DNA of 64,000 nucleotides from Bernardetia sp. (GTDB lineage Bacteria > Bacteroidota > Bacteroidia > Cytophagales > Bernardetiaceae), in assembly GCF_020630935.1 (NCBI RefSeq), contig NZ_JAHDIG010000018.1, positions 1-64,000 on the forward strand, given 5' to 3'. Position numbers and translations under genes: made by a program. Below, piece by piece: positions 1 to 64,000 of this stretch. The notes below the pieces were generated by a model. It made no database searches, had not been told where the DNA came from, and was given only the letters and a program-made list of their open reading frames with translations. Within the stretch, counting starts at the first letter, position 1. Every line of letters starts with the position of its first letter.

Positions 1-59
1 AAGAACAGCGCAAAACAATAGCCAAAATTCAAAGTTTTATGGGACAAGATAAGGGGTAG
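1..59 (+). CDS. 3' end of an unidentified gene (partial)
   Basis: The third frame stays open from the left edge and stops with TAG at 57-59, giving a charged tail EQRKTIAKIQSFMGQDKG. The composition is protein-like, and the next gene ends convergently only 22 bases further on, which fits a real gene end. Too little is present to name it. A chance open frame of this length is also possible. Confidence 0.4.
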   Translation, partial: EQRKTIAKIQSFMGQDKG

Positions 60-81
60 AACCTTGCGCCAGATGGGGGGA

Positions 82-774
82 TTAAATATCAAACATATTC
101 GGATAATAACTCTTCATTACACTCTTTAAAGATTTAGTTTTATACCCAAACTTGATGTAACCTTCTGAATGTAACTTATATATTACGCTTACCTTAGTTG
201 TTTGAAAAAAAATTGAAAGTTTGCTCACGATATATGCAAAGCTCTCTTGATTACAAGTCTGTTCATCAACATATAATATGTTAGAACTTAAATTGATTTC
301 AGACTTTGCTTTTTCAAATTGTTCAAATAAAGCAACACTAGGAATTATTAAGTTTAAAGCAAAATAATTTGCCTGCCATTCAATCCAATTTCCTTTATCC
401 TCGAATATATAATCAAATATTTTGTAGTTGTCTTCATTGTCTTTCAAACTGTCATATTCCTTCTGTTCCATCATTAGTTCACTATGAAGAAAAAAATGTC
501 CTATTTCATGAGCAATTATGAAGAAACCTCTTTGAGATACATATTCTTTAGCACTTACATATATTGTTCTATTATTCAAATCGTATTTGCCCAATATTTC
601 ACTTTCTATCTTATTGTTTATGTCAGATATATACTTAGTTTTTAGTCTAAAATTCTTATATAAGTTTGCAATTAGGAGTTTCATATCTAATTGCTTTACA
701 CCTATTAGAAATGAGTAAGCAAATTTTCTTAATATATCCTCTGTCAATTTTTTTATTTGTATTTCATCCTTCAT
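82..774 (-). CDS. ImmA/IrrE family metallo-endopeptidase
   Basis: A 230-residue cytoplasmic protein with the zinc-peptidase signature HEIGHFFLH at about residues 89-97 and, further on, the WIEWQANYFALNLIIP segment that carries the third metal ligand and the conserved A-N-x-F-A-x-x-L-x-x-P pattern of ImmA/IrrE proteins. In this family such peptidases cleave repressors or anti-regulators, as in ICEBs1 ImmA and Deinococcus IrrE. No helix-turn-helix is visible at the N-terminus, so this is the stand-alone protease form. Its ATG lies inside the end of the upstream Mrr-like nuclease gene (11-base overlap), so the two are probably translated together. The substrate is unknown; a defence or mobile-element role is inferred from the partner only. 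Confidence 0.85.
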   Translation of the reverse strand: MKDEIQIKKLTEDILRKFAYSFLIGVKQLDMKLLIANLYKNFRLKTKYISDINNKIESEILGKYDLNNRTIYVSAKEYVSQRGFFIIAHEIGHFFLHSELMMEQKEYDSLKDNEDNYKIFDYIFEDKGNWIEWQANYFALNLIIPSVALFEQFEKAKSEINLSSNILYVDEQTCNQESFAYIVSKLSIFFQTTKVSVIYKLHSEGYIKFGYKTKSLKSVMKSYYPNMFDI

Positions 775-1330
775 TATCTTTTATTTTATCCCTGTACCTC
801 TTTATATAAGATTTTATTATTTGCTCCTCTAAAGTTTTAGCCAAGTCATCTATAGAGGTTTTCCCATTCTTTTTTTTATCAAGACCTTGAGTTGCGTTTT
901 TTTTATTCAAAACTACATTGTAACTAATTTCTGGATTTACATGTATAATCATTAAACCCTTATTTTTAGCAACATTATAAGCTCCTTGACTAAGTTTTCT
1001 TGTTGTCATAAAAACTCCTTTGACATTAACCCCTGCTACTTGTTTTGTCTTATTTATAAATTCTTCTATATCATCGACAGGAATATTTTTAGTAGAATAA
1101 TCTTTACACTCAATCAAGAAAAGAAAATAATACTCCTGTTGATTGCCAAAAAATACCTCTACTGAAATATCAAAGATTATGTTTCCTTCTCTATCTTTAG
1201 AATAATAACCTTTTTTCTGATAAATTTTACAAGAATTAGGACTTATTCCTAGAGAACCACTATCAATAATGTTTCTAACAATTTCATAGGACACGTTTTC
1301 AAACTTATCTCCTTTTTGAACAGTATTCAT
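764..1330 (-). CDS. Mrr-like restriction endonuclease-fold protein
   Basis: A 188-residue protein with the PD-(D/E)xK nuclease layout of the Mrr catalytic domain: an acidic residue in IIFDISVEV (about residues 51-59), the catalytic IECKDY strand (about 72-77), then a helix and the TTRKLSQGAYNVAKNKGLMII segment, which matches the usual Mrr strand-helix-strand ending. Family members cut modified or foreign DNA, or act as nuclease modules in defence loci. There is no separate DNA-recognition domain; the C-terminal 45 residues are lysine-rich. It is transcribed ahead of, and overlaps, the ImmA/IrrE gene, suggesting a two-gene unit. The substrate cannot be read from the sequence. Confidence 0.7.
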   Translation of the reverse strand: MNTVQKGDKFENVSYEIVRNIIDSGSLGISPNSCKIYQKKGYYSKDREGNIIFDISVEVFFGNQQEYYFLFLIECKDYSTKNIPVDDIEEFINKTKQVAGVNVKGVFMTTRKLSQGAYNVAKNKGLMIIHVNPEISYNVVLNKKNATQGLDKKKNGKTSIDDLAKTLEEQIIKSYIKRYRDKIKDNEG

Positions 1331-1369
1331 TAAATTTAAAATGTGTTAGTGGATTACCAAAATATTTAT

Positions 1370-3586
1370 CTACCCCCTCCTAAACCTCTTCTCATACGTT
1401 TCAATAACTTTCCAATAGACGACAGGAATTTCTTGTATCAAATCGGCTGCTATGGCGAAAAGAGAAGTATCTTTTGAGATAGAAATGCTGTATTTTTCGG
1501 TGTTTTCTTCCCAGTTTTCAGCATTCAAGATGTCGTTTGCTCCGAAGAAATCGCCTTTTTGTAGCGTTTCTACTTTTTTACCATTCCGTTTGAGAGTTAC
1601 GCTGCCTTCTGCTATCAGATAGAGAATGTATTTTTGAGAGAAATCTTGTCCTTCAGTTTGGGTCATTGCTTTGGCAATGCGTGTTAGAATAGGAAAAGAA
1701 ACCACCTCGCCAAAGAGCCATGTATTTTCTAAAAACAAAATATTTTTCTCTACTCGTTTGAGTTCGCTATACAAATCATTTCTATCCACAAAATCGTGAT
1801 ACGATTGTAGAGGAATCTGAATAACAGTAATATTACTGGCTGCTCGGTAGGTTTCAAGAGCTTTTCCACCCAAATACCCCGAATAAAAACCAATGAGAGA
1901 ACCTGCTGGCAAAACGTGTTGGTTGCCTCGTTTGGAATCTATAAATTCCACCGAACCTGTGAGAAGCAAATACACATATTCGCTATTGTGTCCTTTTTTG
2001 AAAAGAATTGTTCCTGCGTTGAAGTGCCTTACCGAATGGTTGAGCAAATAATTGACTTCGTGCTGTGGAGCGCTAGGAAAATAAAATTGAATGTATTTGC
2101 TCGCAAAATCAAAGAGATAATCATGACTAGCAGGAATAAGTTTATCAATCATTCCGAAGGCTGCCGATGAACCAATTTCTCGTTCTTTGAAAGTGAGTGG
2201 TTTGTGCGTGTGTGCCAAAACTATTTTTTTAGATTCATCTTTTCGATAATCTTCGGCTTGTCCGTGAATCATTCCTCCACCAATATCAATTTTTTTGAGG
2301 TCGGTAGGAATAAGGTAGTTTTGCGTGATTTTGTCGTACCACTCATTAGAAACTTGCAAATTGTCGTCTCGTTCCGTCATTTTTTTGAAAACATCAAACG
2401 AAACTACATCAGCTAAATGTCCATAAACTTTGTAGGCATCTTTCCATTTGGCTCTAAAATAAAATAAATTCGTTTCGACAGGGTGAGGCGAATACAATGG
2501 CATTACCTCCAAGCCATCTACATCGTTCCATGTGTCAAATTCCAAATCACAGACATCAAAAAAGTTTTTAAAATTGCTTTCCTCAATAGACATCAAGGCA
2601 GCCAATTTTTTGGTAACGGCAGCACGAACAAGTGGTGTGGCGTAATATTTAAAACGTCTGTCGGTTCGGATGAGTGTAGTAAGCCCTGCAAAATGGTCGT
2701 CGTGAGCGTGGGTATGGAAAATTCCCTCAATCTCATTGACGCTAATTCCTAAATAATTCAGACTTGTCAGAATATTGGGACCTGCATCTACTAAAAATAT
2801 CTTTCCTTGAAAAATAACAATGCTCGCCATACAAGGACGATTAATATCCCAGCCATCACCTTCTCCAGAATGTACCACAGCAAAATATTCTCTATTCAGA
2901 TAGTGATACCCCAACTGATAAGGAGCTTCATAACGGTCTTCTGCTCCCAAATTTAGATTTACTTCTACGCTTTCCTCTTTATAACTAATCTCATAAATAT
3001 TAAATCCTTTTCTTTCTATAAAAACTCCGTTTCGAATTTCTGTTTTTGTGTTTTCTTGTTCTGAATTTTCATTTTCTTCGATAATTCGCTTGTCTAAAAG
3101 AGCATCAGATGGGTTTATTTTTCCAAAGGCAAAATTGAGTTTTATTCGCATCATTTGCTCAAAATCTTCTCCTCTTACTCCTGCTGCTTCATATTCTTCT
3201 TTATTAATTAAGCCATAATTTCCACGATAAAAATATTTCATTTGTGCTTCTATCTGCTCTTCTGTTCCGATAATCATGGGACGGATGCCTGTATTATTCG
3301 GATGATTCGGAATGACCATTCCTTGCAAATAGAGCATCTGCATAGCAGGAAATTCTATCAAATTCGAAAAGCTACCGTTCTGCATCAAGACTTCTGAAAG
3401 CAAAATACAGTTGGGTCCTGATTCATAAGAAACAATATTTTTTCCTATCTTTTTATCAATCGTTTCGATAAGCCCACGTTTTTTCAAATGTTTGACAGCA
3501 TCAGCAGGACAACCACAAAGCATAAAAACATTTGCTTCTGGCACTTCTACCCAAAAAATTCCTGTACTTACTTTCAGCTTCTTCAT
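1370..3586 (-). CDS. Metallo-beta-lactamase-fold hydrolase with two cyclic-nucleotide-binding domains
   Basis: A 738-residue protein with no signal peptide. An N-terminal region of about 200 residues is not recognised. The central metallo-beta-lactamase domain starts near residue 255 (KIFLVDAGPN) and has the metal motif H-x-H-x-D-H at residues 293-298, with further candidate ligands in SPHPVE, GHLAD and LAHTHKP. Two cNMP-binding beta-rolls follow, at about 510-620 (AGTILFKKGHNSEYVYLLLTGSVEF) and 620-735 (ILYLIAEGSVTLKRNG). It is the last gene of a minus-strand cluster that begins with two adenylate cyclases, so a hydrolase controlled by cyclic nucleotide, possibly a phosphodiesterase, is a reasonable inference; the substrate is not proven. 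A five-unit heptamer array ends about 4 bases before its ATG, where a ribosome-binding site would be expected. Confidence 0.8.
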   Translation of the reverse strand: MKKLKVSTGIFWVEVPEANVFMLCGCPADAVKHLKKRGLIETIDKKIGKNIVSYESGPNCILLSEVLMQNGSFSNLIEFPAMQMLYLQGMVIPNHPNNTGIRPMIIGTEEQIEAQMKYFYRGNYGLINKEEYEAAGVRGEDFEQMMRIKLNFAFGKINPSDALLDKRIIEENENSEQENTKTEIRNGVFIERKGFNIYEISYKEESVEVNLNLGAEDRYEAPYQLGYHYLNREYFAVVHSGEGDGWDINRPCMASIVIFQGKIFLVDAGPNILTSLNYLGISVNEIEGIFHTHAHDDHFAGLTTLIRTDRRFKYYATPLVRAAVTKKLAALMSIEESNFKNFFDVCDLEFDTWNDVDGLEVMPLYSPHPVETNLFYFRAKWKDAYKVYGHLADVVSFDVFKKMTERDDNLQVSNEWYDKITQNYLIPTDLKKIDIGGGMIHGQAEDYRKDESKKIVLAHTHKPLTFKEREIGSSAAFGMIDKLIPASHDYLFDFASKYIQFYFPSAPQHEVNYLLNHSVRHFNAGTILFKKGHNSEYVYLLLTGSVEFIDSKRGNQHVLPAGSLIGFYSGYLGGKALETYRAASNITVIQIPLQSYHDFVDRNDLYSELKRVEKNILFLENTWLFGEVVSFPILTRIAKAMTQTEGQDFSQKYILYLIAEGSVTLKRNGKKVETLQKGDFFGANDILNAENWEENTEKYSISISKDTSLFAIAADLIQEIPVVYWKVIETYEKRFRRG

Positions 3587-3590
3587 AATA

Positions 3591-3625
3591 TCAGTAATCA
3601 GTAATCAGTAATCAGTAATCAGTAA
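3591..3625. repeat. TCAGTAA tandem array, five units (left arm)
   Basis: Five exact copies of the heptamer TCAGTAA run without spacers from 3591 to 3625. They are followed at 3621-3647 by a hairpin, AGTAAATAC / GTATTTACT with a 9-base loop. On the transcribed minus strand the array reads (TTACTGA)5 and lies directly before the start codon of the MBL-cNMP protein and after the four-helix-bundle gene. Its inverted partner is at 4055-4087. Confidence 0.95.
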
Positions 3626-3657
3626 ATACGATTTTGTAGTATTTACTTTATATACTA

Positions 3658-4038
3658 CTACTTTTTCTGACTTATTTTACGTTTGTTTATTCTCGTTTTT
3701 CTTAAAATTGCGAAAAGCATTTTGCCGATTTCATCGGCTTGTTTGTACATACTCTCGTATGTATTTTCGTCTATATAACCTGTATCTTTTAGTAAACTCA
3801 GCCAGTATTTAGTTTCTAAACATTCTTTATAAGCAATGCTCATTTTGGCAGAAAAATCATCATCAGAAATTGCTCCATTAGCTTCTATAATATTTGCTCC
3901 AATAGAAGTTCCAGAGCGTAATAATTGCTTTGAAAGTACATACTCTTTTTTCTGCTCTTTCAAAAACTCAAAAGCCTTTACTATTCTGATAGCAAAAGGA
4001 TAGGCTTTATCATACACTAGGCTTCTATTCTCTATCAT
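3658..4038 (-). CDS. Four-helix bundle protein (S23 / 23S rRNA intervening-sequence type)
   Basis: A 126-residue basic helical protein. The pattern VYDKAYPFAIRIVKA, then LSKQLLRSGTSIGANIIEANGA, then AYKECLETKYWLSLLKDTGYI is the hallmark of the four-helix-bundle family named for proteins encoded in 23S rRNA intervening sequences; the Avd accessory protein of diversity-generating retroelements shares the fold. The C-terminus is strongly basic (RKTRINKRKISQKK), consistent with nucleic-acid binding. No reverse transcriptase or rRNA is nearby. The gene sits between the second adenylate cyclase and the MBL-cNMP gene, and inverted TCAGTAA/TTACTGA arrays bracket it, so in the transcript it would lie in the loop of a potential stem. 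Biochemical function is unknown. Confidence 0.88.
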   Translation of the reverse strand: MIENRSLVYDKAYPFAIRIVKAFEFLKEQKKEYVLSKQLLRSGTSIGANIIEANGAISDDDFSAKMSIAYKECLETKYWLSLLKDTGYIDENTYESMYKQADEIGKMLFAILRKTRINKRKISQKK

Positions 4039-4054
4039 AACTAAAGCATCAAAA

Positions 4055-4087
4055 TACTGATTACTGATTACTGGTTACTGACGACTG
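4055..4087. repeat. TTACTGA array, inverted partner (right arm), overlapping a gene end
   Basis: TACTGA-TTACTGA-TTACTGG-TTACTGA-CGACTGA: the heptamer of 3591-3625 in the opposite orientation, with decay at the outer edge. It runs into the 3' end of the adenylate cyclase gene and supplies its last codons (VTSNQ and the TAA stop). A 25-base copy differing by one base (one C/T) is at 19506-19530. Confidence 0.9.
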
Positions 4088-5758
4088 AACGAAATACATA
4101 TCAATTTCCCCTTTATTCTTTGCTGTAATTTTCCCTCTGTATTCACACTCAAAATCATTTTTTACATGATGGTATGTGGTTTCAGAGATATTTACCTTTC
4201 CAACTTCTCCACTAGACTCCATTCTTGCTGCAAGGTTTACGGCATCGCCCCAAATGTCGTAGGCAAATTTATTTTTACCAATCACACCAGCCACTACCGA
4301 ACCTGTATGAATTCCCAAACGAAGTTCAAAAGTTGGTTCACCTATTTTTTCTTGGTAAGATTTCCAATCTTTCATAAACTGTTGCATCTCTAAACCTGCT
4401 CTTACAGCATCTTTTGGATTGGAACTGTTAGCCACTGGAATCCCTCCTGCACACATATAGGCATCACCTATAGTTTTGATTTTTTCAAGATCGTATTTAT
4501 CACAAATTTTATCAAACTCTGTAAAACAGTACTCTAATTTTTTGACGAGATCTTCTGGTGATAATTTTTCAGAAATCTGCGTAAAACCTTTGAAATCAGT
4601 AAACATAACCGTTACTAGGTCGTAAGATTGTGGTTGAGCATGTCCTGTTTCTTTGAGTTCTTGTGCTGTTTCTTCTGGCAAAATATTGAGTAAAAGCGTA
4701 TCTGATTTTTGGCGCTCTAGTTCTATTTCCTTGTTTTTCGAACTAAGTTTTCTATTACTATTAAATTTTTGAATAAAGGCTACTACAGAAATAAGAAGAA
4801 CGATTCCACCACCAATAAGTCCGATGAGAAACTGATTGTTTCGTGCTTTTTGTGCTTGTGCTTCAGCTTTTTGCGCTTGCGCTTCGGCTTGTTGCTCTTT
4901 AGCAATGGCTTCTTGTTTCTGACGCTCAGATTCTTTCATTTTCAAATCAAGATTTTTGAGTTGAAGTTCTAGTCCTTGCCTTTCAATAACATATTTTTGA
5001 GAGTCAATATCCAAGGTCAGTTCTTTTTTTTGAGTTCTTAAAAACTCTAATTCTCTTTGCGATAAAAGCATAGGGTCTATTTTCATTGCTTCTTCTAGCT
5101 CTCTTTTTTTGTCTCGTGGGTCTGGCTTTTCGCTTTGAGCTTTATCCCACATGAGTTCAAAGAGTTTTACTTTTTCTTCGCTCCCTTGTTTTGTGTGTGC
5201 CTCTATCAGTACAGTAGAAAGATTTATTCTATCTTGGCGAGTAATTTCGAAAACATCTGGTTTTGAAAGTAGCGTTTCGGCAGTCGGAATGAGGTTTTCA
5301 TAATCTCTTTCCTTGTGCGTAATTTTGACAATTTTACGCAAAACTTCTCCTTCTTTTTTGGATTCATTTAGTTCATTGTAGAGTTCGGCTGCTTCTCTAT
5401 ATTGATTATTTTTTTTGGTAAAATAATCTGGCATTTTATATTTGTCGCCTAATCGTTCGTGGCTTTTGGCTTTTAAAAGTTTATCATTATTTTTTTCAGC
5501 AGTATAGATAGCTCTTTCATAATAACGTGTCATCAAACCATCTTGCTTGATAAGATGATAACTATCTGCAATTTGCCAGCTTAGACTAATGACTGTTTTG
5601 TAGTCTCCATTTTTTAAGGCACGTTTTCGCTTGGCATCATAGTTCCTAATCTTTGAAATTACTTGACGACGGTTATAGTTTTGTGCTTTCCCCCAATCAT
5701 AAGGCACAAAAAGCAACACAATCAGTGAAGCAATGAGAACAAGATATCTTTTTTTCAT
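4061..5758 (-). CDS. Membrane-anchored class III adenylate cyclase with TPR-like sensor region
   Basis: A 565-residue protein: signal peptide (about 1-25), a helical TPR-like region (about 35-215), a charged coiled coil with Q/A/E repeats (about 235-305), one membrane helix (about 310-330), a linker coil, and a C-terminal class III cyclase domain (about 385-560). Both metal-binding aspartates are visible (FTDFKGFT and KTIGDAY). The base-selecting positions are Lys in IKTIGD and Asp in YDIWGDAVN, the adenylate rather than guanylate pattern, and the transition-state Asn and Arg (VNLAARMES) are present. The layout puts the TPR part in the periplasm and the catalytic part in the cytoplasm. It is about 43% helical linker and shares architecture with the preceding cyclase, 50 bases upstream. 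The last residues come from the dispersed TTACTGA repeat. Confidence 0.92.
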   Translation of the reverse strand: MKKRYLVLIASLIVLLFVPYDWGKAQNYNRRQVISKIRNYDAKRKRALKNGDYKTVISLSWQIADSYHLIKQDGLMTRYYERAIYTAEKNNDKLLKAKSHERLGDKYKMPDYFTKKNNQYREAAELYNELNESKKEGEVLRKIVKITHKERDYENLIPTAETLLSKPDVFEITRQDRINLSTVLIEAHTKQGSEEKVKLFELMWDKAQSEKPDPRDKKRELEEAMKIDPMLLSQRELEFLRTQKKELTLDIDSQKYVIERQGLELQLKNLDLKMKESERQKQEAIAKEQQAEAQAQKAEAQAQKARNNQFLIGLIGGGIVLLISVVAFIQKFNSNRKLSSKNKEIELERQKSDTLLLNILPEETAQELKETGHAQPQSYDLVTVMFTDFKGFTQISEKLSPEDLVKKLEYCFTEFDKICDKYDLEKIKTIGDAYMCAGGIPVANSSNPKDAVRAGLEMQQFMKDWKSYQEKIGEPTFELRLGIHTGSVVAGVIGKNKFAYDIWGDAVNLAARMESSGEVGKVNISETTYHHVKNDFECEYRGKITAKNKGEIDMYFVQSSVTSNQ

Positions 5759-5808
5759 GTTGATGAATGATTTTTAGGATAGTTTTTTTATTAATTACAA
5801 TAAGACTT

Positions 5809-7473
5809 TTAAAACTTAGAAACAACAAAGTACATATCTACTTCGCCTTTATTTTTGGCTTCTATTTTTCCACGATACGAACAGAAAAAATAATCCCTAA
5901 CAAGTGAATATGTGTATTCAGAAATATTTACTCTTCCAACCTCCCCACTAGATTCCATTCGGGCTGCCAAATTTACAGTATCGCCCCAAATGTCATAAGC
6001 AAAGCGTTTTTTCCCAACTACACCAGCTACAACAGGTCCTGTATGGATTCCTAAACGCATTTCGAAATACGGCTTTCCTTGTAGCATTTTCTTTTGTTTG
6101 AGTTGCTCAATGACTTCTTGCATTTCCATAGCTGCGCTCACAGCATCGACAGGATTCGTATAATTTGTAGTTGGAATACCTCCAGCACACATATAAGCAT
6201 CTCCCATCGTTTTGATACGCTCCAAATTCCATTTTTCACAAATAGAATCAAATTCTGAAAAACACTCAGCAAGCTCGTCGATGAGTTCCTCAGGAGTTAG
6301 TTCTTCAGCAACTTGTGTAAAGCCTTTAAAGTCTGTAAAAATAACACTCACTTGGTCGTAAGAACGTGGAGGCAAGTTCGGATTACGTTTGAGTTCTTCA
6401 GCTATTTCTTTTGGTAAAATATTAAGTAATAGAGCTTCCGAACGCTCTTTTTCTTGTTCTATAATTTCCTTTTGACTTTCAATTTCTTCATTTTTGGACG
6501 CTAGTTCTTGGTTGGCAGAAGCAAGTTCTCGGTTGGCTTTTTTCTTAGCCCTCACTGTATTACTCTGAATAATAATAAAAATTATGAGAATTACAGCAAA
6601 AAAGGCTACTCCTCCAACAACATACATAAAGAGCTTTTTATCTGCTTCCCTTGCTGCCAAAGATTCTGTATGCAAACGTTCCAAACTATCTGACTCAAAT
6701 GTACTTCGCTCTAAAAGTTCTTCTATACTAAGTGTTTTTACTTTCTGCTCTTGTGCTATTTTTTCAGCTTCTTTTTTCTTCTCCTCTTTTTCTGTTTTTG
6801 AGACAGATAAGGTATCTATCAATACTTCATCTTTTCTTTCTTCTAGTGCTATTACATCTTGCGCCTCGTCTTTTATTTCTTCTTTGATGTTAGCATACAA
6901 ATTGGCATTTTTAGTATCTCCTTTTATTCTATAGATTTTTGCTAAATCTTCTGTAATTTGTAAAACAAGTTGCGTGGCATTGGCATTGTTGGCAGAACGA
7001 ATTGTCGTTTTATACACTTCAATAGCTGCATCATATCTCTTCATTTGAGCATAAACATTGCCCTCCAAATAATGATAAAGAGCAGCCTTTTTTCTATCTC
7101 CTAATAGTTCATAAGATTTTGAAGCCTTTTTATAATTAAAAACGGCTTGCTCATAATTCTTCTGATTTTTATAAATTTCAGCCAAAGAGGCATAGGTTTT
7201 TCCTAAGTTTTCATAATCTTTGACAGTAGCTGAATGCTTAACAGCTTGATTAAGATAGCTGATGGCTTCATCTGTATTTCCTTGCCTGTATTTTCCTTTG
7301 CCAATCTCAAAAGCCAATCTTCCTGCTTTATCAGGACGATATTTGTTTACAGCTGCTTTATATTGAGTTTCTAGGTTTTGAGCTACCGTTTGATAGAGAG
7401 GAAAAAAATACAACGTAAAAATAAATACACTAAAAATAGAAGCAAGCAGAAAAGATTTTTTTTGGAGTAGCAT
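5809..7473 (-). CDS. Membrane-anchored class III adenylate cyclase with TPR domain
   Basis: A 554-residue paralogue of the next gene downstream. It has an N-terminal signal/anchor (about 8-28), clear TPR units (about 35-200, for example NTDEAISYLNQAVKHSATVKDY and YEQAVFNYKKASKSYELLGD), a membrane helix (about 272-295), a coiled coil that leads into the cyclase, and a cyclase domain (about 365-550). The metal aspartates (FTDFKGFT, KTMGDAY) and the adenine-type Lys/Asp pair (IKTMGD, YDIWGDTVN) are intact, so it should make cAMP from ATP. As the first gene of the minus-strand cluster it probably senses a cell-envelope condition through its TPR region and feeds the cNMP-binding protein encoded at the other end of the cluster. 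Confidence 0.92.
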   Translation of the reverse strand: MLLQKKSFLLASIFSVFIFTLYFFPLYQTVAQNLETQYKAAVNKYRPDKAGRLAFEIGKGKYRQGNTDEAISYLNQAVKHSATVKDYENLGKTYASLAEIYKNQKNYEQAVFNYKKASKSYELLGDRKKAALYHYLEGNVYAQMKRYDAAIEVYKTTIRSANNANATQLVLQITEDLAKIYRIKGDTKNANLYANIKEEIKDEAQDVIALEERKDEVLIDTLSVSKTEKEEKKKEAEKIAQEQKVKTLSIEELLERSTFESDSLERLHTESLAAREADKKLFMYVVGGVAFFAVILIIFIIIQSNTVRAKKKANRELASANQELASKNEEIESQKEIIEQEKERSEALLLNILPKEIAEELKRNPNLPPRSYDQVSVIFTDFKGFTQVAEELTPEELIDELAECFSEFDSICEKWNLERIKTMGDAYMCAGGIPTTNYTNPVDAVSAAMEMQEVIEQLKQKKMLQGKPYFEMRLGIHTGPVVAGVVGKKRFAYDIWGDTVNLAARMESSGEVGRVNISEYTYSLVRDYFFCSYRGKIEAKNKGEVDMYFVVSKF

Positions 7474-7602
7474 ATTTGAATGGAACTTTTCTATATTAAA
7501 AAAGAAGAAGCAAAAAATGAATAGAGAATAGGATTATGGAACACTTAAATTAGACCGATTCTCATAGAAATACAAATTTTTATAAAAAAAAGTAATAAAA
7601 AA

Positions 7603-9072
7603 TTAGAACCAGCGAAGAGCAAAAACTACTAATCCAATATTGAGTAAAATCAATACAGCTGAAATGAAAAGAGTTGAAGTAGAAAGTCTAATTATGGGAA
7701 GGTTGTTTTGTGTTTTAGAAGCAGACGATTTCAAAAACAAGAGATAAGGCACTTTGAGGTAATAAAAGAAACCTATCAAGGTAGCAATCCCTACGCCAAT
7801 CAGAGAAAGTAAGAATACTGAACTCACTTCATTTTGATAATTCTGAAAAGCAATAAAAATTACGACGATTTTTACTAAAAAGCCACCCAAAGGAGGAAAG
7901 CCAGCTAAAGACAGTGAGGCAAGAGAAAGGAGCAACTTAGAGGAAATTGGTAATTTATTGAGGTCTTTAATTAAAAAATTATCATCATTTTCTAATTCTG
8001 CACAAAATTTCCATATAATAGCATTTGATATAATGTAGAAAACCCAAAATAGTAGAAGTCCATTTTCTGAAATAGTAGCGTATTTAAAATTATAAACTAA
8101 AAGTAGTAGAAGAAATCCAACTTGAGCAACTCCTGAATAGGCAAAAAAACATTTAAAGCTACTCTGTTGAATAGCTAAAAAACCTCCAAAAATAGCTGAT
8201 AAAACACCTAGTAGAGAAAGAGCAGAAAATACAATTTCTTGCAAGTCTTTGGATAAATGAATAGACTGACTTAACACAAAAAACAAAACTCCACTCGCTA
8301 CAATTTTCGGAATAGTAGCTAAAAAAAAGACTGTTCCAGCAGAAGAGTTTTTATAAACTTCGCTTATCCAAAAATGAAGAGGAATGGCTGCGAGTTTGAA
8401 TAAAAATCCAATTCCTATCAAAACAAAACCAATTAAAAAAATACTTTTATCAGTGTTTGTTAAAGTGGTTTCAAAAATTTGAGGAATAGAAAATGACCCA
8501 CTTACACCATACCACCACGAAAATCCATAGAGCAAACAAGCTGCACTCACAGCACCAAACGCCAAATAATTGAAAGATGAAGCTATTAGTTTCTCTTTCC
8601 CTTTATCAGAGAAAGATACTAGCAAATAACCACAAATAGAAAGCATTTCTAGGCTTATGTACACTCCAAAAATATTGGCTGAAACCACTAAAAATTGTGC
8701 GCTCAAAACACCTCCTAACAAGACCACAAACCATTCAGAAAGGTCTTTTTTATGAGAAAGCTGAATCCAAATCGCTAAAATTGCTGAAACAGAAGTTAGT
8801 ATTTTTAGATAATGCGTCAGTCTGTTTTGGTAAAAAAGGTCGTTCCAAAAAAAAGTTGTCTTAACTGGCGTAGCAATGTCAGTAAAAAAAATAAGGACAA
8901 AGATATTTGCTAAAAAAGCAATGCTACAAGTCAATGGTACAAAAGTAGAACTTATCTTTTTAGGCAGCAGCAACCCACAAAAAGCCAACACCCAAGCAAC
9001 TACTAAAAGTAGTTCTGATTGTAGAAATTTTATATCCTGCCAAGAAAAAAAATAAAAACTTTGTTCTTCCAT
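7603..9072 (-). CDS. nuoN: NADH-quinone oxidoreductase subunit N
   Basis: A 489-residue, very hydrophobic protein with about 14 predicted membrane helices and the proton-pumping antiporter-like domain of complex I: ISLEMLSICGYLLVSF (about 140-155), the conserved GFLFKLAAIPLHFWISEVYKNSS segment with its essential lysine (about 222-244), and SLAGFPPLGGFLVK near residue 390. It forms part of the membrane arm that couples NADH:quinone reduction to proton export. The other nuo genes are not beside it: a cyclase lies downstream and a divergent MarC gene upstream, so this nuoN is separated from the rest, which is unusual. NuoN-like antiporter subunits are close relatives, but length and motifs fit NuoN. 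Confidence 0.88.
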   Translation of the reverse strand: MEEQSFYFFSWQDIKFLQSELLLVVAWVLAFCGLLLPKKISSTFVPLTCSIAFLANIFVLIFFTDIATPVKTTFFWNDLFYQNRLTHYLKILTSVSAILAIWIQLSHKKDLSEWFVVLLGGVLSAQFLVVSANIFGVYISLEMLSICGYLLVSFSDKGKEKLIASSFNYLAFGAVSAACLLYGFSWWYGVSGSFSIPQIFETTLTNTDKSIFLIGFVLIGIGFLFKLAAIPLHFWISEVYKNSSAGTVFFLATIPKIVASGVLFFVLSQSIHLSKDLQEIVFSALSLLGVLSAIFGGFLAIQQSSFKCFFAYSGVAQVGFLLLLLVYNFKYATISENGLLLFWVFYIISNAIIWKFCAELENDDNFLIKDLNKLPISSKLLLSLASLSLAGFPPLGGFLVKIVVIFIAFQNYQNEVSSVFLLSLIGVGIATLIGFFYYLKVPYLLFLKSSASKTQNNLPIIRLSTSTLFISAVLILLNIGLVVFALRWF

Positions 9073-9076
9073 CTAG

Positions 9077-9084
9077 CAAAGGTA
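9077..9084 (-). promoter_or_regulatory. Candidate -7 box for nuoN
   Basis: CAAAGGTA on the + strand reads TACCTTTG on the minus strand, an exact match to the Bacteroidota -7 consensus TAnnTTTG. It ends about 4 bases before the nuoN ATG, so the transcript would be nearly leaderless. No good -33 TTTG was seen at the expected spacing. Confidence 0.4.
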
Positions 9085-9194
9085 GAACAAATACAAAAAG
9101 AATAAAAGATAAGTCTTTATTGAGACTTAAAAATGCTTTCAATCCTGATTTGTGAAGTTTTCGTGAAAGGGTTCAGTTTCTCATATCTTATTCG

Positions 9195-9202
9195 TACTTT
9201 TG
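9195..9202 (+). promoter_or_regulatory. Candidate -7 box for the MarC-family gene
   Basis: TACTTTTG matches TAnnTTTG exactly and is the same octamer as in the tRNA-Leu promoter. It lies 44 bases before the ATG at 9247 in the divergent space between nuoN and this gene. Confidence 0.5.
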
Positions 9203-9246
9203 CGTCCTTAAAATTGAAATAAACTTAAGTTACTAATAAAGAACAA

Positions 9247-9891
9247 ATGGAAGAATTAATCAAATTTGGACTGCTCTGTTTTACTACTTATTTTACTATC
9301 ATCAATCCTTTGGGAGTAATGCCTGTCTTTATGACCATGACGGCTGACCTAAGTGATGCCGACCGTACAGCCACAGCAAGAAAAGCCCTCATTACGGCAT
9401 TTTTTACGATGATTGCTTTTGCTTTTTCAGGTCAGCTTTTGTTTGATTTTTTCGGAATCTCTGCTGATGCTTTTCGTGTAGTGGGTGGAATTATTTTTTT
9501 TATGATGGGTTATGATATGCTACAAGCTCGCCTCATCCGTACCAAGATAGAAGAAGAGTCCGTAAAAAGTTATGTTACTGATATTTCTATCACACCACTT
9601 GCTATTCCGATGATTTGTGGACCGGGGGCAATTACTAACTCTATTGTCATGATGCAAGAGGCTCAAAGCATTAATGAAAAAATTGTTTTGATAAGTGTTA
9701 TGTTTATTATCTGTCTGATTACCTTTCTTACCCTATGGGCTTCTTCTAGAATTTCAAAAATGCTTGGGGAAACAGGAAACAAAATTTTGATGCGAATAAT
9801 GGGACTTATCGTGATGGTAGTGGCAGTAGAGTTTTTTAGAAGTGGTTTGAAACCTATCATTGTAGATATTGTTAAGGCTGCAGGACAGTAA
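9247..9891 (+). CDS. MarC family integral membrane protein
   Basis: A 214-residue protein with about six membrane helices. The opening FTTYFTIINPLGVMPVFM and the middle SITPLAIPMICGPGAITNSIVMM are the two signature blocks of the MarC/YchE family. Members are inner-membrane proteins of uncertain function; the early link to multiple antibiotic resistance was not upheld, and a transport role is assumed from topology. The gene stands alone, divergent from nuoN. Its final codons CAG-TAA merge with a copy of the CAGTAATCAG dispersed repeat, the third gene in the window to end in this way. Confidence 0.9.
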   Translation: MEELIKFGLLCFTTYFTIINPLGVMPVFMTMTADLSDADRTATARKALITAFFTMIAFAFSGQLLFDFFGISADAFRVVGGIIFFMMGYDMLQARLIRTKIEEESVKSYVTDISITPLAIPMICGPGAITNSIVMMQEAQSINEKIVLISVMFIICLITFLTLWASSRISKMLGETGNKILMRIMGLIVMVVAVEFFRSGLKPIIVDIVKAAGQ

Positions 9892-9913
9892 TCAGTTAGT
9901 AGTCATCAGTAAA
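9886..9913. repeat. Solo copy of the TCAGTAA-type dispersed repeat
   Basis: CAGTAATCAG-TTAGTAGTCATCAGTAA followed by AACGATTTG. This resembles the left arm at 3591-3635 including its flank (AGTAAATACGATTTTG). No four-helix-bundle gene is attached, so it is a solo or decayed copy. It overlaps the stop codon of the MarC-family gene. A weak 8-base hairpin (AATTGTAA/TTACAATT, 9946-9968) follows. Confidence 0.7.
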
Positions 9914-10017
9914 ACGATTTGTTTTTGTATAATAACAGTTAAGCTAATTGTAAAGCACACTTACAATTTCGAATGATGAGGTGTTTTTATTTTAATTGTC
10001 CACTTTCAAACGCTAGT

Positions 10018-10032
10018 TCAGCGTAGCTAATT
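10018..10032. repeat. 15-base dispersed repeat, copy A
   Basis: TCAGCGTAGCTAATT is the exact reverse complement of 13371-13385. Both copies are flanked by A/T stretches of the TTTTTCATTATTAATT kind and both lie 19-28 bases upstream of a start codon (here mnmE). Confidence 0.8.
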
Positions 10033-10051
10033 TTTCATTATTAATTAATTT

Positions 10052-11482
10052 ATGTTTACCGACTTTTCAGATACTATTATTGCCCTTTCTACGCCTGCTG
10101 GACGTGGTGCAATTGCACTTGTTCGTCTTTCTGGAGAAGATGCCATTTTACACACGCAGCAATTTTTTAAGGGAAAGAATCTTTTAGAACAGAAAAGTCA
10201 TACTGTTCATTTTGGAACAATAAGAAGCCCTCAAAATGAAATTTTAGATGAAGTCGTAGTTACCATTTTCAAAGCTCCTCATTCATTTACAAAGGAAAAT
10301 GTAGTTGAAATTTCTTGCCACGGTTCGCCTTTTATTGTCAAACGAATTATTCAAAATTTTTTAGATAATTCGCCTGTACGTTATGCTAAAGCTGGAGAGT
10401 TTACACAGCGTGCCTTTATCAATGGTCGTTTTGATTTGGCACAAGCCGAAGCCGTAGCAGATTTGATTGCAGCAGATTCGGCAGCTTCTCATCAAGTAGC
10501 TATTTCACAGCTTCGTGGTGGATTTTCCAATCAAATCAAAGAACTTCGTCAGCAGCTTTTAGATTTTGTTTCTCTGATAGAGTTAGAATTAGATTTTGGA
10601 GAGGAAGATGTAGAGTTTGCAGAAAGAGACAAACTTATTTCTCTTGTAAAGACTGTTCAAGAGGTGGTAGAACAGCTTTTGAGTTCATTTGAACTTGGAA
10701 ATGCTATAAAAAACGGTGTTCCGACAGTAATTGCAGGCAGACCCAATGCAGGAAAATCTACACTTTTGAATGCACTGCTGAATGAGGAAAAAGCCATTGT
10801 TTCTGATATTGCAGGCACAACACGAGATTTTATAGAGGATGAAATCAGCATTGAAGGAATTGCTTTCCGTTTTATAGATACGGCAGGGCTTCGCCAGACT
10901 GATGACAAAGTAGAATCTATTGGAGTAGAACGAGCAAGAAAAAAGATGAACGAAGCCTCTCTCATTTTATATGTAATTGATTTATCAGAGCTTTTTCATC
11001 AAAATATTTCTAAGGCAGAGTTTTTTGAAGAAATAAAGGAAGTTGAAAATTTAGGTATAAACACGCTTTTTGTCTTGAATAAGGCTGATTTTTGGAATAA
11101 AATCAATAATGAAAGTAGCTTTGAGTGGAAAGATGAATTACAAAAATGGATAGAAAATACAAATACCATTTTTACGCAAGCCAACAACACAACTAGCAGA
11201 GAAGATATTGAAAAGCTCAAAAGCAAAATTTTAGAAGCTATCCAAGCCGATGATTTCAATGCAGGAGATACACTTGTTACCAACACACGACATTATGAAA
11301 GTCTAAGAGGTGCAAAATTGGCTCTAGTTGATGTGCTGAATGCACTAGAAATGGGACTAACAGGCGATTTACTTTCCCTAGACTTACGCACAGCCTTAGA
11401 ACACTTAGGTTCTATTACAGGTGAAGTATCGAATGATGAAATCTTGGGAAATATCTTCGGAAAGTTCTGTATTGGAAAGTAA
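10052..11482 (+). CDS. mnmE: tRNA uridine-5-carboxymethylaminomethyl(34) synthesis GTPase MnmE
   Basis: A 476-residue, full-length protein. The N-terminal folate-binding domain begins with the conserved DTIIALSTPAGRGAIALVRLSG. The inserted GTPase domain has the P-loop GRPNAGKS (229-236), GTTRD (switch region), DTAGLR (G3) and NKAD (G4), and the protein ends in the invariant CIGK, which carries the catalytic cysteine. With MnmG it modifies the wobble uridine of tRNAs reading codons that end in A or G. It stands alone with a bidirectional terminator just downstream. Start ATG chosen because it gives the canonical N-terminus. Confidence 0.98.
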   Translation: MFTDFSDTIIALSTPAGRGAIALVRLSGEDAILHTQQFFKGKNLLEQKSHTVHFGTIRSPQNEILDEVVVTIFKAPHSFTKENVVEISCHGSPFIVKRIIQNFLDNSPVRYAKAGEFTQRAFINGRFDLAQAEAVADLIAADSAASHQVAISQLRGGFSNQIKELRQQLLDFVSLIELELDFGEEDVEFAERDKLISLVKTVQEVVEQLLSSFELGNAIKNGVPTVIAGRPNAGKSTLLNALLNEEKAIVSDIAGTTRDFIEDEISIEGIAFRFIDTAGLRQTDDKVESIGVERARKKMNEASLILYVIDLSELFHQNISKAEFFEEIKEVENLGINTLFVLNKADFWNKINNESSFEWKDELQKWIENTNTIFTQANNTTSREDIEKLKSKILEAIQADDFNAGDTLVTNTRHYESLRGAKLALVDVLNALEMGLTGDLLSLDLRTALEHLGSITGEVSNDEILGNIFGKFCIGK

Positions 11483-11490
11483 ATACTAAA

Positions 11491-11530
11491 AAAGACCATT
11501 TTTCAATTATAAAATTGAAAAATGGTCTTT
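11491..11530. terminator. Bidirectional rho-independent terminator between mnmE and the peroxiredoxin-like gene
   Basis: A perfect 17-base stem, AAAGACCATTTTTCAAT (11491-11507), a 6-base loop, and its complement (11514-11530), bounded by A and T runs. It serves the two convergent genes. Confidence 0.9.
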
Positions 11531-11554
11531 CTTGAAAAAACAGATGCTATCTTT

Positions 11555-12109
11555 TTATTCGGAAATAAATTGTTCTATTTCCTCAAAAGGTAAATGGTCT
11601 GGAATATCTTTTCCATAATGTGCCTTTATGATAGTTAGGTTTTCATCTAACAAAAAATCGGCTGGAATAGAATGTATTTGAGTTTCTTTAGAGTCTATTT
11701 CATATCCTTTTTCCACTAATTTGGCGTGTATTGCCATTTGTTTTGCTGAATTTATAGTGGCATTGAATTTTTCGGTAGAAACCTCTGTGCCATATTCTGA
11801 ATACGTTTTTCGCTCAAAATCAGCTATAATAGGAATAGGAGAAACCCCTCTGTGAAAAGAACTTTTCAAAACAACGTCTTTTTGAGCTTCCAAAAAGAAA
11901 ATCATTTCTAGCTTATCTTTCCACGCATCATTCTTCATTGTTAGTTGATGAATCCTAAAATTACAAAATGGACACGCTACATTTCTAAAAAAAGAAACTA
12001 ATATCTTTTTACCTTTCTTTTGATAATCAGATAAGTTGATTTCTCTATCAAAAACATCGACTACAGAAAATAGGGGAGCAGTTTGTCCAGCTTCTAAACG
12101 TTGAGACAT
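11555..12109 (-). CDS. Peroxiredoxin-like (AhpC/TSA fold) protein, copy 1
   Basis: A 184-residue cytoplasmic protein with a thioredoxin/peroxiredoxin fold. The N-terminal block is GQTAPLFSVVDVFDREINLSDY, then KILVSFFRNVACPFCNFRI with a CxxC pair at Cys46 and Cys49, and later PADFLLDENLTIIKAHYG near residue 150. Relatives are annotated as redoxin or peroxiredoxin-like proteins that reduce peroxides or disulfides. The CPFC motif is unlike the PxxxTxxC of classic peroxiredoxins, so the exact reaction is open. It is downstream of and clearly homologous to copy 2, 89 bases away; the two arose by tandem duplication. Confidence 0.82.
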   Translation of the reverse strand: MSQRLEAGQTAPLFSVVDVFDREINLSDYQKKGKKILVSFFRNVACPFCNFRIHQLTMKNDAWKDKLEMIFFLEAQKDVVLKSSFHRGVSPIPIIADFERKTYSEYGTEVSTEKFNATINSAKQMAIHAKLVEKGYEIDSKETQIHSIPADFLLDENLTIIKAHYGKDIPDHLPFEEIEQFISE

Positions 12110-12198
12110 GATTATAAAAGGGAATTAAGTTTAAAAAATAAAACAGGGGTAAATTATTAAAAATACTAGCTATTAAGTGGCAAAAATCACACTACTTT

Positions 12199-12741
12199 TT
12201 ACAAAATGGCTTCTATTTTTTCAAATGGCAAGTGGTCGGAAGCATTGTTACCATAATAGGCTTCTACTATATTTAGATTCTCATCTAATAAAAAATCTGC
12301 TGGAATGGTTGTTATTGTTTTTTCGTCTGTTTCTATACCTAAACCCATTTCTTTAGCTTTATTGAAGGTAGCTCTTCTTTCAGCAGAAAGCATTGTTCCT
12401 AAAAACTTGAATATTGAATTTTCTACACCATATTTTTGATACATTATCCTTTTTTCATCACTAATAATTGGAATAGGAGAAACCTCTTGATGGAATATAC
12501 TACGTAATACCACTTCCTTTTTAGATTCTAAGAAAAAAATCATTTCTAGTTTATCTTTCCAATTTTTATTTTTTCTAGTAAGTTGATGTATTCTAAAATT
12601 ACAAAAAGGGCAAGCTACATTTCTAAAAAATGAAATGAGTATTTTTTTATTTTTGCTCTTATAAGAAGATAAATCAATATTTCTACCATACACATCTTCT
12701 AAAGCAAAAAGAGGAGCTACTTGACCGTTTCTTAAACGCAT
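12199..12741 (-). CDS. Peroxiredoxin-like (AhpC/TSA fold) protein, copy 2
   Basis: A 180-residue paralogue of the adjacent gene, with the same layout: GQVAPLFALEDVYGRNIDLSSY, KILISFFRNVACPFCNFRIHQL with Cys44 and Cys47, and IPADFLLDENLNIVEAYYG. The copies diverge most in the middle section (residues 90-135), which may alter substrate choice. Two redox proteins next to the divergently transcribed EACC1-caspase pair may be coincidence; 217 bases of A/T-rich DNA with no motif I recognise separate the divergent starts. Confidence 0.82.
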   Translation of the reverse strand: MRLRNGQVAPLFALEDVYGRNIDLSSYKSKNKKILISFFRNVACPFCNFRIHQLTRKNKNWKDKLEMIFFLESKKEVVLRSIFHQEVSPIPIISDEKRIMYQKYGVENSIFKFLGTMLSAERRATFNKAKEMGLGIETDEKTITTIPADFLLDENLNIVEAYYGNNASDHLPFEKIEAIL

Positions 12742-12958
12742 AAATTTTTATTGAGTTTTGAGGATTCTGATTGAATAATTCAAGACAGTAACGATTTTTT
12801 ACAAAATTGGTTACTTAGCCGAGTTAATTACCATCATAGATTAACAAAACATAAGAATTTGACTTTTATATTTATGTAGTTTACTAAAAATAGCCTATCT
12901 AAACACATTCTTTTTTTATATATTGCGTTTTAAATCTTTTCTCTAAAAATATTCTATT

Positions 12959-13330
12959 ATGAAGACACTAAAGATACACGTTTTGGCAGACGAACAAAGC
13001 AGCCAAGAAGCCAAAAACCTAAAAAATTGGTTAGAAAACGACGAAGATTTTGATTATCAGAAAATAAATCAAGAACGTGCTGCTTTAAAAGAAGATGAAG
13101 CTGGTGGAGCTATGGAAGCTACTTTGGCAGTTGTTTTGGGTGCGCCTGCTGTGGTTCAGATGGTAAAAGCTCTTCAGACATGGTTCAATCAAAGAGGACA
13201 AACGAAAAGAGGAGAAGAAATAACCGTAGAGCTTGAAAAACCAGACGGAACAAAACTAAAAGTAAATGCCAAACAACTCAACGACCAATCTGCCGAACTA
13301 ATAAGAGATTTGTCTGATATTTTGAAATAA
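12959..13330 (+). CDS. EACC1-type effector-associated constant component
   Basis: A 123-residue protein. It starts with a beta strand (KTLKIHVLADEQ), then a helical part (EAKNLKNWLENDEDF), a glycine/alanine-rich membrane-like helix (GAMEATLAVVLGAPAVVQMVKALQTWF, about 51-77), and a final strand pair (EITVELEKPDGTKLKVNAKQL). This order matches the EACC1 family, first recognised in computational surveys of bacterial conflict systems as a small protein constantly paired with effector genes such as caspases and trypsin-like proteases. Here the next gene is a caspase, as expected. Its molecular role is not known; it may be an adaptor or sensor. Assigned from pattern memory, without a profile search. 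Confidence 0.75.
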   Translation: MKTLKIHVLADEQSSQEAKNLKNWLENDEDFDYQKINQERAALKEDEAGGAMEATLAVVLGAPAVVQMVKALQTWFNQRGQTKRGEEITVELEKPDGTKLKVNAKQLNDQSAELIRDLSDILK

Positions 13331-13370
13331 TGTATTCGAAGCTATTCTTTATTCGTAATTTTTAATTTTT

Positions 13371-13385
13371 AATTAGCTACGCTGA
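13371..13385. repeat. 15-base dispersed repeat, copy B
   Basis: AATTAGCTACGCTGA, the exact reverse complement of 10018-10032, preceded by ATTCGTAATTTTTAATTTTT. It lies in the 82-base gap between the EACC1 gene and the caspase gene. Confidence 0.8.
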
Positions 13386-13412
13386 TTATTACATAATTCA
13401 TAATTGATATAA

Positions 13413-15230
13413 ATGAGGTTAATTGATGCAGCAAAAACACAAGCCGTTTTGGTGGGCATTAGCAAGTATGATGCTGATGAGTCGCTGCACGACCTGCCTG
13501 CTGCAAAAACAAATGTTGATACTTTAGAAAAAGTACTGGCATCTTCTACAGTTGGAATCAACAAAGAAAATATTACTACCCTTCATAATGCAGGGCAGCC
13601 ACAAGAGATTTTGAAAGTCATCAAAACGGCTGCTCAAAATGCTTCGAAGAGTTTGGTAATTTATTACTCTGGACATGGAATTTTAGATGAAGATTTCAAT
13701 CTGTATTTGAGTACGAGTGAAAGTAAAGTAGAAGATATTTTTTTTACTGGTGTTTCTATTGATGCTATCAATCGTGTTATTCAGAAAGAGAGACTTTTGG
13801 TAGTTTTGATTTTAGATGCTTGTTTTAGTGAAAAAGCCTTTGAGCAATTTCGCAAAACGAATTTCTATGTACTAGCATCTTCAAAGAAAAATACCCCTTC
13901 AAAATATCCTCCAGCAGAAGAATATTCAGCATTTACAAGCGAATTAATCAACATTTTAGAGAATGGAATCAATATTCGCAAAACAGAACTTGCTCTGCGT
14001 GATATTTACCTACAATTAGAGAAAAATCTAACTTCAAAAGGTTTTCCACAACCTCGTCAAGCCAATACGAATTTGGTGCAAGAGCTTATTTTTGCTAAAA
14101 ATAACTCAAATACAGTTGTTCCTTCTACGCAGCTCAACCGAAATATTATTTTGCCTGTTTTTTATGCTGTGGCAAAATATCGAAATATTCAAATCGGAAC
14201 TGTGATAGAAAACGATTTAGACATCGAAAATCCGTTTGCAGAAGACGAACTAAGTGCCTATTTTGAAGATGATGAAGGAGATACAAATTATAGTGAAAAC
14301 CTTCAACTCACACAAAAGGCAAATCAGATTGTGCGTTATTTTCCTTTGTTTATTGCTGAAGAACTCAAACGTCTCTTTGCGCCTTCGCCTTCCGAACAAG
14401 AACGCAATTTGGGTAGAATCAATCAGATTTTGCGTACCTATTTTTCTACAATGCGTTATATCTGCTATCTTCTTTTGGCAGAGCTTTGGGACGAGAAGGT
14501 AAAAAGTAATATTCCCATTTCAAGTACATTTCAATCACTTTTCAAAGAAATTGATAACCCTACACCTTCCATTTATTTACCTTTAATAGAAGAAGTAGTA
14601 GAAATATTTTTGCAAAATGGGAAAACACCCTACATTTCAGAACTAACAACTTGGAAAAAAGAATTTGAACAAGATAACTTTAAAAATGCGTATCTTTCTT
14701 TAGAAAGTCTTTATCAAAACTGGCGTACACAGGCTGCCACTTGGAACATTGAAAAGGTAGAAGAAAACTGCTTAGAAGCTGAAAATCATCTGACTACGAT
14801 TTTGGAACAACTTGCATTTCTAGCCAAATATGAACTAATTTCTATTAGAAGTATTCGTGTAATTAAACTCAAAAACAGAGACGCCAACTTTGTTCATTCT
14901 TTAAACCATCTTTTTTCTGACACCAATCAGTCTGGACAAATCAAAAAAGAACCTCTGAATTTTTATACAGATAGTCATTCTGTTTGTATTACCAAACAGA
15001 CCAATTTAGAAAATGAAATACTGAATCTTTCGCCTTTATTTTTCGATAAAAACACTTATACCAACAACATTCCTAGTATTTATTTTTACGAAAGAAAAGA
15101 CAGCATTACTGGAGGTTATTCTTATCGCCCTACTTTTTCAAGAGATGTAGCTGCCGAACCACTTGCTTCTACAAGTGGAGATATTCGCCTTTTAGAGCTT
15201 TTTGAAGCGTTTAAGAATAGTCTTTCTTAA
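13413..15230 (+). CDS. Caspase-family (peptidase C14) protein with long helical C-terminal region
   Basis: A 605-residue protein. Residues 8-230 form a caspase/metacaspase-type domain: AVLVGISKYD at the first strand, the catalytic His88 in VIYYSGHGILD, and Cys137 in VLILDACFSE, followed by YVLASSKKN and SAFTSELINIL, which fit the later strands. The dyad is intact, so it should be active. The remaining 370 residues are mostly helical, acidic around 265-285, and not recognised; no membrane helix, TIR, nuclease or NACHT motif is evident. The upstream EACC1 gene is 82 bases away on the same strand. By family knowledge such pairs are suspected immune or cell-death modules; the trigger and substrates here are unknown. 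Confidence 0.87.
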   Translation: MRLIDAAKTQAVLVGISKYDADESLHDLPAAKTNVDTLEKVLASSTVGINKENITTLHNAGQPQEILKVIKTAAQNASKSLVIYYSGHGILDEDFNLYLSTSESKVEDIFFTGVSIDAINRVIQKERLLVVLILDACFSEKAFEQFRKTNFYVLASSKKNTPSKYPPAEEYSAFTSELINILENGINIRKTELALRDIYLQLEKNLTSKGFPQPRQANTNLVQELIFAKNNSNTVVPSTQLNRNIILPVFYAVAKYRNIQIGTVIENDLDIENPFAEDELSAYFEDDEGDTNYSENLQLTQKANQIVRYFPLFIAEELKRLFAPSPSEQERNLGRINQILRTYFSTMRYICYLLLAELWDEKVKSNIPISSTFQSLFKEIDNPTPSIYLPLIEEVVEIFLQNGKTPYISELTTWKKEFEQDNFKNAYLSLESLYQNWRTQAATWNIEKVEENCLEAENHLTTILEQLAFLAKYELISIRSIRVIKLKNRDANFVHSLNHLFSDTNQSGQIKKEPLNFYTDSHSVCITKQTNLENEILNLSPLFFDKNTYTNNIPSIYFYERKDSITGGYSYRPTFSRDVAAEPLASTSGDIRLLELFEAFKNSLS

Positions 15231-15246
15231 TCCACTTTCTTACTAT

Positions 15247-15912
15247 TTATCTTTCAAAAGATTCGATACCATAATCATAACTATGAATTGCAGGATAGCA
15301 CGTATAGTGGATGCTTCCTCTAAAATTCATTTGTTTTGGAGTAAATCTCTCAATGATTATTTTCCATTTTGCAGTAGGGTTTTGCTTAAATAGCTCTCTT
15401 ATTGTAAACCACTCTTGTTGAGTAAGTTGCTGTTTCTTTTCGGTAAATAGCTCGCTTATTACTACCTCATTATCTCTTACTAAAATTGCTGTAAAATCAA
15501 TACTATAACGAGAATCTAAAGGGCAATTTTTTAGGAAGTCTTTATCAGGTTCTATATCGATTCGCAATCTTTTAGGAAATTTATCTTTTGTCAAAACACA
15601 TTTTATTTCAGGTTTGGGAACTAACTTTACATGATATTTCTGCCTAAAAAGCTCTTTTCCATTATATAAAACATATAATGTAGATTTGGCAGAAGTAGGA
15701 ATAATAATAATTTTAGAAACTGAATTGTTAATTACTTTTCCTCCTTCTACCTCAAAAGTAATTTTAGTGGTGTCTATATCTTTTGGATAGCTTATGAGAA
15801 TTTCATTTGCACATTTTAAATATAGGCTTGTTTTTGTAGAGTCTATTTGGGCATTCACAAAATGAGAGTAAGCAAAATAAGCCACAAAAACAATAAGAGT
15901 TCTAATTTTCAT
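15247..15912 (-). CDS. Exported protein of unknown function with GldM-C-like strand pattern
   Basis: A 221-residue protein with a cleavable signal peptide (MKIRTLIVFVAYFAYSHFVNA, cut near residue 21). The mature part is beta-rich: a segment with CANEILISYPKDI, then VEGGKVINNSVSKIIIIPTSAKSTLYVLYNGKELFRQKYHVKLVPKPE resembles the repeated beta-sandwich units at the C-terminus of the gliding/secretion protein GldM. The resemblance is by eye and could be general. It follows the lipoprotein gene by 12 bases on the same strand, so the two are probably co-transcribed, and ends 16 bases from the convergent caspase gene. Confidence 0.6.
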   Translation of the reverse strand: MKIRTLIVFVAYFAYSHFVNAQIDSTKTSLYLKCANEILISYPKDIDTTKITFEVEGGKVINNSVSKIIIIPTSAKSTLYVLYNGKELFRQKYHVKLVPKPEIKCVLTKDKFPKRLRIDIEPDKDFLKNCPLDSRYSIDFTAILVRDNEVVISELFTEKKQQLTQQEWFTIRELFKQNPTAKWKIIIERFTPKQMNFRGSIHYTCYPAIHSYDYGIESFER

Positions 15913-15924
15913 TTTGAAAGCGTA

Positions 15925-16908
15925 TTAGTAATTATAAATTTCCCCCTCCTTGCGTAACTTTTCTATTATCTCTTGCTGCTTTGCTTTATTGTTATTTTTG
16001 ATAGCTTCATAATAAGGCTTTATAATAGCAGCAGTTTCTGTATCTGAATAGCTACTCGTAACTATTTGATATGCCTTTTCAAATTCTGGGTCTATTTCTT
16101 TGGTCTGATAATCAAAAAGAGGCGTATTGTCCATTCCAAAAACTAACGCATTGAAATACATTTTCTTATCCAATTCTATAACTTCGTTTAATGAAGGATG
16201 AAAATTAGGATTTTCTTTCATAAATTTTTCTGCCCATACCACACGTTCTGCCAAACGAGTTGGAGAAATAATAAGTCCTCCATCACTAGCAAAAACTTCT
16301 TTGGCTTCCTTATTTTTTTGAACCAAATACTCTTTCATAGCAGGAGAAACTCTATCATAAAAATATCCCTTCAAAAAGTCTCTATTTTGTAGAAAATAGG
16401 TTGAGCCTTCTTCCATTCCAATTCCAAAACCATGACTAGCAAGCTCTTTATTGTACGCTAACATTTCTGGAGAAGCATCTTTTCCATCATTATAACCGTT
16501 GTAAATTCCTGCAATAGAATAATATTTTTCGTAATCTCCTGTCTTTTCAGTGTCTTGAAAGTGTTGTTCTCCTAGATTAATAAGTAGGGAATTATAAAGA
16601 TTATTAAAGACTAAAAAACCTTCATCAGCCTGTTCTGGAGTTGCATTTGAATAAAGTTCTTGAAATTTTTCGGCTGCCTCTTTAGAAGAAGACATTTGTG
16701 TAGTATCTAAAGTAGCTACGAAAGTGCGATATTCTTCTGTTGGATTGATTGTTTCTACTGTTTCTTTTGTAGTTTCAGTAGAAATAGAATCATTTGAAGT
16801 AGATTCAGAAGTTTGGTTTTTATTTTTTTCTCCACAAGAAAACAATAATCCAGTAGAAAAAGTAAGCAGAACTATAAAAGATAAAGAGTGTAAATTAATA
16901 TTTTTCAT
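15925..16908 (-). CDS. Lipoprotein of unknown function
   Basis: A 327-residue protein with a lipoprotein signal (LLTFSTGLLFSC, lipid-modified Cys near residue 25), then a Ser/Thr/Glu-rich linker (about 30-55) and a mostly helical domain. No family is recognised. Contents such as FLVFNNLYNSLLINLGEQHF and MKEYLVQKNKEAKEVFASDGG suggest an all-helical globular fold. It is placed 12 bases before the exported GldM-C-like protein and is likely co-expressed with it. Outer-membrane anchoring is inferred from the signal. Confidence 0.6.
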   Translation of the reverse strand: MKNINLHSLSFIVLLTFSTGLLFSCGEKNKNQTSESTSNDSISTETTKETVETINPTEEYRTFVATLDTTQMSSSKEAAEKFQELYSNATPEQADEGFLVFNNLYNSLLINLGEQHFQDTEKTGDYEKYYSIAGIYNGYNDGKDASPEMLAYNKELASHGFGIGMEEGSTYFLQNRDFLKGYFYDRVSPAMKEYLVQKNKEAKEVFASDGGLIISPTRLAERVVWAEKFMKENPNFHPSLNEVIELDKKMYFNALVFGMDNTPLFDYQTKEIDPEFEKAYQIVTSSYSDTETAAIIKPYYEAIKNNNKAKQQEIIEKLRKEGEIYNY

Positions 16909-17005
16909 TAGTACAGAAAGTAGTTGAGTTTAGAAATTAGTTAGACCTAAATTTAAAGAATAACTTTAGTCATTGAAAATTTATTTTTAACAGACTTATT
17001 TTTTA

Positions 17006-19486
17006 TCAGAAAGGATAACCAATAGCAATATTGACAGCAGAATTTTGAAAAGGTCGGCGAAAAACATTGTTACCTACCCATCTGTCTGAAAGGGGAAGTG
17101 TAGGGTCATACATACGTATTCCTATATCAGCACGTACAATTAAGAAAGAAAAATCTAGTCGAAGTCCTACACCTGTATTGAGTGCAATTTCTTTCCAAAA
17201 ACGATTAAGTTCAAACTCCGAACCAGGGCGAGCATCATCATTTGAAATCATCCACACATTTCCTGCATCAAAAAAAATGGCTGTTTCTACATATTTCATC
17301 AAGTCCCTACGCCATTCTACTGAAAGCTCTACTAATAGTTCTCCCGGTTGTTCGAAACGAGTATCATAATCTCCATTAGCAAGACGTGGAGAGTATGAAC
17401 CAGGCCCAAGTCTTCGTGGTCGCCAAGCTCTCAAACTATTGCCTCCTCCTACAAAAAAATACCTTTCATAAGGCAATATACTTTCTCTACCAAATGGTTT
17501 GGCAATTCCCAGTCTGGCACGATATGCTAAAATGCTTTTCTTTCCTACAGGTTTGTAGTATCTAAAATCTGTATCTGTTCTGAAAAAACGATAAAAAGTA
17601 AGCGTGTCGCTCAATATTTCAGTTGAATCAATAACATTTCTATTATTTAAGCTCAAAAAAGAACCTCCATACTCGGCAAATTGTCTGAAATAACGAGCTA
17701 CTCTTCTTTCGTATAAGTTATCGTTGTAGGTATAGCTTCCTCCAACGGTGGTGGTAAGCGAACGGCTAAAGTTGAAGATAAGATTATTACCATTGGCTGC
17801 CAGTTCTTCCAAGTTTTCTAAAAAATTAGGATTAATACGTGTAGTGTTGGTAATCAGTACATCAATAGCATCAATTTGATAGGTTTTGAAAGGAATTTTG
17901 TTCCAATTATAACGCATGGCAAACTGTGCATTTGTACGTGTATATTCGGGTCGGTCGGTGTTGGAAAAACCTATTTGAAACCGTGTTCTAGCATTATATT
18001 TCCCAAAACGTTGTTGTATTCTTTTAGAAAATGGAAATACAAATTGAGGCAAAGTAAGATTCGTGCTAAAGTTGAACTGCTGGGTTCGAAGGGCTTGATT
18101 CAAATCTACTTGTAATCCTTGAATAGCAGCTTGATATTCTATTGCTCCACGTCCGTTAAACTCTAAAAGTTCTCCCCCTCCAAAAATATTTCGGTTGAGT
18201 AAAGACACACTAAAGAAAGGACCTGGAATGATTTGCGCTACATTTATTGCTACTCCCCCCTCCAAAGAGAGATTGTATTTTGTATGCGAGTTGGCATAAA
18301 TGGTTGTTACAAATTTTCCTCCAGTAGTATCATGTCGCATATTAACAAAGCGAAACATATTCAGCTGTGTGAGCGAACGCTGTGTTTCAGCTTCGTGTTC
18401 TTGATTGTAATAACGATTTGGACGGAGCTGAATTTTAGTATTCAGAACTCTTTTCGAATAATTTTGCTCGTATTCTAAATATTTTATACTGTCATATTTT
18501 GAGTATTTAGGTTTAGTTTTAACAACACCAAAAGCATTTCCATCAATAATTACTTTTACAGAATCTACTATAAAACGCTTATGTTTTCTGTTTTTTTGTG
18601 TCAGAGTTGGTAATGGATTTTCAATAGCAATCGTAATATCTGACTGATAGGGAGCATCTTGAATAAGAGAATCTACATCAAAGAATACAAACTGTTTGGT
18701 AAAGTCAAAATATCCATTGCTACGCAAATGAGTAGTAATGCGCTCTCGCTCGGCTGCTAAAACTGACTCATTATACCTATCGTTTCGGTTGAAAAGTCGG
18801 TTAGTAGTATCTGAAAATACAATTTTTCTGATAGTAGAATCTTCTATCTGATAGTCTATATCTCGTATAATTTGTGCTTTGCCTTCGTGTACCTTATAGG
18901 TAACAATCACTTTTTGAGAATCTTGTCTATGATAAGAGATTTTTGGGATAACTGTACTTGAAAAATAGCCTTTTTGCTTTAGAGCCAAACTCATCTGGTC
19001 GGCTGTCTGTTGCATAAGTGTAGTATCAAAAATAGCTGGTTCTTCTCCCAACGAACGCATAAACCAGTTTCCATTTTCTATTTTATCATTTGCTTTGAGG
19101 AGTTTTTTCTCATATTTATTTCTAATTCGGTTTCGCTTATTTATTTCTTTTTGGCTAGTCGCATTCTCATACTCTGCCAATTTTTTGTCGTATTTGAGTT
19201 CTAGTTCTTCTTTTTCTCTGATAAACTCTAAAGAATCTTGTGGAGTATAATTACTTTTCCCCAAATAATAAAAATAGAGATAGGGTGTAATGGGTAGGTA
19301 CAAAATTCGTCTGTTGGGCTGCTGACGATAATACACTGATAGTTCATCTTCATCTACTTTTTTAGTTCCCTCTATTTTCTGATTATAGAGCAATTTTTCA
19401 TTAGAGGAAAGATATTTTGTAGGCACACAAGAAACTAACCCCATGAGAAATAAAAACACAAGAAAAATAGAAAGATTTTTTTTCAT
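17006..19486 (-). CDS. tamL: TamL-type Omp85 (BamA/TamA family) lipoprotein
   Basis: An 826-residue outer-membrane protein. It has a lipoprotein signal ending LMGLVSCVPTKYLSSNEKLLYNQ, POTRA-like units (about 25-400) with coil-prone stretches, and a C-terminal 16-strand barrel (about 410-826) with the surface motif AYRARLGIAKPFGRE...LPYERYFFVGGGNSLRAW and the final strand AVNIAIGYPF. The lipid anchor plus Omp85 fold is the Bacteroidota TamL arrangement, thought to help insert outer-membrane proteins. The start was set at the ATG at 19486 (MKKNLSIFLVF); an upstream TTG at 19504 would add six residues but gives a poorer signal. It lies 24 bases after tsaB on the same strand. Confidence 0.88.
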   Translation of the reverse strand: MKKNLSIFLVFLFLMGLVSCVPTKYLSSNEKLLYNQKIEGTKKVDEDELSVYYRQQPNRRILYLPITPYLYFYYLGKSNYTPQDSLEFIREKEELELKYDKKLAEYENATSQKEINKRNRIRNKYEKKLLKANDKIENGNWFMRSLGEEPAIFDTTLMQQTADQMSLALKQKGYFSSTVIPKISYHRQDSQKVIVTYKVHEGKAQIIRDIDYQIEDSTIRKIVFSDTTNRLFNRNDRYNESVLAAERERITTHLRSNGYFDFTKQFVFFDVDSLIQDAPYQSDITIAIENPLPTLTQKNRKHKRFIVDSVKVIIDGNAFGVVKTKPKYSKYDSIKYLEYEQNYSKRVLNTKIQLRPNRYYNQEHEAETQRSLTQLNMFRFVNMRHDTTGGKFVTTIYANSHTKYNLSLEGGVAINVAQIIPGPFFSVSLLNRNIFGGGELLEFNGRGAIEYQAAIQGLQVDLNQALRTQQFNFSTNLTLPQFVFPFSKRIQQRFGKYNARTRFQIGFSNTDRPEYTRTNAQFAMRYNWNKIPFKTYQIDAIDVLITNTTRINPNFLENLEELAANGNNLIFNFSRSLTTTVGGSYTYNDNLYERRVARYFRQFAEYGGSFLSLNNRNVIDSTEILSDTLTFYRFFRTDTDFRYYKPVGKKSILAYRARLGIAKPFGRESILPYERYFFVGGGNSLRAWRPRRLGPGSYSPRLANGDYDTRFEQPGELLVELSVEWRRDLMKYVETAIFFDAGNVWMISNDDARPGSEFELNRFWKEIALNTGVGLRLDFSFLIVRADIGIRMYDPTLPLSDRWVGNNVFRRPFQNSAVNIAIGYPF

Positions 19487-19505
19487 TAGCTTAAAAAATA
19501 GCAAA

Positions 19506-19530
19506 ACTGATTACTGATTACTGGTTATTG
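19506..19530. repeat. Dispersed TTACTGA-type repeat at the tsaB 3' end
   Basis: ACTGATTACTGATTACTGG followed by TTATTG matches the right arm at 4056-4080 with one C/T difference. It supplies the last codons of tsaB (ITSNQ and TAA) and fills the gap to the tamL start. Confidence 0.85.
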
Positions 19531-20242
19531 GAAACTGCTTTTTAGCTGTCGTATAAAATTCTTTTCCATAGTTAGGCTCAAAATATGCCAAGTCTTCAAA
19601 CTCCTGATTTTTATACTTCTCAATGGCAAGTTTTCCAACTTCTCTTGCTGAAGAAAGTTTCTCAGAAATGAATATCGCATTTTCATGATTGATTAATGCT
19701 TTACACTTTTGTAACTTTTCCTCATTATCTCCAAAAAACAAAATTTTATTTGAAGCAAGTTCTTTTTTAAAGCTATTCTCATCAATAACTAAGGCTGTCT
19801 CATTTAAGACATAATTCAAATCAGTATCAAAAATTGCTGTAAAAACTTCCATTCTACGAGCATCCATCAGAGGACAAAGAAGATATTCATTTTTATCTTG
19901 TGTCTGATTTTTTAAATCTTTAGCCAAACTTCTCAGCGAAGCAGCCCACGCTTTTAGCGACGGAATACCAATAAGAGGAATATCAAGTCCAGTACAAAGT
20001 CCTTTTGCCGTTGAAACACCTATGCGAAGTCCAGTATAAGAACCTGCTCCCGAACCAACAGCAATAGCCTTTAAGTCTGAAAATTTGGCTTGTGCAGTTT
20101 TCAAAACAGCTTCCACCAAAAGTGTAAGGCGTTCGGCTTGTTTTCTTTGCTCATGAAGTTCGTGTAGGGCAAGCAAATTGCCTTCTGTGTCGTGAAGAGC
20201 GACCGAGCAAATATGAATAGAACTCTCTATACTCAAAATCAT
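19511..20242 (-). CDS. tsaB: tRNA threonylcarbamoyladenosine biosynthesis protein TsaB
   Basis: A 243-residue protein of the ASKHA fold, beginning MILSIESSIHICSVALHD and containing AIAVGSGAGSYTGLRIGVSTAKGLC (about 60-85), the characteristic TsaB block. Together with TsaC, TsaD and TsaE it makes the t6A37 modification of ANN-decoding tRNAs; TsaB is the inactive TsaD-like scaffold. The start was set at the ATG at 20242: the upstream in-frame ATG at 20344 would add a hydrophobic 34-residue stretch with no counterpart in the family. The C-terminal residues (PITSNQ) come from a dispersed intergenic repeat and are probably not ancestral. Confidence 0.92.
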   Translation of the reverse strand: MILSIESSIHICSVALHDTEGNLLALHELHEQRKQAERLTLLVEAVLKTAQAKFSDLKAIAVGSGAGSYTGLRIGVSTAKGLCTGLDIPLIGIPSLKAWAASLRSLAKDLKNQTQDKNEYLLCPLMDARRMEVFTAIFDTDLNYVLNETALVIDENSFKKELASNKILFFGDNEEKLQKCKALINHENAIFISEKLSSAREVGKLAIEKYKNQEFEDLAYFEPNYGKEFYTTAKKQFPITSNQ

Positions 20243-20296
20243 AACTTTATTCTCTCTTTTTATAGGTTCAAGATGGATGTTTGTACTATCAGACAA

Positions 20297-20304
20297 CAAA
20301 GGTA
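20297..20304 (-). promoter_or_regulatory. Candidate -7 box for tsaB
   Basis: CAAAGGTA on the + strand is TACCTTTG on the minus strand, an exact TAnnTTTG match, 54 bases upstream of the chosen tsaB ATG. It would lie inside the coding frame if the longer start at 20344 were used, which supports the shorter start. Confidence 0.45.
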
Positions 20305-20521
20305 GAAAAAATAGAAGGCTAAATTTGTTTAAAATAATTTTCATTCTATTATTTAACTTCTAAATTTGTAAGTAAGTCAGAGAATAGTCTGTACTTCTCA
20401 TACTAACCATTTTTATCCGTACAAAACAAAACTAGAAAAGAAACGTTTTGTAAGCAGATTTGATTTAGGAAGAACCTAAAAGTCTATTTTTTTAACATTA
20501 TATCATAAAATTCCATTTTTT

Positions 20522-21481
20522 GTGAAAAACATATCCAAAGAATTTAAAGTCGGTTTGCTTGTAGTAGTGGCTGGCGCAATGTTGTATCTAGGTTTCAATT
20601 TTTTAAAAGGACGTGATTTTTTTAGCAGAGACAATACCTTTTATACTTTCTATGATGATATAGATGGTCTGACAGTATCCAATCAAGTTATTATTAATGG
20701 ATATGCCGTAGGACGTGTTGATAAAATTGAACTTCTACCAGAGCAAGGCAATAAACTACTTGTTACGCTAAAGATAAAAAAAGACATTAGTGTAAGAGAA
20801 GGCTCTCAATCTATGCTTGCTGACGGAGGTCTTTTAGGAGGAAAACAGATTAATCTTACTCTTGGAAAAGGTAAAGAACTAGAATCTGGAGATACCCTCA
20901 AAGGGGGGGTAGAATTAGGTTTGACAGACTTGATTGCTGAAAAAGCTGACCCACTTGCCAAAAACATAGACTCAACAGCTTTAGTCTTGAAAAATATGTT
21001 GGTACAATATGAAGCGATGAGTGGAACTGTTGGAGAAATATTAGAGAATACTAAAATGACAACAGCAAGCATAAATGGAATTTTGGCAGACAATCGCCAA
21101 CAGCTTCGTAACATTACAGCTAATTTAGCTGCTCTTACAGCTTCTTTGAAAGATACAGAAGCACAATTTAAACCCATAATTGCTAAACTAGATAATTTTG
21201 CCAATTCTCTTAATGAACTAGAAGTAGGAGAAATTAGTAAGAAAAGTAATGAGCTTTTGGCAGAACTCAACAAAACTACACAAGCTATCAATAATGCTGA
21301 TGGTTCTTTGGGAAAACTCATTCATAGCGATTCGCTGTACCAACAACTCAATTATACTGTATCTGATTTAGACAGGCTATTAATTGATTTGAGAGAACAT
21401 CCACAGCGTTATGTGCATTTATCTGTTTTTGGTAGAAAAAATAAAGACGATAAAAAAGATAATGATGAAAATGGTAAGTAA
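20522..21481 (+). CDS. MlaD/MCE family lipid-transport protein
   Basis: A 319-residue protein starting with GTG. One N-terminal membrane helix (about 8-28, KVGLLVVVAGAMLYLGFNFLKG) is followed by an MCE domain (about 38-115, FYDDIDGLTVSNQVIINGYAVGRVDKIEL and LADGGLLGGKQINLTLG) and a long helical region (about 140-300) ending in a charged tail (KNKDDKKDNDENGK). In this family the MCE domain forms a hexameric ring that binds lipid between the inner membrane and the periplasm, working with an MlaE permease and MlaF ATPase. Those partners are not in the window, so they must be encoded elsewhere. Confidence 0.88.
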   Translation: MKNISKEFKVGLLVVVAGAMLYLGFNFLKGRDFFSRDNTFYTFYDDIDGLTVSNQVIINGYAVGRVDKIELLPEQGNKLLVTLKIKKDISVREGSQSMLADGGLLGGKQINLTLGKGKELESGDTLKGGVELGLTDLIAEKADPLAKNIDSTALVLKNMLVQYEAMSGTVGEILENTKMTTASINGILADNRQQLRNITANLAALTASLKDTEAQFKPIIAKLDNFANSLNELEVGEISKKSNELLAELNKTTQAINNADGSLGKLIHSDSLYQQLNYTVSDLDRLLIDLREHPQRYVHLSVFGRKNKDDKKDNDENGK

Positions 21482-21550
21482 AGTTAAATAGCTTATTTTC
21501 AAGGTAATTCATTGTTAATTCTCTATTTTCCATTATCAATTAATTTACAG

Positions 21551-22162
21551 ATGCTAAACGAGAGTGAACTTTCCATACTCCTACAAAACAAATCTGTCAG
21601 AGAGCCATTAGATACTCTGAGAAGTAGTTTTTTTTCTACTTATACAGAAATTCGTCCCCTAGATGAAAAAGATTTCTTTGCTCTTACTCTGCTTGCTCCC
21701 TCTATTGCAATTGCACTTGCCAATGGAAGTATAAGTTTGTTTGAAGAACTTAGCCTTACTAAAAAAGCTCGTATGCTCTCTCGTCAAGAGAATGCGTTTC
21801 GTACGAACGACCCACTTTTGGCAGCTTTAAAACAACTAATTAAAGATTTCGGACGTTGGGAAAATGGTTTTTATGAGGCTATAAAAACAGCTATGTATTC
21901 TTCTCTTCAACAAAATGAACTCCTTTGGCAACATCTACACGAAGAAAAATCAGTAAGTCAAAACTGGAAAAATGATGCTTTAAATGCTCCTTATGTGTTG
22001 GTTAAATTTCTAGTGCTTCTATTTTTAGAAGAAGAAAAAATTACAACCACTCCTCTACTCTCCCAAGTAGAATACAAAAAGTTATTAGAAATTGGAGAAA
22101 AACTAGAGCTTACCAAATTTCCTATATTCAAAAGTTTTTGTAGCGTTTTTGATGTGAGGTAG
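21551..22162 (+). CDS. Helical protein of unknown function
   Basis: A 203-residue protein starting MLNESELSILLQNKSVREPL. It is predicted to be all-helical and soluble, with no signal peptide and no motif I recognise. The start at 21551 was chosen over 21512 because the upstream codons translate an A/T-rich intergenic stretch. It follows the MCE gene by about 70 bases and ends shortly before a strong terminator, so it may be the last gene of that transcript. No function is proposed. Confidence 0.65.
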   Translation: MLNESELSILLQNKSVREPLDTLRSSFFSTYTEIRPLDEKDFFALTLLAPSIAIALANGSISLFEELSLTKKARMLSRQENAFRTNDPLLAALKQLIKDFGRWENGFYEAIKTAMYSSLQQNELLWQHLHEEKSVSQNWKNDALNAPYVLVKFLVLLFLEEEKITTTPLLSQVEYKKLLEIGEKLELTKFPIFKSFCSVFDVR

Positions 22163-22190
22163 AAGTTGTTTAAGACCTAAAAAAGACTTT

Positions 22191-22226
22191 AAAACACTAT
22201 TTTACAATTTTGTAGAATAGTGTTTT
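22191..22226. terminator. Rho-independent terminator
   Basis: AAAACACTATTTTACA (22191-22206), a 4-base loop, and TGTAGAATAGTGTTTT (22211-22226), followed by TTG. The stem has 15 of 16 pairs and ends the MCE/unknown gene pair. Confidence 0.85.
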
Positions 22227-22380
22227 TTGTATTTGTCTAATCATTAAAATATTCTCATCTCATGATTTTTTTTAACTTTTCTTTTTTTTTTTTTATACCT
22301 TGCCATAGCTCAAAAAGCAAAACCACAATAGTTAGTTGATTAACTATTATTCTTATTTTCCTATTTAACCTTTATACAGA

Positions 22381-25300
22381 ATGGATTTTCAATACAACCT
22401 TGTTGTTTCCTGTTGTAGAAGAGTAAAATCAATCCAAAAAGTATTAGCTATACTTTTTCTAGGTATGATTACTTTGATACACTCTCCAGAAGTGATGGCT
22501 CAAAATACCTCTCCTTCTTTGCGACTAAAATCATCTACGCAAAAGTATGTTTCTAACACTCAAGATTTTATAAAAACAAAGTCTTTATTTGAAGAAGCTT
22601 TATCAGACAATCATTATTATTTAGTGGTTCAGTTTAGTACTTTACCTTCTCATAAAGATAGAGAAGCCTTAAAGACTAAAGGTATTGAACTTATCCAGTA
22701 CCTTCCCGATTTGTCTTATACTGCAAAAGTGAAAGCAAACCTTCCAAACTCAGAATTAGAGGCTCTCATTCAGAATTATCGTATTCATGCTTTTGTAATT
22801 CTTTCTACAACTCAGAAAACACAAGAGAGGTTATTACAAAATGATATTCCGAGTTGGGCAGTTCTTTCTGCCAATCAAGTAGCGCTACAAGTAATTCCTT
22901 TTAATAAAATAGATGCAGCAAGAGTATTTTCAGATGTACAACGCTTAGGTGGAGAAGTTTCTTACCAAAGTAAAGTAACAGGCAATTTTACAATAAACCT
23001 ACCTCAAGAAAAAATAGCAGACCTTGCTGAGTTGCCTTGGGTCTTGTGGGTTGAATCTGTGCCAGAGCCTCCAAAAGAAGAAAACTATTATGGAAAATCG
23101 GCTCACCGTTCAGCTATTCTGAATTATGGTGCAAGAAACTTAGATGGCACAGGAGTAAACTTAGGTATTTGGGATGGAGGAAATGTAGGTCCACACCTTG
23201 ATTTCTCTGGACGTGTAACATTAGTGGAGAATACTTCTGCAAGCGACCATGGTACACACGTTGCTGGTACTATGGCAGGAGCAGGTCTTTTGAATCCTCG
23301 TCATACAGGAATGGCTCCTAATGCTTTGATATTTTCTCATAATTTTAACGGAGATATAGCTACTGAAATGCAAGATGCTATTGACAATCATGGAATTGTG
23401 ATTACTCAAAATTCATATGGATTCAGTGCTACCTGTTCAACAGGCGACCCTTATATGATTAATAATAGAGAACAAGACTTACTTGTTAATAACAACCCAC
23501 ATCTTGTACACGTATTTTCAGCAGGAAACTCACAAACTTCTTGTGCAGGTGGATTTGGTACTACAACTGGAAAAGCTGCTAAAAATACAATTACGGTTGG
23601 AGCTTTAACTAATAATGATGTGATTACTGGTTTTAGTAGTTTTGGTCCTGTGGAAGACGGACGTATCAAGCCAGAAGTAAGTTCTTTTGGAAATGGTGTA
23701 GTTTCTACTGAGCCTAATAATACTTATGCTGCAAATAGTGGTACTTCAATGGCTGCACCAGGAGTTTCAGGTACAGTAGCGCAGATTTATCAACGTTATC
23801 GCCAATTAAATACTGGAGCAAATCCTATTGCTTCTTTGGTAAAAGCAGTACTCTCAAATAATGCTGATGATTTAGGAAATGTAGGGCCTGATTATAAATA
23901 TGGTTTTGGTAGAATCAATGGACTTAAAGCTGTAAAAGCATTAGAAGCAACTAATTATGCTGTAAATACAGTAACTACTGGAGGACAAAATGATGTTACC
24001 ATTGCTGTTCCTGCTGGAGTACACGAAGTTAAGGTAATGCTTTGTTGGTCTGACCCTGCTGCTGCTGCTAATGCAAACCCAGCTCTAATTAATGATTTAG
24101 ATTTAGAAGTTTTAGACCCAACTACAAATACTTGGTTGCCTTGGACTTTAGATGGAGCAAACCCAAATAATGTAGCTGTAAGAGGAGTAAATACAGTAGA
24201 TATTATCGAACAAGTAACTATTCCTACTCCTACTGCTGGAACTTACACGCTTCGTGTAAAAGGAACAGCTGTTACATCTGGAGCAAATCAAGAATACGCT
24301 CTTACTTGGACAGTTACTGAACCCTATATAGAAGTAACTTATCCTTCGGCTGGAATGACATTAGAACCTTCTGCCTCTGAACTTATTCAGTGGGATATGG
24401 AAGGGGTTTCAAGCACAACTTCTGTTGAATATTCTTTAGATAACGGAGCAACTTGGACAGTAATTAATGGTTCAGTGCCTGCAAATACTCGTCGTTTGAG
24501 TTGGACTGTTCCGAATACAATGACTAATGAAGCTAAAATTAGAGTAACTTCTAATACACCTTCTTTAAGTGCAGAAAGTGATGCTTTTGCTATTATAGGA
24601 GTTCCTACTGGGATTGCAGGGTTGCCTTGTAGTGGTGCAGCTATTTTATCTTGGACAGCCGTTCCAAATGCAGATGAATATATTATTTATCAACTTGATG
24701 AAACTACAGGAGCATATAATCAGATTGGAACAAGCAGTACTACATCCTTTACAGCTACAGGACTCACAGGACTAACTTGGTTCAGTATAAGAGCAAGAAA
24801 TACTACTACTGGAGCAACTAGCCAACGTTCTTTAGGTTTTTCTATTACACCAGGTGCTGGAACAGGAGCAGACTTAGAACTAACAGCTATAGTCAATCCT
24901 GTACAAGGCTGTGATACAAGAACAGCTACTGAACCTGTTACAATCCGAATTAAAAATTTAGATTGTTCTGCCATCACGAGTGGAACGTCAATTCCTGTAT
25001 CTTATACTGTAAATGCAGGAACTCCAATAAATGAAACACTTGTACTGTCAAGTGATTTGAATGGAGGAGCTTCTGTAGATTATACATTTACTGCAACGGT
25101 TGATATGTCTGCTTCTGGAGCTTATGTATTGACAGCTTCAGTTAGTCTTCCTGCAGATACAAATACAGCTAATGATGAAATTACAAACCATACTGTACAA
25201 AACTCTCCTGCTATAAGTACTTTACCATATTTAGAGGATTTCGAAAATCCGAATCCAGCAGAGTGTTGGGATATTCTTGATGAAGGTGCTGGAACAGGTA

Positions 25301-28300
25301 CTTGGCAATATGGGACGAATCTAGGTAGTGGAGCTTTCTCTATTCCTTCTGGCAGTCAGTACGCAGCAGCAAACGATGATGCTTGTCCTAGTCCTGGGTG
25401 TGGAACTCCATATCGTTCTTGGCTTATCAGTCCAAAATTTGACATGTCTGTGTATTCTAGCCTAGAACTTAATTTCAGAGCTGTATTTTTTACAGCAACT
25501 ACTCCGATTGATTTGGGAGAAGTTAGAGTTAGTACCGACAGAATCAACTGGACAACGATACACTCTATGACACGCCAATCTAACACTTGGCAAAATATTA
25601 CTCTTAATTTGGATGCTTATGCTGGCGAACCTCAACTATGGATAGCTTTTTATTATGATGATTTAGATAACTGGGGATATGGCTTTGCTGTTGATGATGT
25701 TACAGTAAGAGAAAGGTCTTTACAGTTAGTAAGTTTATCGCCTGCTCATACATCGACTAACGTAGCTGTTAATACTGCATTAGCTCTTACTTTTGACCAA
25801 GTTCCTGCCGTGGGTTCAGGTTCAATTACTCTTACAGGTGGTGCTAGTCCGATAGTTGTTCCTGTAACTGGGGCAAATACTTCTGTAGTTGGAAATACTG
25901 TTACAGTAACTCTACCTTCAAACTTAGAAAATTCTACTACTTATTCAGTGGATGTTCCAAGTGGTGTATTTACTACAGCTGGTGGTTTAGCCTTTGGTGG
26001 TGTTACTCCTGCTAACTGGCAATTTACTACACAATCAGGTGATTCAGATTCTAGAATTGTAGCTCCTACCACTATGCCTACTGGAACAACTATTTCATCT
26101 CTTGCTACCAACTCTGGAAGTGCAGTAGAAGTATTTGCTTTTCAAGTAGAAGATTTAGCTACTGCTGATGCTTTTCCAACCATTGCTACACAATTTGACA
26201 TTGTAAGTGGAGCATCTAATACAGTTACTGATTGGACAACCCAACTACAAGGTGCAGAACTTTGGGCTGGAGGAAGTCAGATTACAGCAACAGCTTCTAT
26301 TACAACAGATAGAATACGTTTTACCATTCCTGTAGGAAATGCAAGCACAGCAAATGGTGCAAGTACTGAATATAGCTTAAGAGTATTTTTAAATACTACT
26401 GGTATTACAGATGCTGAAGTACTACAATTTGCTATTCCAAATAATGGACATGGTGCAACTACTGGTGGTAGCACTTCTCAATTTGCAACTACTTTTCCTG
26501 CTGATGTTATTTCTAATACCTTTACTTTAGAAGTAATTGCAACTCAACTTTCATTTGAAAATGTTCCAGCTAGTGCTTTAGTAAACAACAACTTCTCTGT
26601 TGGTGTGAGGGCTACTGATGCCAATGGAAATATTGATAATGCACCAAGAACAGTTACTCTTCTTAGAGATGGTGGAACTGGAACTGGAAGTTTAAGTGCT
26701 GCTTCAGGACTGGCTTCTCGCAATCTAGTAAACGGTACTCTAACTTGGAGCGACCTTCAATTTGATGCACTTGGAGAATATGGATTAAGAGTAAACGATG
26801 ATGCAAGTCCTCTGACAGCATTAAGTTCTTTAATCAATATTGTTGCTCCTAGTGGTGGTGGTACGCCTCCATCAGTTTCTACCCCTACTCGTTTCATTGC
26901 AACTGCCTTAGATACTGCTACTATTGAACTTTCTTGGGATGCTGCATCAAATGCAACAGGTTATAATCTATATCATAGAAATAATTTGATTGCTACATTA
27001 CCTGCAACAGCTACTGCTTATACTCATGAAGGATTAATGGAAGACACATATTACAACTATACTCTTCAAGCCTTTAATACAAGCTCAAATGCAACAACAG
27101 GTGCAAATACAGCTACTTACCCTAAAGCTCCAGTGTTATTAGAAAAAGTAGATGCTTGTGCTGGGTCAAAGGGTGAAATTACAGTTTCTAGTACACACAG
27201 AACAGGAATTATTCATTGGTATGCTTCTGAAACTGCAACAGAGCCAATTCAAGATAATTCATATACTTTTGAGACAGAAAATCTGACTTCTGCTCAGACT
27301 TACTATGTTTCAACAATTGGATTAGAACATGAAAGCCAAACAAGATTAGCTGTTACTGTGGATGTAAAAGCAGTTCCAGTAGCAACTATTTTAGGCGATT
27401 TGAACCGTTCAACATGTGAAAACTCTATTACTTTAGAAGCTCAACAAGCAACTACTGGTACAGATGTTACCTATGTTTGGTACTTGAATGGAACACAGGT
27501 ACAAAGTGGCAGCGAACCTACTTATGAAGCAACTCGTAATGGTTCGTATTCTTTACGTGTTGTAAGTAACGGATGTGTATCAAATGTTTCTGAAAGTGTA
27601 AGAGTGAAAGTGAAAGATATTGCTCCTGCTACCATCACACAAGGTGTTAGTGCTGTTTTCTGTGAGACAGGAACACTATCAGCTTTAGAATCAGAAGATG
27701 CTACTTATCAGTGGTTGTTAAATGGCAATGAGGTAGGAAATACATCTACTATTTCTGTATCAACTTCTGGCACTTATACGCTAAGAGTAAGCAGACAAAC
27801 TTGTACAGAAGAAGCTCAAATCGTTGTAGAAATTCTATCTTTCCCTACAGACATCACAATTTCTAGCGATAAAACAGAATTCTGTGCTGGAGATGAAGGT
27901 GCTACAATTTCTGTACCAGAAGTTCCAAATGCTACTTATACATTATTTAGAAATGGACGTAGGTTGGGAGCTCCATCACAAAGAAGAGAGTTTTCTGTAA
28001 GTACTTCTGGAGAATACTTCGTAGAAGTAGCTTTAAGTGGAAACTGTATTTTCCTTACAGATACAATCAGCATAGACAGACTTATTATTCCTACTGTAAG
28101 AATTAGTGTTTCTGATAATATTGCCTCACTGGTATCAGAAGGAGAAATTGTAGAAGTAGAATGGTTAAGAGATGGAGAAGTTGTGAGTACATCTACCACA
28201 ACAACTCTTGAGTTGACAGAAACAGGTAATTATTCAGCACGAGTAACTTACTCAACAGGCTGTCAGGCTACTTCAAGAGCTGTTTTCTATCGCAAACCAG

Positions 28301-28587
28301 ACCCAGTAACAGGTATAGAAGATGAGTTGGCTAACTGCTGCACAGTAGTTTATCCAAACCCTGCTAGTTCAGAAGTATTCTTAAAGCTCTCGGCAGAACT
28401 GCAAGAAGAATGCACTATTACTCTTACTGATGGAATCGGCAGAACATTGATTACGAAGCAAATTTCTAAAGAAGAAGCGACCCAAAATATTCGTTTAGAT
28501 ATTAGCAATTACGCTTCTGGAATCTATTTTATCAATGTAGTTACACCAGAAAAAACACTTTCTTTCAAAGTATCGAAAGAAAACTAA
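22381..28587 (+). CDS. Giant secreted subtilisin-like (S8) protease with type IX secretion domain
   Basis: A 2068-residue exported protein. It has a signal peptide (about 20-42), a propeptide-like region (about 50-225), and an S8 domain of the KP-43 kind (about 235-530) with Asp265, His290 (DHGTHVAGT), oxyanion Asn344 and Ser456 (NSGTSMAAPG). A beta-barrel follows (about 535-650), then a series of beta modules: a fibronectin-type unit near 745-820, a MAM/anchor-J-like domain near 945-1110 (LPYLEDFENPNPAECWDI), an SbsA-type Ig-like unit near 1115-1215, another fibronectin unit near 1500-1580, several Ig/PKD-like repeats with paired Cys (about 1590-1970), and the C-terminal type IX sorting domain (VYPNPASSEVFLKL to the end). 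It should be secreted and attached to or released from the cell surface. Confidence 0.93.
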   Translation: MDFQYNLVVSCCRRVKSIQKVLAILFLGMITLIHSPEVMAQNTSPSLRLKSSTQKYVSNTQDFIKTKSLFEEALSDNHYYLVVQFSTLPSHKDREALKTKGIELIQYLPDLSYTAKVKANLPNSELEALIQNYRIHAFVILSTTQKTQERLLQNDIPSWAVLSANQVALQVIPFNKIDAARVFSDVQRLGGEVSYQSKVTGNFTINLPQEKIADLAELPWVLWVESVPEPPKEENYYGKSAHRSAILNYGARNLDGTGVNLGIWDGGNVGPHLDFSGRVTLVENTSASDHGTHVAGTMAGAGLLNPRHTGMAPNALIFSHNFNGDIATEMQDAIDNHGIVITQNSYGFSATCSTGDPYMINNREQDLLVNNNPHLVHVFSAGNSQTSCAGGFGTTTGKAAKNTITVGALTNNDVITGFSSFGPVEDGRIKPEVSSFGNGVVSTEPNNTYAANSGTSMAAPGVSGTVAQIYQRYRQLNTGANPIASLVKAVLSNNADDLGNVGPDYKYGFGRINGLKAVKALEATNYAVNTVTTGGQNDVTIAVPAGVHEVKVMLCWSDPAAAANANPALINDLDLEVLDPTTNTWLPWTLDGANPNNVAVRGVNTVDIIEQVTIPTPTAGTYTLRVKGTAVTSGANQEYALTWTVTEPYIEVTYPSAGMTLEPSASELIQWDMEGVSSTTSVEYSLDNGATWTVINGSVPANTRRLSWTVPNTMTNEAKIRVTSNTPSLSAESDAFAIIGVPTGIAGLPCSGAAILSWTAVPNADEYIIYQLDETTGAYNQIGTSSTTSFTATGLTGLTWFSIRARNTTTGATSQRSLGFSITPGAGTGADLELTAIVNPVQGCDTRTATEPVTIRIKNLDCSAITSGTSIPVSYTVNAGTPINETLVLSSDLNGGASVDYTFTATVDMSASGAYVLTASVSLPADTNTANDEITNHTVQNSPAISTLPYLEDFENPNPAECWDILDEGAGTGTWQYGTNLGSGAFSIPSGSQYAAANDDACPSPGCGTPYRSWLISPKFDMSVYSSLELNFRAVFFTATTPIDLGEVRVSTDRINWTTIHSMTRQSNTWQNITLNLDAYAGEPQLWIAFYYDDLDNWGYGFAVDDVTVRERSLQLVSLSPAHTSTNVAVNTALALTFDQVPAVGSGSITLTGGASPIVVPVTGANTSVVGNTVTVTLPSNLENSTTYSVDVPSGVFTTAGGLAFGGVTPANWQFTTQSGDSDSRIVAPTTMPTGTTISSLATNSGSAVEVFAFQVEDLATADAFPTIATQFDIVSGASNTVTDWTTQLQGAELWAGGSQITATASITTDRIRFTIPVGNASTANGASTEYSLRVFLNTTGITDAEVLQFAIPNNGHGATTGGSTSQFATTFPADVISNTFTLEVIATQLSFENVPASALVNNNFSVGVRATDANGNIDNAPRTVTLLRDGGTGTGSLSAASGLASRNLVNGTLTWSDLQFDALGEYGLRVNDDASPLTALSSLINIVAPSGGGTPPSVSTPTRFIATALDTATIELSWDAASNATGYNLYHRNNLIATLPATATAYTHEGLMEDTYYNYTLQAFNTSSNATTGANTATYPKAPVLLEKVDACAGSKGEITVSSTHRTGIIHWYASETATEPIQDNSYTFETENLTSAQTYYVSTIGLEHESQTRLAVTVDVKAVPVATILGDLNRSTCENSITLEAQQATTGTDVTYVWYLNGTQVQSGSEPTYEATRNGSYSLRVVSNGCVSNVSESVRVKVKDIAPATITQGVSAVFCETGTLSALESEDATYQWLLNGNEVGNTSTISVSTSGTYTLRVSRQTCTEEAQIVVEILSFPTDITISSDKTEFCAGDEGATISVPEVPNATYTLFRNGRRLGAPSQRREFSVSTSGEYFVEVALSGNCIFLTDTISIDRLIIPTVRISVSDNIASLVSEGEIVEVEWLRDGEVVSTSTTTTLELTETGNYSARVTYSTGCQATSRAVFYRKPDPVTGIEDELANCCTVVYPNPASSEVFLKLSAELQEECTITLTDGIGRTLITKQISKEEATQNIRLDISNYASGIYFINVVTPEKTLSFKVSKEN

Positions 28588-28614
28588 ATTCTAATTATCT
28601 GTAACTATAAAATG

Positions 28615-28650
28615 AAAAAAGCAGAGTTCTTTTCGGAACTCTGCTTTTTT
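28615..28650 (+). terminator. Rho-independent terminator of the subtilase gene
   Basis: GCAGAGTTC (28621-28629), a 6-base loop, GAACTCTGC (28636-28644) and then TTTTTT, preceded by an A run that also pairs with it. Confidence 0.92.
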
Positions 28651-28744
28651 GTGTAATATCATTAATTCCTGTGATGAATAGATGTTTTTTTTAAACTGTT
28701 AGCTTTTTATACTAAAGTAATTACTAAATTTCCCTTTTAACTGG

Positions 28745-28840
28745 CGCAAGATTTTATCTTGTGTCTATCTATTTCGTCAGCATATGCTGACAAAAAAGAG
28801 CGTCCAAGCAAAATGCTTGAACGAGAGATGATGTCGTCTC
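28745..28840. repeat. Block of four consecutive palindromes in intergenic DNA
   Basis: Four adjacent hairpins: CAAGAT/ATCTTG (28747-28761), the perfect 16-base palindrome GTCAGCATATGCTGAC (28776-28791), CGTCCAAGCA/TGCTTGAACG (28801-28823, 9 of 10 pairs), and GAGATGATGTCGTCTC (28825-28840, pairing with two G-T). The block starts with CTGGCGCAAG, which recurs inverted at 63-72. It lies between the subtilase terminator and the barrel gene and looks like a miniature mobile repeat or a structured leader. Confidence 0.6.
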
Positions 28841-28937
28841 CAATAAAAAAATATATCAAAAGAAGAATAGTTTTTAATAGCAAATTTGTATTTTGGATTT
28901 GATTATAAAACCTCTCCAATATCTGAAACTGTCTCTC

Positions 28938-29822
28938 ATGAAAAAAATCTACCTTCTCTTCTGCTTTTGCTTTTTTCTATCTACCACTTGTCTTGCTCAA
29001 TTTGGGCAAATAGAAGCTGGCGCAAGAACCTACGGAATGGGCAGAACCTCACTCACTACTTCTGATGCTTGGGCAGTTTTTAATAATGTAGCAGCACTCA
29101 CAAATGTAAAACGAACAGAGGCTTTTTTAGGCTATTCTAATCGCTTTACACTCTCTGGACTAAATACTTTACAAGCAGGAGGCACTTTTGATGCTTTATT
29201 TAATGGTAAAATGGGAATAGGTGTTACTCGTTTTGGTGATGATTTGTATAACGAACATCGTTTGGCTGTTGGTTATGCTCACAAAATCAGCAATATGAGT
29301 ATTGGTATTCAAGCCAACTATCTGCAAACATCTATACAAGGCTACGGCACACGCCATAATTTTGCTTTAGAAATGGGAGGATTGGCACAGCTTTCTGAAA
29401 AACTCTTCTTAGGGATGCACATTTTTAATATCAATCAAGCGAAAGTTTCAGATTTTGAAGATGAAAGAATCCCAACAATGATGAGAATTGGAATTTCGTA
29501 CCGTCCTGTAGAACGTGTAGTTTTGAATATCGAAACAGAAAAAGATACAGAATATCCTGCTTCTTTTAAGGTTGGTTTAGAATACAATGTTGCTAATTGG
29601 AATGAAAATAAAATATTTGCTAGGACAGGAATTACCACTGAAGAATTTTTAGCTCATTTTGGAGTAGGATACTATAAAGGAAATTTCGGTTTAGACTACG
29701 CCTTTACTACACTTCCACAAGTAGGATATTCGAATCATATTAGTTTAATTTATCGTTTTGGAAAGGCTAGAAAATCGGATAAGGATGCTAATGAAGAAAA
29801 TGCTGTTCCAGAAGCACATTAA
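28938..29822 (+). CDS. PorV/PorQ-like outer-membrane beta-barrel protein
   Basis: A 294-residue protein with a signal peptide (MKKIYLLFCFCFFLSTTCLA). The mature start GQIEAGARTYGMGRTSLTTSDAWAVFNNVAAL matches the opening of the PorV/PorQ family of FadL-type barrels, where GARxxGMG and the AxxNNPA-like block are typical. Alternating amphipathic strands continue to the final ISLIYRFGK; a short charged tail (ARKSDKDANEENAVPEAH) follows. PorV and PorQ serve the type IX secretion system, but this protein may instead be a general member of the family. The start was moved to the ATG at 28938, where the signal peptide begins. The gene follows a type IX substrate, but a terminator separates them. Confidence 0.78.
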   Translation: MKKIYLLFCFCFFLSTTCLAQFGQIEAGARTYGMGRTSLTTSDAWAVFNNVAALTNVKRTEAFLGYSNRFTLSGLNTLQAGGTFDALFNGKMGIGVTRFGDDLYNEHRLAVGYAHKISNMSIGIQANYLQTSIQGYGTRHNFALEMGGLAQLSEKLFLGMHIFNINQAKVSDFEDERIPTMMRIGISYRPVERVVLNIETEKDTEYPASFKVGLEYNVANWNENKIFARTGITTEEFLAHFGVGYYKGNFGLDYAFTTLPQVGYSNHISLIYRFGKARKSDKDANEENAVPEAH

Positions 29823-29953
29823 ATACAAAAAAAAGTTTTATACACACAGAAGTTTACTTTCATTGTAAAACACTGATAATCAACAAGAAGTGTTTGATTG
29901 AATTATTTCTCAAAAAAAAAATTGCAAAATGAACTAAAATAATTGTGAAATAG

Positions 29954-29985
29954 TTTGGATATATCAAATGGCTGTACTACTTTTG
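29954..29985 (+). promoter_or_regulatory. Promoter of tRNA-Leu (Bacteroidota sigma-A type)
   Basis: TTTG at 29954-29957, a 20-base spacer, and TACTTTTG at 29978-29985. Both elements match the Bacteroidota -33/-7 consensus and place the transcription start a few bases before the mature tRNA at 29999. Confidence 0.75.
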
Positions 29986-29998
29986 TATCACAATTCAA

Positions 29999-30080
29999 GC
30001 GGATGTGGCGAAATTGGTAGACGCACTAGACTTAGGATCTAGCGCCGCAAGGTGTGTGGGTTCGACTCCCTCCATCCGCA
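29999..30080 (+). tRNA. tRNA-Leu (anticodon TAG)
   Basis: An 82-base cloverleaf: acceptor GCGGATG / CATCCGC with discriminator A, D-loop region GTGGCGAAATTGGTAGAC, anticodon stem CTAGA/TCTAG with loop CTTAGGA (anticodon TAG, reads CUA and related Leu codons), a long type II variable arm (CGCCGCAAGGTGTG), and a T-loop GGTTCGACTCC. The CCA end is not encoded. The anticodon and the long arm agree on leucine. Confidence 0.97.
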
Positions 30081-30135
30081 CTATTTTTATAAATATTGTA
30101 GCAATACAGATTTATAAAAACGACGGGTTTAATAA

Positions 30136-30206
30136 AAACAAAATTTCTCTTATTTCTCTTAAACTGAACTTAGTTTGATTGCCTGAATAAGAGAAATTTT
30201 TGTTTA
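30136..30206. terminator. Long hairpin downstream of tRNA-Leu
   Basis: AAACAAAATTTCTCTTATT (30136-30154) pairs with AATAAGAGAAATTTTTGTTT (30186-30205) with one bulge and a 31-base loop; a T-rich stretch lies within the right arm. It probably ends the tRNA transcript or forms a leader structure of the trigger factor gene. Confidence 0.55.
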
Positions 30207-30326
30207 TAATGACTTTTGAGCGAAAGTTATATATTAAAAAATAATTCATTTCATCACGCAGGATTACATTTTAAGAGTTTAAAAAAACAATAAGAACTAT
30301 GTAATTCTAAAATTTTATAGACCATC

Positions 30327-31766
30327 GTGGAAATTAAGTTAGAAAAAAAGAATGAAACCAATGCTTTTATTCATGTTTCGGTAAAAGAAGAAGATTACAA
30401 AGCTAAATTTGATAAAAAACTAGAAGATTATCGCAAACAGGCTTCTATCAAAGGTTTCCGTCCAGGAAAAGCTCCTATGAGTTTGGTAAAGAAGATGATA
30501 GGAAAAGAAGTGAGAATGGACGAAGTAAACGATGTAGTAACTAAAGGAGTAAGTGATTATATCCAAGAAGAAAAACTAGATTTGCTCGGTGCACCTATAC
30601 CACAGCCTAAAGATACTAACTGGAGCAAAGAAAAAGAATTTGAGTTTTCTTATGAAATCGGATTAGTTCCTGACTTTGATTATGACATTTCTGAAAACGT
30701 TAAAGCTGATAACTATAAAATAGACATTACTACAAAAGAAGTAGATAATTATATAGACAACCTCCGTTCTCGTTTTGGAAGTGTAGAAAACCCAGAAGAA
30801 TCTGAAAAAGGAGATTTTGTCTATGGAGAAATTTTCCAAATGGGAAAAGATGAAGAAGGAAATGAAACAAAAACATTTTCAGTAGAGACTCTTATTCCTA
30901 CAAATAAAATTGCAGACTCTCAAGTAGAAAAGTTTGTAGGCGTAAAAGGAGGCGATAACTTTACTTTTGATATGGCAGAAGCTCTTCCAAATGAAAAAGA
31001 AAGAGGTTTTGCATTAGGTATCGAAACTGAAGATGCAGCCAAACTTTCAGGTGAGTTTACAATGGTAGTAGAAAGCATTACTCGTCGTATTCCTGCTCCA
31101 TTAGATGAAGAATTTTTTAAGAAAATAGGAGCTTACAAGCCTGCTAAGCCAGAGCCAGTAGTTGAGGGAGAAGAGCCAAAAGCAGAAGAACAAGAGCAGC
31201 CAGAACCAGAAGTAATGAATGAGGAAGAGTTTCGTGAAGAAATCCTGAATCGTTTGAAAGAAGATTATGCCAAAGAAGCAGAAGCTCTTACAGATATTTA
31301 TCTTCGTAGAAATTTGATAGAAAATACTAAAATTGACCTTCCAGACGAGTTCTTGAAACGTTGGTTGGCTTTTGCTAATGAAGGTAAATTTACAGCAGAA
31401 CAGATTGAGGAAGAGTATCCAGAATTTGTAAAAGAAATGAAATGGTCTCTTATCCAAAATCGTATTTTGAAAGATAAAGAAGTAGAAATCACAAGAGAAG
31501 ACATCATTGCAGAAGCTCGTAAGGAAGTTCAAAACATGATGATGCGTATGGGTGGAGGAATGCAACTTCCAGAATCTCAAATGGATAGCATGGCAGAGAG
31601 TTTCTTACAAGCAGATAACGGCAAACACTACCAGCAAATAGCTACTCAAGCAATGCGTCAGCGTTCTATGGAAGCTGTTCGTGAGTCAGTTACCCTAAAT
31701 GACAAAGTAGTAACTGAAGAAGAATTTGCTGAAATTGCTGAGTCTTTAAACACTCCTGCAAAATAA
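30327..31766 (+). CDS. tig: Trigger factor (ribosome-associated chaperone)
   Basis: A 479-residue protein starting with GTG (MEIKLEKKNE). The N-terminal ribosome-binding domain has the signature GFRPGKAP at residues 43-50, which docks on ribosomal protein L23. A degenerate FKBP-type domain lies at about 150-250, with an acidic insertion (PAKPEPVVEGEEPKAEEQEQPEPE, about 275-298), and the helical arms occupy the rest. It binds nascent chains leaving the ribosome. Length and acidic insertion suit Bacteroidota versions. The clpP and clpX genes that often follow are absent; a terminator closes the gene. Confidence 0.95.
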   Translation: MEIKLEKKNETNAFIHVSVKEEDYKAKFDKKLEDYRKQASIKGFRPGKAPMSLVKKMIGKEVRMDEVNDVVTKGVSDYIQEEKLDLLGAPIPQPKDTNWSKEKEFEFSYEIGLVPDFDYDISENVKADNYKIDITTKEVDNYIDNLRSRFGSVENPEESEKGDFVYGEIFQMGKDEEGNETKTFSVETLIPTNKIADSQVEKFVGVKGGDNFTFDMAEALPNEKERGFALGIETEDAAKLSGEFTMVVESITRRIPAPLDEEFFKKIGAYKPAKPEPVVEGEEPKAEEQEQPEPEVMNEEEFREEILNRLKEDYAKEAEALTDIYLRRNLIENTKIDLPDEFLKRWLAFANEGKFTAEQIEEEYPEFVKEMKWSLIQNRILKDKEVEITREDIIAEARKEVQNMMMRMGGGMQLPESQMDSMAESFLQADNGKHYQQIATQAMRQRSMEAVRESVTLNDKVVTEEEFAEIAESLNTPAK

Positions 31767-31786
31767 GCTGAAAAGTATTTCCATAA

Positions 31787-31826
31787 TAAAACCCCTAAAA
31801 TCTAAAATTAGATTTTAGGGGTTTTA
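31787..31826. terminator. Rho-independent terminator of tig
   Basis: A perfect 19-base inverted repeat, TAAAACCCCTAAAATCTAA (31787-31805) and its complement (31808-31826), ending in TTTTA. Confidence 0.9.
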
Positions 31827-31985
31827 TGTTTTGGCAAGCCTAATAATACTTTCACTATTGAAGTATTGGAAGAAAGAAGCGAAAGACAAAGAAATTTTAA
31901 AGATTCTAAACTGACTTTGATTGAACCTTTCCACTTCAAATCATAGTTCTATAAAAAAATAGTCCCTCAAAGACAATATAAAAAA

Positions 31986-32477
31986 ATGAGTTGGAAAATA
32001 GTAGAACGAAAAATTGGAAAGGCTGGTAATCTCAAACAACGCCAAAAACGACAACAAGAATGGAATAAAAAATATGGCGATAATTGGATGATAGGTTATA
32101 TAATCGATGGAGAATTTGTATCACAAGAAGATGCGCTAGAAAACGTTTATTATGAAAGTTACAAACAGCATTTTGAAAATAACCTAGAAGATTTAGAGGA
32201 ACTGATAAACACAGCCAAAACACTCTCCAATCCACACTCAAAGGCTACTGGAGGTGTAGATTTACAAGTTCCTGCCATTATGAGTTACTTGAATAGAAAT
32301 AATTTAGAACTAAAAGGTAATGAAGTCGTAGATATTGGAACGTATGGAGAAGTCTCTCACAAAATAAGTGTTCGCCTAAGTCCACTGACTATAAAATGCT
32401 CAGAAAATCCAAGAATGACATTAGAAAAGTTTTGGCAAGACAAAAAATGTCTTGCTATTTGGGATACTTCCTTATAA
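31986..32477 (+). CDS. Conserved-looking protein of unknown function
   Basis: A 163-residue soluble protein, rich in charged residues at the start (VERKIGKAGNLKQRQKRQQEWNKKYGDNWMIGYII). Ordered-looking stretches such as HSKATGGVDLQVPAIMSYLNRNNLELKGNEVVDIGTYGEVSHKISVRLSPLTIKC suggest a compact domain with conserved glycines. I have the impression of close relatives in cyanobacteria, which would point to gene transfer, but cannot check this. No catalytic motif is evident. It is a single gene between tig and the carotene hydroxylase gene. Confidence 0.65.
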   Translation: MSWKIVERKIGKAGNLKQRQKRQQEWNKKYGDNWMIGYIIDGEFVSQEDALENVYYESYKQHFENNLEDLEELINTAKTLSNPHSKATGGVDLQVPAIMSYLNRNNLELKGNEVVDIGTYGEVSHKISVRLSPLTIKCSENPRMTLEKFWQDKKCLAIWDTSL

Positions 32478-32563
32478 GTAAAAATTTATATAAAACCTTA
32501 TTCTTAAAATTAGAGTTACCCTTCAAGTTTTGAATTTTATTTTTAAATTTTGAATTTGTAGAT

Positions 32564-33022
32564 ATGTTATCTCTTTGGCAAATTATTTTGGTTATTGTCA
32601 TTACAGCTATGTGTATGGAAGGCGTAGCGTGGTTTACGCATAAGTATATTATGCACGGTTTTTTGTGGTTTTTACACAAATCTCATCATAAACATCACAA
32701 TCATTTTTTAGAAGTAAATGATGTCTTTGCTTTAGTTTTTTCAGTGCAATCTATGGCAATGATTATGTTTGGACTAACCTACCCCAAATGGAATATTTTG
32801 TTTGCATTAGGAGTAGGAATCGCACTCTATGGAATATTTTATGCTGTTTTCCACGATATTTTGGTACATAATCGCTTACCCTTTTTAAAAATTAATATAC
32901 AAAATCCATATCTCAAACGCATTGTCAGAGCACACGGAGTGCATCATCGTTCCCATAAGAAAGATGATTCGGAAGCATTTGGTTTTTTGTATGCGCCTAA
33001 AAAATATGACAAGAATAGTTAA
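32564..33022 (+). CDS. crtZ: Beta-carotene hydroxylase (CrtZ-type, fatty-acid hydroxylase superfamily)
   Basis: A 152-residue membrane protein with about four helices and the di-iron histidine clusters of this superfamily: HKYIMH and HKSHHKHH (about 27-46), HDILVHNR (about 105-112) and HGVHHRSHK (about 125-133). CrtZ adds hydroxyl groups at C3 of the beta-ionone rings, towards zeaxanthin or related pigments such as saproxanthin in this phylum. No other carotenoid gene is in the window. Its TAA stop shares bases with the stop of the convergent STAS-like gene (TTAA at 33019-33022). Confidence 0.88.
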   Translation: MLSLWQIILVIVITAMCMEGVAWFTHKYIMHGFLWFLHKSHHKHHNHFLEVNDVFALVFSVQSMAMIMFGLTYPKWNILFALGVGIALYGIFYAVFHDILVHNRLPFLKINIQNPYLKRIVRAHGVHHRSHKKDDSEAFGFLYAPKKYDKNS

Positions 33023-33441
33023 TTATCAGAATTATTTTTACTCAATATCCAATCTTGTGCTCTTTCAATATTCTTAAAATATTTTAGACAATAGGGATAA
33101 TTCATATTTTCAGTTGCTTTTATAGCTACCTGAACACCTATACGATGCACAGCATCTTGTGGAGGAATCATTCCCACAACAATTTCTTGAGCAAGTTCTC
33201 TGAAGCACCTTGGTAAAAAAACAGTTATCTGCCAAGTACGAGCTTGAAGTGAGTTGTATTCAAAGCTAGATAAATCATAAATCCAATAGCTACAAGTATG
33301 CTTTTTAGCTTCTGTCAAAATATTTTCAAAAAAAGTTTTATATTCATCAAGAGTCATGTGTCCATGCATTTTCATGAGTAAAATATCTTTTTCTTCATTG
33401 TATTGAATTACACTTTGATTTGTTGTAGGGTGCATAGTCAT
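33019..33441 (-). CDS. SpoIIAA/STAS-like protein of unknown function
   Basis: A 140-residue soluble protein. The pattern of strands and helices (DILLMKMHGHMTLDEYKTFFENILTEAKKHTCSYWIYDLSSFEYNS...QVAIKATENMNYPYCLKYFKNIERAQDWI) resembles the SpoIIAA-like fold found in many Bacteroidota, where a conserved DLS-like segment ends the third strand. The role of such proteins is unknown. Candidate promoter box CAAATTTA (TAAATTTG on the minus strand) is at 33491-33498. Convergent overlap of 4 bases with crtZ. Confidence 0.6.
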   Translation of the reverse strand: MTMHPTTNQSVIQYNEEKDILLMKMHGHMTLDEYKTFFENILTEAKKHTCSYWIYDLSSFEYNSLQARTWQITVFLPRCFRELAQEIVVGMIPPQDAVHRIGVQVAIKATENMNYPYCLKYFKNIERAQDWILSKNNSDN

Positions 33442-33787
33442 AGCTTGTGAAATTTGGATAGAATGGTTTATCGTACTGCATATAACACTGCAAATTTAGA
33501 TGCATTTCAAGATAGAAATAGACTTTAAAAGTTAATTTAATTAACTAACCACTTATAAATAGCCCGTATTCATATTAAATTTTAGATTATTCTGATGAAT
33601 TTCTTCTTCTATTGCATAAGTAACAATGAATTTAATATAAATTATAGTTTAATTTTATATTAAAAATCAAAATTTTATTTGGTTCACACTTTAAAATTCA
33701 GCACATTGAGTTGTTCAATCAATTTTTTATTAGCAAAATACAATTTTTACTTACAAGCAATATTTGTTGGTTCATTTTGCATCACCA
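33442..33787. other. 346-base A/T-rich intergenic region
   Basis: Lies between the divergent STAS-like gene promoter and the 3' end of the VanW-family gene. Apart from the candidate -7 box at 33491-33498 I see no gene, clear hairpin or repeat. Confidence 0.6.
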
Positions 33788-34624
33788 TTACGAGATGTCA
33801 AATTCCTTTGGCACATACTTTACCCTAGCAAAGTTCTTGGTAATCATTTCAGTAGTTATAATTTTACCACTCTGAAATTTTAATATCTTATTTCTCCATA
33901 TCTCGTTAGCTCTGAAAAACTCTCCATCTTGTTTCAAAAACCTATGATTTTTCTCAAATACGTGGTAAGCAAAATCTAATTCTTCATTTACCCTAATTTC
34001 GCCTTCAAGGAGTTTATCGGTCAGCCAAAGATTTATTTGAAATGTCCATGGCGTATTGTTGGTAAGCTGAAAATCAAGATAGTTGTAAAAAACGGTTGCT
34101 CCACTAGCAAAAGGTAATACTCGCCCGTCGTCTGGAAAAGGGTCGTAGCTATGATGATGGCGTTCGTTAATGGTAAGTGGAGAGTGTAGAGCTAGCCAAT
34201 GTAATAGATTCGAACTCTGACAGATTCCTCCACCAATTCCAGCTTTTGCCTCTCCAAAAGAGAGTTCCATGCCCATTTTGTATCCTTTCTTTTTTGTCGG
34301 AAGCCCTACTGTTTTACAAAAAGAAAAGGTTTCATTGGGCTTTACAAGTGTTCCATTGATTTTTTGGACAACAATTTCTAAATTTTTGATTTTGTTATAT
34401 TGGAGTTGCATATCCGAATCTCCTAGCTTTTTAAGTAGTTTAGATTGGTGTTTTTTAACCCTAAAAGGTAACTTATTTGGTTGTCTTTCTTTTGTATAGG
34501 TTTTTGAATCTAACCACCACATTAGCTTTCTTCTCCATCTTTTTTCCCAAATAGAAATAAAATATAAAGCTGGATGATATTGTGATAAGAGTTTACGTCT
34601 TTTTTTCATGCTGTGCTTCTTCAA
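33788..34624 (-). CDS. VanW family protein
   Basis: A 278-residue basic protein with no signal peptide. The family core is present: NKIKNLEIVVQKINGTLVKPNETFSFCKTVG (about 82-112), the glycine-rich GEAKAGIGGGICQSSNLLHWLAL (about 127-149), and ERHHHSYDPFPDDGRVLPFASGATVFYNY (about 155-185). VanW occurs in some vancomycin-resistance clusters but most relatives are chromosomal with unknown roles, possibly in cell-wall binding. Nothing nearby suggests glycopeptide resistance. A candidate -7 box (TACTTTTG on the minus strand) is 16 bases before the ATG. Confidence 0.88.
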   Translation of the reverse strand: MKKHSMKKRRKLLSQYHPALYFISIWEKRWRRKLMWWLDSKTYTKERQPNKLPFRVKKHQSKLLKKLGDSDMQLQYNKIKNLEIVVQKINGTLVKPNETFSFCKTVGLPTKKKGYKMGMELSFGEAKAGIGGGICQSSNLLHWLALHSPLTINERHHHSYDPFPDDGRVLPFASGATVFYNYLDFQLTNNTPWTFQINLWLTDKLLEGEIRVNEELDFAYHVFEKNHRFLKQDGEFFRANEIWRNKILKFQSGKIITTEMITKNFARVKYVPKEFDIS

Positions 34625-34639
34625 GTTTATTACTATCTA

Positions 34640-34647
34640 CAAAAGTA
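34640..34647 (-). promoter_or_regulatory. Candidate -7 box for the VanW-family gene
   Basis: CAAAAGTA on the + strand reads TACTTTTG on the minus strand, the same octamer as in the marC-family and tRNA-Leu promoters, 16 bases upstream of the start codon. Confidence 0.45.
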
Positions 34648-34735
34648 TCCTTTTTGCTTCTTAACGAATAACTTTTTATTTTCGTAGAGTAATTTTTCTA
34701 TCCAAAACTATTTTCAATTTCCTTTCTCTTTTACA

Positions 34736-36100
34736 ATGATAGCAATCGTCGGTGCAGGTATTTCAGGACTTTCTTTAGCTTGGCATTTACATCAAAAAAA
34801 TATTCCTTATCAAATCTTTGAAGCTAGTAGCGAAGTAGGAGGGTACTTGAAAACTACTCAAATGGGAAAAAACAAGGCGTATTTGTTTGAAAAAGGAGCA
34901 AATTCGCTATTGATGGACGATGAAATCTTTGATTTTATACAAAAATCTGGTTTTGAGAATGAGCTTGTCTATGCTAATAAAGTCAGTAAGAGTCGTTTTA
35001 TTGTTAAAGATGGAAAACCCAAAAAACTACCTACTTCACCACAAGGCTTACTCTTTAGTTCATTTTTTTCTCCAACAACTAAAGCCAAAATTTTTAAAGA
35101 ACTCTATTCAAAAAAAGAAGAATTAGACCCTAAAATTACAGTAGGAGATTTTTTAGAAGAACGTTTTGGAAAACAGTTGGTAGATTATGCTGTAAGTCCT
35201 TTTGTTACAGGAATCTATGCAGCAGATGCCTACCAACTTTTACTCAAATATACTTTTCCAAAAATTACGGAATACGCTGAAAAACATGGTTCTATTTTGA
35301 AAGGTTTCATTAAAGAGAATGGTGGAAGTAGAAAACAATCTGTTTCATTTAAAAACGGAATGCAGTCTTTTGCTAGACATCTAGCAAAAAGCATCAATGT
35401 ACAGTACAATCATAGAGTAGTTTCTCTGAAAAACAGTGACTTTATTGAGCGAAAAAATAGACGTTGGGTATTAGAAATAGAACACGATTATAGAGGGCAA
35501 ATAACAACAGAAAGCCTAGAGTTTGACAAAGTTTTTCTGACAACACCACCTTCAGCAACTGCCAATTTTTTAGAACCTCACTTTGAAAAACTAGCTCTCA
35601 CTATCAAAGACATTCATTACCCTACTATGTGTTTGATTCATAGTGTGTTTAAAAAGAAAGATGTAGGTTTTGAATTGAATGGTTTTGGCGCATTGCATCC
35701 AAAAGTAGAAGGTCTTTTTTCAGCAGGAACAATTTGGAGTAGTAGTGTATTTGAAGGGCGTGCGCCCAAAGATGAAGTTTTGTTTACTGGTTTTGTAGGA
35801 GGCAGACAGTGGCAAGAAAATGCAGAACTTCCCAAAAAAGAAATTTTGGAAAAACATACTGCCGAACTCAAACAAATCTATGGAATAAAAAAAGCCCCTG
35901 TTATTCAACAGTTTATAAGATGGGAAAAGTCTGTTCCTCAGTACGACGAGCAGATGCTTCAAGTAGAAAGACAACTCAAACGACTTAAAAAATCGGATAT
36001 TTATATTTGTGCTAATTGGTTTGGAGGAGTTTCGGTAAGCGATTGTATTAAAAAAGGACGAGATTTAGCGTTGCAGTTTATCGCAGATTCAAATTTATGA
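34736..36100 (+). CDS. hemY: FAD-dependent protoporphyrinogen/coproporphyrinogen oxidase
   Basis: A 454-residue flavoprotein. The N-terminal dinucleotide fold IAIVGAGISGLSLAWHLHQKNIPYQIFEAS (about 2-32) is followed by EVGGYLKT. Substrate-domain motifs AVSPFVTGIYAAD (about 152-164) and the C-terminal FAD block ANWFGGVSVSDCIKKGRDLA (about 430-449) match HemY/HemG-type oxidases. It catalyses a six-electron aromatisation step late in haem synthesis. The next gene starts one base after its stop, so the pair is probably co-translated. Whether the protoporphyrin or coproporphyrin route is used cannot be told. Confidence 0.9.
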   Translation: MIAIVGAGISGLSLAWHLHQKNIPYQIFEASSEVGGYLKTTQMGKNKAYLFEKGANSLLMDDEIFDFIQKSGFENELVYANKVSKSRFIVKDGKPKKLPTSPQGLLFSSFFSPTTKAKIFKELYSKKEELDPKITVGDFLEERFGKQLVDYAVSPFVTGIYAADAYQLLLKYTFPKITEYAEKHGSILKGFIKENGGSRKQSVSFKNGMQSFARHLAKSINVQYNHRVVSLKNSDFIERKNRRWVLEIEHDYRGQITTESLEFDKVFLTTPPSATANFLEPHFEKLALTIKDIHYPTMCLIHSVFKKKDVGFELNGFGALHPKVEGLFSAGTIWSSSVFEGRAPKDEVLFTGFVGGRQWQENAELPKKEILEKHTAELKQIYGIKKAPVIQQFIRWEKSVPQYDEQMLQVERQLKRLKKSDIYICANWFGGVSVSDCIKKGRDLALQFIADSNL

Positions 36101-36101
36101 T

Positions 36102-37067
36102 ATGAATAGCTACATTTTAGAAGCCAAAGAACATAAAACACTGCTTGCCCAAAATAGAATTGACCCCATTACAGGCGATTTGATAAAGGAAGGCGATGAA
36201 GTGGTTTTTTGTGCTGGTTGTAAGTCTATTTTTTTGAAAGATACGTGGGAATATTTAGGACAAAAACACTGTAACCAAACAGCAACACTTAATTGTATTC
36301 CAGTTAGTTCTGCAAAATTAAAACTTGGGAATGATATTTTGTATATTCATCCCATCAAAAACATAAGTACTATTGAGTTAGAGATAGTTTCTTTAATGGA
36401 ATATTGGATATATTCGGAAAAAGACACAGGTAAATATCACGACTATTTCTTTGGAGATAAAGCAGACAAATTTAAAATTTTTGTTTATGTATTTTTTTTC
36501 ATTTTATCTCAAGTAATATACTATAATACTCAAAATGGCTTTCTTTTTCTCATATCAATCGCTTGTACATTTGCCTCTTATCCATTTTTAAAATTTTTAA
36601 TTTACAAAAAATATAGAAAAACATTAAAAGATAAGTATAGAAATATAACCGAACAATCTTTTTTAGTAAAAAACAATGGAATTTCTGTTTGTTCAGAGTA
36701 TGGAATAACAGAAGTTTTTTTACCTTCTAAAAAACTTAAAGCTGTTACTTTATCAAACTTAGGATTCTTCTCTAAATCGGAAATTATTTTTGAATATGAT
36801 GAAGAGAGAAAACTGACCATTCCAATAAAGAAGATAATAGATGAAGGTAATTTTTTTCCTTTTCTGAAAGCCTTAGCTCGTTTTAGCCAAGGACTTGACT
36901 TTCCAATTACACTCTTTATTGATGACAAGGAAAAAATAGAACAAGCCAATAGGCTTATCACAGAAACAAAAGCTAAATTTACAATAGAAAGCCGAGAAGA
37001 TGTTTTGAAGATGAAATACGGCAGTCTTTATAAATATGCTGATAAAATTGAAAAATTATTATCTTAG
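36102..37067 (+). CDS. Membrane protein with N-terminal zinc-ribbon-like motif
   Basis: A 321-residue protein that begins one base after hemY. Near residues 33-55 it has a C-x2-C ... H-C arrangement (FCAGCKSIFLKDTWEYLGQKHC), suggestive of a small zinc ribbon or RING-like knuckle. Two membrane helices lie at about 128-143 and 146-163 (FVYVFFFILSQVIYY and LFLISIACTFASYPF). The C-terminal half is soluble and alternates strands and helices. Not recognised as a known family. Tight coupling to hemY suggests a joint role, but no function can be proposed. Confidence 0.65.
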   Translation: MNSYILEAKEHKTLLAQNRIDPITGDLIKEGDEVVFCAGCKSIFLKDTWEYLGQKHCNQTATLNCIPVSSAKLKLGNDILYIHPIKNISTIELEIVSLMEYWIYSEKDTGKYHDYFFGDKADKFKIFVYVFFFILSQVIYYNTQNGFLFLISIACTFASYPFLKFLIYKKYRKTLKDKYRNITEQSFLVKNNGISVCSEYGITEVFLPSKKLKAVTLSNLGFFSKSEIIFEYDEERKLTIPIKKIIDEGNFFPFLKALARFSQGLDFPITLFIDDKEKIEQANRLITETKAKFTIESREDVLKMKYGSLYKYADKIEKLLS

Positions 37068-37103
37068 AATTAAAAGTTGTTTTAAGAATGTAGTTTTATA
37101 ATT

Positions 37104-37200
37104 GTCGGTACTGACCTATCGGTCTGACCTTAGTCTATTAGGTCAGTCTCGCTAGAGCAGACCTTAAATAATTTGTTTTTGCTCTATTGACTTCGCCGAC
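37104..37200. repeat. Nested inverted-repeat structure in intergenic DNA
   Basis: GTCGG (37104) pairs with CCGAC (ending 37200); inside, ACTGACCTA (37110-37118) pairs with TAGGTCAGT (37139-37147), whose loop holds a further GGTCTGACC palindrome. It lies between the zinc-ribbon membrane gene and the OmpA lipoprotein gene and may be a terminator-like or mobile repeat. Confidence 0.5.
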
Positions 37201-37271
37201 TTTCAGGTCTTAAAAAACTTCTTAATCTTACTTGTCAAAGACAATTCTTTGCCCTACAAAAATATAACTAA

Positions 37272-38141
37272 ATGAAATTATACATACTTTTTTTATTGAC
37301 TTTGCTGGTCAGTTTATTTACTTTCTCGTGTGTCAGTCCAAATAAATACAAAGCTAAAGTAGCCGAAGTAGAGCGCAAAGAGCAAGAAAACGAACGTATC
37401 AGAAGGCAATTTTATGAAGCTCAAAAACTACTCATTCAAAGTTCAGATTCTTTGAGAGAGGTTATTGTTTCTTTACAGACAAAAGATTATCAGCTAGATA
37501 GCTTACAAAAAGTTTCTCAAAAGGCCATCAAAAGGAATGATTCATTGTATCAGAAACTAAAAGTTAATGAAGAAGAACTGGTACAAAAAGAACAGGAAAT
37601 TCTAAAAAAAGAAAAAAACATCTCCATTCTTAGAAACAGACAGTATCAACGCCAAAGACAATCTAATGAAATTCAGAAGTCTATCAAAACAGCGTTTAGT
37701 TCACTGAGCAAAGAATCTTTTTCTGTCCAAGAAAAGTCTGGACGTTTGTATATTTCGTTTTCCAACAAACTTCTTTTCGAAACGGCAAGCATAGACATCA
37801 ATTCGGAGGGTAAAAAAGCATTGCAAAAATTGGCTTCCATCTTAAAAAATAATACTTCACAACTAGATATTTGGGTAGAAGGACACACCGACAATATGCC
37901 TGTAACAGGTGCAGAGCTTCCTTTCAAGGACAACTGGCAACTTAGCGCACTTCGTGCTTCAGTAGTTACACAAATTTTAGTAGAAAATGGAGTTTCTCCG
38001 AAAAGTATTGTAGCAGCAGGTTATGGAGAGCATTTACCTATTTCTAGCAACCAAACAGCAGAAGGCAAAAGCAAGAACCGACGCATCGAAATCGTACTTT
38101 TGCCCAAACTAGATGAAATTTTTGAGCTGATAGGAAAGTAA
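37272..38141 (+). CDS. OmpA-family lipoprotein
   Basis: A 289-residue protein. Its lipoprotein signal is LLTLLVSLFTFSC (lipidated Cys near residue 20). A long coiled coil (about 28-130, rich in E, Q and K) leads to an OmpA-like peptidoglycan-binding domain (about 165-285), with the conserved block VEGHTDNMPV (about 207-216), NWQLSALRA and AAGYGEHLPISSNQTAEGKSKNRRIEI. It should anchor the outer membrane to the cell wall. A single-gene unit; it converges on the sensor kinase gene. Confidence 0.9.
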   Translation: MKLYILFLLTLLVSLFTFSCVSPNKYKAKVAEVERKEQENERIRRQFYEAQKLLIQSSDSLREVIVSLQTKDYQLDSLQKVSQKAIKRNDSLYQKLKVNEEELVQKEQEILKKEKNISILRNRQYQRQRQSNEIQKSIKTAFSSLSKESFSVQEKSGRLYISFSNKLLFETASIDINSEGKKALQKLASILKNNTSQLDIWVEGHTDNMPVTGAELPFKDNWQLSALRASVVTQILVENGVSPKSIVAAGYGEHLPISSNQTAEGKSKNRRIEIVLLPKLDEIFELIGK

Positions 38142-38158
38142 GTGAGAAATTTTTAAGA

Positions 38159-38185
38159 AATTACTATCAGTCTATTCTAGTAATT
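38159..38185. terminator. Weak hairpin between convergent genes
   Basis: AATTACTA (38159-38166) and TAGTAATT (38178-38185) with an 11-base loop, in the 51-base gap between the OmpA gene and the sensor kinase gene. Only short flanking T runs, so a terminator role is uncertain. Confidence 0.4.
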
Positions 38186-38192
38186 CGTATTT

Positions 38193-39827
38193 TCAAGAAG
38201 TAGATAGTTCTTGTTTTTTTAGGTTAGGAATTTGTAAAATAAATTTTGACCCTTTTTTATAATCAGATTGTAAATTAAGCGTTCCTCCAAGCTGGTCGAC
38301 GGTTTGTTTGACAACATAAAGCCCTAAGCCTGTTCCTTTTGAACGTTCGTTGCCTCTATAAAACATTTCAAAAACTTTCTCTAACTGTTCTCCTTGTATA
38401 CCTTCTCCATTATCTTCTATCGTAATGTTAGCGTACTTTCTAGTAACTCGTACAGAAATATTTACATAGGCTGCTTCATCTCGTTTAGCTCTATATTCTA
38501 CCGAATTAGCAATCAGACATTCCAAAATGGTGTACAGACGGTCTGTGTCTGAATAAAACTCTAACTGTTGTGTAATATCTTTTCTAAACTCTACTTCTTT
38601 TGCACCTTCCAAAAACTTGGCTTCTTCTATCAGTTGGATAACAAAACCATCAAAGTGAATACGTTCTTTCTTTACTTTAAAGTTTTTATTGGCTACGTAA
38701 GCTAAAATTTTATTGACATAATAATCTAATTTGTGCAAACTTGTTCCGATATTAGAAACATAAAAAGATAAATTTTTATTATCATCAAACTCTAGTTGGA
38801 TTACACTGATTAGTCCGAGTGCAGAAGCTATTGGCGAGCGTACATTATGCGAAACACTATATACAAACTTATCTAATTCATAATTTCGTTTTTCTAATTC
38901 TTCATTCTTATCAAATAAGAGCTTTTGAGCTTTTTGTTTTTCTTTTATTTCTTTCCTTAACGTATTGGTTTTGCGCTTCACTTCTCTGCGAAGAGCAAAA
39001 ATCCAAGTTCCTATTATCAAACTAACAGAAAGCAAAATAATAGCAGTCCATTTTAGGCGTTTAAGTAAAATAGTGTAGGCTTCTTTTTCATTATCAAACC
39101 ATTTGACATATAGCTCGGAATAGACACCATTTTCTTTTATTCGGTTCATTCCCATTTCAATATCTCTAGCAAGTTTTTTATCGCCTTTTTTGACTACAAA
39201 AGCCAAGTTTTTAGAAAAAATAAATTCCTCTCCTACGGCTAAGTTATCCAAACTGTATTCTTCTATAAACTTATGTGCTGTATATTGATTGATAAGTGCA
39301 TAATCACACCTGCCATAAGCTACCATTTTGAGAGCATGTAAATCTGTTACAGATTCCATTCTGTGAATAGTAGGGTCTTGTTTTTTTATATATTCTTCAG
39401 CAATAGCATTGGCTGTTACGGCAACAGATTTACCCTTCATTTGCCGAATGAGCTTTACAGGAGGATTTTTTCTGTTTCTGACAATTACATAAGAAACAAT
39501 ATCGTGGTGAGGTAAGAAATCTATTTTTTTAGCTCTCTCTTCAGAATAAATCATATCTACTACATTTATTCTTCCTTTTGGAGATTCTAGCTCTTCTCTT
39601 ATTTGTGTCCAGTTGCCTAATTGAATATCTACTTCATATCCCATTTCATTTCCTATGGCTTTTATCAAGTCTATATGAAAACCGTCATATTCTCCTTTTT
39701 TATTGATAAATTCATAAGGTGGATAATCATAATCTGAACCAAAAAAAATCTTTTTGGTAGAATCACTCTGTCCGAACAAAGAATTTATTACAAATAAAAA
39801 TATGAATGAAAATATGTATTTCATCAA
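38193..39827 (-). CDS. Sensor histidine kinase with periplasmic solute-binding domain
   Basis: A 544-residue protein: signal peptide (about 1-19), a type 3 extracellular solute-binding domain (about 23-245; KIFFGSDYDYPPYEFINKKGEYDGFHIDLIKAIGNEMGYE is typical), one membrane helix (about 258-278), a coiled coil, then HisKA with the phosphoacceptor His in YSVSHNVRSP (about 328) and an ATPase domain with IANSVEY (N box), DNGEGIQG and GTGLGLYVVKQ. It should sense an amino-acid-like or other small ligand in the periplasm. No response regulator is adjacent, so it is an orphan kinase. Fused binding-domain kinases of this layout are well known in other bacteria, such as the BvgS type. Confidence 0.9.
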   Translation of the reverse strand: MMKYIFSFIFLFVINSLFGQSDSTKKIFFGSDYDYPPYEFINKKGEYDGFHIDLIKAIGNEMGYEVDIQLGNWTQIREELESPKGRINVVDMIYSEERAKKIDFLPHHDIVSYVIVRNRKNPPVKLIRQMKGKSVAVTANAIAEEYIKKQDPTIHRMESVTDLHALKMVAYGRCDYALINQYTAHKFIEEYSLDNLAVGEEFIFSKNLAFVVKKGDKKLARDIEMGMNRIKENGVYSELYVKWFDNEKEAYTILLKRLKWTAIILLSVSLIIGTWIFALRREVKRKTNTLRKEIKEKQKAQKLLFDKNEELEKRNYELDKFVYSVSHNVRSPIASALGLISVIQLEFDDNKNLSFYVSNIGTSLHKLDYYVNKILAYVANKNFKVKKERIHFDGFVIQLIEEAKFLEGAKEVEFRKDITQQLEFYSDTDRLYTILECLIANSVEYRAKRDEAAYVNISVRVTRKYANITIEDNGEGIQGEQLEKVFEMFYRGNERSKGTGLGLYVVKQTVDQLGGTLNLQSDYKKGSKFILQIPNLKKQELSTS

Positions 39828-39940
39828 ACAAGGAAACTATAAGAAAGCAATACGATAAATGTAGGCAGTAAAGAGAAAGAGTTATTATTGGCTACTACAT
39901 TTTGCAGTTAGAATAGATTGTATCAAGATACATATTTTTT

Positions 39941-40426
39941 CTAAAAAATATCAATGATTTTGACTTTTTTTCCCCTAAACTCAAAAGTTTCTCCTTTCTT
40001 TTTTCCACTCATCATTTCATAAATTGGAGCAGCCGTAGAAATAGCAAAATAAGAACTTGGCTTACCATCAATTTTTATTTCTCCTTGGCTAAGCGAAACA
40101 AAAAACTTTTGTCCCATATCTGTAATTACAATAGCTCCTAAGTCCACAGAAGAATAATTTTTTTGCATAGATATTCTTGACAAAACTTCTAGCTTGTCTT
40201 TTGCTTCTACAAACTGACGAGCGTACATATCTCTGTCTTGTTGTAATTGAGTACGAAAAGACTCAAATTTTTCCTCCATACTTCCTTGTTCTTCATTGGC
40301 ACTTTCTTGTGCTTCATTCATAGCATTTTTAGCATCATTTGCAATTCCGATTTGTTTCTGACGAACAGCTTCTAAAAGTTGTTTTTTCAATAAAATATTA
40401 GATTCTGTAGTTGAAGGTGTAGCCAT
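39941..40426 (-). CDS. GreA/GreB-like protein
   Basis: A 161-residue protein. The N-terminal half is a coiled coil (about 10-85; EAQESANEEQGSMEEKFESFRTQL has acidic residues where GreA has its catalytic tip), and the C-terminal half (about 92-161; SVDLGAIVITDMGQKFFVSL...APIYEMMSGKKKGETFEFRGKKVKIIDIF) matches the FKBP-like domain of GreA. Gre factors rescue backtracked RNA polymerase by transcript cleavage. It is a divergent family member; several Bacteroidota relatives carry unrelated names in databases. It is a single gene with a stand-alone position. Confidence 0.72.
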   Translation of the reverse strand: MATPSTTESNILLKKQLLEAVRQKQIGIANDAKNAMNEAQESANEEQGSMEEKFESFRTQLQQDRDMYARQFVEAKDKLEVLSRISMQKNYSSVDLGAIVITDMGQKFFVSLSQGEIKIDGKPSSYFAISTAAPIYEMMSGKKKGETFEFRGKKVKIIDIF

Positions 40427-40571
40427 AATTTTAAGATGTTTTGAACTGAACTATAAAGACAAAGTATAAAATTTAACAAAATGATTTTCTCATAACGCAA
40501 ATGCTTTTGAATAGTTGTATTTAAAAGAAAAACTATTCAAAATTTTTACAAAAAATAGTCATCTTTGCAGT

Positions 40572-41249
40572 ATGAATAAAAAGACCAATGCCTTTTCCCA
40601 AATCTTTACACTTCTACAAAAAGAATTTCGACTAGAGTGGCGACAGCGAATTGCTCTAAATAGTATTTTACTCTATTTAGCAGCCACTATTTTTGTATGC
40701 TATTTGAGCTTTCCATTGCAAAAACTTCCTCCTTTGGTTTGGAATGCTCTCTTTTGGATAATCTTAATTTTTGCCAGCATCAATGCCATTGCTAAAAGTT
40801 TTGTGCAAGAAAGTGAAGGGCGTTATATGTACTTTTATACGCTCTTTAAACCTGAAGTACTGATTGTTGCCAAAATGATTTATAATACCTTTCTAATGCT
40901 TCTGATTTCATTTTTAGGCGTTACAGGATATGTTTTTGTGATGGGAACGCCTATTCAAGACTGGAACTTATTTTTATTGATTGTTTTGCTAGGTTCTATT
41001 GGTTTTTCTACTTCCCTTACTCTTATTTCTAGCATCTCGGCACAGACACAAAATAGCAGTATGCTAATGGCAATTCTTAGTTTTCCAGTGATTTTACCCT
41101 TAGTCTTGCTTCTGATTGATGCTTCCAAAAATGCTATTGATGGCTTAGCTTGGAGCGTTAGTAAAGATGAAATTATGCTTTTAGTGGGAACAGATTTAGT
41201 CTTGGCTGCACTAGCCTATATCCTTTTTCCTTTTTTATGGAGGAGTTGA
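40572..41249 (+). CDS. ccmB: Haem exporter permease CcmB-like protein
   Basis: A 225-residue, six-helix membrane protein. The start MNKKTNAFSQIFTLLQKEFRLEWRQR and the segment FVQESEGRYMYFYTLFKPEVLIVAKMIYN are typical of CcmB. With the CcmA ATPase and CcmC it takes part in cytochrome c maturation. The start at 40572 was chosen over 40515 because a near-consensus promoter box (CATCTTTG, 40560-40567) lies directly before it, implying a leaderless transcript. The partner ccm genes are not adjacent, which is not rare in this phylum. Confidence 0.87.
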   Translation: MNKKTNAFSQIFTLLQKEFRLEWRQRIALNSILLYLAATIFVCYLSFPLQKLPPLVWNALFWIILIFASINAIAKSFVQESEGRYMYFYTLFKPEVLIVAKMIYNTFLMLLISFLGVTGYVFVMGTPIQDWNLFLLIVLLGSIGFSTSLTLISSISAQTQNSSMLMAILSFPVILPLVLLLIDASKNAIDGLAWSVSKDEIMLLVGTDLVLAALAYILFPFLWRS

Positions 41250-41271
41250 TAGCTTAAAAATTAACTTAACA

Positions 41272-41709
41272 TCAGAATAGAATCTCTAATCTACTATTCT
41301 TTTTAGCTGCTTTTCTCTCCCAAAATGTGATGATTGCATAAATAATCGCAAACAAATGTACGGTTAAGAGATAATAGATTTCAAAGAAAAATGTGGTTTT
41401 AAAAGATAGTGAAACTATAAAAACTATACCTATAATAAAATAAAGTAAGATAGCTAGAAAATAATACATTCTAGTTGCTCTAATTTTCTTAGAATAACTT
41501 CCTAAAACTACTTGAAGAAGGTTAAATAAAGGATTGTAAAAACCCAAAAAACATAAGGCATAAAAATTTACTTGTTTGAAAAGCAATAAATGAGTTATAA
41601 ATTTTGGTTTGAAAACGATAACCAAATAAGAAATAATTAGTACAGGTACAGCAACAAATTGAATTAGAAAATCGAAGTCTAAGGTATTTCTTTTTCTAGC
41701 ATTGAGCAT
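41272..41709 (-). CDS. Small membrane protein of unknown function
   Basis: A 145-residue hydrophobic protein with about four membrane helices (about 10-30, 40-62, 77-99, 104-125). The C-terminus is basic (WERKAAKKNSRLEILF). No family is recognised. It starts 58 bases after the ABC permease gene on the same strand (downstream of it), so the two may be co-transcribed. Confidence 0.6.
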   Translation of the reverse strand: MLNARKRNTLDFDFLIQFVAVPVLIISYLVIVFKPKFITHLLLFKQVNFYALCFLGFYNPLFNLLQVVLGSYSKKIRATRMYYFLAILLYFIIGIVFIVSLSFKTTFFFEIYYLLTVHLFAIIYAIITFWERKAAKKNSRLEILF

Positions 41710-41766
41710 AATGGAGTACGTTACATCATATTCTAAAAATCATAAATCTAACTTATAAACTAGCCT

Positions 41767-43086
41767 TTAAGCCTTATAAAAAAGCCATTTAGAAACTTCT
41801 TTGTAGGTTGGTTTTTTGCCATACATCAAGATTCCAATTCTGTAAATACGCCCTACAAGCCAAGTAATACCAAGGAAAGTGAAGAACAAGGTAAGCATAG
41901 AAACTGCTACTTCCCAAAGTGGTGGCTCAAAAGGAATTCTGACCATCATAATGAGAGGGGAAGTTAAGGGAAACATAGAAGCCCAAAAGGCAACCGTTCC
42001 ATCTGGGTCATTGACTACCAAGCCAATAATTCCGATAGCCGTAATGAGTGGAATGGTAATGGGAAGCATAAATTGTTGCGTATCTGTCTGATTATCTACA
42101 ATCGAACCCACAGCACCATAGAGCGCACCATACACCAAATATCCCATAATGAAATAAAACCCAAAAGCTCCAATAATAAGAGGGAAATTAAGTGTTTGGA
42201 CAGTCTCTAAAATATTCTGAACTGCCAAATCAGTTTCTAGGTTAGAAGCCATTCCTCCAGACTGTGCGACAATAGCTTGCGCTTCTTCTGGTGTCATATT
42301 ATTTTCTAAAGAAAAAATAGAAGAAACCGTAAAAAACAAGACTAAGCCAAGTACAATCCAAATTAAAAATTGCGTAAATGCTACACATGCTACTCCTATA
42401 ATCTTTCCTAGCATCAGTTGAAAAGGTTTTACAGAAGAAATAATAACCTCTACGATTCGGTTGGTTTTTTCCTCCATCACACCACGCATCACTTGCGCTC
42501 CGTACAAGAAAATAAAGAAATAAATCATTACAGCACTAAGGTAAGCCACAATGCTTGCGACTGTGGAGTCTGTACGACTTTCTTTTGAATACAGAGGTGT
42601 TACAGTTAGAGTTACTTTCGTTTTGGCTTCTTTTATCAAGACAGGATTCATTCCGAGTTGTACTAATTTTCTCTCTTCCAGTTTTTTAGCAATCTGTCTT
42701 TCAATCTTTTTCTCTAGTTGAATAGGTATATTTTTATCTGCAAAAAGTAAGATTCCATCTGTATTTTCAGCCGTAACATTTCTTGGAATGAGCAGAAGTC
42801 CATCAAATTCTTTAGATTTTTCTTTTAGATTTTCCTTTGCCTCTTCTATATTATTTTGAATTGGGTAATCTAATTTTACATTATCAATTTCTGAAAGTCT
42901 TTCTAATAAATTACCTTCATCTACTACCTGTATTACTTTTTGCCCTGTGTCTAAAGAAGTTAGCCAAGCAGGAATTACCATCAGAGCAATTACTAAAAAT
43001 GGAGCTATAAGAGACATTATGATAAACGACTTCTTACGAACTCTAGTCAAATATTCCCTTTCTATGATAATTCGTATTTTATTCAT
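41767..43086 (-). CDS. ABC-2 type transporter permease (NatB-like)
   Basis: A 439-residue membrane protein. An N-terminal cytoplasmic piece (MNKIRIIIEREYLTRVRKKSFIIMSLIAPFLVIALMVIP) runs into helix one; an extracytoplasmic domain of about 140 residues follows, then five C-terminal helices, with the block GVMEEKTNRIVEVIISSVKPFQLMLGKIIGV (about 200-230), the hallmark of NatB/ABC-2 permeases. They export ions, drugs or lipids with an ATPase partner. No ATPase gene is adjacent, so the partner must be elsewhere. Confidence 0.88.
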   Translation of the reverse strand: MNKIRIIIEREYLTRVRKKSFIIMSLIAPFLVIALMVIPAWLTSLDTGQKVIQVVDEGNLLERLSEIDNVKLDYPIQNNIEEAKENLKEKSKEFDGLLLIPRNVTAENTDGILLFADKNIPIQLEKKIERQIAKKLEERKLVQLGMNPVLIKEAKTKVTLTVTPLYSKESRTDSTVASIVAYLSAVMIYFFIFLYGAQVMRGVMEEKTNRIVEVIISSVKPFQLMLGKIIGVACVAFTQFLIWIVLGLVLFFTVSSIFSLENNMTPEEAQAIVAQSGGMASNLETDLAVQNILETVQTLNFPLIIGAFGFYFIMGYLVYGALYGAVGSIVDNQTDTQQFMLPITIPLITAIGIIGLVVNDPDGTVAFWASMFPLTSPLIMMVRIPFEPPLWEVAVSMLTLFFTFLGITWLVGRIYRIGILMYGKKPTYKEVSKWLFYKA

Positions 43087-43220
43087 TTGGCTTTTTTATT
43101 TTTTAATTCTATCTAAAGGAACAAAGTTAAAAATTTCTATCAAACAACTACTTTTACAGCCTATTATTTTAACTTTGAAGCAAATTAATTTTTAATAAAA
43201 AACATAAATTACCAATCACA

Positions 43221-44276
43221 ATGAATATTGAAAAAATAGATATTGAACTACTCTCTCGTCTGACAAATGCAGCAGGCGCACCAGGGTATGAAGACCGAAT
43301 CCGTGAGCAAATCCAAACAGAAATAAAAGATTTTGTAGATGAGATGAGCATTGATAATCTAGGCAATCTGATTGCTATAAAAAAAGGAACATCATCAGAG
43401 GATAAAAAAGTAATGGTAGATGCTCACATGGACGAAATTGCTTTTATGGTTACTCACATTGACGATAGAGGTTTTGTTCGTTTCCATCCCCTCGGAGGTT
43501 TTGACCCAAAGACCCTTACAGCACAACGTGTGATTGTTCATGGAAAAAAAGATATGTTGGGCGTTTTGGGAACAAAAGCCATCCACATGATGACTGCCGA
43601 AGAGCGTAAAAAATCAGCAGAACTAGACGATTATTTTGTCGATTTAGGACTTCCAAAAGAAGAGGTAGAAAAATTTGTTTCTGTGGGCGATACTATCACA
43701 AGAGAGCGAGATTTGGTAGAGATAGGAAATACAATTTCTACAAAATCGTTAGATAACCGAATTGCAGTATATATTTTAGTAGAAACTTTAAAAAATTTAG
43801 AGGCTACACCTTATGATGTCTATGCCGTTTTTTCTGTGCAAGAAGAAGTAGGTTTGCGTGGCGCATTGGTGGCTACTCGTAATATCAACCCAGATTTTGC
43901 TATTTGTTTAGACACGACTGTTACGAATGATATGCCTAGTGTTGCTCCTCAAAAACAGGTTACACAACTTGGAAAAGGAACAGGCATAAAAATTATTGAC
44001 TCTCAAACTATCTGCGACCCTAGAATGGTAGATTTCTTGAAAGCGACGGCTGATAGAGATAACATCACTTGGCAAGCTGAAGTATTGCCTGCTGGTGGCA
44101 CAAATACGGCTTCTTTGCAACGTGGTGGTAGTGGTTCGATTGCTGGCGCAATTTCTATTCCTACTCGTTATCTACACCAAGTAACAGAAATGGTGCATAA
44201 AGATGATGTTTTGGCAAGTACCAAACTTCTCATGGCTGCACTAGAAACTATGGACAAATACAACTGGGATAGATAA
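43221..44276 (+). CDS. M42 family aminopeptidase
   Basis: A 351-residue cytoplasmic metallopeptidase. The metal ligands are in order: VDAHMDEIAF (His, about 68), SLDNRIA (Asp, about 178), QEEVGLRG (catalytic and ligand Glu, about 212), LDTT (Asp, about 233) and YLHQVTEM (His, about 320). M42 enzymes, often forming tetrahedral complexes, trim N-terminal residues from peptides. It stands alone, divergent from the ABC permease gene and converging on the M3 peptidase gene. Confidence 0.92.
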   Translation: MNIEKIDIELLSRLTNAAGAPGYEDRIREQIQTEIKDFVDEMSIDNLGNLIAIKKGTSSEDKKVMVDAHMDEIAFMVTHIDDRGFVRFHPLGGFDPKTLTAQRVIVHGKKDMLGVLGTKAIHMMTAEERKKSAELDDYFVDLGLPKEEVEKFVSVGDTITRERDLVEIGNTISTKSLDNRIAVYILVETLKNLEATPYDVYAVFSVQEEVGLRGALVATRNINPDFAICLDTTVTNDMPSVAPQKQVTQLGKGTGIKIIDSQTICDPRMVDFLKATADRDNITWQAEVLPAGGTNTASLQRGGSGSIAGAISIPTRYLHQVTEMVHKDDVLASTKLLMAALETMDKYNWDR

Positions 44277-44320
44277 AAATATTTAGAAATCTTAAAAAAA
44301 GAATATTCTCATAAGTAACC

Positions 44321-44354
44321 ATTGCCAGCGTTTGTTCTACAAACTACTGGCAAT
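44321..44354. terminator. Bidirectional terminator between the M42 and M3 peptidase genes
   Basis: ATTGCCAG (44321-44328) pairs with CTGGCAAT (44347-44354); an inner TTTGT/ACAAA pair extends the stem, and AATTTTTTTATAAAA follows. Confidence 0.75.
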
Positions 44355-44369
44355 AATTTTTTTATAAAA

Positions 44370-46532
44370 TTACTTCACAGGAAAACCTCTATCTCTCATA
44401 AGGGCTTTCATATCAGCATCACGCCCACGGAATAGTTTATAGGCTTCGGCTGGGTCTATGGCATTGCGTGGTGCAAAAAGATATTTTACTAACTTTTCTG
44501 CCATTTCTGCATCATAAAATCCTCCTTCTGCTTCAGCAAAGGCTTCGGCTGCGTCTGCTGTCAAGACATCTGCCCACATATAGCCATAATACGCTGTTGC
44601 ATAGCCTTCTCCAGAAAATACGTGTCCAAAGTGTGGTGTACGGTGGCGCATCACAAGCTCTTTTGGCATTCCAAGCTTATCTAATGTTTCACGTTCAAAT
44701 TTATCTACATCAATGTTTGCAGGGTCAGCCAAGTGGAGTTTCATATCAATCAAAGCAGAAGCTAAGTATTCTGTCGTTCCAAAACCTTGATTGAAAGTAG
44801 AGGCTTTTTTGATTTTGGCTACTAACTCTTTTGGCATCGGTTCGCCTGTTTCTTGATGTACTAAATAGTTATCAATTACCTCATCAGTAGAAAGCCAACG
44901 TTCTAAAAGTTGTGATTGAAATTCTGTATAGTCTCTTACTCCACCATTCAGTGTTGGATATTTTACGTTTGATGAAAGTGCGTGGAGTGCGTGTCCAAAC
45001 TCATGGAAAAATGTAGTAGCATCGTCCCAAGAAACCAAAAGAGGTTGCCCTGGTGCTGATTTTACAAAATTGGAATTATTGGATGCCAAAACGTTTTTCT
45101 TTCCATCAAAAGTGGTATGACTTCTATAACTTGTCGCCCAAGCCCCTGAACGTTTGCCTTTTCTTGCATAAGGGTCAAGATACCAAAGTCCGATATTCTC
45201 CCCTGTGTCTTGGTTAGTTACTTCCCAAACTTTTACATCTTCATGAAAAACAGGCACAGAACCCTCTGGAACTGGCGTAAATTTATATCCGAATAAACGT
45301 CCTGCGACATAGTGCATTGCTTCTGTGAGCTTATCAAGCTGTAAATATTGTTTTACTTCGTCAGAATCTAAGTCATATTTTGCTTGTCTTACTTTTTCAG
45401 CATAAAAACGATAATCCCACGGCTCAATCTTGATATTATCTCCATTTTTATCTGCAACAGCTTGCATATCTTTTACTTCTTCATCTACTCTAGCAATAGA
45501 GGCTTTCCAAACTGTTTCCATCAAATTCATTGCATTTTCTGGAGTTTTTGCCATACGGTCTTGCAAACGCCACTGAGCATAATTTTCATACCCCAAAAGC
45601 TCTACACGCTCTCTACGAAGTTTTAAGATTTCTTCAATAATTTTATTGTTGTCATACTCATCTGCATTATCTCCTCTTGAATAGTAGTTTTTCCAAACTT
45701 TTTCTCTCAATTCTCTTTCCGTAGAATACGTCAAGAACGGATCCATTGAAGAACGAGTGTTTGTAATAGCATACATTCCTTCTTTTCCATTATCAGTGGC
45801 GATTTTGGCAGCCGATTTTATAAACCCTTCTGAAAGCCCTCCTAATTGCGTAGAATCCAAATAAGTGATATAACCTTCCTCATCGTGCAAGACATTATTT
45901 GAAAATTTGGTGTAAAGTGTAGAGAGTTCTTTGTTGATAGCAGCATATCTCTCCTTTTTCTCTGGACTAAGTTCTGCGCCATTCATTTCAAAACTTTTGT
46001 ATATCAAATCTACTACACGCTGCTGGTCTGCTTCCAAAGGATTTTGTTTGGAGTTTTCATATACCGTTTTAATGCGTTGAAAAAGTTTTTCATTTTGAGT
46101 GATTTTAGATTGAAATTCTGAAAACTTAGGCGAAAGTTCTGCATCAATTTCTCTAAATTCTGGTGAAGACATATTGCTACTCAAAATTCCATAATAGGTA
46201 AAGGCTCTATCCAGTGCTTGCCCTGCACGCTCCATTTCTTCAATGGTATTTTCGAAAGTAGCAGGTTCGGGGTTATTGGCTATTTTTTCAATATCAGCCA
46301 AATTCATTTCCATTCCTTTGAGCATAGCTGGCTTTACGTCCTCTAGCTTTACTTTATCAAAAGCTGGGACACCTCCATAGTTGCCTGTCCATTCTTGAAG
46401 CAAGACATTTTCTGTTGTAGTTTCTGTGTTTTCAGTTGAGTCTGTATTTTCCTTTTTTGCTTCTTGCTTGCAAGCTGTAAATGCAAAGAAAGTCAGTAGC
46501 AGAAGTAAAAATTGGTTTGTGTTTTTTGTCAT
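44370..46532 (-). CDS. M3 family metallopeptidase (Dcp/oligopeptidase-type) lipoprotein
   Basis: A 720-residue protein. A lipoprotein signal (LLLLLTFFAFTAC, lipidated Cys near residue 21) is followed by a helical body and the M3 active site FFHEFGHALHAL (about 494-505), with the third ligand Glu in YTEFQSQLLE. Related peptidyl-dipeptidases remove dipeptides from the C-terminus of short peptides. The predicted location is the periplasmic side of a membrane. It may work with other secreted proteases in protein use. Single gene. Confidence 0.92.
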   Translation of the reverse strand: MTKNTNQFLLLLLTFFAFTACKQEAKKENTDSTENTETTTENVLLQEWTGNYGGVPAFDKVKLEDVKPAMLKGMEMNLADIEKIANNPEPATFENTIEEMERAGQALDRAFTYYGILSSNMSSPEFREIDAELSPKFSEFQSKITQNEKLFQRIKTVYENSKQNPLEADQQRVVDLIYKSFEMNGAELSPEKKERYAAINKELSTLYTKFSNNVLHDEEGYITYLDSTQLGGLSEGFIKSAAKIATDNGKEGMYAITNTRSSMDPFLTYSTERELREKVWKNYYSRGDNADEYDNNKIIEEILKLRRERVELLGYENYAQWRLQDRMAKTPENAMNLMETVWKASIARVDEEVKDMQAVADKNGDNIKIEPWDYRFYAEKVRQAKYDLDSDEVKQYLQLDKLTEAMHYVAGRLFGYKFTPVPEGSVPVFHEDVKVWEVTNQDTGENIGLWYLDPYARKGKRSGAWATSYRSHTTFDGKKNVLASNNSNFVKSAPGQPLLVSWDDATTFFHEFGHALHALSSNVKYPTLNGGVRDYTEFQSQLLERWLSTDEVIDNYLVHQETGEPMPKELVAKIKKASTFNQGFGTTEYLASALIDMKLHLADPANIDVDKFERETLDKLGMPKELVMRHRTPHFGHVFSGEGYATAYYGYMWADVLTADAAEAFAEAEGGFYDAEMAEKLVKYLFAPRNAIDPAEAYKLFRGRDADMKALMRDRGFPVK

Positions 46533-46555
46533 TGGTATAAATTTAAAAGTAAATG

Positions 46556-46582
46556 ATTATTGGTAAGGACACCAACAATGGC
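46556..46582. repeat. Small hairpin repeat, copy 1
   Basis: TTGGT (46560-46564) pairs with ACCAA (46571-46575), followed by CAATGGC. The same frame, GGTnnnGACACCnACAATGGC, recurs at 55845-55869. Confidence 0.5.
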
Positions 46583-46700
46583 TAAATTATTTTCATTTAA
46601 AATTAGTTATACTTTTGATAAAATTTTGAAATCGGTTTATCTTAAAGGTATTTATTAGCTTTTTTTATATAAAATGAGAGTTCATTATTGTGTAAAACAC

Positions 46701-46734
46701 AAAAAAGCATTCTGAACTGAATCAAAATGCTTTT
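46701..46734 (-). terminator. Rho-independent terminator of msrB
   Basis: On the minus strand AAAAGCATT (46734-46726) pairs with AATGCTTTT (46711-46703), followed by TT. It lies downstream of the msrB stop. Confidence 0.75.
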
Positions 46735-46765
46735 AAGAAAAAATTTAGAAATTTAGTACTCTGAA

Positions 46766-47347
46766 TTACTCTTTCTCAAAATCTAAGGAAACCGAATTGA
46801 TGCAATAACGCATTCCTGTTGGTCTAGGTCCATCATTAAAAACATGTCCTAGATGTGAGCCACAATTACTACAAACCACTTCTGTACGCACCATCCCGTG
46901 AGAACGGTCTTTGATCTCATCTACGCTGCCATCAATAGCTGTGTAGAAGCTTGGCCAACCACTTCCCGACTCATATTTTGTTTCAGAATCAAAGAGTTTT
47001 TTGTGGCATGCTCCACACGTATAAACTCCTTTTTCGTGGTGGTCGTAAAACTCTCCAGTGAACGCTCGTTCTGTTCCTTTTTGGCGCAATACTCGGTATT
47101 CTTGTTCTGTGAGTTCTTCTTTCCACTCACTTTCCGATTTTTTTAATTTATAATCTGACATAGAAGTATCGTTTTGATTGAAATTATAATTTGTTTTCTT
47201 GTAATTTTGAACTTCAAGACTTTTCTCTGTCTCTACATTCTGATTAGATGTATTGTTTGAACTATTGCTGGTAATGCCAATGAAAGCAACCAACCCTAAT
47301 CCAAAAACAATAGCTAGTATAGGCAATATTAAAGTTTTTGTATTCAT
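46766..47347 (-). CDS. msrB: Peptide-methionine (R)-S-oxide reductase, membrane-anchored
   Basis: A 193-residue protein. An N-terminal hydrophobic anchor ([20 protein letters not shown], about 5-24) and an Asn/Ser-rich linker precede a complete MsrB domain (about 68-190): [22 protein letters not shown], the two zinc CxxC pairs (CGACH, CSNCG), GSGWPSFY, and the catalytic Cys in [10 protein letters not shown] near the C-terminus. It reduces methionine-R-sulfoxide in proteins, here probably on the outer face of the inner membrane. Single gene closed by a terminator. Confidence 0.94.
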
Positions 47348-47501
47348 GCTTTTATAAACGATTCTGCATAAGCCTTTGTTTATTAAGGAATTATAAAAAT
47401 ATTTATATCGCTCACAGGGATATGAGCAACTTTAAAGAAAATAATCAAATCATATTTTCTATTTGCATAGTTTTTAAAATAAAGAGTAAACTCCAACACT
47501 A

Positions 47502-47519
47502 CTCACTCTAAAGAGTGAG
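47502..47519. repeat. Palindrome CTCACTCT-AA-AGAGTGAG
   Basis: An 8-base-arm palindrome 18 bases before the ABC ATPase start. The right arm plus CTA (GAGTGAGCTA) recurs at 48611-48620 before the next gene, so it is a small dispersed repeat. Confidence 0.5.
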
Positions 47520-47537
47520 CTACATTAAGCTACATGT

Positions 47538-48527
47538 ATGCTAGAACTACAAGATATCTATAAAAAATTTCCTCTGATGACAGACTATGCTGTCAATGAT
47601 GTTTCTTTTCATTTGGAAAAAGGCAAAACATTGGCTCTACTTGGCGAAAGTGGAAGTGGAAAAACTACACTTTTGAGAATGATAGCAGGATTAGAAAAAC
47701 CGACAGAAGGCTCTATCACTTTGCAAAACAAATTTATTTATAATCATTCAAAATCGTTGTTTATAAAACCCGAAAAACGAAACATTGGCTTGTTTTTTCA
47801 ACACTATGCACTTTTTCCTCATCTGACAGTTTTTAAAAATATTGCTTATGGGCTTAGTAGTACAAGCTATACTACATCACAAAAAAAACAGCGAGTAGAT
47901 GAAATGCTCTCTTTGGTAGAACTTAAAGGTTATGAAAAACGATTCCCACATGAACTTTCTGGAGGACAGCAACAGCGCATTGCTTTAGCTCGTGCGCTCG
48001 CCCCACAGCCTCAACTTTTACTTTTAGATGAGCCATTTTCCAACCTTGATGAACAACTCAAAAATGAAGTTAGGCAGCAAATCAAATCTATTTTAGAAAA
48101 AACACAAACTACAACTATTTTAGTAACTCACGATTTGCAAGATGCTTTGTCTTTGGCAGACCAACTTGCTGTTATGAAAAATGGAAAAATAGAACAGCTA
48201 GACACACCTCAAAAATTGTATCATTATCCAAAAACAAAATATGTAGCTACTCTTTTCGGTGAAATTCAAGAAGTTGATAAAGAAAATAAAAAAGTTTATA
48301 CTCGTCCAGAGTGGATTGAAATCACAGAAAAAAAAGAAGAAGACTTAGAAAACAGCCTTGTTGAGACATTAAAAATAGAAGATATTAAATTTTACGGGAA
48401 TAGTTATAAAATTACAGCAAAAAACTATTCAGAAAAATTGTTTAAAATTCAGACCAATACATTTTCATCTTTTGAAAAAGGCGATGAGTTACAAATTGTT
48501 GTAAAAAAGACTTTTTCTTTAGATTAA
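47538..48527 (+). CDS. ABC transporter ATP-binding protein
   Basis: A 329-residue ATPase: Walker A GESGSGKTT (about 36-44), the Q loop FFQHYALFPHLTV, signature LSGGQQQRIALARAL (about 138-152), Walker B LLLLDEPFSNLD and the switch His in ILVTHDLQDALSLAD. The C-terminal 90 residues look like the OB-fold tail of the iron(III)/putrescine/sulfate importer group. Permease and binding-protein genes are not next to it, so the substrate cannot be inferred. Single gene flanked by copies of the GAGTGAGCTA repeat. Confidence 0.88.
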   Translation: MLELQDIYKKFPLMTDYAVNDVSFHLEKGKTLALLGESGSGKTTLLRMIAGLEKPTEGSITLQNKFIYNHSKSLFIKPEKRNIGLFFQHYALFPHLTVFKNIAYGLSSTSYTTSQKKQRVDEMLSLVELKGYEKRFPHELSGGQQQRIALARALAPQPQLLLLDEPFSNLDEQLKNEVRQQIKSILEKTQTTTILVTHDLQDALSLADQLAVMKNGKIEQLDTPQKLYHYPKTKYVATLFGEIQEVDKENKKVYTRPEWIEITEKKEEDLENSLVETLKIEDIKFYGNSYKITAKNYSEKLFKIQTNTFSSFEKGDELQIVVKKTFSLD

Positions 48528-48632
48528 CTTCCAGCAGAATTTTGTATTTTGATAACATTTTATTTGTATTCCGTTTTTTTCTAAATTTTTATTTTCATTC
48601 TCAATCTGAAGAGTGAGCTATATTTTTTACTT

Positions 48633-49871
48633 ATGAAAATACATTATCTACTTACTTTTAGCCTACTATTTATATTTTATGCTTGCCAAACAGCCAAAAA
48701 TATAGAAGACGATGACGACAATAAAACTGATATAAAAGCACAACAGATGGCACAATGGCGACAAGATTCTTTACAAAGAGTTTTCTGTGATTGCTTGGTT
48801 GAAGATAGCATTAGCCACGAAGAAAAATTAAAGAATATTGACCTTTTTTTATCTCAAAATGCAGATATAAATCGTCCTTGTAGCTTGGAAGAAGAGGTAA
48901 TTTCAAGTTCAGCAGAGACTGCCCTTATTAACCTAGGAGTTTCTATTAGTAATAAAGTTTTTCGTACTAAATTTAGAAAAAGAAGTTCAAGAGTAAGTAC
49001 TGTTACAAAGAACTATCCTATTTTGATGCTCTTTGCAGATGATACAGTTATGCTTCGTCAGCTTGTGGAGCGTGGAGCAAATTTAGATACCAAAACAAGT
49101 GATATAGTTTCACTTCCTTCTTATTATGTTAGTCAAGATGATTTAGAAAAATTACAATTTACTTTAACATTAGGAGCAAATACAGAAAAAATAGAGCTAT
49201 TTACAAACAATGAAAAAACTATTGACTTCCTACTATCACAAGGGGGAAAAACAGAAAATATTGATAAAGTAATTCTTTTTGAAAAAGATAATTATAAGGA
49301 ATTAGCAGAAAAATATAATGTAGATTTGAGTAAAACTACTTGTGAAGAATTTAAAAATATTGTAGAAGTAACCAATTTCAGAAAAATAAATTTTGAACGA
49401 ACCGAATGGCTACTAAGCAATGGAGTAAATGCTAGTTGCATCAATGGTAAGTTTTTAGAAAGTATTATCAATGAAGATTTTGATGGAAAAATATATAGTG
49501 CCAGCAAAACGCCTAAGCCCAACCAACATACTCAAAATGAATGGGTAGAAATGGTTTCAAAATACAAAGTAAATTGGAATCAATGTAGTAACTTCGGCAA
49601 AACACCTTTGCTTTTGGCTGTCGAAAAACGTGAAACAGATTTAATAAAAACACTTTTGAAAGAAGGCGCAGACCCCAATTTTGCTTGTGAATTTGCAGGC
49701 AAAAGAAGAACTGTTCAAGATGCACTTACCAAAACAAAAGAATATGCAGAACAAAATGAGCAACGCAAAAAAGAGCGTGAAGGCGATAAATACAGCGACA
49801 AAGATGCTAAAAAGCATACAGCCTATATGCAAACACTAGAGGAAATTAGAATATTATTAGAAACAAAATAA
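48633..49871 (+). CDS. Ankyrin-repeat lipoprotein
   Basis: A 412-residue protein with a lipoprotein signal (YLLTFSLLFIFYAC, lipidated Cys near residue 18). It contains ankyrin-like units: YPILMLFADDTVMLRQLVERGANLD (about 129-155), FTLTLGANTEKIELF, and the clearest, GKTPLLLAVEKRETDLIKTLLKEGADPN (about 322-349), followed by a charged helical tail. Ankyrin repeats mediate protein binding; location in the periplasm or on the outer membrane is inferred. Partner unknown. The opening half holds an odd run of single acidic residues (IEDDDDNKTD). Confidence 0.8.
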   Translation: MKIHYLLTFSLLFIFYACQTAKNIEDDDDNKTDIKAQQMAQWRQDSLQRVFCDCLVEDSISHEEKLKNIDLFLSQNADINRPCSLEEEVISSSAETALINLGVSISNKVFRTKFRKRSSRVSTVTKNYPILMLFADDTVMLRQLVERGANLDTKTSDIVSLPSYYVSQDDLEKLQFTLTLGANTEKIELFTNNEKTIDFLLSQGGKTENIDKVILFEKDNYKELAEKYNVDLSKTTCEEFKNIVEVTNFRKINFERTEWLLSNGVNASCINGKFLESIINEDFDGKIYSASKTPKPNQHTQNEWVEMVSKYKVNWNQCSNFGKTPLLLAVEKRETDLIKTLLKEGADPNFACEFAGKRRTVQDALTKTKEYAEQNEQRKKEREGDKYSDKDAKKHTAYMQTLEEIRILLETK

Positions 49872-49880
49872 TATTTTTTT

Positions 49881-50513
49881 CTAAAATTGATTTTGCGAAA
49901 GTCCTAATTTAATTAAGGTATCTATTTTTTCGATGGCTTCTTGGAGTCTTTCATTTCCCAGTTTGGAAATTTCTATGTAGTTTATATTTCTCTTTTCTAG
50001 TTCTCCTTTCATCTTTTCATAGAAAAATAGTCTTGAATTTTCTCCCCCTCGCTGCTTATCAAATTGCCATTTTGTATTTGGCTTCAATAGCAAATAATGA
50101 GAATAGTTTTGGTCTTGAATAGCCTTTTCTAACCAAAACGGAACTTTTTCGTAGATATATTTTGAATACACATAGGTAGTAAGCAAATTGGTGTCTAAAA
50201 AGTAAAGGGAGTGATTGTGAGAAATGGCTAGTTTTCCAGTTCTTTTCTCACTACAAAGTTGCCCTATCGCAATCGGCTCTACATCTGCGAATGTAAGTGC
50301 ATGAGTATCTTCATATTTAGCATAATTCATCTTTATATCTAAATATTCTCTTGAAAATTCGTTATTAAAAAAAACATTATAATGTGCTGCCAAAGCTGCA
50401 ACAAGAGTAGATTTTCCAGAAGATTCTGCACCAAAAATAATTATACTTTTAGGTTTTTCGTTATCAAGAGTAGTAATTGTTATACTTTTTTCTGTAAATT
50501 GAGTATCTTTCAT
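49881..50513 (-). CDS. NadR-type AAA ATPase/kinase
   Basis: A 210-residue P-loop protein: Walker A IIFGAESSGKSTLVAAL (about 25-41), then NNEFSREYLD (about 50-59) and IGQL, and FLDTNLLTTYVYSKYI (about 107-122), all matching the ribosylnicotinamide kinase half of NadR. The adenylyltransferase half is absent, so it would act as a nicotinamide riboside kinase, turning NR into NMN. The end of the gene is 9 bases from the convergent ankyrin gene. Confidence 0.78.
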   Translation of the reverse strand: MKDTQFTEKSITITTLDNEKPKSIIIFGAESSGKSTLVAALAAHYNVFFNNEFSREYLDIKMNYAKYEDTHALTFADVEPIAIGQLCSEKRTGKLAISHNHSLYFLDTNLLTTYVYSKYIYEKVPFWLEKAIQDQNYSHYLLLKPNTKWQFDKQRGGENSRLFFYEKMKGELEKRNINYIEISKLGNERLQEAIEKIDTLIKLGLSQNQF

Positions 50514-50632
50514 GTAGCTTAATCGATTTTTTTAGAAATCATTTTTATGGATTTGTTGTTAAAAACACATCCTTATTTCAAAATAACAGAACACAAAACC
50601 AAATTAGTTAAAGTAGTTTCTATTTGATTGAT

Positions 50633-50740
50633 GAAATGGACTTACGTAGATTAGTGTCCTGTGGCGCACAAGACACAGTTTCAAATTTCACAAACCCTGC
50701 TCTGTTTGTCATAGAGCATCATGTTGCGTAAGTCCAGTTC
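50633..50740. mobile_element. MITE-like element A (108 bases)
   Basis: Terminal inverted repeats GAAATGGACTTACG (50633-50646) and CGTAAGTCCAGTTC (50727-50740), 13 of 14 matching. Inside, GTGTCCTGTG pairs with CACAAGACAC (50654-50676), and a second hairpin CTGCTCTG...CAGAGCA-like block lies at 50697-50718, sharing 19 of 22 bases with 57803-57824. No coding capacity. It occupies most of the gap before the LysM gene. Confidence 0.65.
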
Positions 50741-50769
50741 ATTAAATAAAACTATAAATTTTAAGTATT

Positions 50770-53064
50770 ATGCCGTATTGTTTTTCAACATTTTTTTTAG
50801 AAAAGTCTAGTAAAATTGCTCTTTGTTTATTCTTACTGGCTTTGGTGGCTTTTCCTACTTTTTCTTGGGCATCTTCACCACTAGACACCACCTTAGTTAT
50901 TGAAAAAGATATTTATCCAAAAATAACAAACAAACAAGAACGTCTGATTGAGGGAAAAAAATATACTTTTGCCACCATTAATGGGCGCAAAGGAATGGTT
51001 GCTCTTTCAGGAAACTTTTTAAGTGAGATGGCTCGTGCTGCTGGTATAGAAGTAGGCGATTTTTTAGACTGGAATGATATGAAGCCCACTGATGCCATCA
51101 AAACTGGACAAGTATATTATCTTGAAGACAAAGGAAAAAGAGCTGAAGATGTAGCCACACACGTACTTTTGCAAGACGAAACACTTTGGGACGTTTCTCA
51201 AAAATATGCTATGCAATATAAATATTTATTGAAATACAATCGTTTGGATGAAGACGATAAAGTAAAAGTAGGGCGAGTGCTTTGGATTCAGACCAAACGA
51301 CCAAAAAAAGTGCCTGTTGAGGTCAGAGATGTTACCCCTATTGTAGCCAATTTTGAGGAAGATGATACAGAAACAGCAGCCGACCCAGAGCTTATGGCAG
51401 AATGGGAAGAACTCAAAAAAACTGAGCTTGCTGGAATAGACGATAATAAGGAAGACAAAACTACCTCTACTACTACTATTACTAAAGATGAGACTAAAAA
51501 AACAGACTCTGACGATGCTCCACAGCAAGGTTCTTTTGAAGAGTTTGAAAGCGAGACTGATAAAGAAGGCGTAGTTATAACAGAAAAGACTGATGATAAA
51601 AAAGAAGAAAAAACAGCCTCCAATGTGGTAAAATATCATACAGTAGCAGAAGCAGAAAGTCTTTACGATGTTTCTAAAAAATACAATGTCGTGATGTCAA
51701 AATTGAAAGAGTGGAATAATTTAGCAGACTACACCGTTTATACAGGACAAAAACTTATTGTCAGTCAGCCAGATTTGAGCAATGAAGATAAAGTATATAA
51801 TGGAAGTTTGGTTACTGAAAAACCAGAAAAAAATAATACATCTTCTGAAAAGAAAGTAGTAGTAAAACAAAATACAGATGGTAACTTTGTTACCTTTATA
51901 GATTCTTCTGGTGTGCTTTTACCAACCCCTCAAGAAGATTTCCGTCCTGTTCAACCCACTATTTTAGATATAAAAAATGCAGATTATCATATCGTTGAAA
52001 AAGATGAAACACTTTGGTCTATTGCAAGAAAATACAACTTGAGTCCGAAAAAACTAATTCTTTGGAATGGATTTGTTACTGGAGATAATATTGATGTGGG
52101 AGATAAAATTGTCTTGAAAGAAAGCCTAGCACTTCCAGAAGGCTCAAGAAAAGAAGTAGAACAAAATTCTGGTTCATCTTCTACCAACAATACAAATACA
52201 GAAGGAAATACACAGTTTAAAGACCCAACACTCATAGACCCAGCTATTAGTAATGGTGTAGCTGATAGTGATAATTCTAGCCAAAGCAAAACAGATGCTT
52301 CAACTCTTAGTAGAGAAGATATTATTCAAGCAGGAGGAAATCCTGATAATGTTGGAAAAGAAGGTTATGATGAAATAGGAGTTCCCATTGCTGGCTATGA
52401 TTTTTCTAACAACAAAGGTAACAAAGTAGATACAATGAAGACAAAAGTTGTAGAAACAGAAACCAAAGCAGAAATCTATGTCGTCAAGCCACAAGATGTA
52501 TTGGGAAGAATTGCTCAAAAATACAGTACAACAACAAAGGAGCTACTGGAGTGGAATCCTAAACTACCAAAAACAGGAGCAATTAGGGTAGGAGATACAC
52601 TTTTTGTATCTCCACCAAAGACAACACAAACTGTTACAGAAGAAACAAGTACACAACAGACAGCTACTGTCTATCCAGTAGAATACTATGGAGCAGGTTT
52701 TCATGCCGTACAGCCAAATGAAAACATCTATACCTTAGGAGACAAATACGGAATTCCAATAGCTCGCCTTATAGAATGGAATAACTTAGACAAAAACACA
52801 ATAGACCTTCCTGTGGGAATGAAAATGATTGTCAATGAAGGTGTTTTGAAAATGGGAAGTGGTGGTAGCACTGCTCAAAATAGTGAAACTCAACAAACTG
52901 AAACAGTACAAATGAGCTATGTACATCACGTAGTAGAGAAGGGCGAAACACTTTTTTCCATTGCTAGAAAATACAACCTTTCTACAGCTCAAGTCAGAGA
53001 GTGGAACAATCGCCAAGGAGATTTGGTCTATGAAGGAGAAAAACTCATTGTAGGAATAAAATAA
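50770..53064 (+). CDS. Protein with six LysM domains
   Basis: A 764-residue exported protein. A hydrophobic signal (about 15-35) is followed by LysM units at about 130-175 (HVLLQDETLWDVSQKYAMQYKYLLKYN), 295-335, 402-447 (YHIVEKDETLWSIARKYNLSPKKLILWN), 563-608, 640-690 (GFHAVQPNENIYTLGDKYG) and 715-763, joined by acidic, Ser/Thr/Asn-rich linkers. LysM binds peptidoglycan or chitin-like sugars. No catalytic domain is visible, so it is more likely a wall-binding scaffold than an enzyme. The last unit sits at the very C-terminus. A strong terminator follows. Confidence 0.9.
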   Translation: MPYCFSTFFLEKSSKIALCLFLLALVAFPTFSWASSPLDTTLVIEKDIYPKITNKQERLIEGKKYTFATINGRKGMVALSGNFLSEMARAAGIEVGDFLDWNDMKPTDAIKTGQVYYLEDKGKRAEDVATHVLLQDETLWDVSQKYAMQYKYLLKYNRLDEDDKVKVGRVLWIQTKRPKKVPVEVRDVTPIVANFEEDDTETAADPELMAEWEELKKTELAGIDDNKEDKTTSTTTITKDETKKTDSDDAPQQGSFEEFESETDKEGVVITEKTDDKKEEKTASNVVKYHTVAEAESLYDVSKKYNVVMSKLKEWNNLADYTVYTGQKLIVSQPDLSNEDKVYNGSLVTEKPEKNNTSSEKKVVVKQNTDGNFVTFIDSSGVLLPTPQEDFRPVQPTILDIKNADYHIVEKDETLWSIARKYNLSPKKLILWNGFVTGDNIDVGDKIVLKESLALPEGSRKEVEQNSGSSSTNNTNTEGNTQFKDPTLIDPAISNGVADSDNSSQSKTDASTLSREDIIQAGGNPDNVGKEGYDEIGVPIAGYDFSNNKGNKVDTMKTKVVETETKAEIYVVKPQDVLGRIAQKYSTTTKELLEWNPKLPKTGAIRVGDTLFVSPPKTTQTVTEETSTQQTATVYPVEYYGAGFHAVQPNENIYTLGDKYGIPIARLIEWNNLDKNTIDLPVGMKMIVNEGVLKMGSGGSTAQNSETQQTETVQMSYVHHVVEKGETLFSIARKYNLSTAQVREWNNRQGDLVYEGEKLIVGIK

Positions 53065-53082
53065 ACTTTTTAAATTCTTTAT

Positions 53083-53114
53083 AAAAAAAGCCTTCAAAAA
53101 ATGAAGGCTTTTTT
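53083..53114. terminator. Bidirectional terminator between the LysM and SH3-like genes
   Basis: AAAAAAGCCTTCA, a 5-base A loop, and TGAAGGCTTTTTT (53084-53114), between two convergent genes. Confidence 0.92.
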
Positions 53115-53119
53115 ATGTG

Positions 53120-53902
53120 TTACTCTTGTTGTAACCAATGAAACTTTCCATCTTTCCAAAAGATAAAACCTCCTCCACAAGATTCAAGAGCGTGGACATA
53201 AATTGCATCATACTCTAACTTAACTCTTTCTTTTTTAGGCACTTCTTCAAAAGCTCTAAAACCGTCTTCATAATTTGACCAAAGAGTTTCTTGACTTTCC
53301 ACTTTTAAAAATTCGCCTACCCAATTGTAGCTTTTCATATCAAAAGATGTATTCTTATTTTCTAAGAATATCACTTCAGAGGTATTATTTTCTTTGTGGT
53401 TTAAAAAAGCAATTCGTTTATTTTTTTCTAAATCTTCTAGTAACAAAACTCTATCTGAAATACCGTCGCCGAAAAAGTCTCCTTGCAAACAAAAAACGCT
53501 GTTCTGAACATTTATTTTGTATTTTTCTATATCTATTTCATTCTTCATTTGCTCTGTTAGTAAACTCACAAAATCACTTTCCTTCTTCAAAAAACCACTA
53601 AACACATATCCTTTGATTATACGTGAAGGCAGGCTTATCGATGCATTGGAAACTGGGGTTACCTCTACCCAAGTCCACACGCCATTTATTGTCTTCCCTG
53701 TTTCCATGATAGAATATGACTTATCTGTATTTTTTATCTTCTTTATACGTGTACCAAACTCAAACTTGCCTATTACTCTTGCAGAGTCGCTTGGAAATTT
53801 TCGAATTAACAAACCATTTGGAGCAGAAACAAAATAGTCTTGACTGGCAAAACAGAAATTTAAAGCAAAAAAAGACAAGATAAAAAAGAAAATAGTTTTC
53901 AT
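53120..53902 (-). CDS. Exported protein with bacterial SH3-like domain
   Basis: A 260-residue protein with a signal peptide (MKTIFFFILSFFALNFCFA). The first domain (about 22-95; DYFVSAPNGLLIRKFPSDSARVIGKFEFGTRIKKI) has the strand pattern of bacterial SH3 domains that follow signal peptides and often bind cell-wall peptides. The rest (about 100-260) is mixed alpha/beta, unrecognised; DFFGDGISDRVLLLEDLEKN resembles a calcium-binding or FG-GAP-like loop. Function unknown. Confidence 0.72.
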   Translation of the reverse strand: MKTIFFFILSFFALNFCFASQDYFVSAPNGLLIRKFPSDSARVIGKFEFGTRIKKIKNTDKSYSIMETGKTINGVWTWVEVTPVSNASISLPSRIIKGYVFSGFLKKESDFVSLLTEQMKNEIDIEKYKINVQNSVFCLQGDFFGDGISDRVLLLEDLEKNKRIAFLNHKENNTSEVIFLENKNTSFDMKSYNWVGEFLKVESQETLWSNYEDGFRAFEEVPKKERVKLEYDAIYVHALESCGGGFIFWKDGKFHWLQQE

Positions 53903-53968
53903 TATGAAATAAAAGTAAATTTGAAATTTGATTTTAAAAAAATTGTAGAATACTGTCCAAAAAATTTG

Positions 53969-53976
53969 TATTTTTG
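53969..53976 (+). promoter_or_regulatory. Candidate -7 box for lysS
   Basis: TATTTTTG fits TAnnTTTG, 98 bases before the lysS ATG. A TTG at 53943-53945 is a possible upstream element but its spacing (23) is long. Confidence 0.35.
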
Positions 53977-54073
53977 AAACTTATTTTCAAAATAAGACTT
54001 TTTCAACTATCTATCAAAATATAAACTAGAGACTTTAAGAGTTTCTAAAAACCTTGAGTTTTAAAGGAAAAAT

Positions 54074-55831
54074 ATGCAACCATTACTTAGCGAACAAGAA
54101 ATTCTGCGCCGTCAGAAAAGAGAACAACTCATTCAATTAGGAATAGAGCCTTATCCTGCTGCACTTTATGACTACACTCATACAGCCAAACAGATAAAAG
54201 ACACTTTTCCAGAAGACAAACCAGAAGGAGAAGAAAACTTTGATGACTATAAAGAAATTTCTATTGCAGGTCGCTTAATGACACACCGTGTACAAGGTTC
54301 GGCAGCATTTGCAGATATTGAAGATAGTACAGGACGTTTGCAAGTATATTTTCGTAGAGATGATATTTGTCCAGATGAAGACAAGACTATGTATAATACA
54401 GTCTTCAAAAAACTTTTAGATATTGGAGATATTATTGGTGTAAAAGGATATATTTTTCGCACAAATGTAGGCGAAATTACACTCCACGCTACTGAATTTA
54501 CCGTCTTGACAAAATCTCTTCATCCATTGCCTGTTGTAAGACGAGTAGAAAATGAAGATGGTACTGTTAAAACATACGATGCTTTTACAAATCCAGAACA
54601 GCGTTATCGTCAGCGTTATGTAGATATGATTGTAAATCCAGAAGTAAGAGACGTTTTCAAAAAACGTTCTCAACTTATGGGCGTAATGCGTGAATATCTG
54701 AATGATAAAGGATATTTGGAAGTAGAAACACCAATTTTACAGCCTATTTATGGTGGGGCAGCAGCTCGTCCGTTCAAAACACATCACAATACGCTAGATA
54801 TGACACTTTATTTGCGTATTGCCAATGAGCTATACCTTAAAAGATTAATTGTAGGTGGTTATGACGGAGTATATGAGTTTGCAAAAGACTTCAGAAATGA
54901 AGGAATGAGCCGTTTTCATAATCCAGAATTTACTCAAATTGAACTCTATGTAGCGTACAAAGACTATGAGTGGATGATGAATTTGGTAGAAGAAATGGTA
55001 GAAAAAGTTGCTCTCAAACTTCACAATTCAACAGAAGTACAAGTAGGAGAAAATAAAATCAATTTTGCTCGTCCGTGGAAACGCTACACGATGTATGAAG
55101 CTATCGAACACTTCACTGGTGTTGATATTTCTGAAATGAATGAAGAGGAAATGCGTAAGGCTGCCCTTCAACTTGGTGTTGAGATAGACGACACGATGGG
55201 AAGAGGAAAACTTATCGACGAGATTTTTGGAGAGCATTGTGAGCCAAAACTTATCCAACCAACATTTATTACAGATTATCCTGTAGAAATGTCGCCACTT
55301 GCTAAAAAGCATAGAGACAAAGAAGGTTTGGTAGAGCGTTTTGAGGCAATTTGTAATGGAAAAGAAATTTGTAATGCCTTCTCTGAACTCAACGACCCTA
55401 TCGACCAAAGAAAACGTTTTGAAGAACAGTTAGAACTTGGCAAGCGTGGCGATGAGGAAGCGATGGTATTAGATGAAGATTTCCTAAACGCACTTGAATA
55501 TGGAATGCCTCCAACAGCAGGACTAGGAATAGGCATTGACCGTCTTTCTATGATTATGACGAATCAAGATTCTATTCAAGATGTATTGTTCTTTCCTCAG
55601 ATGCGTCCGAAAAAACAACCAAAATATGCTTCTGAACAAGATTATGAAGAATTAGGTATTCGTTCGGAGCTTATTCCAATCATTCAAAAACTAGGTTTCC
55701 TTACTATTGAAGGCTTAAAAGAAGCTATTCCATCAAAACTTTTCAATGATATGTGTGGAATGCGCAAGAAGATGAAACTAAAAGAAGTAAAAAATCCAAC
55801 GAAAGAAGAAGTGGAAGGTTGGTTGAAATAA
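54074..55831 (+). CDS. lysS: Lysyl-tRNA synthetase, class II
   Basis: A 585-residue enzyme. The N-terminal OB-fold anticodon-binding domain (about 50-170) carries [32 protein letters not shown]. Catalytic motif 1 contains [15 protein letters not shown] (shifted by one in wording: [10 protein letters not shown]), motif 2 [22 protein letters not shown] (about 274-296), and motif 3 [15 protein letters not shown] (about 481-495). It charges tRNA-Lys. It is longer than the usual 500 residues owing to a C-terminal extension (about 515-585), a normal trait in Bacteroidota. Single gene with its own terminator. Confidence 0.97.
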
Positions 55832-55844
55832 TGAGTAAGTTATC

Positions 55845-55862
55845 GTCGGTGGAGACACCGAC
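55845..55862. repeat. Small hairpin repeat, copy 2 (GAGA loop)
   Basis: GTCGGTG (55845-55851), loop GAGA, CACCGAC (55856-55862), followed by AATGGC. Same framework as 46556-46582. Confidence 0.6.
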
Positions 55863-55884
55863 AATGGCAGAATAAAAATATGTG

Positions 55885-55910
55885 TAGGTCAAAGGCTAGC
55901 CTTTGACCTA
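55885..55910 (+). terminator. Rho-independent terminator of lysS
   Basis: A perfect 26-base palindrome with arms TAGGTCAAAGGCT and AGCCTTTGACCTA, followed by TTTTTAT. Confidence 0.88.
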
Positions 55911-56000
55911 TTTTTATAAAACCTCCCCTCCAAATACTGTAATTTTTTATCTTATCTAACTACCTATTGAAATAAAGTCTAAAAAATCATTTACGTAGTT

Positions 56001-56486
56001 ATGTTATTTTATAAAAAATTTATTCTCAGTTTTATTTTTGTCGTCTTTTTAGGAAGTACTGTCATAGCACAAAGCCCAATAGATTCACTTTCAGAAACAG
56101 ATAAAGAAGTAATTTTACCTATCGAACAACTTTTTGAAGGAATGCTAAAAGGCGATAGTAGCCTTATCCGACAAGCATTTTATGAAAATGCAAATCTCAA
56201 AACGGTTATTAAAGACAAAAATGACAACATAGTTTTGAGAGTAGATTCTTTAGAAAACTTACTAAACGCTGTAGCTACTCCTCACGAAAAACCGTACAGA
56301 GAAAAAATATTGAGCTATGAAATTAAGACAGATGAAAACTTAGCACAGGTTTGGACACCCTACAAATTTTACGTAGGCGAAACATTTAGCCATTGTGGAG
56401 CAAATGCGTTTCACCTAATAAAAACAAAAGAGGGTTGGAAAATTATAAGTATCACAGATACTCGCCATAGAGAAGGGTGTGAATAG
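56001..56486 (+). CDS. Exported NTF2-like (SnoaL/DUF4440-type) protein
   Basis: A 161-residue protein with a signal peptide (LSFIFVVFLGSTVIA, cleaved near residue 23). The mature domain (about 35-158) shows the cone-shaped NTF2-like pattern: IEQLFEGMLKGDSSLIRQAFYENANLKTV, then SLENLLNAV and the end NAFHLIKTKEGWKIISITDTRHREGC. Members are small-molecule-binding or lumazine-like proteins of varied roles. No active-site residues can be assigned. Single gene, convergent with obgE. Confidence 0.8.
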   Translation: MLFYKKFILSFIFVVFLGSTVIAQSPIDSLSETDKEVILPIEQLFEGMLKGDSSLIRQAFYENANLKTVIKDKNDNIVLRVDSLENLLNAVATPHEKPYREKILSYEIKTDENLAQVWTPYKFYVGETFSHCGANAFHLIKTKEGWKIISITDTRHREGCE

Positions 56487-56498
56487 AATATTAAGACA

Positions 56499-57491
56499 CT
56501 ACCTTTGCAAATTCTCCCAAATTTTATCTTTCAATATATCTAAATTAGCCTGTGTAACTGCTGAGATAAAAAGGTGAGGAATGTCTTTTGGCAAATCAGG
56601 TTCTAGCATAGACTTTAACTCATCGTCTATCAAATCCATTTTTGAAATAGCTAAAAAGCGTTTTTTATCTAACAATTCTGGATTGTATTTTTCTAGCTCA
56701 CCTACCAAAATATCATACTCTTCTTTGATATTTTTTGCATCTGCCGAAATGACAAACAAAAGCATAGAATTTCTCTCAATATGTCTCAAAAAACGCACTC
56801 CTAAGCCTTTTCCTTCTGCTGCTCCTTCAATAATCCCTGGAATATCTGCTACCACAAACGAACGGTGGTCTCGGTAAGGAACTACTCCCAAATTAGGAAC
56901 AAGCGTAGTAAAAGCATAATTTGCAATTTTTGGCTTGGCTGCCGAAATCACAGAAAGCAGTGTTGATTTTCCTGCATTTGGAAAGCCTACCAAACCCACA
57001 TCTGCCAAAACCTTTAGTTCTAGCGTAAACCAACCTTCTGTAAAAGGCTCTCCTGGTTGAGAATATTCAGGAGCTTGATTGATAGAATTGCGAAAATGAA
57101 AATTGCCTAAACCTCCTCGTCCTCCGTGTAGAATGATAACTTCTTGTCCGTCTTCCAATACTTCGGCTACTTTTTCTCCTGTTTCGGCATCTTTTACAAC
57201 TGTTCCCAACGGAACTTCTAAAATAGTGTCTTCGCCTTGTTTTCCATAACTTTTCTGTCCACTTCCGTTTTCTCCATCTTGTGCAAAAACGTGTTTTTGG
57301 TAGCGCAAATGTAGAAGTGTCCAAAGTTGAGCATTAGCACGAAGAATAATATGACCTCCACGTCCACCATCTCCACCATCAGGACCTCCTAGTGGAACGT
57401 GTTTTTCTCTGCGAAAATGTGTAGAACCAGCACCACCTTTGCCAGAACGAAGAAATAATTTTACGTAATCTATGAAGTTAGGAGAATCCAA
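56499..57491 (-). CDS. obgE: GTPase ObgE
   Basis: A 330-residue protein. The glycine-rich Obg domain (about 1-160; [25 protein letters not shown]) precedes the G domain: P-loop [12 protein letters not shown] (about 170-181), [11 protein letters not shown] (switch), [16 protein letters not shown] (G3) and SKMDL (G4). It takes part in ribosome 50S assembly and the stringent response. The family's C-terminal extension is missing, as in many Bacteroidota. Its promoter box TATCTTTG (57577-57570) lies 79 bases upstream, beyond a degenerate heptamer repeat. Confidence 0.96.
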
Positions 57492-57499
57492 AGTGTTTT

Positions 57500-57550
57500 T
57501 CAGTTAGCAGTTATCATTTAGCAATTACCGATTAAGAGCAATCAGTAAGC
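57500..57550. repeat. Degenerate TCAGTAA-type repeat before obgE
   Basis: CAGTTAGCAGTTATCATTTA followed by GCAATTACCG and ATCAGTAAGC: degenerate heptamers of the family described at 3591, in the leader of obgE, between its promoter and start codon. Confidence 0.55.
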
Positions 57551-57569
57551 TAGTATTTGTATCAATTTG

Positions 57570-57577
57570 CAAAGATA
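57570..57577 (-). promoter_or_regulatory. Candidate -7 box for obgE
   Basis: CAAAGATA on the + strand reads TATCTTTG on the minus strand, an exact TAnnTTTG match, 79 bases upstream of the start codon. Confidence 0.5.
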
Positions 57578-57754
57578 GGAATTTTTTTAGTTCTGATGCT
57601 AACAAAAGGCATTTACACATTAGTCTATATTTACAAAGCTACTAACGTAATGTCATTACGCTGTTTTTCTATTTTTGGTTTGCTATACGAGACTGAGCTT
57701 CATTTCCAATTAGTTCATTCCAATAGAAGGCAGTAACGACATAAGTGATTTTGG

Positions 57755-57881
57755 TAAGTACTCGGACATATTTAGTTTACACTGTTCTTTATTGTAAAAA
57801 TACTGCGCTGTGTGTCACAGAGCAGAGGTAAAGTTGTCTTACTGTTACATTAAATGTAAATTATTTGTGTCCGACTACTTA
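57755..57881. mobile_element. MITE-like element B (127 bases)
   Basis: Terminal inverted repeats TAAGTACTCGGACA (57755-57768) and TGTCCGACTACTTA (57868-57881), 13 of 14 matching. An internal hairpin CTGCGCTGTG/CACAGAGCAG (57803-57825) shares 19 of 22 bases with the one in element A. No coding capacity. It lies in the 493-base gap between obgE and fcl, which otherwise holds the obgE promoter, a degenerate repeat and the fcl terminator. Confidence 0.65.
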
Positions 57882-57920
57882 TAACTAATGGTTTATATTT
57901 TAGAAACAAGAATTCAAAAC

Positions 57921-57957
57921 AAAAAAATGCTAGACTCTTAATAGAATCTAGCATTTT
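57921..57957 (-). terminator. Rho-independent terminator of fcl
   Basis: AAAATGCTAGA (57924-57934) pairs with TCTAGCATTTT (57947-57957); read on the minus strand it ends in TTTTTTTG. Confidence 0.85.
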
Positions 57958-57984
57958 GAATTATATTTTCTGATAAGTTCAGAA

Positions 57985-59040
57985 TCAAGCAATAATATCT
58001 GTAAGTACATTCTGATACACCTTCTTAACTCCTTCCTCTAATGAAATTTTGTATTTCCAACCTAAAGAAGTGAGTTTATCTACACTCATTAATTTTCTTG
58101 GTGTTCCGTCTGGCTTAGAAGTATCAAAAACAAGTTCACCCTCAAAACCAACTGTTTGCTTGACAAGCAAAGCCAAATCTTTAATGCTCAAATCTTCCCC
58201 TGTACCTATATTTACAAGGCTTGAATCATCATAATTGTGCATTAGATAGATACAGGCTTCTGCCAAGTCATCAGCATGGAGAAATTCTCTTTTTGGAGAA
58301 CCAGTACCCCAAACTTCTACTTCAATATTTTTTCCGTCTTTAGACTTTCGAATACCGTATTTATTCAAGACTTCCAAAATTTCTCCTTCTGAAAGCTCAC
58401 TCATATCTTTTCCTTCCACCAAAAAATGGCGCAGATTATTTCTGATGCCTTCCCAGTTGTTTTGTTCCAAGCATTTTCCTAGATGAAATTTTCGGATAAG
58501 CGCAGGTAAGACGTGAGAATTCATCAAATCATAGTTATCACCTTCTCCATATAGGTTTGTAGGCATTACAGAGATAAAATTGCAATCGTACTGACTTCTA
58601 TACGCTTCGCAAAGTTTTATACCAGCAATTTTTGCAATCGCATACGGCTCATTAGTCGGTTCTAAAAGTCCTGTCAAGAGATATTCTTCTTTGAGAGGCT
58701 GTGGCGCAAGTTTTGGATAGATACACGAAGAACCCAAAAACATGAGTTTTTTTACGTTTGTTCTTCGTGCAGCTTCAATGATATTACATTCCATCATTAA
58801 ATTATCGTAGATAAATTCTCCACGATACGTATTATTTGCCCAAATGCCACCTACTTTAGCTGCTGCCAAAAATACCCAATCTGGTTTTTCTTGCTCAAAA
58901 AAATCATTGACAGCCTGCTGGTTGCGAAGGTCAAGCTCTTTTGAAGTACGAGTAACAAAGTTAGAATACCCCTGCTTTTCAAGTTCCTTTTTGATGGCTG
59001 AACCTACCATTCCACGGTGTCCTGCGATGTATATTTTCAT
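57985..59040 (-). CDS. fcl: GDP-L-fucose synthase
   Basis: A 351-residue SDR-fold enzyme. It starts with the NADP-binding motif [12 protein letters not shown] (about 4-15); the [18 protein letters not shown] segment (about 103-120) and the catalytic YAIAK (about 133-137) match GDP-fucose synthases. A 35-40-residue insertion (about 195-240, [30 protein letters not shown]) makes it longer than the E. coli enzyme; this is seen in part of the family. It turns GDP-4-keto-6-deoxymannose into GDP-L-fucose, following gmd directly upstream. GDP-fucose feeds surface glycans. Confidence 0.95.
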
Positions 59041-59045
59041 TTTAT

Positions 59046-59229
59046 CTTAATGATTAGTGATTAATGTTTAGTGATTAATGTAAATACAATAATAATTAAA
59101 CATCAATCACTTTAAACTTGTGCCAAGAGTAAAGCAATATTATCTGTAAGTTCTGCAAATACAGTAATGTACTAATGAAAATTAACACTGTATTTTACTG
59201 ATTACTGGTAACTGTTTACTGCTAACTGA
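59046..59229. repeat. Repeat-rich gap between gmd and fcl
   Basis: Holds TGATTAGTGATTAATG-type units at 59050-59080 and, at 59196-59229, TTACTGATTACTGG-TAACTG-TTTACTG-CTAACTGA, the heptamer family in right-arm orientation. The two ends are not complementary over a long stretch, and no gene lies between them. Confidence 0.6.
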
Positions 59230-59234
59230 AAAAT

Positions 59235-60347
59235 CTACTCATAATAATTCATCGTTCTATGTCCTCCTTCTTGAAGATATTTATCTTTCTTAAAGAGTTC
59301 TACATCCGAACGAACCATATCTGTAACTAATGCTTTCAAATCATATTTTGGTTTCCAACCCAATTTTTGTTGAGCTTTGGTAGCATCTCCAATGAGTAAA
59401 TCTACTTCTGTTGGACGGAAATAACGAGCATCAACAGCAATTACTTCTGTACCTTCTTCAATCTGATAGTCTGGATTTGAACAAGATTTTACAATGCCTT
59501 TTTCTTCCTCGTTTTCGCCTACAAATTCAAGCTCAATACCCAATTCTCCAAAAGCAAGCCTACAAAAATCTCTTACTGTTGTAGTAATACCCGTAGCAAT
59601 AACAAAATCTTCTGCCTTTTCTTGTTGTAGAATCAAATACATTGCCTCTACATAGTCTTTTGCGTGTCCCCAATCTCGTTTTGCATTTAGGTTTCCTAAA
59701 TACACTTTGTCTTGCAAACCAAGCGCAATTCTTGCCGTAGCACGAGTAATTTTACGAGTTACAAAAGTTTCCCCACGAATTGGGCTTTCGTGGTTGAATA
59801 AAACTCCATTACAAGCATACATTCCGTAGGCTTCTCTATAGTTTACTGTAATCCAAAAACCATACATTTTAGCTACTGCATACGGCGAACGAGGATAAAA
59901 TGGCGTTTTTTCAGATTGTGGAACTTCCTGTACCAAACCATAGAGCTCGGAAGTAGAGGCTTGATAAATACGAGTTTTTTCTGTCAAATTCAAAATACGA
60001 ACTGCTTCCAAAATACGAAGTGTTCCCATTGCATCTACATTAGCAACATATTCAGGCATATCAAAACTTACTTTCACATGCGACATTGCACCCAAGTTAT
60101 AAATTTCGTCTGGCTGAACTTCTTGAATAATGCGAATAAGGTTGGTAGAATCTGTCAAGTCGCCATAATGCAACTTAAAACGATAATTATCAACGTGTGG
60201 GTCTTGATACAGATGGTCAATTCTGTCGGTATTGAAAAGTGAACTTCTGCGTTTGATACCGTGAACTTCGTATCCTTTGTTTAGAAGAAGTTGCGCCATA
60301 TATGCGCCATCTTGTCCAGTGATTCCTGTAATGAGTGCTTTTTTCAT
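59235..60347 (-). CDS. gmd: GDP-mannose 4,6-dehydratase
   Basis: A 370-residue SDR-fold enzyme: NADP motif [17 protein letters not shown] (about 6-22), [18 protein letters not shown], the catalytic STSELYG plus [10 protein letters not shown] (about 130 and 155), and [19 protein letters not shown], all canonical. It makes GDP-4-keto-6-deoxymannose from GDP-mannose. It is upstream of fcl on the same strand, 194 bases apart, so the two give the complete GDP-L-fucose route. Confidence 0.97.
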
Positions 60348-60390
60348 TCTAAAATGTTAATGTCTTATTTTTTTCAGTTTTGAAGGTTTA

Positions 60391-60398
60391 CAAAAATA
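60391..60398 (-). promoter_or_regulatory. Candidate -7 box for gmd
   Basis: CAAAAATA on the + strand reads TATTTTTG on the minus strand, matching TAnnTTTG, 43 bases before the gmd ATG. Confidence 0.4.
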
Positions 60399-60428
60399 GT
60401 AAAATATTGGTGTTAAGGAGATTTTTTA

Positions 60429-61691
60429 TTACTCACTCAAAAGCATTTCAACAAAATTTGTAGTCTCTTCTACATAATTGTCGTAATATTCTCCTGTTCC
60501 TTTTCCAGAAAAACCTGTGTGTATTTTTCTTACTTTTCCAGCTTTGTCTATAAAAATTGTAGTTGGAAACGACATCACATGATTTAGCATAGGCAAAGTT
60601 TCGGCAGCAAAATCTTTGTCTGCACGTCCAGCAAAAAGAATTTCATACTCTACATTCAAACGCTTATTCATTCTTTCCAAACGTTTCTTTGCTTCTTCAA
60701 AATCTTCAGTTTGCTCGTAAGCTAGTCCGATGATTTCTAATCCTTTTGGATGGTATGCTTTGTAGAGTTCTGTTAGGAAATTAGTTTCATCCATGCAATT
60801 TGGACACCAAGAACCCAAAAGCTGAACAATTTTTACTTTTCCGTCGTATTTTGGAGCATTCAAAGAAACTGATTTGCCCTCTAGGTTTGGAAACTCAAAA
60901 GTGATTGTTTCATACCCTTCTTTCAAATAAGTAAGTGTATCAGCCTTTGGAAGTGTAAAACTTTCATTACGAGTAGCTACAAAATCTCTAGGTTGTGCCT
61001 TGCCAGACCAAAATTTTCCTTTGAGTGTATTTTCATCTTCTGCTTTAGCCACAAACAAAAATGCATGTGAGCCATCAAAACAAGATAAGTATAAAGAATC
61101 ACCTGCGACACTTCCAAAAAGATAGCGATAATCGCCTGTCGAAGTCAAAAATGTTCCTTTCAAATTTCCTTTTACGTCTGTGTTTTCTACTTTTTCAAAA
61201 ACACCTAATGCTTGACTAGAATCTACGCCAGACACAAAATAAGTTTCCCACTTTCCTGCTAAATCAAATTTTGGTTCTTGCTGCGCATCAAAACGAGTTT
61301 TTGTATTTGGAGTAGCCGAAAAATCTAATGAGCTAGAGTTAGTAAAGCTTCTACGATTCCATTTTCCTGTCATTGTATTAGCCACAGGATTCCATACTGC
61401 TACTATTTCTCCCTCAAAAATGTGCATTGGAATAGTATAGGTAGTTCCTTCTTTTGTTACCTCATCTAAAATGATTTTTTCTTCTCCGTTGAGTAATGTA
61501 AAAGTAGGGATAGTATCATTTTGAGTATAATTAACTTCAAAATTGAAAGGTAAAACTGCACCCTCTTGCTGAAGTGTCCCTTTCCAAATTCCAGTAGGAA
61601 GTTTCATAGTAGCTGTGTCTTTAGTATCTGTACAACTAGAAAAAAATAGAATAGATGAGAGAAATAAACATAAATAGATGACTTTTTTCAT
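60429..61691 (-). CDS. TlpA-like thioredoxin-fold lipoprotein
   Basis: A 420-residue protein. Its lipoprotein signal is LCLFLSSILFFSSC (lipidated Cys near residue 20). The N-terminal region (about 30-260) is beta-rich and resembles the DUF4369-like part seen in other Bacteroidota disulfide reductases; the thioredoxin domain (about 265-415) has the redox motif WCPNC near residue 295, in IVQLLGSWCPNCMDETNFL, and the cis-Pro loop SFPTTIFIDKAGKV. It probably reduces periplasmic disulfides, for example in cytochrome c maturation. Single gene. Confidence 0.85.
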   Translation of the reverse strand: MKKVIYLCLFLSSILFFSSCTDTKDTATMKLPTGIWKGTLQQEGAVLPFNFEVNYTQNDTIPTFTLLNGEEKIILDEVTKEGTTYTIPMHIFEGEIVAVWNPVANTMTGKWNRRSFTNSSSLDFSATPNTKTRFDAQQEPKFDLAGKWETYFVSGVDSSQALGVFEKVENTDVKGNLKGTFLTSTGDYRYLFGSVAGDSLYLSCFDGSHAFLFVAKAEDENTLKGKFWSGKAQPRDFVATRNESFTLPKADTLTYLKEGYETITFEFPNLEGKSVSLNAPKYDGKVKIVQLLGSWCPNCMDETNFLTELYKAYHPKGLEIIGLAYEQTEDFEEAKKRLERMNKRLNVEYEILFAGRADKDFAAETLPMLNHVMSFPTTIFIDKAGKVRKIHTGFSGKGTGEYYDNYVEETTNFVEMLLSE

Positions 61692-61994
61692 GGCTTATTG
61701 GTCGTGTTGAAACGTTTGGTTTGAATATCAAGATAAATAAAAACAGAGAACTGCTTTTCAAAAAAAAACAGTTCTGCTAAAGTTTCATTACACATTCAGT
61801 TTTTAGGACAAAGAATGTATAAAATCTTGCACAAGTGTAAAATGCGCAAGCAACAAATATCGTAAATTTTAAGATATAATATACTTAGAATCTCTATTTG
61901 TCTATTCAAAATACGTTTAAACATAATAAAAAACCTCTTTAGAAAATAGTTTTCTAAAGAGGTTGGAGCATTTTATATAAATGCAAAGTATAGA
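61692..61994. other. 303-base intergenic region between ald and the TlpA-like gene
   Basis: Contains the ald terminator (61932-61964) and, at 61747-61774, a weak GAACTG/CAGTTC hairpin. The rest is A/T-rich with no gene or repeat I can support. Confidence 0.6.
61932..61964 (-). terminator. Rho-independent terminator of ald
   Basis: AACCTCTTTAGAAAA (61932-61946), loop TAG, and its perfect complement (61950-61964); on the minus strand a T run follows. Confidence 0.93.
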
Positions 61995-63125
61995 TTAGTG
62001 AGTCATCTCTCTTTCCAAAACAGTGTTCACATCTACGTAAGGCAGATCAAATGCTTCTGCTACGCCTTCATAAACTACATCACCTTTTACGATATTGAGT
62101 CCTAATAGAAGCTCTTTGTTTTCTTTACATGCTCTTTCCCATCCTTTGTTAGCAAGCTGAATAGCATAAGGGAAAGTTGCGTTTGTTAGTCCAACTGTTG
62201 AAGTGTAAGGCACTGCTCCTGGCATATTGGCTACAGAATAATGCACCACATCATCAATAATATAAATAGGCTCACGGTGAGTTGTTGGCTTTGTAGTTTC
62301 AAAACATCCTCCTTGATCAACAGCTACATCTACAAGTACAGTACCTGGGCGCATAAGTTTGAGCATCTCACGAGTAACTAAACGTGGAGCTTTTCTTCCT
62401 GGAATCAATACTGCACCAACAATCAAATCAGATTCTTGTACAGCTTGCTCAATGTTGTATTGATTCGACATAATTGTTGTTACGTTTTCAGCCATAACAT
62501 CATCTAGGTAACGCATACGAGGCAAACTAATATCCATAATGGTAACATCTGCTCCCAAACCAGCCGCCATTTTTGCTGCTTGTGTTCCTACAATTCCACC
62601 ACCCAAAACAAGTACTTTTGCTGGCTGTACTCCTGGGATTCCTCCTAAAAGAATACCACGTCCTTTTACTGGCTTTTCTAAATATTTTGCACCTTGCTGA
62701 ATTGCCATACGCCCTGCTACTTCCGACATCGGAATCAAAAGAGGTAAAGAACCACCAGCTTCTTCTACTGTTTCATAAGCAATACAAATCGCTTTTGATT
62801 CTATCATAGCTTTTGTGAGAGGCTCTGAAGAAGCAAAATGGAAGTAAGTAAAGACTACTTGATTCTCTCTGATAAGTTTGTATTCTGGCTCAATCGGCTC
62901 TTTTACCTTCATTATCATATCTGCAATCGCATATACATCTTCAATGGTAGGTAATATTTTTCCTCCAACGCTTTCATACATTTCGTCTGGAAAGCCACTT
63001 CCAACTCCTGCACCTTTTTGAATATAAACTGTATGTCCGTGGTGAATAAGCTCGGCTACACCACCTACTGTAAGGGCAACACGACTCTCGTCGGTCTTGA
63101 TTTCCATTGGAACACCAATAATCAT
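61995..63125 (-). CDS. ald: Alanine dehydrogenase
   Basis: A 376-residue enzyme beginning MIIGVPMEIKTDESRVALT, the usual N-terminus with the substrate-binding Arg and Lys. The NAD-binding motif VLVLGGGIVGTQAAK (about 170-184), the block FTYFHFASSEPLTKAMI (about 90-106) and MPGAVPYTSTVGLTNAT near residue 305 are family-defining. It interconverts L-alanine with pyruvate and ammonia. The start at 63125 was chosen over an in-frame ATG at 63215, which would add 30 atypical residues and span the promoter box at 63184-63191. It lies downstream of a TetR regulator gene on the same strand, a possible but unproven regulatory link. Confidence 0.96.
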   Translation of the reverse strand: MIIGVPMEIKTDESRVALTVGGVAELIHHGHTVYIQKGAGVGSGFPDEMYESVGGKILPTIEDVYAIADMIMKVKEPIEPEYKLIRENQVVFTYFHFASSEPLTKAMIESKAICIAYETVEEAGGSLPLLIPMSEVAGRMAIQQGAKYLEKPVKGRGILLGGIPGVQPAKVLVLGGGIVGTQAAKMAAGLGADVTIMDISLPRMRYLDDVMAENVTTIMSNQYNIEQAVQESDLIVGAVLIPGRKAPRLVTREMLKLMRPGTVLVDVAVDQGGCFETTKPTTHREPIYIIDDVVHYSVANMPGAVPYTSTVGLTNATFPYAIQLANKGWERACKENKELLLGLNIVKGDVVYEGVAEAFDLPYVDVNTVLEREMTH

Positions 63126-63183
63126 AAATCGCTGTGTTTTATAAATGTGTTGTAATAAAATTTTATTTTTTTCTAATCTATCG

Positions 63184-63191
63184 CAAAGATA
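63184..63191 (-). promoter_or_regulatory. Candidate -7 box for ald
   Basis: CAAAGATA on the + strand reads TATCTTTG on the minus strand, an exact TAnnTTTG match, 59 bases before the chosen ald ATG. Confidence 0.5.
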
Positions 63192-63251
63192 ATTTTTTGA
63201 TAGCAAATAACACACTTTTTCACAACTTATTATGTTACGAAAAGTAATAGA

Positions 63252-63947
63252 TTATTTTGAGCGTTCTACCTTCAAAGCATTAAAAACCAAATCAGTCAAA
63301 AACTCTATTAGCGTTTTTTCATTATCATCTCCTCTTACTTCTGTGAGAGAAGGAAAATGCTTGGCAAAATAACTTTGTTGGTGTGAGCTTTCCATAATAA
63401 TAGAAACAAGCGCATTAGGATATTTATAATTCGGTTTGAGCTTTAAAATCATATCAGCTACTCGGTGAGTCAGCCTTTTATAACTGGCAAAATAGCCTTC
63501 TTTATTATCACTATCCACTTCCTTGGTAAGATATGCCTTTGCCGATTCGGAAACTACAATTCTATGCAAAGCCTTTGCATCTATGCTATCATACTGGTTA
63601 TCAATCTCAAGTGGTTTTGCAAGCGTTGCAAGGGCAGTTTCTAATACTTTTTCAGCACATTCTAAATTGCTAGTTTGAAATACAAGTTGATATTCCATCC
63701 AGTTCCAATACCAAGACACTAAGTAAATAAGCAGTTTGTGTTTATTTTCAAAATAACGATAGACAGAGGCTTCTGTAGAACCTATTTCCTTTGCTAATTT
63801 TTTAAATGTGAAATTTTCTAATCCTATTTCATCAATGAGTAATGTACTTTGGCGTACTATTTTCCTTCCAAGTGGAGAGCTTTCTGGGTCTTTTAGATAA
63901 ACTCGTTCGTTTATTTTTATCTGTATTTTTGAGAGTAGAGTTTTCAA
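63252..63947 (-). CDS. TetR/AcrR family transcriptional regulator
   Basis: A 231-residue protein. The N-terminal helix-turn-helix (about 35-80; IDEIGLENFTFKKLAKEIGSTEASVYRYFENKHKLLIYLV) is typical of TetR. The C-terminal ligand-binding half is helical and does not reveal a ligand. The protein starts with a short basic extension (KIQIKINERVYLKDPE). It is upstream of ald, 127 bases away, in the same direction. A role in controlling ald or lipid/efflux genes elsewhere cannot be decided. Confidence 0.88.
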   Translation of the reverse strand: MKTLLSKIQIKINERVYLKDPESSPLGRKIVRQSTLLIDEIGLENFTFKKLAKEIGSTEASVYRYFENKHKLLIYLVSWYWNWMEYQLVFQTSNLECAEKVLETALATLAKPLEIDNQYDSIDAKALHRIVVSESAKAYLTKEVDSDNKEGYFASYKRLTHRVADMILKLKPNYKYPNALVSIIMESSHQQSYFAKHFPSLTEVRGDDNEKTLIEFLTDLVFNALKVERSK

Positions 63948-64000
63948 TATATTTTATTGTGTTACTTATATAGTTGGGGGAAGTAAATATTTTCTTGGTA

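Follow-up and report, generated by a model that had tools for sequence, protein, structure and literature searches.

The locus analyzed here lies in a window of 64,000 nucleotides of Bernardetia sp. (NZ_JAHDIG010000018.1), where a small gene of the S23 type, enclosed by two heptamer arrays (hereafter, arms), sits within an operon read entirely from the minus strand in the order cyclase, cyclase, arm, S23, arm and MBL/cNMP-binding protein (Table 1).

Table 1. Features of the insert and its host operon, with positions in the window.
Feature	Positions	Strand	Remarks
Downstream host gene	1370..3586	-	MBL-fold + cyclic-nucleotide-binding protein, 738 aa
Downstream (3') arm	3591..3625		five exact TCAGTAA units (coding strand TTACTGA)
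S23-type four-helix-bundle gene	3658..4038	-	126 aa, PF05635 / TIGR02436; in sense with the operon
Upstream (5') arm	4055..4088		inverted, partly degenerate array; coding strand TCAGTCGTCAGTAACCAGTAATCAGTAATCAGTA
Upstream host gene	4061..5758	-	adenylate/guanylate cyclase, 565 aa; last codons inside the 5' arm
Second cyclase, with TPR repeats	5809..7473	-	next upstream in the cluster (context)

The five exact TCAGTAA units at 3591-3625 were found precisely as the original prediction had described them, and the end of this array is separated by 4 bases from the ATG of the MBL-cNMP gene, whose ribosome-binding region it had been said to occupy, with possible control of that gene. The array on the other side, described there as a matching inverted one at 4055-4087, is indeed present at 4055-4088 (TACTGATTACTGATTACTGGTTACTGACGACTGA), but it is more degenerate than "matching" suggests, as two exact heptamers are followed by degenerate units, and it extends into the final codons of the cyclase gene. 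Complementarity between the arms is 96% for 3591-3617 against 4055-4081 and 91% for 3591-3624 against 4055-4088, and a two-unit pattern with up to 2 mismatches matched 14 times in the window, whereas 100 shuffles gave 1.0 matches on average and never more than 4. In the predicted fold of the minus-strand transcript (-137.2 kcal/mol, z -6.2) the arms pair into a stem that encloses the S23 ORF, as had been anticipated for the transcribed strand. A search of positions 3000-4600 against Rfam yielded no credible RNA family.

The product of the 126-aa ORF belongs to the predicted family, with scores of 109 bits against PF05635 (cut-off 33.8; 1.8e-31) and 116.2 bits against TIGR02436 (cut-off 24; 7.5e-34). 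Its solved relatives, 2RLD and 2GSC, have five chains each, and PF05635 is akin to Avd, the related four-helix-bundle family of diversity-generating retroelements (PMC10053308); the S23 protein is likely a pentamer related to Avd. It does not make the insert a diversity-generating retroelement, given that the match to the Avd profile NF033474 is weak (25.2 bits, cut-off 80) and that no reverse transcriptase was found among the genes neighboring the insert. In a sample of six genomes, too small to judge whether a reverse transcriptase is a partner of S23, such genes were present in the same genome and in four of five congeners, and absent from the congener G005. Among close S23 relatives, dN/dS values of ~0.07-0.22 (pairs with dS measurable and not near zero) indicate that the protein is under purifying selection.

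Comparison with related genomes provided the empty sites that the original prediction had asked for. The cyclase and MBL genes lie 82-136 bp apart in six of six congeners, with neither the S23 gene nor the TCAGTAA array between them and with an MBL-cNMP protein 90-93% identical to that of the window, and the same two genes abut, likewise without the insert, in a genome of another family (G012). Because the six congeners and G012 lack it, the insert is most simply regarded as derived at its present site. Conserved synteny of S23 with the cyclases in array-less relatives, named beforehand as evidence against the prediction, was not found. The possibility that S23 is a functional part of the cyclase cluster was rejected, as the congeners keep the operon without it. 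In three of them (L084, L085, L086) a different inverted repeat, AACCGTCGTTGAGGCTTTGCCGTCAACGAGG, occupies the cyclase-MBL spacer, with other hairpins in the remaining ones; small repeats of several kinds seem able to settle in this spacer.

The nearest homologues of the S23 protein (73-76% identical) are encoded in five congeners at a site with a BamA-like gene on one side and a Skp-like gene on the other, and are flanked there by arms of the same type as those of the insert, mostly degenerate. At the same BamA-Skp site, the genome under study and G005 have arms without S23, those of the former being degenerate. Two other S23 genes of this genome (L003 and L004, before recF-like and tgt-like genes, respectively) share homology across the whole unit, both arms included, and none beyond it; the homology between two Microcystis S23 copies has the same limits. 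A clean empty site in Microcystis was considered and rejected, since rearrangement has altered the corresponding position in the other genome; this comparison serves to fix the edges of the element only. Of the two fates proposed for the insert, a mobile or an RNA-processed element, mobility is borne out by the empty sites of the congeners, the relocated homologues and the arm-to-arm homology, which make it very probable that the S23 gene and its arms are a single mobile unit; RNA processing drew no RNA-specific signal from a comparison of mismatches. In that comparison, G-U pairs between arms were not in excess over A-C mismatches (88:91 and 31:40 in strict alignments), so RNA pairing is not supported as the force keeping the arms alike, and they may be renewed at the DNA level. 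Processing of the RNA at the arms is plausible but unproven.

S23 is the sole gene encoded within the unit, and neither a transposase nor any other mobility enzyme was found inside it. No target-site duplication was detected against the empty sites of the congeners. At the present site of the insert the former intergenic sequence has been replaced instead of being cleanly interrupted, and the cyclase genes of relatives already terminate in heptamer-like units, one or two of them, at the point where the insert starts. Movement is not frequent everywhere, because some S23 loci are stable across genera: units occupy a shared position between radC and argS (L143, L151, L152, L154, L159, L161, L165), before recN (L166, L167, L170, L175) and before hypC (L163, L174), with arms that change in sequence and remain paired. 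At the radC-argS site the arm sequences differ by genus and are nearly perfect partners inside each genome, from which it follows that both arms turn over together.

The genome contains four S23 genes, and the arrays around L003 and L004 are built from a different heptamer, AGTGATT. Sites with arrays of the TCAGTAA/TTACTGA type number ~20, one of them with S23, so dispersed arrays without S23 also occur; the reversed control pattern had no match in the genome. When both neighbors were known, the S23-less arrays were always located between co-directional genes (14/14): arrays of one orientation adjoined a start codon, those of the opposite orientation a stop codon. Mixed TAACTG/TTACTG units were present in arrays of this genome. 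Six contigs of the assembly (C10, C32, C35, C39, C71 and C77 of G000) end in TCAGTAA/TTACTGA arrays of at least 7 units, which implies that longer arrays have broken the assembly and that the real number of sites is higher. The genome has two more heptamer families, AATTACG and (T)AGTGAT(T) (L053 1-55; L041 and L049 near 1346-1500); the former flanks an S23 gene in another genome (L082 in G026), and AGTGATT is the heptamer of L003 and L004.

The survey of S23 loci was extended to ~150 from Bacteroidota, Cyanobacteria, Firmicutes and Proteobacteria, including a first set of 40 S23-centered regions of up to 20 kb each from the phylum Bacteroidota and a second set of 80 more loci from many phyla. 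In the first set, 38 period-7 arrays were located within 200 bp of S23 (~16 kb over the 40 loci), in 27 of these loci, compared to 21 in the remaining ~740 kb, and the only arrays of another period near S23 were of period 8 (four arrays, from two loci). Over both sets, the flanks scored at least 14 for inverted similarity in 96 of 119 loci; among 881 control windows, equal in geometry and shifted along these loci, 3 did so. Outside Bacteroidota this level was attained in 24 of 29 loci. The array search proposed at the outset thus revealed inverted period-7 arms as a general feature of S23 genes. Where ORFs allowed both neighbors to be called, S23 was in sense between co-directional genes in 81 cases and antisense to both in 7 (p ~4e-17), and none of 120 surveyed loci carried any of three conserved 23S rRNA motifs. 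S23 genes seldom occur without arms, whereas arrays often occur without S23; the absence of a link between arrays and S23 genes, which had been put forward as an argument against the unit, was therefore encountered in one direction only. Judging from these sequences, the S23 gene with its arms constitutes a widespread unit, and the locus in the window, far from being a rarity, belongs to a very large family. Some close relatives of the heptamer elements depart from the usual length, as L140 and L142 (genus g72) have an 8-base arm unit, TCAGTATG; a 9-base arm unit was found in L075.

The heptamers themselves vary strongly among loci (GAGTGGA, TGCAAAA, GAACTCG, AGTTAGG, AATTACG and CAATGAA, for example), and within a locus the upstream heptamer is the reverse complement of the downstream one (z 14-24 compared to re-paired arms). 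Pairwise identity of the S23 proteins correlates with the similarity of their heptamers (rho 0.25; 0/1000 permutations), also when pairs sharing homologous flanking genes are excluded (rho 0.24; 0/1000 permutations); the 78 elements in this comparison fall into 55 site clusters. The closest relatives of the S23 of the insert, cyanobacterial ones included, have mostly CAGT-type arms. The correlation implies that the arms travel together with the gene, and it is compatible with a protein that recognizes the heptamer, without proving it. To our knowledge, no experiment has shown an S23 protein of this kind binding its repeats.

S23 proteins were first found encoded in stem-loop intervening sequences of 23S rRNA genes. 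The one inserted in the 23S rRNA of Coxiella burnetii has tandem GACAGAT heptamers just before the ATG of S23p and a 28-bp terminal stem, with RNase III cutting at the first heptamer, and a function and an origin for S23 proteins and rRNA intervening sequences have been lacking for more than 25 years (PMC4990558). The insert in the window shares with it the S23-family ORF in sense, the stem-forming complementary ends, the sporadic distribution and, immediately ahead of the S23 start codon, a 5' arm with tandem heptamers (PMC4990558), although it lies between cyclase and MBL-cNMP genes rather than in rRNA and uses another heptamer. This is the free-standing unit with rRNA intervening-sequence anatomy that had been foreseen between mRNA-coding genes; the stem around a sense ORF that characterizes such sequences is present, and the modeled fold is compatible with excision by RNase III without ligation.

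A second thread leads to the TAACTGA direct repeats reported by MacGregor in 2015 in Beggiatoaceae, Cyanobacteria and five Bacteroidetes, Flexibacter litoralis being among the listed carriers (PMC4679880). In Beggiatoaceae these lie mostly just before start codons, the reversed ones after the stop codon; S1, Csp or CsrA proteins were proposed as their binders, and no transfer mechanism was found (PMC4679880). The TTACTGA x5 of the insert, one base different and also before a start codon, belongs with this repeat family, but that paper treats the arrays alone, with neither an S23 gene nor an inverted partner arm, and the words S23, 23S, intervening and four helix are absent from its text (PMC4679880). 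In Geobacter metallireducens, tandem heptamer and octamer families, some in inverted pairs, have been described as putative regulator sites (PMC2700814). The insert also resembles MITEs, REP/BIME and insertion sequences, which are short, have inverted ends and leave dispersed gene-less copies; it differs from them in that its ends consist of tandem heptamers whose sequence can change and the enclosed gene is no transposase, and it shows neither the transposase nor the target-site duplication of an insertion sequence or DNA transposon. Our literature search, in which subscription journals were thinly covered, found no paper in which S23 genes are linked with heptamer arms within mRNA operons. 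The heptamer-S23 insert of Coxiella and the TAACTGA repeats, published as separate threads, come together in this locus, and no paper relating one to the other was found.

The gene and its two arms thus form one unit, which is found at different sites in related genomes, has concerted arms and carries a heptamer that goes with the S23 lineage. The insert is probably a widespread small mobile cassette, made of an S23 gene and lineage-specific inverted heptamer arms and placed in sense between the cistrons of operons. This cassette would correspond, in mRNA, to the intervening sequences of 23S rRNA genes that bear S23, which look like a special case of it. Such a cassette would be transcribed by read-through from the host operon, and its arms would pair in the transcript, probably becoming a substrate of RNase III as in rRNA; S23 would recognize the heptamer of its own unit, in RNA or in single-stranded DNA, and this recognition might result in protection, regulation or spread of the unit, with the dispersed S23-less arrays as its remnants or targets. 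We see an even chance that S23 acts on its own heptamers, and regard processing of the unit by RNase III in mRNA as possible, if somewhat doubtful.

The strongest rival is array-to-array recombination, according to which the dispersed arrays are primary and work as patches for homologous recombination, and S23 is a passenger without activity of its own, moved between array-bearing intergenic sites. The ~20 array sites in the genome for one S23 gene of that heptamer type speak for it, as do the array matches, 35-209 per genome, in six congeners (one of which, G005, lacks an S23 of the lineage of the insert), the heptamer-like units already present in the cyclase genes of relatives and the rearrangement near the arms at the Microcystis site. 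We nevertheless consider it unlikely, because it gives a poor account of the inverted, matched arms around S23, of a heptamer that tracks the S23 lineage between unrelated sites and of the purifying selection on S23. This selection would be expected if S23 and its arms were a resident regulatory module of the operon, in which the protein binds the mRNA repeats and sets downstream expression, changes of site being rare accidents; an arm abuts the downstream start codon at the insert and at many other loci, the Beggiatoaceae repeats are similarly placed (PMC4679880), and some sites are stable across genera. On the other hand, the host genes are mostly unrelated, with 55 site clusters for 78 elements, the congeners run the same operon without the insert, and the arms have no G-U bias, so that such a module appears quite improbable.

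Chance was weighed as well, that is, arrays produced as simple-sequence repeats by replication slippage in non-coding DNA and lying beside S23 by accident. Some bacteria are rich in tandem heptamers, and arrays without S23 exist, but the decay with distance from S23, the restriction to period 7, the inverted matching within loci and the lack of any match for the reversed pattern leave this explanation a negligible probability, and these four controls refute chance or simple slippage as the whole explanation.

Returning to the mobile cassette, a bolder version of it can be offered tentatively, and we hold it to be rather doubtful: S23 proteins would be sequence-specific pentamers that read the tandem heptamers of their own lineage and spread and renew their own arms, making up a transposase-free class of mobile elements located between operon genes in many phyla; the rRNA intervening sequences would then be a few members that landed in rRNA, and the footprints of the class would include the TAACTGA repeats. 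Linking S23 and these repeats to one cassette turns the matter into a direct question, whether S23 binds the heptamer flanking its own gene, for which nature supplies the specificity controls, since each S23 comes with its own heptamer. The cassette would also explain many "four helix bundle protein" annotations in unrelated operons.

Elsewhere in the window, an overlapping pair of minus-strand genes (82-774 and 764-1330), read from their translations only, comprises one with a HEIGH metallopeptidase-like motif and one whose product resembles a restriction-endonuclease-like domain.
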